Part shown: positions 1 through 39,666 of the stretch, piece by piece
Layout: each line of letters opens with the position of its first letter
How positions within the stretch are numbered: the stretch's first letter is position 1
Source of the DNA: Oscillospiraceae bacterium
GTDB taxonomy: Bacteria; Bacillota; Clostridia; Oscillospirales; CAG-272
Reading direction: 5' to 3'
Assembly (NCBI GenBank): GCA_015064555.1
Contig: SVRZ01000021.1
Span: 1 to 39,666 of the forward strand
DNA length: 39,666 nucleotides
Made by a program: the position numbers and the translations under genes
Notes under the pieces: generated by a model
What the model was told of the DNA's origin: nothing
Databases searched by the model: none
Seen by the model: the letters and a program-made list of their open reading frames with translations, nothing else

Positions 1-2
1 TT

Positions 3-86
3 GCTCGCCTAATTGCTGGAATACACGCCATTTTTGATCATATGGAACTTTATCTGCGTCATATGCTCCAAAAAAGTCCGTTATGA
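3..86 (+). CDS. C-terminal tail of an unidentified ORF converging on sigK
   Basis: An open frame enters from the left window edge and ends at TGA 84-86, overlapping the end of the interrupted sigK half. Only 27 residues are visible (ending ...HMLQKSPL), too few to recognise a family. In skin-type elements of spore formers the serine recombinase gene often lies next to the sigK fragment and faces it, which would fit this position; that identity is inference. The opposite strand is also open here, so the coding strand itself is uncertain. Confidence 0.3.
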   Translation, partial: ARLIAGIHAIFDHMELYLRHMLQKSPL

Positions 87-422
87 TAGGATAGCATTCT
101 GAATGCATCTGGCGCCGTAGGTTGCGAAGCGAGTGCCCTTATCGCAGTTGAAAGAATCCACAGCCTTTATCAGTCCGAGGCTTCCGATAGACAGAAGGTC
201 ATCCGGGTATTGATATGACGAGTAGTATTTTCTTATAATATGTGATACAAGTCGCATATTGTGCTCGATAAGCCGTGCGCGCGCACTCATATCTCCTTCC
301 TTCATGCTCGCAAAAAGCCTTTGCTCCTCTGCGGCAGCGAGCGGCGGCGGAAAGCTACCCGAGTCCCCAAGTCCGAGAATAAGAGAAATGAATTTTAAGA
401 AAAGATTTGAAAAATTTAACAT
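81..422 (-). CDS. sigK: RNA polymerase sigma-K factor, N-terminal half (interrupted gene)
   Basis: This 113-aa product matches the N-terminal half of SigK, the late mother-cell sigma factor of sporulation. Residues 1-28 form a hydrophobic pro-sequence ending in SGSFPPPL. Then come AAAEEQRLF, the region 2 stretch LIEHNMRLVSHIIRKY, DDLLSIGSLGLIKAVDSF and GTRFATYGARCIQNAIL. Full SigK is about 230-240 aa with regions 2-4. Here a TAA follows only one codon after the AIL residues, so regions 3 and 4 are missing. That is the region where skin elements split spoIVCB from spoIIIC in Bacillus subtilis, so the gene may be rejoined by excision in the mother cell rather than dead. The start at 422 was chosen because GGAGG lies 10 nt upstream and the product then aligns with known pro-SigK starts. 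The SD lies in a large hairpin (423-467). Confidence 0.85.
   Translation of the reverse strand: MLNFSNLFLKFISLILGLGDSGSFPPPLAAAEEQRLFASMKEGDMSARARLIEHNMRLVSHIIRKYYSSYQYPDDLLSIGSLGLIKAVDSFNCDKGTRFATYGARCIQNAILS
94..106. other. Dyad at the sigK break point (candidate recombination core)
   Basis: GCATTC-T-GAATGC is a perfect 6+6 bp dyad with one central base, lying in the SigK codons for C-I-Q-N-A, immediately before the frame is lost. The B. subtilis skin crossover lies in the equivalent codons around an AATGA core; here the matching bases read AATGC. A role as attachment site is inferred from this position. Confidence 0.35.
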
Positions 423-467
423 AACAAGCCAACCTCCATATATGATTATATGCAAGGTTGGCTTGTT
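423..467 (-). promoter_or_regulatory. Long hairpin enclosing the sigK ribosome binding site
   Basis: Arms 423-435 and 455-467 are perfect 13-bp inverted repeats. Inside them 437-442 and 447-452 pair again around a TGAT loop. On the sigK mRNA the 3' arm ends directly at the ATG, and the GGAGG Shine-Dalgarno sits at the arm/bulge junction, so the folded RNA would hide it. No U-tract follows, so it is a poor intrinsic terminator for the upstream gene. CATATAAT on the minus strand inside the loop also resembles a sigma-E -10 element (CATACAAT). Confidence 0.55.
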
Positions 468-483
468 CGTTTACCACCGATCT

Positions 484-1218
484 TTAATGTGATTTTGCCA
501 TTTCTCGTTTTTGAGCCATTTTTTCTTCCATCTCCTTTTTGTACTCTGCCATCTCGGGGGTGAGGATCCTGTATCCCACCCTCAATTCGGAAAATATAAG
601 CGGCCTGCCTACATACTCCCTGTGCTTCTTGTTGATGAAAGAGATATGCGTGCGAATATTGGAAAGCTCTGTGCGCTTTGATGATTTGAATGCATTTTTC
701 ATAATATCAGTAAGCCGCGCAGGCGTGGGATACATTCGTATAAGGTATCTTATTATCATGGATTCGGTTTTAGTGAAGGGTATAGGCAAGTCGAAATAAT
801 ATATACCATTCCTGAATACCGAGGCATCAAGGCCTGCCAGCTTATAGTCACCTGCGGCGGGCAGCCTGTTGGCACGCTGATATTTCACTATTGAGCGCAT
901 AAAGGTCGAGGAAAACGTCTTATCGTTATATACTTCGTTAAACATCTCCGACAGTCTTTTGTGCTTCGCAATAAAATCGCGGCGGTCGGAGCAGAGGGCA
1001 AATACGGGAGAGCCGAGTGACAGCGTTTTAAGATTGCGTATAAGCTCCTCAGGACATAAAAGCTCCTCGGGATTTGAGATTATTATCGCTCGGTGGCGGT
1101 TTGTCACAAGCTTTAACGCACGGTCTGGTGTCGTGGGAGTTGAGATCACTCCCATATAGTAGAATATTTCGGAAAGCGTTTTGGCTTTTTTGAGAGCCCG
1201 GTCAACAATCAGTATCAA
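484..1218 (-). CDS. Response-regulator-like DNA-binding protein with degenerate receiver
   Basis: A 244-aa protein. The C-terminal ~90 residues look like an OmpR-type winged helix: NGIYYFDLPIPFTKTESMII, then RLTDIMKNAF, then RTHISFINKKH and a closing LRVGYRILT hairpin. The N-terminal part has the layout of a receiver domain (LILIVDRALKKA at the start, RAIIISNPEEL where the phospho-acceptor strand should be), but neither the acidic pair nor the phosphorylatable Asp is present. It is therefore probably phosphorylation-independent. The start is TTG at 1216-1218, preceded by AAGGAG at 7-nt spacing; the in-frame ATG at 1278 overlaps the promoter and is rejected. It lies upstream of sigK on the same strand. 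Its target genes are unknown. Confidence 0.75.
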   Translation of the reverse strand: MILIVDRALKKAKTLSEIFYYMGVISTPTTPDRALKLVTNRHRAIIISNPEELLCPEELIRNLKTLSLGSPVFALCSDRRDFIAKHKRLSEMFNEVYNDKTFSSTFMRSIVKYQRANRLPAAGDYKLAGLDASVFRNGIYYFDLPIPFTKTESMIIRYLIRMYPTPARLTDIMKNAFKSSKRTELSNIRTHISFINKKHREYVGRPLIFSELRVGYRILTPEMAEYKKEMEEKMAQKREMAKSH

Positions 1219-1249
1219 TGTTATTCTCCTTTTTTGTTTTCCAATTTTA

Positions 1250-1278
1250 ATTATACATGAAACATCGCCCAAAATCAA
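1250..1278 (-). promoter_or_regulatory. Sigma-A promoter of the regulator gene
   Basis: -35 TTGATT (1273-1278), 17-bp spacer, -10 TATAAT (1250-1255), read on the minus strand. It lies about 30 bp upstream of the TTG start. Confidence 0.75.
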
Positions 1279-1337
1279 GACAATAAGTAAAAATCATAGA
1301 AAGCCCTCACGCGTAGACCAATAAATCGTTAAAACGG

Positions 1338-1366
1338 TTGACAAAAGGTATAAAAACAGGTATACT
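1338..1366 (+). promoter_or_regulatory. Sigma-A promoter of the SDR gene
   Basis: TTGACA (1338-1343), 17-bp spacer, TATACT (1361-1366). GGAGA at 1386-1390 is the ribosome site for the ATG at 1402. Confidence 0.85.
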
Positions 1367-1401
1367 TAAGGATAAGAAAATATTCGGAGATTTCTACAGA
1401 T

Positions 1402-2118
1402 ATGAAAAACGTTTTGATAACAGGCGGCTCCCGCGGTATAGGCAGAGCTATGGTTGAGCTATTTTCAAAGAAGGGCTATAGTGTAGCATTCACCTATAAG
1501 CGCTCTGACGCCGAGGCAGAGGAGCTTGTGAGGGGCTGCGGCGCGCTGGCGATAAAGGCAGATTCGGAGTATGCCGCCGATATAGAGCGCGCAGTAAGGA
1601 CCGCAACCGAGCAGATGGGCTCGGTGGATATCCTTATAAACAATGCTGCCGTTTCCTCAATATCGCTCCTTTGCGATATTTCTCTCGAGGAGTGGAATAG
1701 GGTGATGAATACCTCTATAACAGGCACTTTTTTGTATACAAAATGCGTTTTACCTCAAATGATACAGAAAAAGTGGGGCAGAATTATAAATATTTCTTCG
1801 ATGTGGGGCATAACAGGTGCCAGCTGTGAGGTTCATTATTCAACTGCAAAGGCGGCTGTTATCGGTTTTACAAAGGCTCTTGCGAAGGAGCTTGGTCCCT
1901 CTGGCATAACCGTCAATGCAATAGCGCCGGGCGTTATAAGAACCGAGATGAATGCATCGCTCTCAGAGGAGGATATGCGTATCCTCGCTGAGGAAACTCC
2001 GGTATCGAGAATAGGTGAGCCCTGCGAGGTGGCACATGCAGCACTGTTCTTGGCATCCGACGAGTCCTCCTTTATAACAGGAGAAATAATGAACGTGAGT
2101 GGCGGATTTATCACCTGA
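1402..2118 (+). CDS. Short-chain dehydrogenase/reductase, FabG-like
   Basis: A 238-aa classical SDR. The Rossmann glycine motif TGGSRGIG lies at residues 7-14, the NNAA motif at 80-83, and the catalytic set is Ser133, Tyr146 and Lys150 (YSTAK). The C-terminal IAPGVIRTEM and ITGEIMNVSGGF are typical of NAD(P)H-dependent 3-oxoacyl-ACP reductases. The size and motifs fit FabG, which reduces 3-ketoacyl-ACP in fatty-acid synthesis, but the gene stands alone with its own promoter and no fab genes beside it. It may be a secondary FabG (like YmfI) or a reductase for another hydroxy/keto substrate. The next gene on this strand is the SRP RNA, transcribed separately. Confidence 0.85.
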   Translation: MKNVLITGGSRGIGRAMVELFSKKGYSVAFTYKRSDAEAEELVRGCGALAIKADSEYAADIERAVRTATEQMGSVDILINNAAVSSISLLCDISLEEWNRVMNTSITGTFLYTKCVLPQMIQKKWGRIINISSMWGITGASCEVHYSTAKAAVIGFTKALAKELGPSGITVNAIAPGVIRTEMNASLSEEDMRILAEETPVSRIGEPCEVAHAALFLASDESSFITGEIMNVSGGFIT

Positions 2119-2171
2119 TGCCGCCCGATCCTTATGTCGAATCATTAATTTAAATATTTTTACAAAATGGG

Positions 2172-2200
2172 TTGATTTTTTGAAAAAAATTTGCTATACT
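2172..2200 (+). promoter_or_regulatory. Promoter of the SRP RNA gene
   Basis: TTGATT (2172-2177), 17-bp spacer, TATACT (2195-2200). Transcription would begin shortly before the first paired bases of the SRP RNA. Confidence 0.75.
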
Positions 2201-2217
2201 GTATAGCGTAAATAGTT

Positions 2218-2520
2218 TCGAGTGTCGGACGGAGTCATACTGGCCGGGGTGCTAGCGGTGCCTTTTTCCTGAAATCCGCTATATGCAGGGGTGATCTCCT
2301 TTTTGGAGGGCAGTTTTTGTGTAGTCTGCGCCGTTATTCGTTGTGTTGAAGGATGGGTCTTGCGCAATCCAAGGCTGTGAACCATGTCAGGTCGGGAACG
2401 AAGCAGCATTAAGCGGTTTATTGGGTGTGCCGCAGGGGTGCCTGTCCGGAGCAAAGATGGCGGTTAACGTATGTAAAAGCTAGTTCGAGAAAAAGGTGTA
2501 TGGCTCTCTCCGACACCCGA
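2218..2520 (+). ncRNA. ffs: Signal recognition particle RNA, large (Alu-containing) type
   Basis: The core of SRP helix 8 is plain: GTGAACCATGTCAGGTC, then GGGAACGAAGCAGC (about 2377-2410), which carries the Ffh-binding tetraloop and asymmetric loop. The ends pair (TCGAGTGTCGGA at 2218-2229 with TCCGACACCCGA at 2509-2520, one mismatch), giving a closed RNA of about 300 nt with a 5' Alu-like domain, as in Bacillus scRNA and clostridial SRP RNAs. It binds Ffh and targets membrane and secreted proteins co-translationally. The position directly upstream of dnaX repeats the scr-dnaX order of B. subtilis. The exact ends are estimated from the pairing. Confidence 0.9.
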
Positions 2521-2534
2521 AGCGTTTGTGAAAT

Positions 2535-2582
2535 GCGCGTATGCGGTGTTATTTTGTGTACCGCTCGCGCTTTTGTTTTTTT
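2535..2582 (+). terminator. Terminator of ffs
   Basis: A two-part stem, GCGCG (2535-2539) with CGCGC (2566-2570) and GCGGT (2543-2547) with ACCGC (2560-2564), is followed by TTTTGTTTTTTT. It lies before the dnaX start; readthrough may feed dnaX, for which no separate promoter is obvious. Confidence 0.75.
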
Positions 2583-2609
2583 GTGAACAACTCAGAAAAG
2601 GGGATCATT

Positions 2610-4187
2610 ATGGCAGATTACCGTGCTTTATACCGTAAATGGCGACCTGTTGATTTCGATGACGTATCGGGACAGAATGCCACGACCGATATACTTAAAT
2701 ACGAAGTGGCGAACGGAAAAATATCGCACGCGTACCTTTTCTGCGGCTCTCGCGGCACAGGAAAGACAAGCTGTGCAAAGATACTCGCTAAGGCAGTAAA
2801 CTGTCTTTCTCCGAGAAACGGAAATCCGTGTAACGAGTGCAGCGCCTGCAAGAGTATAGATGCGGGAATTGCTACAGATGTCATCGAGATGGACGCCGCA
2901 AGTAATAACGGTGTCGGTAACGTCCGTGATATGAAGGATGAGATAGCCTTCACCCCCGCTGAGCTTAAATACCGTGTCTATATCATAGACGAGGTTCATA
3001 TGATGTCGGGCTCCGCATTCAACGCACTTTTAAAAACACTCGAGGAGCCACCGTCATACGTTATATTCATACTCGCAACAACCGAATTCAATAAGCTGCC
3101 GACGACCATAGTTTCGAGATGCCAGAGATTTGATTTCCGCCGTATGACTACCGACGTGATAGTGGCAAGGCTTGCAAAGATTGCCTCGGCGGAGGGAATA
3201 GAGCTTACCGATGAGGGAGCAGAGGTTATTGCCAGAGCTGCCGAGGGCGGTATGCGTGATGCGATAAGCCTGCTTGATCTTTGTGCCGGTTCAAGGCGCA
3301 GAATAGATGCTGAGCTTGTTTTTGCAACCGTAGGTAGGGGAAACCGCGCATCGATCTACTCTCTTATCGAGAGTCTTTTGCGCTCGGATTACTCGGCGGT
3401 ATATAAGGCTGTCGGAAATGTGGTTATGCTCGGAAGTGATGTTACCGTATTCTGGCAGGAGCTTCTTGATGCATACAGAGATATAATGGTGGTAAAAAAC
3501 ACCTCGGATTCAAAGACCTATCTTGATCTTACAGATGCCGAATACGATAAGCTGACCGAGCTTGCATCAAGCTTCACTATGGCCAAGCTTCTGTATCATA
3601 CCTCTGTCCTGGAGTCAACCCTCGGTGATCTTCAGAGGGCAAGAGAGTCAAAGAGAAGCGTTGCCGAAATAGCGCTCACCCGTATGTGCGATCCAAGACT
3701 CGGAAAGGGTGAGGAGTCGCTTCTTCTGCGCCTGGAGGAGCTCGAGAGAACCGTTTCAAGACTTAAATTGAGCGGCGGTATTTCCGCGCCCACCTCTGTA
3801 TCTGCACCCGAGCCCGTGAAGACTGAGGCTAAGGAGCAGCCAAGTAGTACGTCTTCTGCACAGGCTACTTTCATGAGTGGCGATGCCCCTAAGCAGTATT
3901 CCAAATGGGGGCGGGTTGTCGCGGCGGTCGAGGTTGCCAAGGCAGCTATATATTCACCGCTTGCCAAGGCCGTGGCTCTTTTGATGCCGGACGGCAGTTA
4001 TCAGATAAAGGTCGACCAATTCTTCGTTTCGATAATAGGCGGAAATCCGGAGAACGTTGCTATTGTTAAGGGTGCAATTGCGGAATGCGAAGGAAAAAGT
4101 GTGGCAGAAATAGCAATTAATATTGTTCCCAAAGAGGCTGGCGAGGTATCTACCCTTGCTGACGAACTAGAAAAAGCTTTAAAATAA
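2610..4187 (+). CDS. dnaX: DNA polymerase III subunits gamma/tau
   Basis: A 525-aa clamp-loader ATPase that loads the sliding clamp and couples polymerase to the helicase. The N-terminus MADYRALYRKWRP is typical. Walker A GSRGTGKT lies at 46-53, the zinc ligands are Cys65, Cys74, Cys77 and Cys80, Walker B is VYIIDEVH (123-130), and the SRC sensor is near 169-171. Domain III follows, then an Ala/Ser/Pro-rich linker (~390-430) and a C-terminal domain. The length fits a tau-like full product. The start at 2610 has AAGGGG upstream; an in-frame ATG at 2541 lies inside the ffs terminator and is rejected. It heads the dnaX-ebfC-recR cluster. Confidence 0.95.
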   Translation: MADYRALYRKWRPVDFDDVSGQNATTDILKYEVANGKISHAYLFCGSRGTGKTSCAKILAKAVNCLSPRNGNPCNECSACKSIDAGIATDVIEMDAASNNGVGNVRDMKDEIAFTPAELKYRVYIIDEVHMMSGSAFNALLKTLEEPPSYVIFILATTEFNKLPTTIVSRCQRFDFRRMTTDVIVARLAKIASAEGIELTDEGAEVIARAAEGGMRDAISLLDLCAGSRRRIDAELVFATVGRGNRASIYSLIESLLRSDYSAVYKAVGNVVMLGSDVTVFWQELLDAYRDIMVVKNTSDSKTYLDLTDAEYDKLTELASSFTMAKLLYHTSVLESTLGDLQRARESKRSVAEIALTRMCDPRLGKGEESLLLRLEELERTVSRLKLSGGISAPTSVSAPEPVKTEAKEQPSSTSSAQATFMSGDAPKQYSKWGRVVAAVEVAKAAIYSPLAKAVALLMPDGSYQIKVDQFFVSIIGGNPENVAIVKGAIAECEGKSVAEIAINIVPKEAGEVSTLADELEKALK

Positions 4188-4212
4188 TTATAAATACGAA
4201 AGGTAAATTGAG

Positions 4213-4569
4213 ATGAAAGTAAGATTACCTCAGGGTGTGGGCGGAGGTCCTTCCAATATGCAGTCTATGATAAGACAGGCACAGAAAATGCAGGAGGATA
4301 TGGCAGCAAAGCAGGAGGAGCTTGAGGGCCGTGAATACGAGATCAGCGCGGGTGGCGGTGTTGTAAACGTTAAGATAAACGGAAAGAAAGAGGTTCTTTC
4401 TGTTAAGCTCGCTCCCGAGATCGTGGACCCCGATGATATAGAGACGCTTGAGGACCTTGTTGTTGCCGCGGTAAACGAGGCAATTAAAAAGGTTGAGAGC
4501 ACTGCGGCTGCAGAGATGCAGCAGATAACCGGCTCGATGTCCATTCCCGGACTCCCCGGAATATTCTGA
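4213..4569 (+). CDS. ebfC: YbaB/EbfC-family nucleoid-associated protein
   Basis: A 118-aa product with the family layout: a Gly-rich N-terminus, helix MQSMIRQAQKMQEDMAAKQ, the strand pair REYEISAGGGVVNVKINGKK, and the acidic loop EIVDPDDIETLEDLVVAAVNEA. Members are dimeric DNA-binding proteins that coat DNA without strong sequence preference and are nearly always encoded between dnaX and recR, as here. GAAAGG lies upstream of the ATG, and the gene sits 25 bp after dnaX and 4 bp before recR. Likely co-transcribed and functionally tied to RecR-dependent repair. Confidence 0.93.
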   Translation: MKVRLPQGVGGGPSNMQSMIRQAQKMQEDMAAKQEELEGREYEISAGGGVVNVKINGKKEVLSVKLAPEIVDPDDIETLEDLVVAAVNEAIKKVESTAAAEMQQITGSMSIPGLPGIF

Positions 4570-4573
4570 TTAT

Positions 4574-5182
4574 ATGGCGGAATATATCGCGCCAATCGGC
4601 CGTCTTATTGAGGAATTCAGAAGATTGCCGGGTGTTGGCAAAAAAACGGCAGTACGATATGCCTTTGCTATGCTGAATCTTTCACAAGAGGAGGCGGCAG
4701 GCTTTGCGGATGCTGTGATCGGAGCAAAAAGGGACGTTTTTACTTGTCCCGAGTGTTGCGGATTGAGCTCCGCGGCTGAAAAATGTGATATTTGCGCAAA
4801 CGAATCGCGCGATCCTTCGGTCATCTGCGTTGTTGAAAGTGCAAAGGACGTTATGGTTATGGAAAAGGTGCGCGGATATAAGGGAAAATATCACGTTCTG
4901 GGCGGCGTCCTCTCGCCTATAGATAACGTAACGGTAGACGATCTTAATATAGCAGAGCTTATTCGCCGCGTAGAGAGCGGTGAGGTGAGGGAAGTAATAG
5001 TTGCAACCAATCCTACTCCCTCCGGCGATGCTACCGCGGCATACCTTGCAAGGATACTCGAGCCGTACGGCACCGAGGTATCACGTCTTGCATACGGTAT
5101 ACCCGTGGGCGGTGATATCGAATATGCCGATGAAGTAACGCTTATGCGTGCTATGGAAGGCAGAAAATATTTTAACGTGTAA
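4574..5182 (+). CDS. recR: Recombination mediator protein RecR
   Basis: A 202-aa protein with standard RecR architecture: an N-terminal helix-hairpin-helix (RRLPGVGKKTAVRYAF), a four-cysteine zinc finger (CPECCGLSSAAEKCDIC), a Toprim domain starting ICVVESAKDVMVMEK and holding the ATNPTPSGDATAAYL stretch, and a C-terminal RLAYGIPVGGDIEYAD motif. RecR works with RecO and RecF to load RecA onto SSB-coated gapped DNA. The start lies only 4 nt after the ebfC stop with a weak SD, so translation is probably coupled. A good terminator follows. Confidence 0.95.
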   Translation: MAEYIAPIGRLIEEFRRLPGVGKKTAVRYAFAMLNLSQEEAAGFADAVIGAKRDVFTCPECCGLSSAAEKCDICANESRDPSVICVVESAKDVMVMEKVRGYKGKYHVLGGVLSPIDNVTVDDLNIAELIRRVESGEVREVIVATNPTPSGDATAAYLARILEPYGTEVSRLAYGIPVGGDIEYADEVTLMRAMEGRKYFNV

Positions 5183-5196
5183 AATTATGGCTATTT

Positions 5197-5233
5197 TCGG
5201 CTGTCGCAGGGAAATTCGCGACAGCCGATTTTT
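5197..5233 (+). terminator. Terminator of the dnaX-ebfC-recR operon
   Basis: Perfect 11-bp stem TCGGCTGTCGC (5197-5207) with GCGACAGCCGA (5218-5228), then TTTTT. It is weak on the minus strand, where no U-run follows, although spo0A converges on it. Confidence 0.85.
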
Positions 5234-5255
5234 ATTATGCGATATCAGATACCGA

Positions 5256-6026
5256 TCAAACCAGGCTATACTTGTATTTAAGCCTGAGATTATCGGCTAT
5301 CATAGCAATAAACTCGGAATTGGTTGGTTTCCCGCGAGTGTTTTGTATCGTGTATCCGAAGTAGGAGTTAAGGGTGTCTACGTCGCCCCTGTCCCATGCA
5401 ACCTCTATCGCGTGTCGTATAGCGCGTTCAACGCGCGAGGTAGTTGTTTTGAACTTCTTGGCAACGCTGGGGTAAAGAACCTTGGTGACCGAATTTATAA
5501 CGTCGTTGTCATCTATGGTCATAAGTATTGCACAGCGCAGATACTGGTATCCCTTTATATGTGCGGGCACACCTATCTGATGAATAATTTTTGTAACCTG
5601 AGATTCAATATCGGGGCGAGTATCGGAAAACTCGTCCTTTTCTTTTTCGCGATTTTTCAGAATTGCGTCGATATGTGCTATAAGCGAATTTTCGGAGAAG
5701 GGCTTCAGCATACAGATATCAGCTCCGGCATCGGTCGCCTCCAAAAGAATATTTTGCTTATTGATGGGTGATATGAGAATAAAGGAGGATTCGCATCCGC
5801 TGCTTTTCAGCTCTCTTATAATGCCGATACCGTCTGTCCCGGGTATCCAGAGATCGCATATGATAACGTCATATCTGATCTTTTTTGCCATTTCAACGGC
5901 TCGCTCACCGTCCTGGCATTCGTCATAGTGGCGCGCACCGGCGCGGGCGACGTATTCGGCTATTTTCTTCCTTTCTTCTGCATTTTCGTTGCAAATCAGA
6001 ATTTTAATCGTGTTTTCCATTTTCAT
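5256..6026 (-). CDS. spo0A: Sporulation transcription factor Spo0A
   Basis: A 256-aa response regulator, the master switch of sporulation. The C-terminal DNA-binding domain is unmistakable: [20 protein letters not shown], then [41 protein letters not shown] and [17 protein letters not shown]. The receiver keeps the phospho-acceptor Asp58 ([10 protein letters not shown]) and Lys108 (LKPF). The acidic pocket reads N13-E14 where most Spo0A proteins have Asp-Asp, and position 86 is Ser rather than Thr. AAGGAG precedes the ATG at 6024-6026; a second ATG two codons on is equally well placed. It has its own promoter and stands alone, without the spoIVB neighbour found in many genomes. Confidence 0.97.
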
Positions 6027-6074
6027 ACTTCTCCTTCTTTTGATTGTTTTTTGGAAATAAATGGGAACAAATAC

Positions 6075-6103
6075 ATTTTACCACATTTTTCCATAACATT
6101 CAA
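6075..6103 (-). promoter_or_regulatory. Probable sigma-A promoter of spo0A
   Basis: -35 TTGAAT (6098-6103), 17-bp spacer, -10 TAAAAT (6075-6080) on the minus strand. The -10 sits in a TGGTAAAAT context that recurs in this intergenic region. Confidence 0.6.
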
Positions 6104-6146
6104 GATTAAATACGACCAAAAAGCTATGAAGATTACGACTTATAAA

Positions 6147-6161
6147 TGGTAAATTTTACCA
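6147..6161. promoter_or_regulatory. Palindrome TGGTAAA-T-TTTACCA upstream of spo0A
   Basis: Perfect 7+7 bp dyad, about 45 bp upstream of the spo0A -35. The half-site TGGTAAAA is repeated in the -10 regions of both divergent promoters. This is an operator candidate for an unknown regulator; the region between 6027 and 6365 shows no other gene. Confidence 0.4.
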
Positions 6162-6305
6162 AATATTATGTTTTTTAACAATCTTTTCCAAAAAACGACA
6201 CCCAAGAAAACCGCAGCATAAGAAGGCGATACAGGTATAATTATCGACAAAACGGATGGTTTTGAAAAAATATTTTGCTGATTTTAAAAATATTGTTCAA
6301 TATAC

Positions 6306-6334
6306 TTGAAAAAATCATTTCGATATGGTAAAAT
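6306..6334 (+). promoter_or_regulatory. Promoter of the small lipoprotein gene
   Basis: TTGAAA (6306-6311), 17-bp spacer, TAAAAT (6329-6334), about 30 bp before the ATG. GGAAAGG at 6352-6358 serves as ribosome site. Confidence 0.7.
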
Positions 6335-6365
6335 ATTAGCAAATAAATGCGGAAAGGAATAGCAT

Positions 6366-6626
6366 ATGAAAAAGATTCTTGCTTTTATCCTCGTTCTTTC
6401 GCTTGCATTCTGTTTTGTATCCTGCTTCGGCGGTAACAATAACAGCGGTGACAATACCGGCACCGGCAGCGGTAACAATAACGGTGGCAATAATAACGAC
6501 GGCGGAAATACAAGCGGCGGTAATAATAACGGTGGCAGTAACGGTAATCTCGGTGGAAGCGATGATAACGGAAAAGAAGGCCCCATAATTCCTTGGGATA
6601 CCGAAGATTTTGAAATAGTCAACTAA
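6366..6626 (+). CDS. Small Gly/Asn-rich lipoprotein of unknown function
   Basis: An 86-aa product. Residues 1-20 are a lipoprotein signal peptide with lipobox FVSC (Cys20), so the mature protein would be lipid-anchored on the outer face of the membrane. Residues 21-70 are almost only Gly, Asn, Ser and Asp, with no predicted fold, and the chain ends in GPIIPWDTEDFEIVN. It resembles the linker that follows the lipid anchor in larger surface lipoproteins such as the one at 22862, but no domain follows. A promoter, an SD and a terminator frame it, so it is likely expressed as such. Function not recognised. Confidence 0.7.
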   Translation: MKKILAFILVLSLAFCFVSCFGGNNNSGDNTGTGSGNNNGGNNNDGGNTSGGNNNGGSNGNLGGSDDNGKEGPIIPWDTEDFEIVN

Positions 6627-6637
6627 AACATATATAA

Positions 6638-6671
6638 GTGGTGAGAAGTTCGTCGGCTTCTCACCGCTTTT
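6638..6671 (+). terminator. Terminator of the small lipoprotein gene
   Basis: Stem GTGGTGAGAAG (6638-6648) with CTTCTCACCGC (6657-6667, one G-U pair), loop of 8, then TTTT. Confidence 0.75.
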
Positions 6672-6678
6672 CATATCC

Positions 6679-6700
6679 TATGCGCGCGACAGCGCGCATA
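6679..6700. repeat. Short perfect hairpin TATGCGCGC
   Basis: 9-bp arms 6679-6687 and 6692-6700 around the loop GACA. No U-tract follows in either direction. It lies between the lipoprotein terminator and the cysS promoter; role unknown. Confidence 0.5.
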
Positions 6701-6726
6701 ATAATGAAATAAAAGACTCGGAGCAC

Positions 6727-6755
6727 TTGACAAATCCCGCATAATCTGCTAGAAT
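6727..6755 (+). promoter_or_regulatory. Sigma-A promoter of cysS
   Basis: TTGACA (6727-6732), 17-bp spacer, TAGAAT (6750-6755). The leader to the start codon is only about 35 nt, which leaves no room for a T-box. Confidence 0.85.
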
Positions 6756-6796
6756 TGACAGGTAAATAACAGTTTTAATTTATGAAAGGCATAAAA

Positions 6797-8233
6797 ATGC
6801 AGCTTTATAATTCTTTAACAAGAAAAAAGGATAATTTCGTTCCCCGTGTTGAGGGAAAGGTATCTATGTATACCTGCGGTCCAACCGTATATCACTTTGC
6901 ACATATAGGAAATCTGAGGTCCTATATAATGGAGGACATTCTTGAAAAATATCTCAGATACGTCGGCTATGATGTTACAAGAGTTATGAATATCACCGAC
7001 GTAGGTCATCTTACCAGTGATGCCGATACGGGCGAGGATAAGATGCTCAAGGGCGCAAGAAGAGAGCGCAAGACGGTAATGGAGATAGCTAAGTTCTACA
7101 CAGATGCTTTCTTCGCCGACTGCAAGAAGCTCAATATAAAAACTCCCGATTTCGTTGAGCCTGCGACCAACTGTATATCCGAATTCATAGATATGATAAA
7201 TACTCTTCTTGAGAAGGGATACGCATATAAAGCGGGCGGAAATATATATTTCGATACATCAAAGCTGGATAAGTACTACGTTTTCAATGATTTCACCGAG
7301 GAGGATCTTGACGTAGGCGTAAGAGATACCGTCGAGGCTGATGAGAATAAAAAGAATAAAGCCGATTTCGTGCTTTGGTTCACCAAGTCAAAGTTTGATG
7401 ATCAGGAGCTGAAATGGGATTCACCCTTCGGCATAGGCTATCCCGGATGGCATATAGAGTGCTCATGTATTGCCAAGAAGCATCTTGGAGAATATCTCGA
7501 TATACATTGCGGAGGAATTGATAATGCGTTCCCGCACCATACAAACGAGATAGCACAGAGCGAATCTACCTTCGGTCACGAGTGGTGCAAGCATTGGTTC
7601 CACGTTCATCATCTCAATCTCGCATCGGGAAAGATGAGCAAGTCAAAGGGTGAGTTCCTCACCGTTTCTCTTCTTGAGGAGCGTGGCTTTGATCCTCTTG
7701 TATACCGTATGTTCTGCCTTGGATCTCATTACAGAAAGAATCTTGTATTTTCTTGGGAGAACCTCGAGAACGCAAAGACGGCGTACAATAAGCTTGTATC
7801 CAGAATTGCCTCTCTCAAGCCGGCAGAAGCCGACGAGGTTGACGAAGCAGCTATGGAGAAGGGAAGAGCTGCATTCAGATCTGCTCTCGATAATGACCTT
7901 AATACCTCTTTGGCAGTTACCGCTCTTTATGACGTTCTTAAGCTCGATACCAACGATAAGACCAAGCAGGCACTTATCGGCGAGCTTGATACGGTTCTCG
8001 GTCTTGATCTTCTTGACCGTGCGGCAAAGCTTTTCGAGGGGGCAGACGAGGATGAGGCTACCGACGTATCCGCAGAGTTGCTCGCATATATAAAGGAAAG
8101 AATAAATGCAAGAGCAGAGGCTAAGCGCGCAAGGAATTTTGGCGAGGCTGACGCAATAAGAGCAGAGCTTCTCGAAAAGGGAATCACTCTTGTGGATAAG
8201 CGCGAGGGTACCGAATTCATAATAAATAAATGA
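6797..8233 (+). CDS. cysS: Cysteinyl-tRNA synthetase
   Basis: A 478-aa class I aminoacyl-tRNA synthetase that charges tRNA-Cys. Zinc ligand Cys27 lies in YTCGPTVY, the HIGN form of the HIGH motif is at 36-39, further zinc-site residues lie in WHIECSCIAKK, the CysRS signature is HWFHVHHLNL, and KMSKS is at 279-283. The C-terminus holds the anticodon-binding helical bundle. The start at 6797 (MQLYN) has AAAGG at 7-nt spacing, whereas the ATG at 6782 has no SD. Normal family length. It is monocistronic with its own promoter and a hairpin after the stop. Confidence 0.96.
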   Translation: MQLYNSLTRKKDNFVPRVEGKVSMYTCGPTVYHFAHIGNLRSYIMEDILEKYLRYVGYDVTRVMNITDVGHLTSDADTGEDKMLKGARRERKTVMEIAKFYTDAFFADCKKLNIKTPDFVEPATNCISEFIDMINTLLEKGYAYKAGGNIYFDTSKLDKYYVFNDFTEEDLDVGVRDTVEADENKKNKADFVLWFTKSKFDDQELKWDSPFGIGYPGWHIECSCIAKKHLGEYLDIHCGGIDNAFPHHTNEIAQSESTFGHEWCKHWFHVHHLNLASGKMSKSKGEFLTVSLLEERGFDPLVYRMFCLGSHYRKNLVFSWENLENAKTAYNKLVSRIASLKPAEADEVDEAAMEKGRAAFRSALDNDLNTSLAVTALYDVLKLDTNDKTKQALIGELDTVLGLDLLDRAAKLFEGADEDEATDVSAELLAYIKERINARAEAKRARNFGEADAIRAELLEKGITLVDKREGTEFIINK

Positions 8234-8284
8234 CAATAGCGAAGGGAACTTAGAATAACTGTCTTCGATATCCCGACCTACAAC

Positions 8285-8321
8285 AGAGGGTGCCCTGAAT
8301 GAAAAATTCAAGGCACCCTCT
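8285..8321. terminator. Hairpin after cysS, without U-tract
   Basis: 10-bp arms AGAGGGTGCC (8285-8294) and GGCACCCTCT (8312-8321), with inner pairing TGAAT/ATTCA. Neither strand has a T-run after it, so it may be a processing or mRNA-end hairpin rather than a simple intrinsic terminator. Confidence 0.5.
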
Positions 8322-8402
8322 CGGAAAATTAGCCGACACCGTATAAAAACCATTCGGTTTAGGCTTGCATTGATCAGCGTATAAAAAAGAAGGAGAAAAA
8401 AT

Positions 8403-9176
8403 ATGCCATTTGATAAAAGCGCGGCAGACGTGCTGTTCATAAAAGGAGAATACGAGAGAGCGGCGCAGATGTATCTTGAGGGCGCGCGCGAGGGCGAGGA
8501 GATCGCCGCATTCAATTACGCATATTGCCTTCTTAACGGATACGGCGTTGAAAGAGATCCCGGACTGGCGAAAAGCTTTTTCTCTTATGCTAGGGATATG
8601 GCGGGCGGCGAGAGCTGCTATAATCTTGCCGTTATGTATCTTGACGGATGGGGCGTGGAAAGAAATTATCGCACCGCTATGCAATATATGTCCGATGCGG
8701 CAGATCTCGGTTGCGTTGAGGCAAAGCTTTATCTTGGTATGGCATATACTCTTGGATGCGTTTTCTTTCCGGACATAACCTCTATCTGTATGATACCTTA
8801 CCATAAATATGAGGCAAGGAGTGAGGGGCAGTATCTACTTGAGGGTGAGATAGCCAATACTCCCGAGGATGAGGAGGAGCGCTTCTCGGTAATACGCGCC
8901 GATGCAAGAAGGGCATTTGAATATTTCAGCGATGCCGCGCATAGCGATCCTACCTACGTTGAGGATCTGGTGGCACACGGAAAATTCCTGTATGCAAGAT
9001 GCTTTATAGACGGGCTCGGCACCGATTTCAACCGCGAGGTCGGTCTGCGTCTTATGCTCAATGCGGGAAAAAGCGGCTCCGAGGATGCAGTGGCATTCCT
9101 TGCGGAAAACGGAATCACAGAGGCTCTTCTGAATGAGTGGAGCGAGGCTGATAAACCGCGAAAAAGACTGAAATAG
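8403..9176 (+). CDS. Sel1-repeat (TPR-like) protein
   Basis: A 257-aa soluble protein built of Sel1-like helical repeats: AAFNYAYCLLNGYGVERDPG, then CYNLAVMYLDGWGVERNYR, AKLYLGMAYTLGC, and a later pair around FLYARCFIDGLGTDFNREVG. Sel1 repeats form curved solenoids that hold protein partners; the partner here is unknown. There is no signal peptide, so it is probably cytoplasmic. AGAAGGAG precedes the ATG. The VanZ-like gene follows after 9 nt, so the two are likely co-transcribed. Confidence 0.8.
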   Translation: MPFDKSAADVLFIKGEYERAAQMYLEGAREGEEIAAFNYAYCLLNGYGVERDPGLAKSFFSYARDMAGGESCYNLAVMYLDGWGVERNYRTAMQYMSDAADLGCVEAKLYLGMAYTLGCVFFPDITSICMIPYHKYEARSEGQYLLEGEIANTPEDEEERFSVIRADARRAFEYFSDAAHSDPTYVEDLVAHGKFLYARCFIDGLGTDFNREVGLRLMLNAGKSGSEDAVAFLAENGITEALLNEWSEADKPRKRLK

Positions 9177-9185
9177 GGAGTAAAT

Positions 9186-9848
9186 ATGAAACTTAATTTG
9201 AAGCGCCCATTACATATTATTCTGATAATTCTTATAGTGGCGGCGCTTACGTTTATAATTGTTGAATCCTCGTTGTCACACGAAAAGTCTGTTGAGCACA
9301 GTCAGAAGGTTGAGGCGGCTCTTGATAAATTGACAAGCAACAAGAATAACGGCAGCACCGCAGATAATAACCAAGGCGGAGAGTCTGTGAAGGATAACGC
9401 TGCCGGCTCAGTTCAGGGCACGGATAGCGATAATAAGAAGCCGGAATCCGATAAAGGAGGCGCCGACGCACAGAAGCCTGCGGACGGTGAGACGACTGCT
9501 AAAAAAGTATCGTTACGTAAGATAGCGCATTTCGTTGAGCACGGAATCCTCGGAATGCTCATGCTTTTGCTCGCCATATCTATGGAGAGCGAGGCATCGA
9601 AGATAAAAAGGTTGATTCCTTTGCACCCGAGACGTGTCTTCCTTGTCATCAATATGGGGGTTCTTATCGCCCTTTTCGACGAAACAGTGCAGATATTCTC
9701 CGGCCGCGGCTCGTCGGTAAAGGATATATGGCTTGACATATCGGGAAGTGTTTCATTTATTGTGCTTACTTATCTGATCGCATTTTCAGTATATCTCTGC
9801 AAATATAAGCTTATGAAAAGAACAAGGGATGCGGCAGTTTTTGAATAG
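9186..9848 (+). CDS. VanZ-like membrane protein with inserted low-complexity loop
   Basis: A 220-aa protein. TM1 spans about residues 9-27. Residues 30-105 are a hydrophilic stretch rich in Asn, Gly, Lys, Asp and Ala. Then comes the VanZ core: RKIAHFVEHGILGMLMLLL, a TM near 150-165, and the conserved LFDETVQIFSGRGSSVKDI, with a last TM near 190-210. VanZ itself gives low-level teicoplanin resistance by an unknown mechanism; most homologues have no known substrate. Canonical VanZ proteins have a short first loop, so the 75-residue insertion, predicted to be extracellular, is unusual. GGGAG lies upstream of the ATG. Confidence 0.8.
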   Translation: MKLNLKRPLHIILIILIVAALTFIIVESSLSHEKSVEHSQKVEAALDKLTSNKNNGSTADNNQGGESVKDNAAGSVQGTDSDNKKPESDKGGADAQKPADGETTAKKVSLRKIAHFVEHGILGMLMLLLAISMESEASKIKRLIPLHPRRVFLVINMGVLIALFDETVQIFSGRGSSVKDIWLDISGSVSFIVLTYLIAFSVYLCKYKLMKRTRDAAVFE

Positions 9849-9859
9849 ATTATATTAAT

Positions 9860-9905
9860 AGGGGCTGTGTCATTTATTCGCTTACGCCTAAATGACACAG
9901 CCCCT
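9860..9905. repeat. 17-bp perfect inverted repeat (REP/MITE-like hairpin)
   Basis: AGGGGCTGTGTCATTTA (9860-9876) is exactly complementary to 9889-9905 across a 12-nt loop. There is no T-run on either side. It lies between the VanZ gene and the AraC promoter. The remaining 9906-10024 stretch shows no gene. Confidence 0.6.
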
Positions 9906-10024
9906 GAAACTTGATAAATGTTACAGCCGCTCGGTTTTTATATCTGCTGATTCAAAGATACAATTGTTGCGAATTGCATTGGATAAAAAGTCGGTTTTGT
10001 ACAAAATCAATTATGAAAAATGCA

Positions 10025-10053
10025 TTGAAAATAGGATTTTCGGGTGCTATAAT
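10025..10053 (+). promoter_or_regulatory. Extended -10 promoter of the AraC-MATE pair
   Basis: TTGAAA (10025-10030), 17-bp spacer, TATAAT (10048-10053) with a TGC extension just upstream of the -10. A strong promoter by sequence. Confidence 0.85.
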
Positions 10054-10089
10054 ATCCTTACAAATCAAGTATTTATCAGGGGGGATAAA

Positions 10090-11019
10090 ATGCGGTGCTT
10101 TGAGATAGATCTTGGAAAGATGTTAAAGATAGCACTCTGGAACGAAACGGCATACTCCGCACCGATCAGACATCCTACGCGTATTACTCCATCCGCCATA
10201 ATTTATTTCATTATGGAGGGTTCGCTTAAAATCGAGAGCGATGGAGTTGAGCGTGAATACTTCGCAGGGGATGTAGCTATATTCCCCAAAGGAGTATTTC
10301 AGTGTCCAACATCCGATAGCTCGGTGAGATATTATTTCATTCATTTCAGCGATGACGCCTTAGTAGTGCGCGATTATTCGGAGGAGAAATATTCTGATGA
10401 GCTTCTTTTGCTTAGAAAAAGCAGACTTACACTTTCTCATATAGATGAGAAATCAATGTATGACAGTATAGGAATACTTCTTAAGGATCAATTTTCGATC
10501 TCTAAGGAGCAATTGCACAAAATTTCGGTAGATCTTGAAAATATTACCAAGCTTCTTATCAGAAGAAATCCCCGCAACCTACTGCGTGCATCATATACCC
10601 TTGCGGATATACTTTATTCGCTTGAGGGAAGCGGTGATGAAATCGAAAATGTACATACAGATAGGACTCGCGCCTTTGCATTGGTCACAAGGGCTGCGAA
10701 ATATATAGAAAAGAATTATACGTCAGATATTTCGATAGAAAAAATTGCAGCGGAGCTCTATATTAATCCGGATTACCTTGGCAGGATTTTTAAAAAGCAT
10801 ATAGGCTGCAGTATGACACAATATAAAAACCGATTGCGTATTACAGCAGCAAAGCGTATGCTTATGTCAACCGCAAGCAACATAGACGAGATCGCTTTTG
10901 AGACAGGATTTTCGGACAGATTTTATTTTTCGAGAATATTCAAGGAAATAGAGGGAATAACTCCCAACGAGTACAGGCGTAATGCTTACGGCATAAATAT
11001 ACAAAATAATGAAGATTGA
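10090..11019 (+). CDS. AraC-family transcriptional regulator
   Basis: A 309-aa protein. The N-terminal cupin-like sensing domain carries IIYFIMEGSLKIE, EYFAGDVAIFPKG and RYYFIHFS, typical of AraC arms that bind small molecules. The C-terminal ~100 residues hold two helix-turn-helix units: ISIEKIAAELYINPDYLGRI with FKKHIGCSMTQYKNRLRI, and NIDEIAFETGFSDRFYFSRI with FKEIEGITPNEYRR. The start at 10090 follows AGGGGGG; an upstream open stretch to 9892 overlaps the promoter and is rejected. Its last 11 bases overlap the MATE gene, so it very likely controls that exporter. The ligand cannot be read from the sequence. Confidence 0.9.
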   Translation: MRCFEIDLGKMLKIALWNETAYSAPIRHPTRITPSAIIYFIMEGSLKIESDGVEREYFAGDVAIFPKGVFQCPTSDSSVRYYFIHFSDDALVVRDYSEEKYSDELLLLRKSRLTLSHIDEKSMYDSIGILLKDQFSISKEQLHKISVDLENITKLLIRRNPRNLLRASYTLADILYSLEGSGDEIENVHTDRTRAFALVTRAAKYIEKNYTSDISIEKIAAELYINPDYLGRIFKKHIGCSMTQYKNRLRITAAKRMLMSTASNIDEIAFETGFSDRFYFSRIFKEIEGITPNEYRRNAYGINIQNNED

Positions 11020-12397
11020 AAAAATAAAAAAACGATTGGATGATCTGTTTAATATATCTCAATTATATATCATCGAGAACGGAAAGCATATATCGGTTTC
11101 TTCTCTGGCTTTTCCTACATTGCTACAGCATATATTACTGGCGGTCATCGGCACTATAAATACTGCTATGATATCCGGATATGCGGAGAATGCCGTCGGT
11201 GCCACGACTGCCGCATCGCAGGTGGTAACACTTGCGTGCACAGTTACTGCTATGATTACCGTTGGTACCAATGTTATGGTCAATATAGAGCTCGGACGAG
11301 GGGATAGAAAAGCCGCTGCACGTTACGCAGGCGCATCGTTAATACTCTCATCTCTGCTTGGCATGTGTATCAGCATAATATTTGTTTGCTTTTCCACTGA
11401 AATTCTTGAATTTATGAACATTACAGATGATGCCTTGAGTTATGGTAGCAGTTATCTAAGAATATATGGAGGTGCCCTCGTACTACAAGTAATATCAAAT
11501 AGTCTTACAAGCCTCCTTATATGCTACGGTCATACGATGAAAACCATGGCAAAAAGCATCGCCGCAACCCTGATAGGCGTTTTATTCGGATATCTTTTTT
11601 TGAAAATCGATCTCATTCCGGAAATAGATGGCACCGTGGCAATTGCATTGGGAAACGTAATTTCCTTTGTTTTTAATCTTGCAATAACCTGTTTGCTGCT
11701 TCTGAAAGCACGAATTCCGATATCTCTTGATATAAATTACCATACAGTTTTACGCATATTGAAGGTAGGAGTTCCGGGAGGAGCTTCGGGAATTTCTTAT
11801 ATGCTGGCGCAGACAATTACCACTTCATTTATGGCTGATATCGGTATACTATCTCTGAATACCAAGTCATATGTAGGATCTATCGTGCAGTATACTTATT
11901 TTGTAAGTGCTGCATTGGCAACAGGTGTACAAATAATGATGGGACGCTATGCGGGCCGCGGCGATTCTTCTTCTATGAAGAAATTAGCATCCTCAAGCCT
12001 GAAGATCGCCGTTTTATCAAATGGAATATGCTCACTTGCGGTTCTTATATTCCATCGACCGCTTTTGGGGATATTTACGGATAATCCGGATGTATTAGCA
12101 TTGGCATCGCTGATATTCGTGATCGATATTTTTGTTGAGATCATCCGTGCGGTGAACCACGTTATGGAGTCATCACTGAATGCTTCTCGTGATGTATGCG
12201 TAACCTTAACGGCATCGATTTTATCCTGCTGGTTCGGAAGTGTATTTCTTTCATATCTATTTGGAATAAGGCTCGGTATGGGACTATCCGGATGCTGGTT
12301 GGCATTTGCTATCGATGAGCTGATAAAGGCTACTATATATGTTATACGTTGGCGTTCCGGCAGATGGAGGCAAAAACTCGGAATCAGTGAAAACTGA
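11009..12397 (+). CDS. MATE-family efflux transporter
   Basis: A 462-aa membrane protein with about 12 hydrophobic segments in two similar halves. The first half carries LAFPTLLQHILLAVIGTINT and ISGYAENAVGATTAASQ, typical of the MATE N-lobe; the second begins near ILKVGVPGGASGISYMLAQT. MATE proteins export drugs or metabolites in exchange for Na+ or H+. Length fits the family. It starts inside the end of the AraC gene (11-nt overlap) with no clear SD, so translation probably depends on coupling. A bidirectional terminator follows. Confidence 0.9.
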   Translation: MKIEKIKKRLDDLFNISQLYIIENGKHISVSSLAFPTLLQHILLAVIGTINTAMISGYAENAVGATTAASQVVTLACTVTAMITVGTNVMVNIELGRGDRKAAARYAGASLILSSLLGMCISIIFVCFSTEILEFMNITDDALSYGSSYLRIYGGALVLQVISNSLTSLLICYGHTMKTMAKSIAATLIGVLFGYLFLKIDLIPEIDGTVAIALGNVISFVFNLAITCLLLLKARIPISLDINYHTVLRILKVGVPGGASGISYMLAQTITTSFMADIGILSLNTKSYVGSIVQYTYFVSAALATGVQIMMGRYAGRGDSSSMKKLASSSLKIAVLSNGICSLAVLIFHRPLLGIFTDNPDVLALASLIFVIDIFVEIIRAVNHVMESSLNASRDVCVTLTASILSCWFGSVFLSYLFGIRLGMGLSGCWLAFAIDELIKATIYVIRWRSGRWRQKLGISEN

Positions 12398-12447
12398 TGC
12401 TACAGACGTTTTTGCGAAGGGCACGGGTATCGCATTTTAGCATAACG

Positions 12448-12496
12448 AAAAAACGAGTGGAGATGTCCAAAATAGGCATCTCCACTTTCTGTTTTT
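12448..12496. terminator. Bidirectional terminator between MATE and ABC operons
   Basis: Stem AGTGGAGATG (12456-12465) with CATCTCCACT (12477-12486). TTCTGTTTTT follows on plus, and TCGTTTTTT on minus. It serves both converging operons. Confidence 0.8.
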
Positions 12497-12545
12497 ATAG
12501 GAAGTTTTCGGAAATCAGGTTAAAACCTGAGAATCTCTGATTTTG

Positions 12546-14306
12546 TTATTTTACTGTTTTGAATTGACTTTCATATAACTCTTTATAGAAACCGTTTATG
12601 CTAAGAAGCTCTGTATGTGAGCCTTGCTCAATAATATTTCCGTCCTTCATAACGAGAATAACATCGGCATTTTTTATTGTAGAAAGCCGGTGTGCTACTA
12701 TAAAGCTCGTTCTGCCGACCATCATTTTAGAAAATGCCTCCTGGATCTTTATTTCCGTACGGGTATCAATTGAGGAGGTTGCCTCGTCAAGTATAAGCAT
12801 AGGCGGCAGAGCAAGCATTATTCTGGCTATGGAAATAAGCTGGCGCTGGCCCTGAGAGAGTGATTCACCTCCGCCTGTAATGACGGTATCGTAGCCGTTT
12901 TTCATCCTTTTTATGAAGCCGTGCGCATGAGAAGCCTTTGCGGCTGATATTATTTCTTCATCGGTGGCATCAGGTCTTCCCATTGCGATATTTTCACGTA
13001 CCGTACCCGAAGCGAGCCAGGTTTCCTGAAGCACCATACCGTAGTTTTTACGCAAGGATGATCTGGTTATTTTACGTATATCTGTGCCGTCCACCGATAT
13101 CTCACCGCCACATACGTCATAGAAGCGCATAAGCAGATTTATAAGCGTTGTCTTTCCGCATCCCGTAGGACCTACTATTGCTATCCTGCTTCCGCTCTTA
13201 ACCGAAAGATTCAGATTTTCGATAAGCTTCTTTTCCGGAGTATATGAGAAGGATACGTCCTTCATAGAAACCTCGCCATTCGGATTTGTCAGCACGGATG
13301 CATCGGGAGCATCGGGGATCTCGTCCTCCTCTTCTATAAGCTCAAATATCCTTGCGGCAGATGCAAGCGCATTCTGAAATTCGGTGACAACGCCGGAAAT
13401 TTCATTAAAGGGCTTGGTATACTGATTCGTATATGAGAGCAAGCAAGAGAGCTGACCGACGGTAAATGGAACCGAGCTTCCTGCGGTGGCTATTGCCGTG
13501 AATGCACCGGTAAGTGCGACTGCCGCATAGACCACGTTATTTACGAATCTTGTCGTGGGATTAACAAGCGAGGAGAAGAATATCGCCTTCAGCGATGCCT
13601 TTTCGAGCCTTGCATTGATTTCTTCGAATGCTTCGATAGACTCATCCTCGCGCGAGAATGCCAGCACAACCTTCTGGTTACCGACAGTTTCGTCTATGTG
13701 AGCCGTTTGCTCACCCGTGGTTTTCGATCTCAGGGTGAACATATCGTGTGTTCTTGTACCGATAAATTTAGCTATGAAAAGCGAAAGGGGAGTGAGCACA
13801 ACGACAACGAGTGCTATCTTCCAGCTTATGGTGACCATAAACACAAGCGTTCCAACTATCGTGAGAATACCCGTAAAGAGGTGGGTGAAGCCTAAGAGAA
13901 GTCCGTCTGCAAAATGATCCACGTCACTGATGATACGGCTGACAACGTCTCCCTTCGCGTGGGAGTCAATATATGATATAGGAAGCCTTTCGAGCTTTTC
14001 AAAGGCATCGTTTCTCATATCGCGGACGACCTGATAGGTCACCTTATTGTTAAGGTATGTCATTGCCCACTGAGAGACAGCCGTTATCAGGATCATAATG
14101 CCTGCGGCGGTAAGATTTTTGATAATGCCGCCAAAGTCCACCTCTCCGCGCCCAATGATAAGATCGATCGAATTACCTATGAGGATCGGAACGTATAGTG
14201 TGAGAGCAACTATAACCAGTGCAAGAAGCGCTGAAAGGAGCATAAGAAATTTATATTTTCCTATATATTTCAGTATTTTGGAAAGTGTGGAATTGGATTT
14301 ACGCAT
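12546..14306 (-). CDS. ABC exporter subunit (fused permease/ATPase), second gene
   Basis: A 586-aa half-transporter: six TM helices in about residues 15-300, then an ABC ATPase domain with Walker A GPTGCGKTT, Q-loop MVLQETWL, signature LSQGQRQLISIARI, Walker B MLILDEATSSID with the catalytic Glu, and switch His in IVAHRLS. The signature has Gln in place of the usual second-position Gly. That fits a heterodimeric multidrug exporter (BmrCD or TM287/288 type) with one impaired ATP site. The start at 14306 overlaps the end of the partner gene by 8 nt and has AAGGAGG upstream; a longer in-frame start at 14369 lies inside the partner gene and is rejected. Confidence 0.92.
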   Translation of the reverse strand: MRKSNSTLSKILKYIGKYKFLMLLSALLALVIVALTLYVPILIGNSIDLIIGRGEVDFGGIIKNLTAAGIMILITAVSQWAMTYLNNKVTYQVVRDMRNDAFEKLERLPISYIDSHAKGDVVSRIISDVDHFADGLLLGFTHLFTGILTIVGTLVFMVTISWKIALVVVVLTPLSLFIAKFIGTRTHDMFTLRSKTTGEQTAHIDETVGNQKVVLAFSREDESIEAFEEINARLEKASLKAIFFSSLVNPTTRFVNNVVYAAVALTGAFTAIATAGSSVPFTVGQLSCLLSYTNQYTKPFNEISGVVTEFQNALASAARIFELIEEEDEIPDAPDASVLTNPNGEVSMKDVSFSYTPEKKLIENLNLSVKSGSRIAIVGPTGCGKTTLINLLMRFYDVCGGEISVDGTDIRKITRSSLRKNYGMVLQETWLASGTVRENIAMGRPDATDEEIISAAKASHAHGFIKRMKNGYDTVITGGGESLSQGQRQLISIARIMLALPPMLILDEATSSIDTRTEIKIQEAFSKMMVGRTSFIVAHRLSTIKNADVILVMKDGNIIEQGSHTELLSINGFYKELYESQFKTVK

Positions 14307-16029
14307 TTGCGCCGTCCTCCTTTCCGAACTGAGTTTCGTATATCTCTTTGTACACAGAGCAGCTTTCAAGAAGCTCTTCGTGAGCTCCGATAGCTATGAC
14401 CTCGCCGTCATCGAGAACGATTATTTTATCTGCACTCATAACCGAGGAGGTGCGCTGTGAAACTATGAAAACGGTCATGTCATCGGTCGATCTTGAGATC
14501 GCCGATCTCAGATTCGCATCGGTGGCATAATCCAGTGCGGATGCAGAGTCGTCAAGGATGAGTATGTCCGGCTTTTTTACAAGGGCGCGCGCTATGGTAA
14601 GCCTTTGCCTCTGACCGCCGGAAAGATTTCTGCCGCCCTGCTCAATGTAAGCATCAAGGCCGCCCTTATCCTCTACGATAGATGCTCCTTGCGCTATTTC
14701 AATGGCATTAAGTATATCCGAATCTGTGGCATCCTTGTTACCCCAGCGCATATTATCACGTATGCTTCCCGAGAAAAGAACCGCCTTTTGAGGAACGATA
14801 CCGATTTTTTCTCGCAGGCTATCCTTGGTATAATCCGAAATAGGTCTGCCGTCTATAGTGATGCTTCCGTCAGTTGCATCGTAGAATCTCGGAATAAGAT
14901 TGACCAGCGAGCTTTTTCCGGAGCCTGTTCCACCTATAATTCCGATAGTGCTTCCGCGCTCGGCGGTAAACGAAACCGAAGCAAGCGAATTATCACCGGC
15001 ACCATTATATCTGAGGCTTACGTTATTGAAGACGATACCGCTTCCAACTCCTGTGAATACGCTTGTGCCGTATTTCATACTGCTTTCGGTGTCGAAGACG
15101 TTTCTGATGCGTGCTGCAGATGCAAGCGCTTTGGTTATACTGATTATCAGATTTGCCAGCTTTACAAGCTCCACAAGAATCTGGCACATATAATTGTAAA
15201 GCGCAACGACCTCACCCTGAGATAAATCTCCGATATCAACGCGCAGTGCACCGATATATATGAGAAAGATAATTGCGAAATTTATAAGAATATACGTCAG
15301 TGGGTTCATCAGCGCGGATATTTTTCCTACGAGCTTCTGCATTGCGGTCAGGGAGTCGTTTGCCTCCTTGAAGTTTTGTATTTCATCGTTTTCCTTGCAG
15401 AATGCGCGGATGACTCTTGCGCCGCTGAGCGCATCTCTTGTTCTCGAAAGAACACCGTCAAGCCTGGTTTGTGTCGCTTTGTATAATGGCATAGAGCCGA
15501 GCATAATTCCGAAAACAACTACAGAAAGAAGGGGAATTACAACCACGAAGGTGAGTGCCGCTCTTTTATCAATGGTGAATGCCATTATCATAGCGCCGAA
15601 AACAACGAATGGAGAGCGGAGCAGAAGCCTGAGTGTCAGGTTGATACCGTTCTGAACCTGATTCGAGTCGCTCGTGAGGCGTGATATAAGCGTAGAAGGT
15701 CCTATCGCATCAATCTCGCTGTATGAGAGCGTCTGGATATGCCTGTAAAGCGCATTTTTCATTCCTGTCGTAACTCCGCAGGCGGCCCTTGCGGCAAAAT
15801 ATTGCGCCGTCACCGAGAATCCGAGTCCGATCGCGCCGAGAGCAACCAAGATAAGCGAGGAGCGTATTATATATGTGCCATCACCGCCGCCCGATTTTAT
15901 TCCATTATCAATAAGATCGGCTATTATCAACGGTACTATAAGCTCGAGCGATGCTTCAAGCAGCTTAAAGAGCGGGCCAAGCACACTTTCCTTTATAAAT
16001 CCCTTAAAGAATCCGGCTAGCTTTTTCAA
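14299..16029 (-). CDS. ABC exporter subunit (fused permease/ATPase), first gene
   Basis: A 576-aa half-transporter, with six TM helices in about residues 15-290 and an ATPase domain: Walker A GGTGSGKSS, Q-loop IVPQKAVLF, a canonical LSGGQRQRLTIARA signature, and Walker B DILILDDSASALD. The residue after the Walker B Asp is Asp instead of the catalytic Glu, and the switch residue reads VSQRTS, with Gln where His is expected. This is therefore the non-catalytic NBD of the heterodimer, paired with the gene at 12546. The start is TTG at 16027-16029 behind AAAGGAG. Substrates of such exporters are usually diverse hydrophobic compounds. Confidence 0.92.
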   Translation of the reverse strand: MKKLAGFFKGFIKESVLGPLFKLLEASLELIVPLIIADLIDNGIKSGGGDGTYIIRSSLILVALGAIGLGFSVTAQYFAARAACGVTTGMKNALYRHIQTLSYSEIDAIGPSTLISRLTSDSNQVQNGINLTLRLLLRSPFVVFGAMIMAFTIDKRAALTFVVVIPLLSVVVFGIMLGSMPLYKATQTRLDGVLSRTRDALSGARVIRAFCKENDEIQNFKEANDSLTAMQKLVGKISALMNPLTYILINFAIIFLIYIGALRVDIGDLSQGEVVALYNYMCQILVELVKLANLIISITKALASAARIRNVFDTESSMKYGTSVFTGVGSGIVFNNVSLRYNGAGDNSLASVSFTAERGSTIGIIGGTGSGKSSLVNLIPRFYDATDGSITIDGRPISDYTKDSLREKIGIVPQKAVLFSGSIRDNMRWGNKDATDSDILNAIEIAQGASIVEDKGGLDAYIEQGGRNLSGGQRQRLTIARALVKKPDILILDDSASALDYATDANLRSAISRSTDDMTVFIVSQRTSSVMSADKIIVLDDGEVIAIGAHEELLESCSVYKEIYETQFGKEDGANA

Positions 16030-16057
16030 TTTTTTCTCCTTTGATGTTATTTACGAG

Positions 16058-16078
16058 TTTAAGTATAACATACTTAAA
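16058..16078. promoter_or_regulatory. Operator-like palindrome over the ABC exporter promoter
   Basis: TTTAAGTAT (16058-16066), spacer AAC, ATACTTAAA (16070-16078): a perfect 9+9 bp dyad that covers the -10 and part of the spacer. The size and AT-rich sequence fit a MarR-family operator. No regulator gene is adjacent, so the repressor would have to be encoded elsewhere. Confidence 0.6.
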
Positions 16079-16090
16079 AGGTAAAGTCAA
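16062..16090 (-). promoter_or_regulatory. Promoter of the ABC exporter operon
   Basis: -35 TTGACT (16085-16090), 17-bp spacer, -10 TATACT (16062-16067) on the minus strand. Overlapped by the palindrome at 16058-16078. Confidence 0.85.
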
Positions 16091-16141
16091 CGAAAATAAA
16101 AAGCAATTGCAATATTTATCTATTCGGTGTCGTAAAGTCAA

Positions 16142-17323
16142 TTATATCTCGGATGCCTTGAAATTATAAATCGGTTTAATAACGCTGAGTATTTTGACGG
16201 TGGGCTCTATCAGGCGTACTATTTCGTCCATAGGTTTATATGCCATAGGTGCTTCGTCAAGAGTCGAGGCATTTGCCGTGGTTGTAAAGATGCCCTCCAT
16301 TTCGCGAGTGTATTCCTCAACGGTGAGGAGCTGCTTTGCTTCTCCGCGGGATAGGAGCCTTCCTGCACCGTGGGGCGCGGAGAAATTCCAATCGGGATTT
16401 CCAAGCCCCTCGGCGATGAGGCATCCGTCACGCATATTCATAGGTATGAGCACCCGCTCTCCGAGACGAGCGGGAATAGCACCTTTTCGCACTATGTTAT
16501 CGTCGCCTATAAAGTTATGAACCGTTTCGAAATAGGGCGCGCGGGAAATACCGAGATGCTTCAGAATGAGCTCGGCTATCTTATGGCGATTCGCCTCGGC
16601 AAATTCCTGGCAGATACGCATATCGAAGAGATAATCTTCGGCTTCACCACCTTCAAGATAGCATAGCTCTGCGGGAATCTTTGTTTTAAATGCGTATTTC
16701 TCCGTCAGCTTAATAAGTTCATTGGGAATATCTGCCTGTCTGTTCTCATTCTTAAGGCGGGCTATAAGTGCTTTTCGTTCCATTTCTGAAACGTTTTTAC
16801 AAGAATTAACTGCCTTTTTCTGATATATTTTAGCCACCTGAGTGCCAAGATTTCTGGATCCGGTATGGATAACCAGATATTTGTTTCCGGCGCTATCAAT
16901 ATCCACCTCAATAAAGTGGTTTCCGCCGCCGAGAGTGCCCAAGGAGCCCAGAAGCCTGGGCATATCAGTCAGTAGCTCCTTGCAGCGAAGTCGCTTTATA
17001 AATTCCTCTCCCGAGTGCGTTTTTCTTACATCGCTTCCCGAGGGGATGCTTTTCTTTATAAAGTTATCAAGTTCAGTAAACGAGAAGTCTGTCTTACCCA
17101 GTTCTACCGTTCTCATGCCGCATCCAATGTCGACGCCTATAACGTTGGGGATTACTTTGCTGCTCATAGTAGCGGTGAAGCCAACAACGCATCCCAGTCC
17201 TGCGTGAGTATCAGGCATGATCCTTATCTTTTCTCCCCGAAATGGGAGTTGATTTGCCATAGCATATATCTGTGATGTAGTGACGCCGTCTATCGATTCG
17301 GCGTAAATTTCAATATCGTACAT
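16142..17323 (-). CDS. rtcB: RNA ligase RtcB
   Basis: A 393-aa RtcB, the GTP- and Mn-dependent ligase that joins 2',3'-cyclic phosphate (or 3'-phosphate) and 5'-OH RNA ends. The motifs are clear: MPDTHAGLGCVVGF (His40), VIGVDIGCGM (Asp65, Cys68), LGGGNHFIEV (Asn135, His136), HTGSRNLG (His153), and SAPHGAGR with His318 as the expected guanylylated residue. Length fits short bacterial RtcB. CAGGAGG precedes the ATG. No archease, RtcA, RtcR or Rsr gene is adjacent. A ~250-nt leader with a mini-ORF and a terminator-like hairpin suggests attenuation. Confidence 0.95.
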   Translation of the reverse strand: MYDIEIYAESIDGVTTSQIYAMANQLPFRGEKIRIMPDTHAGLGCVVGFTATMSSKVIPNVIGVDIGCGMRTVELGKTDFSFTELDNFIKKSIPSGSDVRKTHSGEEFIKRLRCKELLTDMPRLLGSLGTLGGGNHFIEVDIDSAGNKYLVIHTGSRNLGTQVAKIYQKKAVNSCKNVSEMERKALIARLKNENRQADIPNELIKLTEKYAFKTKIPAELCYLEGGEAEDYLFDMRICQEFAEANRHKIAELILKHLGISRAPYFETVHNFIGDDNIVRKGAIPARLGERVLIPMNMRDGCLIAEGLGNPDWNFSAPHGAGRLLSRGEAKQLLTVEEYTREMEGIFTTTANASTLDEAPMAYKPMDEIVRLIEPTVKILSVIKPIYNFKASEI

Positions 17324-17412
17324 ATTATTTCCTCCTGCTGATGTGTTTTTATGTCAAGGCTTGCTTCCTCATAACCTTCAAGGATGTCATAATCTTAGTA
17401 AGTGACGCAAAA

Positions 17413-17458
17413 TAAAAAAAGAGCCAACGACTGAAAGCAACATGCAATCGGGCGTTGG
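17413..17458 (-). terminator. Attenuator-like terminator in the rtcB leader
   Basis: On the minus strand, stem CCAACG...CGTTGG (17453-17458 with 17424-17429), with further pairing inside, is followed by CTCTTTTTTT. It stands between the promoter at 17585 and rtcB, so it would end transcription before the gene. The stem is short, so strength is uncertain. Confidence 0.55.
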
Positions 17459-17535
17459 GTGTAATTTTGTAATTATATTTCTATTATATACGGTATGGTG
17501 CGGTACGCGTAGCTATATAAACAAATAAACAAAAT

Positions 17536-17553
17536 CTAACTTTTTTGATTCAT
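17536..17553 (-). CDS. Possible leader peptide MNQKS upstream of rtcB
   Basis: ATG at 17551-17553, five codons (M-N-Q-K-S), then TAG. AGGAAG (17560-17565) sits 6 nt upstream of the ATG, an ideal ribosome site. It lies about 25 nt after the expected transcription start and 80 nt before the attenuator-like terminator. It is too short to judge by coding statistics. Confidence 0.35.
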   Translation of the reverse strand: MNQKS

Positions 17554-17584
17554 AGTATGCTTCCTTTTGATATGAGTTTACCTT

Positions 17585-17613
17585 ATTATATGATGTTTTT
17601 TTGAATTTGTCAA
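17585..17613 (-). promoter_or_regulatory. Promoter of the rtcB leader
   Basis: Consensus sigma-A promoter on the minus strand: TTGACA (17608-17613), 17-bp spacer, TATAAT (17585-17590). It gives a leader of about 250 nt. No other gene is seen in 17324-17742. Confidence 0.85.
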
Positions 17614-17673
17614 CATTTTTTTGCAAAAAAACAAAAACAGAAGAGTCTATGCCCTTCAAAAACGCATAATTTT

Positions 17674-17719
17674 AGAGCGAAGCTTCCAAAAGTTTTATGG
17701 AAACTTCGCTCTTTTTTTT
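17674..17719 (+). terminator. Strong plus-strand terminator with no plus-strand gene
   Basis: AGAGCGAAG (17674-17682) pairs with CTTCGCTCT (17704-17712), with inner TTCC/GGAA, then TTTTTTT on the plus strand. Minus-strand transcripts from potD would meet the hairpin but no U-run. It may still end potD mRNA by the hairpin alone, or block antisense transcription. Confidence 0.65.
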
Positions 17720-17742
17720 CTGAATTAATCAGTACACTTTGG

Positions 17743-19044
17743 TTATTTTGTGATACGCTTTTGCTTATCACGTACTCTGTAATGCCTGGATCTTAGCTTG
17801 CGTATATAGATAGTATATATGCCAAATCCTGTGACAGCAACAACTATTACGATGCTCGTGATGTGAATCCAGAGCTCGGTTGCGTTTTCGGTCTTGAGGC
17901 TTTCCCAAAGCATATTAACGTGTTCCTGCATTTCAGCGGTAAAGCTCTTGTAGCATGCGGTACCGTATTTTTTGTTGTACTCAGCATTTATAATGTCGGG
18001 GGAAGCGCCATAAAGTATCTCAATTGCGGATTCGCCCATTTCTTCAAAGTAGATATCGCTGTTCTGAACGAGAAGGTTCGGCGAGGAATATCCGACAGCG
18101 ATCGCATTTGCGACTGCGGGTTCCTCTGTGAGCATAAAGTTGATATACTCCTTTGCAATATCAGGATGCGCGGCATTCTTGGGGATGCACATAGCATCAA
18201 CAAAATAATTCGTGCCTTCCTTGGGATAATAGAAGTCAAGAGCCTCCTCCTGGTCTGCCATAATGATAAAGTCGCCTGCAAAATAGGGAGCTACAGCGGC
18301 AGATGCTGTGGTCATCTTATTGAATATTTCGTCATTGACATAACCCTGTACGAGCGGCTTCTGCAGCTTGAGTATCTCAAGAGCATATTCCCAATCGGCG
18401 GGGTTTGTCGAATTGATATCAATGCCTTTGTAATACATAGCCGAGCCGAATGCATCACGGGGGTTGTTGAACTGAAGTATCTTTCCCGAATATTTTGGAT
18501 TCCATAGAAGATCCCAGCTCTGATTTTCATAGTCCTCGGGATCAACGAGATTTGTGTTGTATATGATACCTACCATTCCGTAGGTGTAGGGAACGGAGTA
18601 GCGGGAATCGGGATCGTAATACAAGCCCTTGAAGGCATCGTCGATATTGCCGTAATTTTCGATATCGGCATTTACGTCAAACGCGAGAAGCATATCCTCG
18701 GATATCATTTTTTCTATCATATAATCCGAGGGAACAACTATATCATAAACAACTGCGCTGTTTTTCAGCTTGGAATACATATCCTCGTTCGTAGCATATG
18801 TGGTGTAATTTACGACTAAGCGCTTGCCGTACTTTTTAAAATAATATTCCTCGAACGCCTTGTTAACGTCAAGCGAATCAAACGAGCCGTCCGAGATGTA
18901 CTCTCCCCAGTTGTAAACATTGAGTGTGATTGCACCTGAGGAGTTTCGCGTATCATCGCCATCCTCGTTTTCCTTGCAGGAAATAAACGTAAGAGTGATA
19001 AGCGAAAGCATAAGGATGAGTAAAAGAATTTTTTTAAGGCTCAT
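17743..19044 (-). CDS. potD: Spermidine/putrescine-binding lipoprotein PotD with C-terminal TM helix
   Basis: A 433-aa periplasmic-binding-type protein. The lipoprotein signal has lipobox FISC (Cys23). The mature part shows the PotD fold signature LNVYNWGEYI near residue 43, VVPSDYMIEKMI, YTYGMVGIIYNT and the C-lobe AHPDIAKEYINFMLTEEP. PotD proteins are usually about 350 aa. Here the solute-binding domain ends near 385 and is followed by a hydrophobic helix (IHITSIVIVVAVTGFGIY) and a very basic tail, so the protein would be anchored at both ends. ATG overlaps the potC stop by 4 nt. Confidence 0.9.
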   Translation of the reverse strand: MSLKKILLLILMLSLITLTFISCKENEDGDDTRNSSGAITLNVYNWGEYISDGSFDSLDVNKAFEEYYFKKYGKRLVVNYTTYATNEDMYSKLKNSAVVYDIVVPSDYMIEKMISEDMLLAFDVNADIENYGNIDDAFKGLYYDPDSRYSVPYTYGMVGIIYNTNLVDPEDYENQSWDLLWNPKYSGKILQFNNPRDAFGSAMYYKGIDINSTNPADWEYALEILKLQKPLVQGYVNDEIFNKMTTASAAVAPYFAGDFIIMADQEEALDFYYPKEGTNYFVDAMCIPKNAAHPDIAKEYINFMLTEEPAVANAIAVGYSSPNLLVQNSDIYFEEMGESAIEILYGASPDIINAEYNKKYGTACYKSFTAEMQEHVNMLWESLKTENATELWIHITSIVIVVAVTGFGIYTIYIRKLRSRHYRVRDKQKRITK

Positions 19045-19862
19045 TTTACAGTCCTCCTCTTCTTGCTTGTGTCCGCTTTCTTTCCGCTTCTGAAGTTAGA
19101 AATAAGAAGAAGTGCAAAAACGACCACGATAACGAGGGTTGAAAGCGCGTACATATCCGGTGTGACCTTCTTCTTTGTCATCGAGTATATAAGGAGCGGA
19201 AGAGTTTGGAAATTGGAAGGACCGACGAAATATGATATAACGAAATCGTCAAGCGAGAGAGTAAACGCCATTACCATACCCGAAAGAACGCCGGGCATAA
19301 TATTAGGAAGCTTAACGGTGAAGAACGCCCGGATAGGAGTGCATCCGAGATCTAGCGCAGCCTCTGAGAGAGTATCACCGAGCTCTGTGATCCTGGGAAG
19401 AACCGAGAGGATCACGTATGGCAGACAGAAGGTCGTGTGAGCGATAAGCATGGCAGGGAAGCCGATGCTGTTATAATCCGAAATTTTGAATATGCTCATA
19501 ACAGCCGCAAAGAAGAGCATCATAGACATACCGGTAACTATATCGGGATTCATCATCGGGATATTCGTAACGGATGTGATAGCCACCTTAACATATTTGC
19601 ATCTGAGCTTGTATATACCCTCAGCTGCCGCAGTTCCTATAACGGTCGAAAGTATAGCAGAAAGGACTGCGAGAATCAGGGTATTTCGGAGCGCCTCGAA
19701 GGTCTTTGGCGACGAGAAGAGCTCTCTGTACCACTTAAGGCTGAAGCCGGTAAAATCGGCGGTGCTATTTGCATCGTTGAAGGAAAATAGTATAAGCGTC
19801 AGTATAGGGATATAAAGGATCGCAAATATAAGGCAGAGGTAAATTCTGGACGTATATTTCAT
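19041..19862 (-). CDS. potC: Polyamine ABC transporter permease PotC
   Basis: A 273-aa inner-membrane permease with about six TM helices. The ABC-permease EAA motif reads EAALDLGCTPIRAFFTVKLP and is followed by IMPGVLSGMVMAFTLSLDD, a hallmark of PotC/PotI. It forms the channel with PotB and is driven by PotA. The start overlaps the potB stop by 4 nt and its own stop overlaps the potD start by 4 nt, so all three are translationally coupled. Confidence 0.93.
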   Translation of the reverse strand: MKYTSRIYLCLIFAILYIPILTLILFSFNDANSTADFTGFSLKWYRELFSSPKTFEALRNTLILAVLSAILSTVIGTAAAEGIYKLRCKYVKVAITSVTNIPMMNPDIVTGMSMMLFFAAVMSIFKISDYNSIGFPAMLIAHTTFCLPYVILSVLPRITELGDTLSEAALDLGCTPIRAFFTVKLPNIMPGVLSGMVMAFTLSLDDFVISYFVGPSNFQTLPLLIYSMTKKKVTPDMYALSTLVIVVVFALLLISNFRSGKKADTSKKRRTVK

Positions 19863-20671
19863 ACTATTATACCTCCGTCATTTGAATCTCCGAACTTATT
19901 CATAACCGTGAGCGAAAGCAGAATAAGTATCATCATAACGAGCGATATAGCGGCTCCCGTGTTAAGTGCTCCCGTAACAAACTGCCTCTCAATCGTATCA
20001 CCAATAAGCTCAAACGTTCCTCCTCCGAGCTTCTGCGAGATATAGAACGTGCTTATCGAAGGAACAAGAACCATTGTAACACCGGAGATTATGCCCGACA
20101 TCGAAAGTGGGAATATTACCTTTAAGAGGGTAGTCCAGGAATTACATCCCAGATCTGCTGCCGCCTCCCACATATTCTTATCAATTTTGGATATGCAGGT
20201 GTAGATTGGCAATACCATATAGGGCAAGAAGTCATATACCATGCCGAAAATTACCGCACCCTTTGTGCCTACTATATGGAAGGACGTGTTAAGAAGTGAA
20301 TTGAGAAATCCGCCGTCGTCCAGGATCGCCATTATGGAGTAGGTTCGTATCAGAAGGTTTGTCCACATGGGGAGCATAAGAAGCATAATTAAGACTCTTT
20401 GTGCTCTCTGTCCCGAGCGTGCTATTATATATGCAAGAGGATATCCGATAACGAGACATACAGCGGTAGCTATTATCGCAAGCTCGAGAGAAAGCCAGAA
20501 TATCGATACGTATTCGGAAAGCGAAGCGATGTTCTCAAAGGAAAAAGCCCCATCAGCATCGGTAAATGCATAAAAAACGACGATAATCAAAGGCAGAATT
20601 ATGAATAATATTGCCCAGAACACGTGAGGTGCCGCTGATATGGAACGCATTATAGAGTGTTTTTTATTCAT
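19859..20671 (-). CDS. potB: Polyamine ABC transporter permease PotB
   Basis: A 270-aa permease with six TM helices. EAA motif EAAADLGCNSWTTLLKVIFP, followed by LSMSGIISGVTMVLVPSIST, matches PotB/PotH. The conserved PLAYIIAR and RTYSIMAIL stretches are present. It pairs with PotC. The start has only a weak ribosome site; a GAGGAGT/ACTCCTC hairpin fills the 51-nt gap after potA. Confidence 0.93.
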   Translation of the reverse strand: MNKKHSIMRSISAAPHVFWAILFIILPLIIVVFYAFTDADGAFSFENIASLSEYVSIFWLSLELAIIATAVCLVIGYPLAYIIARSGQRAQRVLIMLLMLPMWTNLLIRTYSIMAILDDGGFLNSLLNTSFHIVGTKGAVIFGMVYDFLPYMVLPIYTCISKIDKNMWEAAADLGCNSWTTLLKVIFPLSMSGIISGVTMVLVPSISTFYISQKLGGGTFELIGDTIERQFVTGALNTGAAISLVMMILILLSLTVMNKFGDSNDGGIIV

Positions 20672-20686
20672 TTTACTTTAAATCAC

Positions 20687-20706
20687 GAGGAGTGCAAAAA
20701 CTCCTC
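20687..20706 (-). promoter_or_regulatory. Intercistronic hairpin between potA and potB
   Basis: 7-bp stem GAGGAGT/ACTCCTC with a 6-nt loop. There is no U-run, so it is not a terminator; it may stabilise or process the mRNA. It also hides the only GAGGAG near potB. Confidence 0.45.
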
Positions 20707-20722
20707 ATATTCCTTATTTTTA

Positions 20723-21841
20723 TTAAAATTCCTCGGCGGTGTCCGCATCGGAAAGCTGATCGATCTCATCCGAGAAGGATGAGTAATCTCCGAATTTTCC
20801 GGAATATTTTGATTTCTTCATGATATGGATCGCATCGGGCTCAATATAAAGACCGATGTTTGCATCGGGTGCGACGTAATCGGTGGACTGTATCATCCAT
20901 TTGAAGCCCTTGATATCGACTATGATCTCATAGTGAACGCCCTTGAAGGTAACGCTTGTAACCGTACCGGTGAGCATACCCTTATCGGGTGTGGTAACGT
21001 CAACATCCTCAGGACGCACAACAACGTCTACCGCCTCGTTTTTTTCATATCCCGAATCAACGCAGTCAAATACGTGACCGGACATACGCACCTTGTTGTC
21101 CTCGAGCATAACACCGTCAACGATATTACTCTCTCCGATGAAATCTGCTACGAATGCATTTTTCGGCTCATTATATATATCGGTAGGAGTGCCTATTTGC
21201 TGGATCTCGCCGTCCGCCATAACTACAATAGTATCGGACATCGAGAGGGCCTCCTCCTGATCGTGAGTTACATAGACGAAGGTTATGCCGATGGCCTTCT
21301 GTATATTCTTGAGCTCATTCTGCATATCCTTGCGGAGCTTCAGGTCGAGCGCGCCCAGAGGCTCGTCAAGCAGAAGAACCTTTGGATGAGATATAAGAGC
21401 GCGTGCGATAGCAACTCGCTGCTGCTGACCGCCGGAAAGTGTGCTTACACTCTTGTTCTCAAATCCGACGAGAGCGACCATCTTAAGCATATCGCCGACT
21501 CTGCGCTGAATTTCCTCCTCCGTAACCTTCTTCATCCTGAGGGGGAAGGCAATATTTTCGTATACGTTGAGGTGAGGGAAGAGAGCATACTTCTGGAAGA
21601 CTGTGTTTACGTGTCTCTTATGAGGCGGGATGTCGCTTATCTCGGCACCGTCAAAATAGAGCTCGCCCTCGTCTGCGGTCTCAAAGCCGCCTATTATACG
21701 TAATGTAGTGGTCTTTCCGCATCCCGAAGGTCCGAGAAGTGTTATAAATTCACCATCTCTGATATAGAGGTTTATAGAATTCAGTACACATTCACCATCA
21801 AAGGATTTACTGATACCTTTTAATTCAATAAGCTTTGCCAT
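20723..21841 (-). CDS. potA: Polyamine ABC transporter ATPase PotA
   Basis: A 372-aa ATPase of the CUT/PotA type. Walker [10 protein letters not shown] (38-46), Q-loop [11 protein letters not shown], signature [14 protein letters not shown], Walker [13 protein letters not shown], and the switch His in VTHDQEEA are all intact. The C-terminal ~130 residues form the TOBE regulatory domain ([16 protein letters not shown], then VVRPEDVDV). It energises uptake through PotBC. First gene of the potABCD operon; the ribosome site is weak. Confidence 0.94.
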
Positions 21842-21928
21842 TTTCTTTTAATCTCAGATCCTTTCTTTAAAACAATTTGAGAATAATTGCAAAAACAGTC
21901 GCAAAGTGTATAATTCTGCGATGAAGGT

Positions 21929-21957
21929 ATTATAGCAAAAACATATAAGTTTTGCAA
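21929..21957 (-). promoter_or_regulatory. Promoter of the potABCD operon
   Basis: -35 TTGCAA (21952-21957), 17-bp spacer, -10 TATAAT (21929-21934) on the minus strand, about 90 bp before potA. The leader between shows no clear riboswitch fold. Confidence 0.75.
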
Positions 21958-22005
21958 TAGTTTTTTATAATTTTTTTTGAAAATATCTTAAATTAGTTGG
22001 GAAAA

Positions 22006-22033
22006 AGTCCGATTTTCTAAGGAAAAACGGACT
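22006..22033 (-). terminator. Terminator of the M50 protease gene
   Basis: On the minus strand AGTCCG and CGGACT close a stem continued by GTTTTTCC/A-rich pairing (one mismatch), followed by TTTTT. Confidence 0.7.
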
Positions 22034-22089
22034 ATTTCTTTGTCAAAGCTCTTGTTTTCTCTTAAAATCTCGTTTTTTCTCTCTTTTTC

Positions 22090-22719
22090 TCACAAAAAGC
22101 TGTGAGAACATTTTTTTATGCCTTTCACCATTGAAACGATGAAAACAAGGTATATCCAATAGCCTCCGTCGACCTTGACCATAAGATACAGTGTTAAGAA
22201 GCAGACAGCCACGTTAAGAAAAAGGGAAACGTATCCGAGTTTTGAAGAGCAAGAGATATCTTTCCGAAAAAGAAGGAGTGCATTTTCCGTAATTCTATAG
22301 CCGTCGTATCCCTCTATAGGTAAAAGATTTGATATCGCCGTTCCTATATTCAGGAGAAAAAAATCGGAAATATACGCTCCTCCCATGCTTGCAAAGGGTA
22401 GAAGTAAAAGAGCCGTAACCGCATTCGCCATGGGGCCTGCGGCAGCAATTATAATTTCATCCTTATATGACATAGATCGTTTTGTATATAATCTCATTCC
22501 GAAGAATCCCGACCTCAGCACAGAGCCGCCGCAGATATGATATGCGGCACATATGTGCCCCGCCTCGTGTATTACGGCAGAGATCAGGCTCAGGACCGCT
22601 ACGTACGGAAGCTCAAAGGCAAGTACTATGGATATCCAGAAGAAAATAGGGACCGTATCTAAAAGATATGATAGTGACTTATGTATTGGTTTTTTTATTT
22701 TGAATTTGTTAAATTGCAT
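22090..22719 (-). CDS. Site-2 protease family (M50), SpoIVFB-like
   Basis: A 209-aa integral membrane metalloprotease. Zinc motif HEAGH lies at 51-55 and the third ligand Asp139 in NLLPIEGYDG, spaced nearly as in B. subtilis SpoIVFB. About five TM helices are seen and there is no CBS or PDZ domain, as in short clostridial SpoIVFB proteins. SpoIVFB cuts pro-SigK in the mother cell; the sigK half in this window keeps a pro-sequence that would need such an enzyme. No spoIVFA is adjacent, so the name is inference. The start at 22719 has GGAAGGG upstream; the longer frame to 22950 crosses the divergent gene and is rejected. Confidence 0.8.
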   Translation of the reverse strand: MQFNKFKIKKPIHKSLSYLLDTVPIFFWISIVLAFELPYVAVLSLISAVIHEAGHICAAYHICGGSVLRSGFFGMRLYTKRSMSYKDEIIIAAAGPMANAVTALLLLPFASMGGAYISDFFLLNIGTAISNLLPIEGYDGYRITENALLLFRKDISCSSKLGYVSLFLNVAVCFLTLYLMVKVDGGYWIYLVFIVSMVKGIKKCSHSFL

Positions 22720-22791
22720 AAAAAATTTTCCCTTCCGATGTGCAATATTATTTTCGAAATTGTAAACAAATGCCTTTTTTATTTTTTTGTA

Positions 22792-22820
22792 TTGAAATGA
22801 AAAGATATCTGTGGTAGTAT
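22792..22820 (+). promoter_or_regulatory. Probable promoter of the LRR lipoprotein gene
   Basis: TTGAAA (22792-22797), 17-bp spacer, TAGTAT (22815-22820). AGGAGG follows 4 nt before the ATG at 22862. Confidence 0.55.
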
Positions 22821-22861
22821 TATTATGACAAAATATTATATTTATTACTTCAGGAGGAACT

Positions 22862-25792
22862 ATGAAAGCAAAAAGAATTTTTCCGATACTTTTGGTTATG
22901 ATTTTGCTCGTAACGGTTGCCTTGACATCTTGTATTGAGGGTGTTGTCATTCCCGGTGTTACAGATCAGACCGGCGGTAACAACCAGACCGGCGGCAACA
23001 ATCAGACCGGCGGCAATAACCAGACCGGCGGTAGCAACCAGACCGGCGGTAACACGGGCGATACCTCACGTACCTATACGGTAAAGTATATGTACGATAA
23101 TACCGTACTTCTTACTCACACCGTAACCGGTGGAAAGCTTACGGACAGTCAGAAGGCAGAAACGGGCAGAATAGGATACAAGGGAAACAAGATAACCGAT
23201 TTTTATTCCGATCCCAACTTCACAACTCCTTTTGATTTCGATGCGGATATCACTCAGAATATCACCGTATACTGCGCAATATTCTTTGACGTGAATTTCT
23301 ATTATGGTGACGATATAATTCTTCAGCAGAAGGTAAATTCCGCGCTGGGATATCTTGATCAGGATCAGGTTGACGAAATAAATGCGCTCAAATTGGATGG
23401 AAACAAGTTCACCGGTATGTATACCGATAAGGCAAAGACAAAGCCCTTCGATATGTATGCCGACGTTCTGGAGTCTATCGACGTTTACTGTCATATGATC
23501 TACAAGGTTTACTATCAGTATGAGGATAGCAGACCTCTTTATCAGGAGGTAGACCCTCTTATAGGATTTACCGATGAGCAGATAAAGCAGAAGGATGAGT
23601 TCAAGTATCACGGCTTCTACTTTGATTATTTCTACTCGGATTCGTATAAGAGAAACGATTTTGATTTCAAAGCTCCCCTCAAGGGAAATACCGTGATTTA
23701 TTGCGACCGCGATTATACTAAGGCAGGCAAGGACGTTTATTGGTCTATAAAGCTTACCGATACCGGTGCTACCATCTCATTCACCGGTCAGGGCGATATG
23801 TATGAGTTTCTTCAGCCTGAGGACGTTCCGTGGAATGCCTATAAGACCTTGATAGATAATTTCGAGATAGAGGAGGGCATTACCTCGCTTGCCGACTGCG
23901 CATTCTATCAGAATACAAGTCTTACCGACATTGCATTCCCAAGCACGCTTCGCCATATCGGAACAAGTGCATTCTTTGAGTCGGATATAACCGACATTGA
24001 TTTCCCCGATGCGTTGAAGACCATAGGCGAGAACGCATTCAAGGGATGCGAAAATCTTATCCATCTTAACTTCAATCCCGGTCTTGAATTTATAGGTGAT
24101 AAGGCATTCTTCAACTGCACCAACATATTCACGGTAGTTCTTACCGATACCATAATGGAATTCGGATCTAACGCATTTTTCGGATGTGAGGGACTCTTCG
24201 CGGCATACTACATCGGTACCAAGGAGCAGTACGAACAGATCAATATGCGTATAGATAACTACTGGATAAACGAGCTTGCTCACACCTTCTACATTTCCGA
24301 GCAGGAGCCCGCAGCTCCCGGTCCTTATTGGTACTATGACGATAACGGCGATATTGCACAGTGGTATTACACCATATGGTATATGGAGAACAATACAGCA
24401 CCCATTCCCTTTACCGTAGATTACGTTGACGTGGATATGGGTATAACCCAGGATAATATCGACTTTATGAATAATATAGTTCATAAGGGATATAAGTTCG
24501 CAGGCTTCAAATATAATGGCACTAATTTCACCCTTAAGGTCGGTGATATGCTCACAGAGGATATAAAGGTCATAGGCAACAGAGGCAATATCTGCGGAGA
24601 TAACCTCAAGTGGTCGTATGATTCCACTACAAGAACACTCACTATATCTAAGATAAAAGCCTCTGATCCCGATGGAGCTATGTGGGACTTCCAGGAGAAT
24701 GATGCATCTCCCTGGTTCACAAGAAGAGGATCTATAGACAAGGTCATTATATCCGACGGAGTTACTCATATAGGCAAGTATGCCTTTGTCGGTATTATGG
24801 ATAAGCAGAACCCCTACACCAAATTTACCTACATAGACATACCTCTTTCTGTCACCTCTATAGATACCGGTGCATTCTACGATTGCTCCAATCTTCTTTA
24901 CATCTACTATCAGGGCACGCACACAGATCTTTACGGCGATCCCGAAAACGGAGTAGCTCCGAAAATCACAGGTCTTACAGAGCTTAACTCTGTTTATGAT
25001 GCGCGCGTATACGCTTACGCCGGCGGCATCGCATACGATACTCTCGGCGAGGGTGCATATTGGAATAATATTGTAGGTCAGAATGCAAACGGTCTTACCA
25101 CCACAAGACGCGTGGCATGGATATATGAAAACGGCTCGCTTCTCGTTGGTGGCGGTGATCTTGAAAACATTATGATAAATTACGTTTCTCACGCAGATAC
25201 CCCCTGGTATTCCTACAGAGACAACGTTACCTCGATTACCATAAACAAGAATATCACGACTATAGGACATCACAGCTTTGAAAATATGACAAGTGTTATC
25301 GAGATCGTGGTTCCCAAGATCGTTGCTAAGATCTCAGGCTCCGCATTCTCCGGAACGGGATATTATAACGAGCAGTATACGAATAACGGTGTGGTCTACT
25401 TAAATACCACAGCCGATAGCGATACTGATACACTGAGATTCTATCATCTTCTCAAGGTAAATCCCCAAAAGCTGAACGCGAACGGAATATTCGTTATTAA
25501 GGAAAGAACTCTCTCGATTGCTGAGCAGGCATTTGAGGGCTGCTCATCCATAAAGCAGCTTGTTATGACAAAGGATATAGGAATCGGATCGGTATATTCT
25601 ACCGCAATGGTCGGACTTACCGGACTCGAGTCTATATACTATGACGGTCCCATAGCAACGTGGTCGCAGTACCAGAACGTTCCCACGGGCATAGACGTCT
25701 ACTTCTACAGCCCGACCGCTCCTACCGATACCCAAAATCAGTATTGGTACTGGAATGAGGATAAAACGTTACCTGTGATATGGCAGGTATAA
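22862..25792 (+). CDS. Large surface lipoprotein with BspA-type leucine-rich repeats
   Basis: A 976-aa lipoprotein. Lipobox LTSC places the lipidated Cys near residue 24. Residues 36-65 are five QTGGNN-type repeats. Residues ~70-290 hold three similar ~65-residue modules beginning YTVKYMYDNTVLL and ending with DITVYC-type strands, close to InlB B-repeat folds. Then come two blocks of BspA-type LRRs (TSLADCAFYQNTSLTDIAFP, TIGENAFKGCENLIHLNF; later THIGKYAFVGI, SIDTGAFYDCSNLLYIYY, SIAEQAFEGCSSIKQLVM). Such proteins bind host or neighbour-cell ligands. There is no LPXTG or dockerin. AGGAGG precedes the ATG. The target is unknown. Confidence 0.88.
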   Translation: MKAKRIFPILLVMILLVTVALTSCIEGVVIPGVTDQTGGNNQTGGNNQTGGNNQTGGSNQTGGNTGDTSRTYTVKYMYDNTVLLTHTVTGGKLTDSQKAETGRIGYKGNKITDFYSDPNFTTPFDFDADITQNITVYCAIFFDVNFYYGDDIILQQKVNSALGYLDQDQVDEINALKLDGNKFTGMYTDKAKTKPFDMYADVLESIDVYCHMIYKVYYQYEDSRPLYQEVDPLIGFTDEQIKQKDEFKYHGFYFDYFYSDSYKRNDFDFKAPLKGNTVIYCDRDYTKAGKDVYWSIKLTDTGATISFTGQGDMYEFLQPEDVPWNAYKTLIDNFEIEEGITSLADCAFYQNTSLTDIAFPSTLRHIGTSAFFESDITDIDFPDALKTIGENAFKGCENLIHLNFNPGLEFIGDKAFFNCTNIFTVVLTDTIMEFGSNAFFGCEGLFAAYYIGTKEQYEQINMRIDNYWINELAHTFYISEQEPAAPGPYWYYDDNGDIAQWYYTIWYMENNTAPIPFTVDYVDVDMGITQDNIDFMNNIVHKGYKFAGFKYNGTNFTLKVGDMLTEDIKVIGNRGNICGDNLKWSYDSTTRTLTISKIKASDPDGAMWDFQENDASPWFTRRGSIDKVIISDGVTHIGKYAFVGIMDKQNPYTKFTYIDIPLSVTSIDTGAFYDCSNLLYIYYQGTHTDLYGDPENGVAPKITGLTELNSVYDARVYAYAGGIAYDTLGEGAYWNNIVGQNANGLTTTRRVAWIYENGSLLVGGGDLENIMINYVSHADTPWYSYRDNVTSITINKNITTIGHHSFENMTSVIEIVVPKIVAKISGSAFSGTGYYNEQYTNNGVVYLNTTADSDTDTLRFYHLLKVNPQKLNANGIFVIKERTLSIAEQAFEGCSSIKQLVMTKDIGIGSVYSTAMVGLTGLESIYYDGPIATWSQYQNVPTGIDVYFYSPTAPTDTQNQYWYWNEDKTLPVIWQV
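22967..23056 (+). repeat. Five 18-bp tandem repeats in the lipoprotein gene
   Basis: Units begin CAGACCGGCGGY and encode Q-T-G-G-(N/S)-N; the last unit diverges at its end. They make a flexible spacer between the lipid anchor and the folded modules. Unit number could vary between strains without loss of frame. Confidence 0.85.
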
Positions 25793-25804
25793 TCAGATAA
25801 AGCG

Positions 25805-25841
25805 CATCCCCCGATTGACACAAGTTGCCAATCGGGGGATG
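25805..25841. terminator. Hairpin between convergent lipoprotein and birA-like genes
   Basis: Perfect 13-bp arms CATCCCCCGATTG (25805-25817) and 25829-25841. The U-run is weak on plus (ATATTCTTT) and absent on minus. It probably ends the lipoprotein mRNA. Confidence 0.6.
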
Positions 25842-25855
25842 ATATTCTTTAAGAA

Positions 25856-26650
25856 TTATTTACGCTTCAATTTTATCTTATCTGGAAGGATCAGATTCCT
25901 GTTGCCCGAAAAATTCTGCATAGTACCGTCCTTAAGCTCAACTATGAGCCTACCGTCGGTGCCTTCTATACCGAGTATCCTGCCGCGCTTGCGCTTTCCG
26001 TTTTCGATATATTTGCAGGGAATTCCGGAGAAAATGAATCTTCGGCGATAGATTTCCATAAACTTATCGGGATTCTTGACGTGTCTTGGGTAGAATGAAA
26101 AGAAATTATTCAGTATCTTCTTTGCGATCATCAATGGTATAGACGTGTTCTCACTCTCAAACACCTTTTTGACAAGGTCATTGAGCCGAGGAGGGAAGTC
26201 TGCATCCGAAAGGCGCACGTAGAAGCTGACTATTATGTATTCGTAGGTACCGCCGGGAGCGATCTTGCCCTCTATCGCGGTAGTTCCGATCTTTCTTCCG
26301 TCACAGAAAATATCGCTGATCCACCCTATACCCAGACTTTTCGTGGTGTGCTCATCAAGAGCACCGAGGAGAGAGACCGCAGTGATCGCACTGATGAATC
26401 CCATTTGCGAGGGGAAAAGTGAAGGACGCAGAATACAGCTTATGTATATTCCGTGCTCGCTCTCGCCCGAGCGGAGCGTATCTCCCGTCGCACCCACTCT
26501 TGTCTGGTGCTCGGATATAACAACGTATCCGTCGTTGTATCCCATAGCCGCATAGCTTTTTGCCAGCTCTATGGTCGAGGAAACAGACTCATGGCATTCT
26601 AAATTAAGAATCTTACCATCAGTCGTACTCATTATAACGGTACGTGCCAT
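25856..26650 (-). CDS. Biotin-protein-ligase-like protein with degenerate active site
   Basis: A 264-aa protein with the layout of BirA-type biotin ligases without the N-terminal HTH: ESVSSTIELAK (21-31), EHQTRVGATGD (47-57), HGIYISCILRP (66-75), GIGWISDIFCDGRKIG (107-122), and a C-terminal SH3-like domain (GRILGIEGTDGRLIVELKDG). In active enzymes these read Q-T-x-G-R-G-R-x-G-R and K-W-P-N-D. Here the arginine-rich loop and the K/P/N of the second motif are replaced, and the usual G-x-G-x-N strand reads IIVSFYVRL. Biotin transfer is therefore doubtful. AAGGAG precedes the ATG. It follows proS by 28 nt and is likely co-transcribed. Confidence 0.72.
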   Translation of the reverse strand: MARTVIMSTTDGKILNLECHESVSSTIELAKSYAAMGYNDGYVVISEHQTRVGATGDTLRSGESEHGIYISCILRPSLFPSQMGFISAITAVSLLGALDEHTTKSLGIGWISDIFCDGRKIGTTAIEGKIAPGGTYEYIIVSFYVRLSDADFPPRLNDLVKKVFESENTSIPLMIAKKILNNFFSFYPRHVKNPDKFMEIYRRRFIFSGIPCKYIENGKRKRGRILGIEGTDGRLIVELKDGTMQNFSGNRNLILPDKIKLKRK

Positions 26651-26678
26651 AATTCTGTCTCCTTACCTTGAATTTGGA

Positions 26679-28121
26679 TTAATACGCCTTACCCCAATAA
26701 ACGAGCTTATGCGCCTCTCTGCCGCAGCAAACGCACTTGTCGCCAATAGGTCCGTGACCGAAGGGGATGCATCTGGAGGTAACGTCGGCTTCCTCTTTGA
26801 GCTTTTCCTCGCACTCGCGATCGCCGCACCACATAGCCTTGATATAGCCGCTGTTTTCGTTGGCGATCTTTATGAGCTCTTCGAGAGTATGCGCGGTATA
26901 TGTTCTGTTCTCTCTGTTGGCAAGAGCCTTTTCGTGAAGCGCCTTTATAAGATTATCAAGACCTGCATTTACCTCTTCTATGAGGTTATCTATGGAAACG
27001 AAGGATTTTTCTCTGTTGTCACGGCGTACTATGACGCACTTATTATCTGCGATATCACGCGGACCGATCTCTATTCTGAGCGGAACACCCTTCATCTCAT
27101 ATTCCGAGAACTTCCATCCGGGGCTTTGATCGGAATCATCGAGCTTTGCTCTTATTCCTGCTGCCTTAAGCGTTTCATATATCTTGCTTGCCGCATCAAG
27201 AACGCCTGCCTTATGCTGCTGAACGGGGATTACGACGACCTGAATGGGCGCAACCGCAGGGGGAAGAACGAGTCCTGAATCATCACCGTGAGTCATGATT
27301 ATACCACCGATAATTCTGGTGGAAACGCCCCAGGAGGTCTCGTGGCAGTACTTAAGAGTATTGTCATTATCCAGGAACTGAATATTGAATGCCTCGGCAA
27401 AGCCTGTTCCGAAATTGTGGGAGGTACCGCCCTGGAGAGCCTTACCGTCGTGCATAAGTGCCTCAACAGTGTAGGTAGCCTTTGCTCCCGCAAACTTTTC
27501 CTTCTCGGTCTTCTGACCGCGGATGACCGGCATACCGAGATCGTTTTCAAAAAAGTCCGCATAGATATTGAGCATCTTTATGGTTCTTTCCTCGGCTTCC
27601 TTTGCCGTTCTGTGAACGGTATGTCCTTCCTGCCAGAGGAACTCTCTGGATCTGAGGAAGGGACGGGTGGTCTTCTCCCAGCGTACAACCGAGCACCACT
27701 GATTATAATTTTTGGGAAGATCTCTGTATGACTTTACCACATTCGCAAAATGCTCGCAGAAGAGCGTTTCCGATGTGGGACGAACGCAAAGGCGCTCCGC
27801 GAGTCTTTCGCTTCCGCCGTGTGTTACCCAAGCAACCTCAGGAGCAAAGCCCTCAACGTGCTCCTTCTCCTTGGTGAGAAGCGATTCGGGAATAAACATA
27901 GGCATATAAACGTTTTCTACACCGGTCTCCTTGAATCTGGTGTCAAGGATCTTCTGGATATTTTCCCAGATAGCGTATCCGTAAGGGCGAATTATCATAC
28001 AGCCCTTAACGCTTGAATAATCGATCAGATCTGCCTTCTTTACTATATCGGTGTACCATTTTGCAAAATCCTCATCCATAGAGGTGATTTGCTCAACGAA
28101 CTTTTTGTTGTTTTCTGCCAT
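26679..28121 (-). CDS. proS: Prolyl-tRNA synthetase, type 3 (eukaryote/archaea-like)
   Basis: A 480-aa class II synthetase that charges tRNA-Pro. Motif 2 lies in [20 protein letters not shown], followed by [12 protein letters not shown], and motif 3 in [17 protein letters not shown]. The anticodon domain follows, and the C-terminus carries a zinc-binding domain (CGDREC...[18 protein letters not shown]). It lacks the INS editing domain of the bacterial type, so it belongs to the ProRS form shared with eukaryotes, archaea and some Clostridia. It has its own promoter; the leader is too short for a T-box. First gene of a pair with the biotin-ligase-like gene. Confidence 0.95.
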
Positions 28122-28165
28122 ATACTGACTAATGTCCTTTCAAACAAAATATTTATATACAATAA

Positions 28166-28194
28166 ATTATATAACAAATCCCTGCTTTTGTCAA
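28166..28194 (-). promoter_or_regulatory. Promoter of proS
   Basis: TTGACA (28189-28194), 17-bp spacer, TATAAT (28166-28171) on the minus strand. About 35-40 nt of leader. Confidence 0.88.
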
Positions 28195-28314
28195 GTGCGG
28201 AGAAGAAATTTAAGCATTATGAAGGAAAAATCGCTAAAACACCCATATTTCGGCGCAGTTACAGACTAAAAGTTGGTCTTTTTGATGAAAAATGAATTTT
28301 TTATCCAAAAGGAC

Positions 28315-28343
28315 TTGCAAAATCGATGATAATATTGTATACT
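28315..28343 (+). promoter_or_regulatory. Promoter of the aminotransferase gene
   Basis: TTGCAA (28315-28320), 17-bp spacer, TATACT (28338-28343). The stretch 28195-28314 between the two divergent promoters shows nothing else. Confidence 0.8.
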
Positions 28344-28410
28344 ATAGGAGTATTTTGACTTAAAATGAATTATTAGGATGACTGAATTTCAAAAAAACAA
28401 GGAAATTGCT

Positions 28411-29694
28411 ATGAAAAAGTACGTTGAACTGACTCGTTCAGAGGCGGAGGCCTTATACGAACGGGTAAAAATAGAATATGAGGAATACAAGTCGCTGGGG
28501 CTCTCGCTCGATCTTTCACGCGGAAAGCCCAATTCAGGTCAGCTTGACATAGCCGACGGTCTTCTCCGTATGCCTATAGATAAGGAGATATTCTACTCCG
28601 ATTCGGGCTTTGACTACCGTAATTACGGTCTTGTTGACGGAATTCCCGAGGCGAAAAAGCTTTTTGGAGAGCTGTACGGAATAGCTCCCGAAAATATTAT
28701 TGTGGGGGGCAACTCCTCGCTCCAGCTTATGTATGATGCACTGGCAAGAGCGATGATGTTCGGTACCTGTGATTCCGAGCGCCCTTGGTGCCGAGAGGAA
28801 GGACTCAAGTGGATCTGCGTTGCTCCCGGATATGACCGGCATTTCAGGATAACCGAGGAAATGGGATTCGAGCTTCTGACTGTAAGAATGACCGAGAGCG
28901 GTCCGAATATGGATGAGGTCGAGCGTCTGGTCAGAGATCCGAAGGTGAAGGGAATCTGGTGTGTACCCAAATATTCAAATCCCACCGGCAATACCTATTC
29001 GGATGAAACGGTGCGCAGGCTTGCCGCTATGGAATGTGCCGCTCCCGATTTCAGAATAATGTGGGATAATGCCTATGCAGTTCATTCATTTACCGAGGAT
29101 GACGATAGGCTTGCCGACATATTCGCATATGCGAGGGAATACGGAAATGAAAACCGCATTCTGTATTTTGCTTCGACCTCGAAGGTAACGCTTCCGGGAA
29201 GTGGCGTGGCAATAGTTGCGGCAAGCGACGAGAATCTTGCCGAGATCAAGCGCCATATGGGAACGCAGACTATAGGATTCGATAAGATCAATCAGATCCG
29301 TCACGTTGCCTTCTTCAAAAATGCCGACAATGTGCGCCGCCATATGCTTTTTCTCGGTGCGGCAATAAAGGAGAAGTTCGATATAACCCTTTCATACCTC
29401 GATGAGCTTCGGGGTACGGATATTGCCGAGTGGACGGTTCCCAGGGGCGGATATTTTATCTCGCTGGATATAACTCTCGGCACGGCAACATCAGTCTATA
29501 GCAAAATGAAGGAGGCGGGCGTAACGCTCACTCAGGTCGGAGCGACATATCCTTACGGCAAAGATCCCGAGGATAAGAATCTGAGACTCGCACCAACCTA
29601 TCCTTCAAATAAAGACCTCCGGATGGCATGCGAAATACTCGTTTGCGCTATAAAGCTTGCGGCACTCGAGGCAATTCTTGATAAACATTCATAA
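28411..29694 (+). CDS. PLP-dependent class I aminotransferase (aspartate aminotransferase type)
   Basis: A 427-aa fold-type I enzyme. LDLSRGKPNSGQLDIADGLL opens the substrate-binding N-terminus. VGGNSSLQLMYDAL binds the PLP phosphate, CVPKYSNPTGNTYSDETV is the Asn/Pro loop, IMWDNAYAVH supplies the Asp that pairs with the pyridine N, and the Schiff-base Lys is in ASTSKVTLPGSG. RLAPTYPS near the end carries the Arg that binds the carboxylate. This subgroup is usually annotated as aspartate aminotransferase; the exact amino-acid pair is not readable here. The start at 28411 has AAGGA at 7 nt; the ATG at 28378 has no spaced SD. Monocistronic. Confidence 0.88.
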   Translation: MKKYVELTRSEAEALYERVKIEYEEYKSLGLSLDLSRGKPNSGQLDIADGLLRMPIDKEIFYSDSGFDYRNYGLVDGIPEAKKLFGELYGIAPENIIVGGNSSLQLMYDALARAMMFGTCDSERPWCREEGLKWICVAPGYDRHFRITEEMGFELLTVRMTESGPNMDEVERLVRDPKVKGIWCVPKYSNPTGNTYSDETVRRLAAMECAAPDFRIMWDNAYAVHSFTEDDDRLADIFAYAREYGNENRILYFASTSKVTLPGSGVAIVAASDENLAEIKRHMGTQTIGFDKINQIRHVAFFKNADNVRRHMLFLGAAIKEKFDITLSYLDELRGTDIAEWTVPRGGYFISLDITLGTATSVYSKMKEAGVTLTQVGATYPYGKDPEDKNLRLAPTYPSNKDLRMACEILVCAIKLAALEAILDKHS

Positions 29695-29699
29695 AGCAG

Positions 29700-29739
29700 A
29701 CGGACATCACCGAGATTTTTTCGTGATGTCCGTTTTTTT
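29700..29739 (+). terminator. Terminator of the aminotransferase gene
   Basis: Stem ACGGACATCAC (29700-29710) with GTGATGTCCGT (29723-29733), followed by TTTTTT. Confidence 0.9.
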
Positions 29740-29783
29740 GTAAGGAAAAGGCGAAAAAATAAAAGTTCTGTAACCTGTAATCG

Positions 29784-29812
29784 TTGACAAATCTTTATTT
29801 GCGTGCTAAAAT
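29784..29812 (+). promoter_or_regulatory. Promoter of the membrane protein-ligA operon
   Basis: TTGACA (29784-29789), 17-bp spacer, TAAAAT (29807-29812), with TG one base before the -10. Confidence 0.85.
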
Positions 29813-29850
29813 ATAAATAGCATATTTTATTTACTGAAAAGGAGTAAGAA

Positions 29851-31554
29851 ATGAAAGAAAAAATCAAGGGATTTATACTCCCCACGATACTATCCGTGCT
29901 TTTTGCGCTTGCGTACTTCTATCTTGCGGTGCCTGCAATAAATCTCCGTGCCTTCGGCTTCTGGTTTATGCTGATTCTTACAGCGGCGGTCTTTATCGGG
30001 CTCTACGTTTCGTTTACCGATGAAACTCTTATAAAGAGGATCAAGGCGTGGCTCAAGACGTCTGTCAGCGATGCCGCGCAAAAGAGCAAGAAGAAAAAGC
30101 TGCACCGCGGCGATTACGTCGTTGGTGACAAGGTGAAGATGAATAAGGGAATCAAGATCGCGCTTATCGTACTTGCGGCAATACTTGTTCTTGTTCTTTT
30201 TGTGACCTTCTTTACCTCCACAAGACTTTTCAGAGCCTCGAAGTATCAGCAGATGCTGACTGTTACCGAGTCCGATTTCGCTGAAGATATAAAGGAATTG
30301 CCTATATCACAGATACCGATCGTTGACCGTGATACGGCAGAGCGCCTCGGAAGCAGAAAAATAGGCGAGGTCGTTGAGCTTGTTTCTCAGTTCAACGTAG
30401 CGTCATACTATTCACAGATCAACTATAAGAACAAGCCCTTCCGCGTAACACCTCTTGAATATGCGGGCTTTTTGAAGTGGTTTTCCAATAAGGACGAGGG
30501 CATTCCTTATTACGTAACGATAGATATGGCGGCGGTGGATAAGCCCACCGAGCAGACACAGCTCGTCGAGCTTGATGAGGGTATGAAGTATTCTCCCTCG
30601 GAGTATTTTGCTCGTGACCTTTACAGGCATATGCGTTTTGCATACCCTACAAAGATGTTTGAGAATCTTTCCTTCGAGATAGATGATAGCGGTGCTCCGT
30701 ATTGGGTAATGTCCTGTTATGATTACACCATAGGCCTCTTCGGCGGTAAGGATATTACCGGCATTATTCTCGTAAACGCAGTAAACGGAGAGATGACCTA
30801 TTACGATATATCCGAGGTTCCTCAGTGGATAGACGTTGCATATTCTGCAGAAATGCTTATCACTCAGGCGGACAACTGGGGCTCTCTCAAAAACGGATTT
30901 TTAAATTCCATCTTCGTTCAGAAGAACGTTGTTGTAACCACCGACGGTTATAACTATATAGCGGTAGACGATGACGTATGGCTCTATACCGGTATAACAT
31001 CTGTCGTTGCAGACGAATCCAATATCGGATTCATTCTCATAAACATGAGAACCAAGGAAGCGAAGACCTATATGATAAACGGAGCAGAGGAGTATTCTGC
31101 TATGGGATCCGCGGAGGGGCAGGTTCAGGAGAAGGGATATACAGCGACATTCCCGATACTTCTCAACATTGCCGACAGACCTACCTACTTCATAAGCCTT
31201 AAGGATGAGGTGGGACTCGTTAAGCTTTACGCATACGTCTCTGTTACCGATTATCAGATAGTCGGCGTTGCCGATACGATCCAGGGAGCAGAAAAGGAAT
31301 ATAAGCGTATGCTTGGAATATCCGTCACGGATCAGCCCTTGGTGGGAGAAACGACCGAATATTCGGGCGTGATACAAAAAATAGCTACCGCGGTAAAGAA
31401 CGGTAATTCGCAGTATTACATCATGGTTTCCGACAAGATATATATCGCGGACATTTCGGTATCCGACATACTTCCGCTTCTTTCGGTGAATGATAATATA
31501 ACCTTCAAGGCGGACGATAACGGAAATATATCCGAGATATCGCTTACTGAATAA
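29851..31554 (+). CDS. Membrane protein with large extracytoplasmic domain, unknown function
   Basis: A 567-aa protein I do not recognise as a named family. Three TM helices lie near residues 7-27, 33-54 and 101-122. The loop between TM2 and TM3 is strongly basic (KSKKKKLHRG), so by the positive-inside rule the ~445-residue C-terminal part faces outward. That part looks beta-rich and has no obvious catalytic motif; conserved-looking stretches are PTKMFENLSFEIDDSGAPYW, GIILVNAVNGEMTYYDISEV and ADRPTYFISLKDEVGLVKLY. AAAAGGAG precedes the ATG. ligA follows after 12 nt and shares the promoter. Confidence 0.75.
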   Translation: MKEKIKGFILPTILSVLFALAYFYLAVPAINLRAFGFWFMLILTAAVFIGLYVSFTDETLIKRIKAWLKTSVSDAAQKSKKKKLHRGDYVVGDKVKMNKGIKIALIVLAAILVLVLFVTFFTSTRLFRASKYQQMLTVTESDFAEDIKELPISQIPIVDRDTAERLGSRKIGEVVELVSQFNVASYYSQINYKNKPFRVTPLEYAGFLKWFSNKDEGIPYYVTIDMAAVDKPTEQTQLVELDEGMKYSPSEYFARDLYRHMRFAYPTKMFENLSFEIDDSGAPYWVMSCYDYTIGLFGGKDITGIILVNAVNGEMTYYDISEVPQWIDVAYSAEMLITQADNWGSLKNGFLNSIFVQKNVVVTTDGYNYIAVDDDVWLYTGITSVVADESNIGFILINMRTKEAKTYMINGAEEYSAMGSAEGQVQEKGYTATFPILLNIADRPTYFISLKDEVGLVKLYAYVSVTDYQIVGVADTIQGAEKEYKRMLGISVTDQPLVGETTEYSGVIQKIATAVKNGNSQYYIMVSDKIYIADISVSDILPLLSVNDNITFKADDNGNISEISLTE

Positions 31555-33573
<2,019 letters not shown>

Positions 33574-33576
33574 AAG

Positions 33577-33628
33577 AAAAATCAAGCAAGCGAAAGGTCG
33601 CATCGTCGACTCGCTTGCTTGATTTTTT
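33577..33628. terminator. Bidirectional terminator between ligA and the nucleoside hydrolase
   Basis: AAAAATCAAGCAAGCGA (33577-33593) pairs perfectly with TCGCTTGCTTGATTTTT (33611-33627) around a 17-nt loop. T-runs flank it on both strands. Confidence 0.9.
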
Positions 33629-33630
33629 CT

Positions 33631-34560
33631 TTATTTGAAGTAGCTTATGAAATCCGAAATTACGCGCTCACGGTCAACTTCATAGGCAACCGTGTGAGTT
33701 TTTGACATATCAAAGCTGCGGAATTCAGGATTATATGACGCCTTTCCGTACGCCTTTACGTTAAGAGTAATGCCTCGCGCATAGCCTGAAGCTATGACCT
33801 TTACGGGAACCGATTCGCATTTAACGTAAGAGCTGTCAAATGCACATAGGACGGCAAGAGGATCGTGCAAAACTCCGATGCCGCCTGACCACTTTTTCCA
33901 AAGCTTGTACAGAGAGGAAAGATATTTAAGCTCCTGACGTGTGCCGATATAGCCGTCGATCACGGCATCATCCGCATCGGTAAGCTTCAGCCTGTGAGTA
34001 ACGTCTGCACCGAGGCATCGGACATTTTCAAGGCTGTCGAACATAAGCTCTGCCGCTTCGGTATCACATAGAACGTTCCAGTCAACGTACTGTCTGTAAT
34101 AAGCGCCGCCCATGATTATGATCTCGCCTGCAAGCTCAAGAGCTTTTTTGTCCTTAATTATCACCTGTGCTATATTAGTGAAGGGTCCGATAGCGATTAT
34201 GGTGAGATCCTTCCCATAAGTCTTTGCTGAATTTATTATAAAATCAACCGCATCATTCGCATCCGATGAGTCGGGTGCGTATTCCGGGCAGTCAACGTCC
34301 TCGGTATATTGGCAAAGATGCTCTGTATTCTGCTTTTCTTCGGCGAGCGGTATACCGTGTCCTGCAAAAACAGGAACGTTTTCATATCCGCGTCCGTATA
34401 GCCGAAGAAGCTTTTTTGCAATTCGAGCGCGCTCCTCGGTGTTTCCGAATACGGTTGTAATACCGATAATATCGGCATTACCCTCCATGGCTGTAAGAAG
34501 CGCAAAGGCATCGTCGATATCATCGCCGATATCGGTATCTATTATTATCTTTTTCTTCAT
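33631..34560 (-). CDS. Inosine/uridine-preferring nucleoside hydrolase family protein
   Basis: A 309-aa enzyme of the IUNH family, which splits ribonucleosides into base and ribose for salvage. The calcium-binding signature DTDIGDDIDDA is at 8-18. TIIAIGPFTNIAQVI and EIIIMGGAYY are typical, and the active-site His lies in GVLHDPLAVLCAF. Base preference cannot be set from these motifs. It ends the operon that begins at 35914. Its start lies within a 40-bp tandem duplication that separated it from the rluD-type stop; the ancestral arrangement seems to have been an ATGA overlap. Confidence 0.9.
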   Translation of the reverse strand: MKKKIIIDTDIGDDIDDAFALLTAMEGNADIIGITTVFGNTEERARIAKKLLRLYGRGYENVPVFAGHGIPLAEEKQNTEHLCQYTEDVDCPEYAPDSSDANDAVDFIINSAKTYGKDLTIIAIGPFTNIAQVIIKDKKALELAGEIIIMGGAYYRQYVDWNVLCDTEAAELMFDSLENVRCLGADVTHRLKLTDADDAVIDGYIGTRQELKYLSSLYKLWKKWSGGIGVLHDPLAVLCAFDSSYVKCESVPVKVIASGYARGITLNVKAYGKASYNPEFRSFDMSKTHTVAYEVDRERVISDFISYFK

Positions 34561-34622
34561 TCTTCAAAATCCGCCTTGGATATATTATCTTTTTCTTCAT
34601 TCTTCAAAATCCGCCTTGGATA
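34543..34622. repeat. 40-bp tandem duplication at a gene junction
   Basis: 34543-34582 and 34583-34622 are identical. The unit contains the last codons and TGA of the pseudouridine synthase gene and the overlapping ATG plus first codons of the hydrolase gene. Because 40 is not a multiple of 3, the ATG copy at 34600 is now out of frame with the hydrolase and opens a 26-codon ORF. Confidence 0.95.
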
Positions 34623-35448
34623 TTAGTCTTATGCGATCTCCACTGAATGGGTGAGTGAATTCTATTTCCCGTGCGTGTAGCCTGTAAGTTTCTCCCGGGA
34701 TGCGCTCGCCGTAAAGAAAATCATTCACCAGTGGGTGACCTATGTGAGCCATATGAACGCGTATCTGATGGGTTCTTCCGGTGTGAAGTGTTATTTCGCA
34801 AAGAGAATTGCCGCAGACTGTGCGTATCACGCGATACTCTGTAACTGCTCGCTTGCCGTCTGCGCGTACTACACGCTTCATGCTCCCCTCGGCCTCGCGC
34901 TCTATAGGAGCGTCTATAATGGCCTCGGAGGGGGAGGGAGCTCCCTCGATCAGCGCGATATATTTTTTCAGATATCCGCCCGATTTAAGCTCTCTTGATA
35001 GCCTGTCAGCTGTAAAAGCATCCTTTGCGATAATAACTATTCCGCTTGTGTCCCTGTCCAGACGGTTTATAGCTCTGAAAACAAATTTTTCGGGTGCAAA
35101 ATATGCCATTATTCCTTCGGCGAGCGTCGGCAGGCTGTTTCCCTTTGAGGGGTGGGTAGGCATATTACGAGGCTTATTTACCGCGATAATATACTCGTCC
35201 TCATAGACGATATCGATCGGCATTTCTATCGGCCGTATCCCTTCGCTCTCGTTTTCGGGAAGCTCTATCCGCACTATATCACCGGTATGTACCAAAGCGC
35301 GCATATGAACCGGATCGCCGTTTATAAAAACGCCGCCGTATTTTACCTTTTTTACGAGAGATACCGAAAGTCCGATGCATCTTTTCAGATAGTCCGGGAT
35401 CTTTATGCCGTCATATTCGGGAGCTACGTTTGACGTAAATTCCTTCAT
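34597..35448 (-). CDS. RluA/RluD-family pseudouridine synthase
   Basis: A 283-aa enzyme that isomerises uridine in rRNA or tRNA. The N-terminal ~60 residues form an S4-like RNA-binding part (LSVSLVKKVKYGGVFINGDP). The catalytic motif INRLDRDTSG puts the nucleophile at Asp131. DIVYEDEYIIAVNKPRNMPT and LCEITLHTGRTHQIRVHMAH are the other family blocks. The target uridines cannot be assigned. It sits 7 nt after the small membrane protein gene, and its stop overlaps the first copy of the duplicated hydrolase ATG. Confidence 0.93.
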   Translation of the reverse strand: MKEFTSNVAPEYDGIKIPDYLKRCIGLSVSLVKKVKYGGVFINGDPVHMRALVHTGDIVRIELPENESEGIRPIEMPIDIVYEDEYIIAVNKPRNMPTHPSKGNSLPTLAEGIMAYFAPEKFVFRAINRLDRDTSGIVIIAKDAFTADRLSRELKSGGYLKKYIALIEGAPSPSEAIIDAPIEREAEGSMKRVVRADGKRAVTEYRVIRTVCGNSLCEITLHTGRTHQIRVHMAHIGHPLVNDFLYGERIPGETYRLHAREIEFTHPFSGDRIRLISKADFEE

Positions 35449-35455
35449 AAAACGG

Positions 35456-35914
35456 TCATTCTCCGAGAGCTGAGGATGAGGTGATCATAGATGACAGAGT
35501 GGAAACCACATTGTCTTTATCCATAACGTCAGGAACCGATATCTTTTTTTCACCCTTTTCGGTGGCTATTTTCAGAGATATAATGCCGATGGTAGCATCC
35601 TTCTGGCTCTTTGGAACCTTTTCCGCATATACCGATCTGATCGCGCTGAGCGGAAAGGTCACCTTTTTGATCGCAAGACCGCCGCAGTATACGGTGATAT
35701 TATTATCCTCGAGAATAATAACGTCCTCGGGCGATACAAAAAGACCGATAATGCTCTCGACAAGTCCAAGTCCCATAGCAACGATCGTGATAACTCCGAG
35801 CCATTTGAAATTAGGTATGCAGAGCAGTATAACAGCACCTGCTATGGAAACGGCACTTATGATAAGCATAGGTAAAAAAGTTTTTTTGTTTCTTATTGCA
35901 ATCACTTTTTTCAT
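35456..35914 (-). CDS. Small membrane protein with PH-like C-terminal domain
   Basis: A 152-aa product. Two TM helices (about 12-32 and 38-60) are followed by a ~90-residue strand-rich region, VIILEDNNITVYCGGLAIKK then VTFPLSAIRSVYAEKVPKS, resembling bacterial PH (bPH_2/DUF304-like) domains, which often scaffold membrane complexes. The likeness is by eye only. The start at 35914 has AGGAG at 7-nt spacing; a longer frame to 35953 would cover the promoter and is rejected. First gene of the operon with the pseudouridine synthase and hydrolase. Confidence 0.72.
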   Translation of the reverse strand: MKKVIAIRNKKTFLPMLIISAVSIAGAVILLCIPNFKWLGVITIVAMGLGLVESIIGLFVSPEDVIILEDNNITVYCGGLAIKKVTFPLSAIRSVYAEKVPKSQKDATIGIISLKIATEKGEKKISVPDVMDKDNVVSTLSSMITSSSALGE

Positions 35915-35944
35915 AAAGCATCTCCTTGCTTTTTTGTTAAATAT

Positions 35945-35973
35945 ATTATACACGTATGTTGTAAAAAAGTCAA
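35945..35973 (-). promoter_or_regulatory. Promoter of the membrane protein-rlu-hydrolase operon
   Basis: TTGACT (35968-35973), 17-bp spacer, TATAAT (35945-35950), with TG directly before the -10, on the minus strand. Confidence 0.85.
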
Positions 35974-36008
35974 GTCAAATAATACAGCCGTGAATGCTGT
36001 AAAAAATC

Positions 36009-36037
36009 TTGATTTTTCTTTTTTCTTATGATAAACT
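36009..36037 (+). promoter_or_regulatory. Promoter of the HIT-family gene
   Basis: TTGATT (36009-36014), 17-bp spacer, TAAACT (36032-36037). Confidence 0.65.
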
Positions 36038-36066
36038 GTAGTCAGATATAAATTACGGAGGCGCGT

Positions 36067-36570
36067 ATGAAAAAAGAAGAGCTTTTGAATTTGTCCCCAA
36101 GAGAGCTTGTTGATATGGGTATCTGCCCGACCTGTCTTGACCGTGAAAGCGGCGGTTCGATATACGGCGATACTTCGGATAGGCTATTATATGGGGATGC
36201 GGATATAGAGTGCTTTTTTGTAGGGAATCCGAGAGCCGCAGGGCATATGTGCATTTCATCTGTCAGGCATTATCACGATATGAGCGAGGCACCCGATGCT
36301 CTGAATGAAAAGATATTTCTATTTGCAAAAAGGTGTATGCAAATAATACGTGAGGTCTACGGCTGTGAGCGTGTATATATGTGCACGATGTGTGACGGAC
36401 CTAATAACCATTATCATATTCAACTTATACCCCGATATGCGCACGAGGAAAGAGGCAGCGTGAATTTTGTTAAGCCGCGTGGTGAATATATTGCCGATAA
36501 GCCGAGGCTTGAGGCGGTGCGCCGAAGGATAGGTTATTATGCCGTAGCATATGAATCCTCTAAGCTGTAA
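36067..36570 (+). CDS. HIT-family (histidine triad) nucleotide-binding protein
   Basis: A 167-aa protein. A Cys pair CPTC lies at 20-23, the core strand-helix is HMCISSVRHYHDMSEAPDAL, and the catalytic triad region reads NNHYHIQLIPRY (His115, His117, Gln119), the H-x-H-x-Q form seen in GalT/Ap4A-type HIT branches. Members hydrolyse or transfer nucleoside monophosphates; the substrate here is not known. GGAGG lies 5 nt before the ATG. A hairpin separates it from the following TPR-DUF1963 gene. Confidence 0.85.
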   Translation: MKKEELLNLSPRELVDMGICPTCLDRESGGSIYGDTSDRLLYGDADIECFFVGNPRAAGHMCISSVRHYHDMSEAPDALNEKIFLFAKRCMQIIREVYGCERVYMCTMCDGPNNHYHIQLIPRYAHEERGSVNFVKPRGEYIADKPRLEAVRRRIGYYAVAYESSKL

Positions 36571-36579
36571 AGCATTTGA

Positions 36580-36605
36580 ATATCATCGAAAGACTTCGGT
36601 GATAT
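36580..36605. repeat. Intergenic hairpin with ATATCATC arm
   Basis: 11-bp stem ATATCATCGAA/TTCGGTGATAT (one G-U) around AGAC. There is no U-run. Its arm contains ATATCATC, the same string used as spacer in the hairpin array at the right edge; one 8-mer match may be chance. Confidence 0.45.
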
Positions 36606-36628
36606 GATTCCCTCGGAGGTGTCAATAT

Positions 36629-38338
36629 ATGGAGAATTATTCTGAGCTTTTGACAAAATATGCTTTGAACAACGAAAATTATAAAAACTGGCGTAAACAG
36701 CACTCTCAGATATTCGGTGAATTGTTTTCAGCTGCGTTTTCGGATAACGCTGAAGGGCAGATACATCTGACTGCCGCGTTGATCAATATAACACAGCGGA
36801 ATTTTCGGGCTGCCATATCTAAGCTCGAAATCCTTGATAGGATATGTGCAAATGAGCATGATGCCGCGGTAACCAATTATTTTCTCGGCATTTGCTATGA
36901 GCTTGAGCTTTCGTACAAAATGTCGGAGGACTCGCATAAGATGGAGGAGCATTACGAAAGGCTTAAAGGTTTAAATGCAGAGCTTGTATTTCCGCTTCTG
37001 TTCCATCCATACTACAGATTGGCGAAGTTTGCCCAGCGCGAGTCGAGATTTGATGATGCGATCCTGTATTATAGCAAAGCGCTGGCGATTTACGACGGTG
37101 CCAGGTCTATGCCGAAGATAAATGCTTCACTTAGCTACATCCTTTACGATCTTGCAACGGTTTATCTCAATATGCGCGAATACGATAAATGTCAAAGCTG
37201 TCTTGAGGAATCGGAAGGGTATGACGGCAGTGAAAATCAGCACAGAATTTATGTTAAAGCGGTATTGCGTGCGGTACAGAACAAAAGGGAAGAAAGCCTT
37301 GCGCTTCTCGGTATGCTGAATGATTTTTTAAGACCGAGCTGTGAAGCACAGATCAAGGCTATACTGAATGGCACGGATCCTTATCACAAAGTTATAAAAC
37401 ACGAAAAATTATATACGGAAGAAGAAAAGAATATGTCAATTTTCGATATCTTTAAAAGAAAGAAGCAAGATGAGCCTCATGCTATAAGAAATGATCTTTC
37501 CGGAGCAATAAAGGCTCTCGTAAAAAACGAAATACTGATGATCCCGAATGACAGCGCGAGCGCATCTGCGCCCTCAGCATCCAAAATCGGAGGCAAGCCC
37601 TATTTGCCCGAGGATTTTGTCTGGCCGACTTATACAAGTCCCGATGACGGAGAGGAGCGTCCGCTTTCCTTCTTATGTCAGGTGAATATGAATGATGTGA
37701 AAAAATATGATAAGGATGGGCTTTTACCCGATTCCGGCATGCTCTACGTGTTTTACGAATGCGAGTCTATGAAGTGGGGATTTGACCCCGAGGATGATGG
37801 TGCGGCATCTGTATTCTGGTTTGATATCTTTGACAATGTAAACTTTGCTCCGATAGATATTCCGTCTGAAATAGCAGAGGAGTACGTGATACCCGAAATT
37901 CCCTTGCAATTCAAGGCAAGAAGGTCATATCCTAAGTTTGAGGAATTTCAGATCTACAGCGATATTGAGTGCGATTTTGAAGAATACGACGAGGCTCTTT
38001 CGGCGCTTGGCGTCAATGTTGACGAGGACTCCGAGGATCATAAGCTTCTCGGATATGCGGATATAATACAAGACGAAATGCTAACCGAATGTGAGCGCAC
38101 AAGTCGTGGGCTGTATTGCGGAGATCCGGAGAGCTATAGGAATACTCCGGAGGATGTTAAGGCCGACATATCGAAGCATGCCTCCGATTGGACTTTGCTT
38201 CTTCAGCTTTCCACGATAGTAAGAGATGAATTTGAATTTATGTTCGGCGACTGCGGTATGCTCTACCTCTACATAAGGAAGGAGGATCTTGCTAAACGGG
38301 AATTTGATAAAGCCAGATTTTCCGTTCAGTGTGGATGA
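36629..38338 (+). CDS. TPR-DUF1963 (YwqG-like) fusion protein
   Basis: A 569-aa protein. Residues 1-250 are helical repeats of TPR type (HLTAALINITQRNFRAAISK, ILYYSKALAIYDG, LYDLATVYLNMREYDKCQSC). Residues ~270-569 match DUF1963/YwqG: SKIGGKPYLPEDFVWP, LSFLCQVNMNDV, LLPDSGMLYVFYE, and the closing GDCGMLYLYIRKEDLAKREF. The join is marked by MSIFDIFKRKK (ATG at 37433-37435), which looks like the natural N-terminus of a free-standing DUF1963 protein, with GGAAGAAG upstream. Two products from one gene are possible. DUF1963 has no settled biochemical role. It is soluble. GGAGG precedes the first ATG. Confidence 0.85.
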   Translation: MENYSELLTKYALNNENYKNWRKQHSQIFGELFSAAFSDNAEGQIHLTAALINITQRNFRAAISKLEILDRICANEHDAAVTNYFLGICYELELSYKMSEDSHKMEEHYERLKGLNAELVFPLLFHPYYRLAKFAQRESRFDDAILYYSKALAIYDGARSMPKINASLSYILYDLATVYLNMREYDKCQSCLEESEGYDGSENQHRIYVKAVLRAVQNKREESLALLGMLNDFLRPSCEAQIKAILNGTDPYHKVIKHEKLYTEEEKNMSIFDIFKRKKQDEPHAIRNDLSGAIKALVKNEILMIPNDSASASAPSASKIGGKPYLPEDFVWPTYTSPDDGEERPLSFLCQVNMNDVKKYDKDGLLPDSGMLYVFYECESMKWGFDPEDDGAASVFWFDIFDNVNFAPIDIPSEIAEEYVIPEIPLQFKARRSYPKFEEFQIYSDIECDFEEYDEALSALGVNVDEDSEDHKLLGYADIIQDEMLTECERTSRGLYCGDPESYRNTPEDVKADISKHASDWTLLLQLSTIVRDEFEFMFGDCGMLYLYIRKEDLAKREFDKARFSVQCG

Positions 38339-38341
38339 ATT

Positions 38342-38728
38342 ATGAAATTACTTGCGATTGATTCTTCTTACTATAAATTTCCGGAGGGATTTGAGACCTT
38401 AGAGGAATTTATAGATTTTGTCAACAACAGCGAGAAAAGATTCATCAGGATGACCGAATATCTTGAGGATAATTGTCGGGCGCCCTATCTGATAGAAGAG
38501 GATCAACTGACCGTATACATCAATATCCTTGCGGCAAACGTTATATCCGAGGTCTCAAACGTGAAGATACTTTCGCGTGCCGAATACAAGGAGCGGCTAC
38601 GCGAGGTAGTGCGAAAAAAGTGCATTGATTGCGTTAACTTCAATGGCGATCCGGACGGTGTTGATACTCATTTTGAAAGACTGAGTCTGGATGGCGACTG
38701 CTGGAGCTATGAAAAGCGCGAGGACTGA
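38342..38728 (+). CDS. Small acidic protein of unknown function, coupled to TPR-DUF1963
   Basis: A 128-aa product, not recognised. No signal peptide or TM helix. It is mostly helical and acidic in its first 80 residues (TLEEFIDFVNNSEKRFIRMT), with a C-terminal cysteine cluster: KKCIDCVNF and later GDCWSYEK, which might bind a metal. The ATG lies 3 nt after the stop of the TPR-DUF1963 gene with only a weak GGAT ribosome site, so translation is probably coupled and the two products likely act together. A strong bidirectional terminator closes the unit. Confidence 0.7.
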   Translation: MKLLAIDSSYYKFPEGFETLEEFIDFVNNSEKRFIRMTEYLEDNCRAPYLIEEDQLTVYINILAANVISEVSNVKILSRAEYKERLREVVRKKCIDCVNFNGDPDGVDTHFERLSLDGDCWSYEKRED

Positions 38729-38760
38729 TATATTCAAGATGGCTTTCGGATTGTGACAAT

Positions 38761-38814
38761 CTATAAAAACAGACCGAATGGGAATTTTTAACCCAACTCG
38801 GTCTGTTTTTATAG
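38761..38814. terminator. Bidirectional terminator between convergent genes
   Basis: Perfect 17-bp arms CTATAAAAACAGACCGA (38761-38777) and 38798-38814, with extra pairing TGGG/CCCA inside. T-runs lie in the arms on both strands. Confidence 0.88.
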
Positions 38815-38838
38815 AATTTGAAATAATCACTTGATAAT

Positions 38839-39171
38839 TCAGTTTATTTCTACGAACACCGCATCTTCAACTTCGAAATAAGAGTCGGTATGGCTGCCAA
38901 ATCCGCTTGCCATAATAGCCTCTTCAAATGTGATATCATCAGAATTGCTCAAAATTACATACACAGTATCCTTATCTGCATTCGGCATTCTTCCGCTGAG
39001 CTCCAATCTGTATTGGTAGGTATGCCCATCATATTGCCAGGTGCCATCCGACATTTTGTGATAAGTATTTATATTACCTTCGACGGTTTTAACCGGCTTC
39101 GGGGTATTGTTACAGCCTATCAGGATAAAAATCAAGAGAAGTGCGACAGTCAACGTGATCAACCTTTTCAT
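38839..39171 (-). CDS. Small lipoprotein of unknown function
   Basis: A 110-aa product. The signal peptide ends in lipobox LIGC (Cys20), followed by a short NNTPKPVKTVEG linker and a ~80-residue beta-rich domain (GTWQYDGHTYQYRLELSGRM, TVYVILSNSDDITFEEAIMA, DSYFEVEDAVFVEI). The fold is not recognised. It would be anchored on the outer face of the membrane. AAAGGAG lies 9 nt before the ATG. Monocistronic. Confidence 0.75.
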   Translation of the reverse strand: MKRLITLTVALLLIFILIGCNNTPKPVKTVEGNINTYHKMSDGTWQYDGHTYQYRLELSGRMPNADKDTVYVILSNSDDITFEEAIMASGFGSHTDSYFEVEDAVFVEIN

Positions 39172-39206
39172 AGAACTATGCTCCTTTATGATTTTTCATC
39201 AAGTAT

Positions 39207-39235
39207 ATTGTACCATGAAATGCATATAGAGTCAA
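39207..39235 (-). promoter_or_regulatory. Promoter of the small lipoprotein gene
   Basis: TTGACT (39230-39235), 17-bp spacer, TACAAT (39207-39212) on the minus strand. Confidence 0.8.
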
Positions 39236-39325
39236 TAGTAATTAATGAACCCGGAGAAAATTTACTTTTTGTTCTTACTCTTTAAAAAAGTTTTCGTAAA
39301 TTGACAAAATATTTCTGAAAAGCAC

Positions 39326-39354
39326 TTGACAAATGATTTTCTGTGTGATATAAT
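39326..39354 (+). promoter_or_regulatory. Promoter of tRNA-Leu
   Basis: Full consensus: TTGACA (39326-39331), 17-bp spacer, TATAAT (39349-39354), 12 bp before the tRNA. Confidence 0.9.
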
Positions 39355-39366
39355 ATGTAATGTTCT

Positions 39367-39450
39367 GCGGGAGTGGCGGAACTGGCAGACGCGCACGTTT
39401 GAGGGGCGTGTGGTTTTACCGTACGGGTTCAATTCCCGTCTCCCGCACCA
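39367..39450 (+). tRNA. tRNA-Leu (anticodon GAG)
   Basis: Acceptor stem GCGGGAG pairs with CTCCCGC, discriminator A, encoded CCA (39448-39450). The anticodon stem CACGT/GCGTG holds the loop TT-GAG-GG, so it reads CUC and CUU. The long variable arm and T-arm GGGTTCAATTCCC are those of a class II tRNA-Leu. It has its own promoter and terminator. Confidence 0.96.
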
Positions 39451-39451
39451 A

Positions 39452-39490
39452 CAAAAAGAGAACTTTTGTCTACCAAAAGTTCTCTTTTTG
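39452..39490. terminator. Terminator of tRNA-Leu
   Basis: 17-bp perfect arms CAAAAAGAGAACTTTTG (39452-39468) and 39474-39490 around a 5-nt loop, ending in CTCTTTTTG. Symmetric, so it could act on both strands. Confidence 0.88.
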
Positions 39491-39495
39491 TTTAT

Positions 39496-39666
39496 CCAAG
39501 CCGCAGGCTTGGCATATCATCGCCGCGCGAAGCGTGGTGGATATCATCAGCCCCTGTGGGGCTGGATCTCATCACGCGCCAGCGTGTATCTGCCTGCGGT
39601 TTGATGATATACCGCAACAAGTTGCGGATGATATACAATGCTTCGCATTGATGATATACACGCCTT
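39496..39666. repeat. Array of short hairpins with conserved ATATCATC / GATGATATAC spacers
   Basis: At least six hairpins of different sequence: 39496-39512 (CCAAGCC stem), 39523-39537, 39549-39563 (AGCCCC), 39573-39586 (CACGC), 39612-39627 (CCGCAAC) and 39636-39650 (CAATGC), with a further start at 39660. Stems are 5-7 bp with 2-4 nt loops. Spacers are nearly constant: CATATCATC, GATATCATC and GATCTCATC on the left, GATGATATAC three times on the right, which is the reverse complement. Orientation flips around 39590. There is no ORF of note and no CRISPR-like constant repeat. The array continues past the window edge. Confidence 0.8.

Follow-up and report, generated by a model that had tools for sequence, protein, structure and literature searches.

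Several described systems come close to the locus considered here. REP repeats have a conserved stem, and REP/BIME clusters bind gyrase at operon ends. The Avd and IVP proteins share a four-helix-bundle pentamer fold. In the passages of PMC4990558 drawn on here, the 23S rRNA intervening sequence (IVS) of Coxiella is called a selfish element, its open reading frame (ORF) is preceded by tandem GACAGAT heptamers, S23p proteins are said to have no known function, and both what S23/IVP proteins do and what role rRNA intervening sequences play are stated as unsolved.

The window (the whole stretch of DNA that was analysed) is 39,666 nucleotides of contig SVRZ01000021.1 from an Oscillospiraceae bacterium, and its last 217 bases form a hairpin ladder: a terminator, a hairpin A, three hairpins, a centre and the right-hand hairpins. 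The ladder adjoins the 3' end of a tRNA-Leu (GAG) gene on the same (+) strand (39367..39450; ARAGORN and Rfam tRNA). The left end of the unit is a perfect 19-bp hairpin with an A-tract and a T-tract (inverted repeat at 39450..39492), which is intrinsic-terminator-like from both sides. It leads into a TTTATCC junction (39491..39497, +), which marks the left end in the GATGATATAC spacer family and serves to orient arrays. On the + strand there follow hairpin A (AAGCC GCA GGCTT, 39498..39510), the 5' half of which is complementary to the centre A', and the hairpins h1 (39522..39538; 7 bp, with two G-T pairs on the + strand), h2 (39549..39563) and h3 (39574..39585), preceded, respectively, by left spacers 1 ((C)ATATCATC, 39513..39521), 2 (GGATATCATC, 39539..39548) and 3 (GGATCTCATC, 39564..39573), the words of which are ATATCATC, ATATCATC and, a single base off, ATCTCATC. 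The spacer orientation flips at 39586-39602, a stretch that includes the centre A' (CCTGCGGTTT, 39593..39602, +), noted by inverted repeat, fold and covariation, which pairs with the AAGCCGCAGG of hairpin A through complementary bases and one G-T pair. Right spacers 4 (39603..39612), 5 (39627..39636) and 6 (39650..39659), all GATGATATAC on the + strand, alternate with h4 (CGCAACAAGTTGCG, 39613..39626), the stem of which is identical in several relatives, h5 (AATGCTTCGCATT, 39637..39649) and the start of h6 (ACGCCTT, 39660..39666), the seventh hairpin past the terminator. The contig stops within h6; thus, the promoter and any IVP gene of the kind that relatives carry are beyond the window.

The array (39491-39666) is as an earlier note had described it, with hairpins of variable stem and near-identical spacer that follow the tRNA-Leu, switch strand near 39590 and run off the edge; the complementarity of A' to hairpin A went unmentioned there. 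That note could name no class of repeat for the array, a judgement that has held: Rfam 15 at the gathering score reports tRNA alone at the window end and at the eight loci searched, and the open-access literature, searched for the word, for repeats together with IVP proteins and for arrays of hairpins near tRNA genes, includes no description among the matches listed. Chance is an unlikely source of the array, as it holds three exact copies of GATGATATAC against 0.18 expected (0/100 shuffles reach three) and has a folding z-score of -7.8 (0/200 shuffles equally stable), with the terminator hairpin included in the folded stretch.

The word is dispersed in the genome, the genus and the order, and the search of genome and relatives that had been suggested earlier finds the array to be far from unique. 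The genome of the window (G000) holds GATGATATAC 47 times compared to four times for a reversed-word control, and, as judged from the stretches read and the window, 37 of the 47 words belong to arrays and the other 10 stand alone. A GATGATATAC-N13-GATGATATAC unit with a 13-nt hairpin occurs in 12 of 30 genus genomes, and the two-word pattern in 17 of 197 order genomes (15/111 genera), the genome of the window included in both counts. A scan of one genome per species yields at least 118 stretches, which by their titles are nearly all from gut or rumen Clostridia and Oscillospiraceae assemblies; a few (Krumholzibacteriota, Cloacimonetes and Chitinophagaceae) are possible chance matches. Near a tRNA-Leu ladder in the same genome, a tandem 42-bp array (C11:19445-19706) alternates 9-nt and 13-nt hairpins with GATGATATAC between them. 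At six loci (L135:1090-2080, L020, L033, L093, L125 and L136), two co-oriented ladders occur within a span of about 1.7 kb, and the first of these loci has the order tRNA, ladder, intervening stretch, terminator, ladder. The two-word pattern is also present on 24 viral stretches, 23 of which by eye have no hairpin between the words and one of which (L360) does. Carriage of ladders by phages is rejected on the basis of these 23 hairpin-less stretches and of the phage records, among which a related IVP protein (43-51% identity) is found in 2 of 50,697.

The arrays have a fixed address relative to tRNA genes. Of 168 arrays parsed, 97 are orientable through a TTTATCC-like end, while the 71 unorientable arrays stay outside the counts. 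The commonest pattern among the 97 is three words, a flip and three words. For 52 of the 97, a tRNA gene lies no more than 150 nt away; in all 52, which include many kinds of tRNA, the nearest tRNA ends 53-67 nt upstream of the first word on the same strand. Each of the eight loci searched with Rfam has a tRNA, seven of them at this distance. For the 43 ladders that precede IVP genes, nine of which come from loci chosen for the word, a tRNA is upstream in 19, and 22/22 tRNAs are co-oriented. Other hairpin-rich tandem modules also reside 3' of tRNA genes (L155, L158, L159, L164 (genome of the window), L215, L221, L222 and L228); in two of these, L155 and L159, the module by eye includes repeats of a portion of the tRNA 3' end.

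Set against a MITE, which is defined by terminal inverted repeats and a target-site duplication, the unit has two ends that differ in sequence. At the right end, a promoter-like TTGAT and -10 box are detected in 32 of the 83 arrays with a tail of at least 60 nt, by a scan that allows one mismatch in the -10 box and tries spacings of 15-19 nt. The spacing between TTGAT and the -10 box is exactly 17 nt in 30 of the 32; thus, the last hairpin ends in the predicted -35 box of the next gene. A separate motif, TTTACGCACCTTTT, is found beyond the right end of the ladder on the strand pointing away in 9 of 72 arrays with room for it (L033, L040, L047, L063, L067, L094, L107, L124 and L137) and in none on the other strand, two mismatches being allowed, and is sometimes doubled about 31 nt apart. 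At 9/72 arrays, this distal motif is set aside as the right end of the unit.

The gene that follows a number of GATGATAT arrays encodes a protein that starts with M-x-KNY and matches PF05635/TIGR02436, with 2rld as the sole match at E 0.01 in a PDB sequence search. Of the fetched loci, 17 match this IVP by tblastn, and 15 of these have the IVP gene within 200 nt of the right end of the array, and many other array copies are followed by genes other than IVP. When PF05635 is searched irrespective of arrays, IVP genes are carried by 28 of 30 genus genomes, and a strict ladder is upstream of 31 of 61 genus IVP genes (82 PF05635 rows, of which 15 were without upstream DNA, weak fragments or unfetched and 67 were examined; six of these had less than 250 nt upstream). 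Ladders are in excess before IVP genes compared to the controls, which give 6/249 for other genes with an intergenic stretch, 6/1407 for windows and 0/1220 for shuffles; as the control contigs were picked for GATGATAT arrays and those arrays were excluded, the controls measure other ladders, and several of the six control matches resemble real ladders. The 31 ladders carry 21 word labels, which include overlapping registers of one word, and the GATGATAT type accounts for three of these ladders. The earlier note had suggested a search for an associated transposase or RNA-binding gene; a linked gene does exist, but it is that of the PF05635 protein, whereas a Y1 transposase (7/30 genus genomes) is not general. 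The other 30 genus IVP genes fail the strict ladder test, and the rate drops to 6/28 at order-level loci (2/30 being too short) and to 0/27 at phylum-level loci (2/29 being excluded); thus, IVP proteins need no ladder. Some ladder-less IVP genes (L278, L279, L283, L306 and L321) have plain tandem short words upstream that by eye recall the Coxiella heptamers.

The word tracks the protein sequence of the IVP. Among pairs of IVP proteins of at least 60% identity, 26 of 73 share a word, compared to a permutation mean of 7.3 and a maximum of 22 in 2000 permutations. This comparison uses 34 ladder-bearing IVP proteins from the family search, nine order-level loci of which were hand-picked before the word filter, and drops 25 pairs with near-copy flanks; several of the non-sharing pairs differ at one word base (ATGATG vs GTGATG). 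The words shared by similar IVP genes may reflect common descent of one linked unit. Two IVP genes are found in the genome of the window, both with ladders (words TGAAAT and GCGATA); the MxKNY-type IVP that partners GATGATAT is not among them in this assembly, which is 82% complete. At the order level, in the genomes common to the PF05635 and array searches, PF05635 is present in 10/10 array-positive genomes versus 60/136 others, the genome of the window excluded (Fisher p 4e-4, which ignores relatedness). Of seven putative cargo proteins encoded past the IVP gene, one is a clear NUDIX, one falls below the cut-off and five have no match.

The stems of the ladders vary yet mostly stay paired, with compensation. 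The stem finder favours Watson-Crick pairs and its stem percentages are therefore flattering (by its rule, 45 of 377 between-word segments have no hairpin), so distinct 13-nt units are used instead. All five pairs are Watson-Crick in 64 of 92 such units, while 28 are without full pairing; shuffles of the 3' arm give a mean of 2.1 and a maximum of 8 (n = 1000). Where two units differ at no more than a single stem pair, both bases are changed in 366 comparisons and one base in 127. The compensatory change that the earlier note read from constant spacers and self-complementary, variable stems is, thus, borne out, and its proposed covariation test finds stem pairing to be kept in relatives. Hairpin A and the centre A' match over a mean of 8.9 nt in 82 arrays, compared to 5.0 nt for swapped partners (maximum 5.8 over 200 swaps), with classes that include AAGCCGC/GCGGCTT, ATTGCGA/TCGCAAT, AAGTCGC/GCGACTT and ATTACGG/CCGTAAT. 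In other word families, where the anchor is automatic, the match is weak, reaching at least 7 nt in 8 of 35 (swapped mean 2.4, maximum 6). Inversion of the word is the rule: in 33 of 35 windows upstream of IVP genes with at least three same-strand words, the reverse complement occurs outside the run, compared to three for the merely reversed word, so that the two halves could pair as had been supposed from the window.

Wobble pairs are few and favour neither strand of the whole unit, in numbers too small to exclude RNA. On the window-like strand, unique segments have 23 G-T versus 15 A-C pairs, with G-T:A-C ratios of 19:6 in the left half and 4:9 in the right. When each half is read on its ATATCATC strand, the ratio becomes 28:10 in favour of G-T, a lean that may stem from shared descent. 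In other word families, G-T pairs number 12 versus 7 A-C (left 6:5, right 6:2). The few wobbles with no whole-unit strand preference speak for DNA over RNA, without settling the question. A strand-specific RNA signal is set aside, as the lean switches strand between the halves and is unclear in the other families.

These data bear on a reading in which the ladder is a structured non-coding RNA, transcribed by read-through from the tRNA or on the opposite strand from the right up to the terminator, with hairpins that bind IVP or another partner and with pairing selected in the RNA. The compensatory stems, the long-range A-A' pairing, the low folding energy and a terminator hairpin that has both an A-tract and a T-tract are consistent with such an RNA, as is the description of S23/IVP genes in transcribed rRNA insertions in the cited part of PMC4990558. 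However, the ladder is placed downstream of a terminator and ahead of the next gene's promoter, no Rfam family is found, and the wobbles are few, with A-C pairs, which an RNA should shun, at 15 versus 23 G-T and at 7 versus 12 in the other families (one strand), and with a G-T lean that changes strand between the halves. A transcribed RNA is on balance unlikely.

Ladders of the same plan are built on other words, which include TCGATAT (on C35 of the window's genome), AGTGATA, ATGTAAT, ATGAAAT, ACTTCAT and TGAAATC. A second detector, which required just a word and then its reverse complement, gives 101 matches, which include A/T runs and GC-rich chance matches; nine other-word matches were read, and one of them, L073:2940, lacks the appearance of a ladder. 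At L013, a TCGATAT ladder by eye splits a terminator hairpin that is intact elsewhere in that genome. The tRNA-Leu (GAG) of the window was traced in 69 genus genomes with a match in 62, and 27 loci were read, 22 of them with a flank of at least 230 nt. A strict ladder is found at 6 of the 22, with the GATGATAT word in two, ATGAAA in two, ATGAAG in one and an ATATAA type in one, while others by eye have a weaker ladder, an unrelated hairpin module or neither. In G028, the tRNA is followed by a ladder that has its own terminator and then by a second terminator, which by eye is like the tRNA-adjacent terminator of G038; BLAST misses this likeness and aligns only stretches farther downstream, and about 790 bases of G038 are absent from G028. 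In G002, a ladder and an IVP gene precede a stretch that in G034 follows another module. These comparisons span different species, among which no empty and filled site pair of one strain was seen; G038 versus G028 is the nearest, and a target-site duplication is not established in that comparison.

The ladder may also be viewed as a transcription insulator or nucleoid landmark, an intergenic spacer maintained by the host between a tRNA operon and the next promoter. Its constant place between terminator and promoter agrees with such a role, as do the 30 of 32 promoters that keep 17 nt to a -35 box formed by the end of the last hairpin. A host-maintained spacer is nevertheless quite unlikely, since the same tRNA in sister species has unrelated words, other modules or no ladder, the words are many and patchily distributed, and a link to IVP genes would be unexpected. 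A further reading is a DNA-replication by-product, in which palindromes would arise and multiply at tRNA terminators through template switching on hairpins, with no protein partner. The palindromes are mostly perfect and turn over, tandem arrays such as C11:19445-19706 exist, and tRNA 3' flanks hold further hairpin-rich repeats. What such a by-product leaves unexplained are the constant words inverted between the halves, the A-A' match and the IVP link, which make it very unlikely.

Short words beside hairpins, head-to-head arrays and an intergenic site at operon ends also recall REP-like elements moved by a Y1 transposase (RAYT or IS200/IS605) that reads a hairpin and a short flanking word. 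This origin is highly improbable: Y1_Tnp is detected in 7 of 30 genus genomes and was not found in G000 or G015, both rich in arrays and both incomplete assemblies (for G000, the search used PF01797 in the 82% complete assembly), and the stems of the ladders are not conserved, unlike those of REPs. A Y1 transposase is, thus, rejected as the general partner.

The ladder is instead proposed to belong to a small mobile element, as its non-coding portion; the element would target tRNA 3' ends and be served by an IVP protein. To this reading, with mobility and binding as its conjectural parts, we give an even chance. One unit comprises the terminator hairpin, hairpin A, three hairpins with a word w, the centre A', further hairpins between which w is reverse-complemented and an outward promoter, after which full copies carry the PF05635 (S23/IVP four-helix-bundle) gene. 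The unit is predicted to insert between the 3' end of a tRNA and the next gene. The IVP protein, or a complex that includes it, may recognise the words, with the hairpins and the A-A' clamp serving to present them. Given its position between terminator and promoter and its few wobbles, which favour neither strand of the whole unit, the ladder would probably fold as DNA, either single-stranded or cruciform. Turnover of the stems could proceed through hairpin-templated copying (palindrome correction) combined with selection for pairing. Copies with no adjacent IVP gene may have been moved by an IVP encoded elsewhere or may be leftovers.

A broader and more tentative extension, which we hold to be possible though somewhat less than probable, is that S23/IVP proteins are the specificity factors of a class of mobile elements for which the literature search gave no description. 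Each subfamily would read its own inverted word on a hairpin ladder, the stems of which would be free to change if paired, and would thereby direct copying or insertion of the unit to genes for structured RNAs, here at tRNA 3' ends and elsewhere in 23S rRNA helices. A genus with IVP in 28/30 genomes and with 31/61 tested IVP genes behind a ladder whose word tracks the protein provides a concrete substrate on which to test IVP function. The ladders are also a natural case of nucleic-acid structure that is preserved during sequence turnover.

Compared to known systems, the ladder shares with CRISPR a regular alternation of constant and variable parts; by contrast, the constant part of the ladder is the word between hairpins, the variable part is the hairpin, and the words invert mid-array. 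Like the ends of IS200/IS605 elements, it combines a hairpin with a short guide-like word and a potential for single-strand folding, but it has many hairpins rather than one per end, and the Y1 transposase was not found in its own genome. With the diversity-generating retroelements (DGRs) that have Avd, it has a protein superfamily in common; however, RVT_1 occurs in just 5 of 30 genus genomes, on which ground a reverse transcriptase is rejected as partner, and that of G000 (C13:4828-5454) lies away from the IVP genes. In G015 (C18:5972-7526), a reverse transcriptase gene with a weak, below-cut-off IVP/Avd-like match just before it is perhaps a DGR. REP/BIME clusters with RAYT resemble the ladder as intergenic palindromes at operon ends in head-to-head arrangement, yet the ladder differs in its variable stem (a single spacer family has 92 distinct 13-nt units), its constant spacer, its A-A' match and the lack of a Y1 gene in 23 of 30 genus genomes. 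Like the 23S rRNA IVS as described in the cited passages of PMC4990558, the ladder is associated with a PF05635/TIGR02436 gene (in relatives, as the window copy is cut off before the position of the gene), inverted repeats that surround the element, a structured RNA gene and short repeated words before the ORF. The ladder could, alternatively, be counted as the non-coding part of IVS-type elements. Unlike the 23S rRNA IVS, it is located 3' of tRNA-Leu (and, in relatives, of many tRNAs) rather than inserted in a 23S rRNA helix, it has hairpins with inverted words, and the IVP gene linked to it comes with its own promoter-like sequence.
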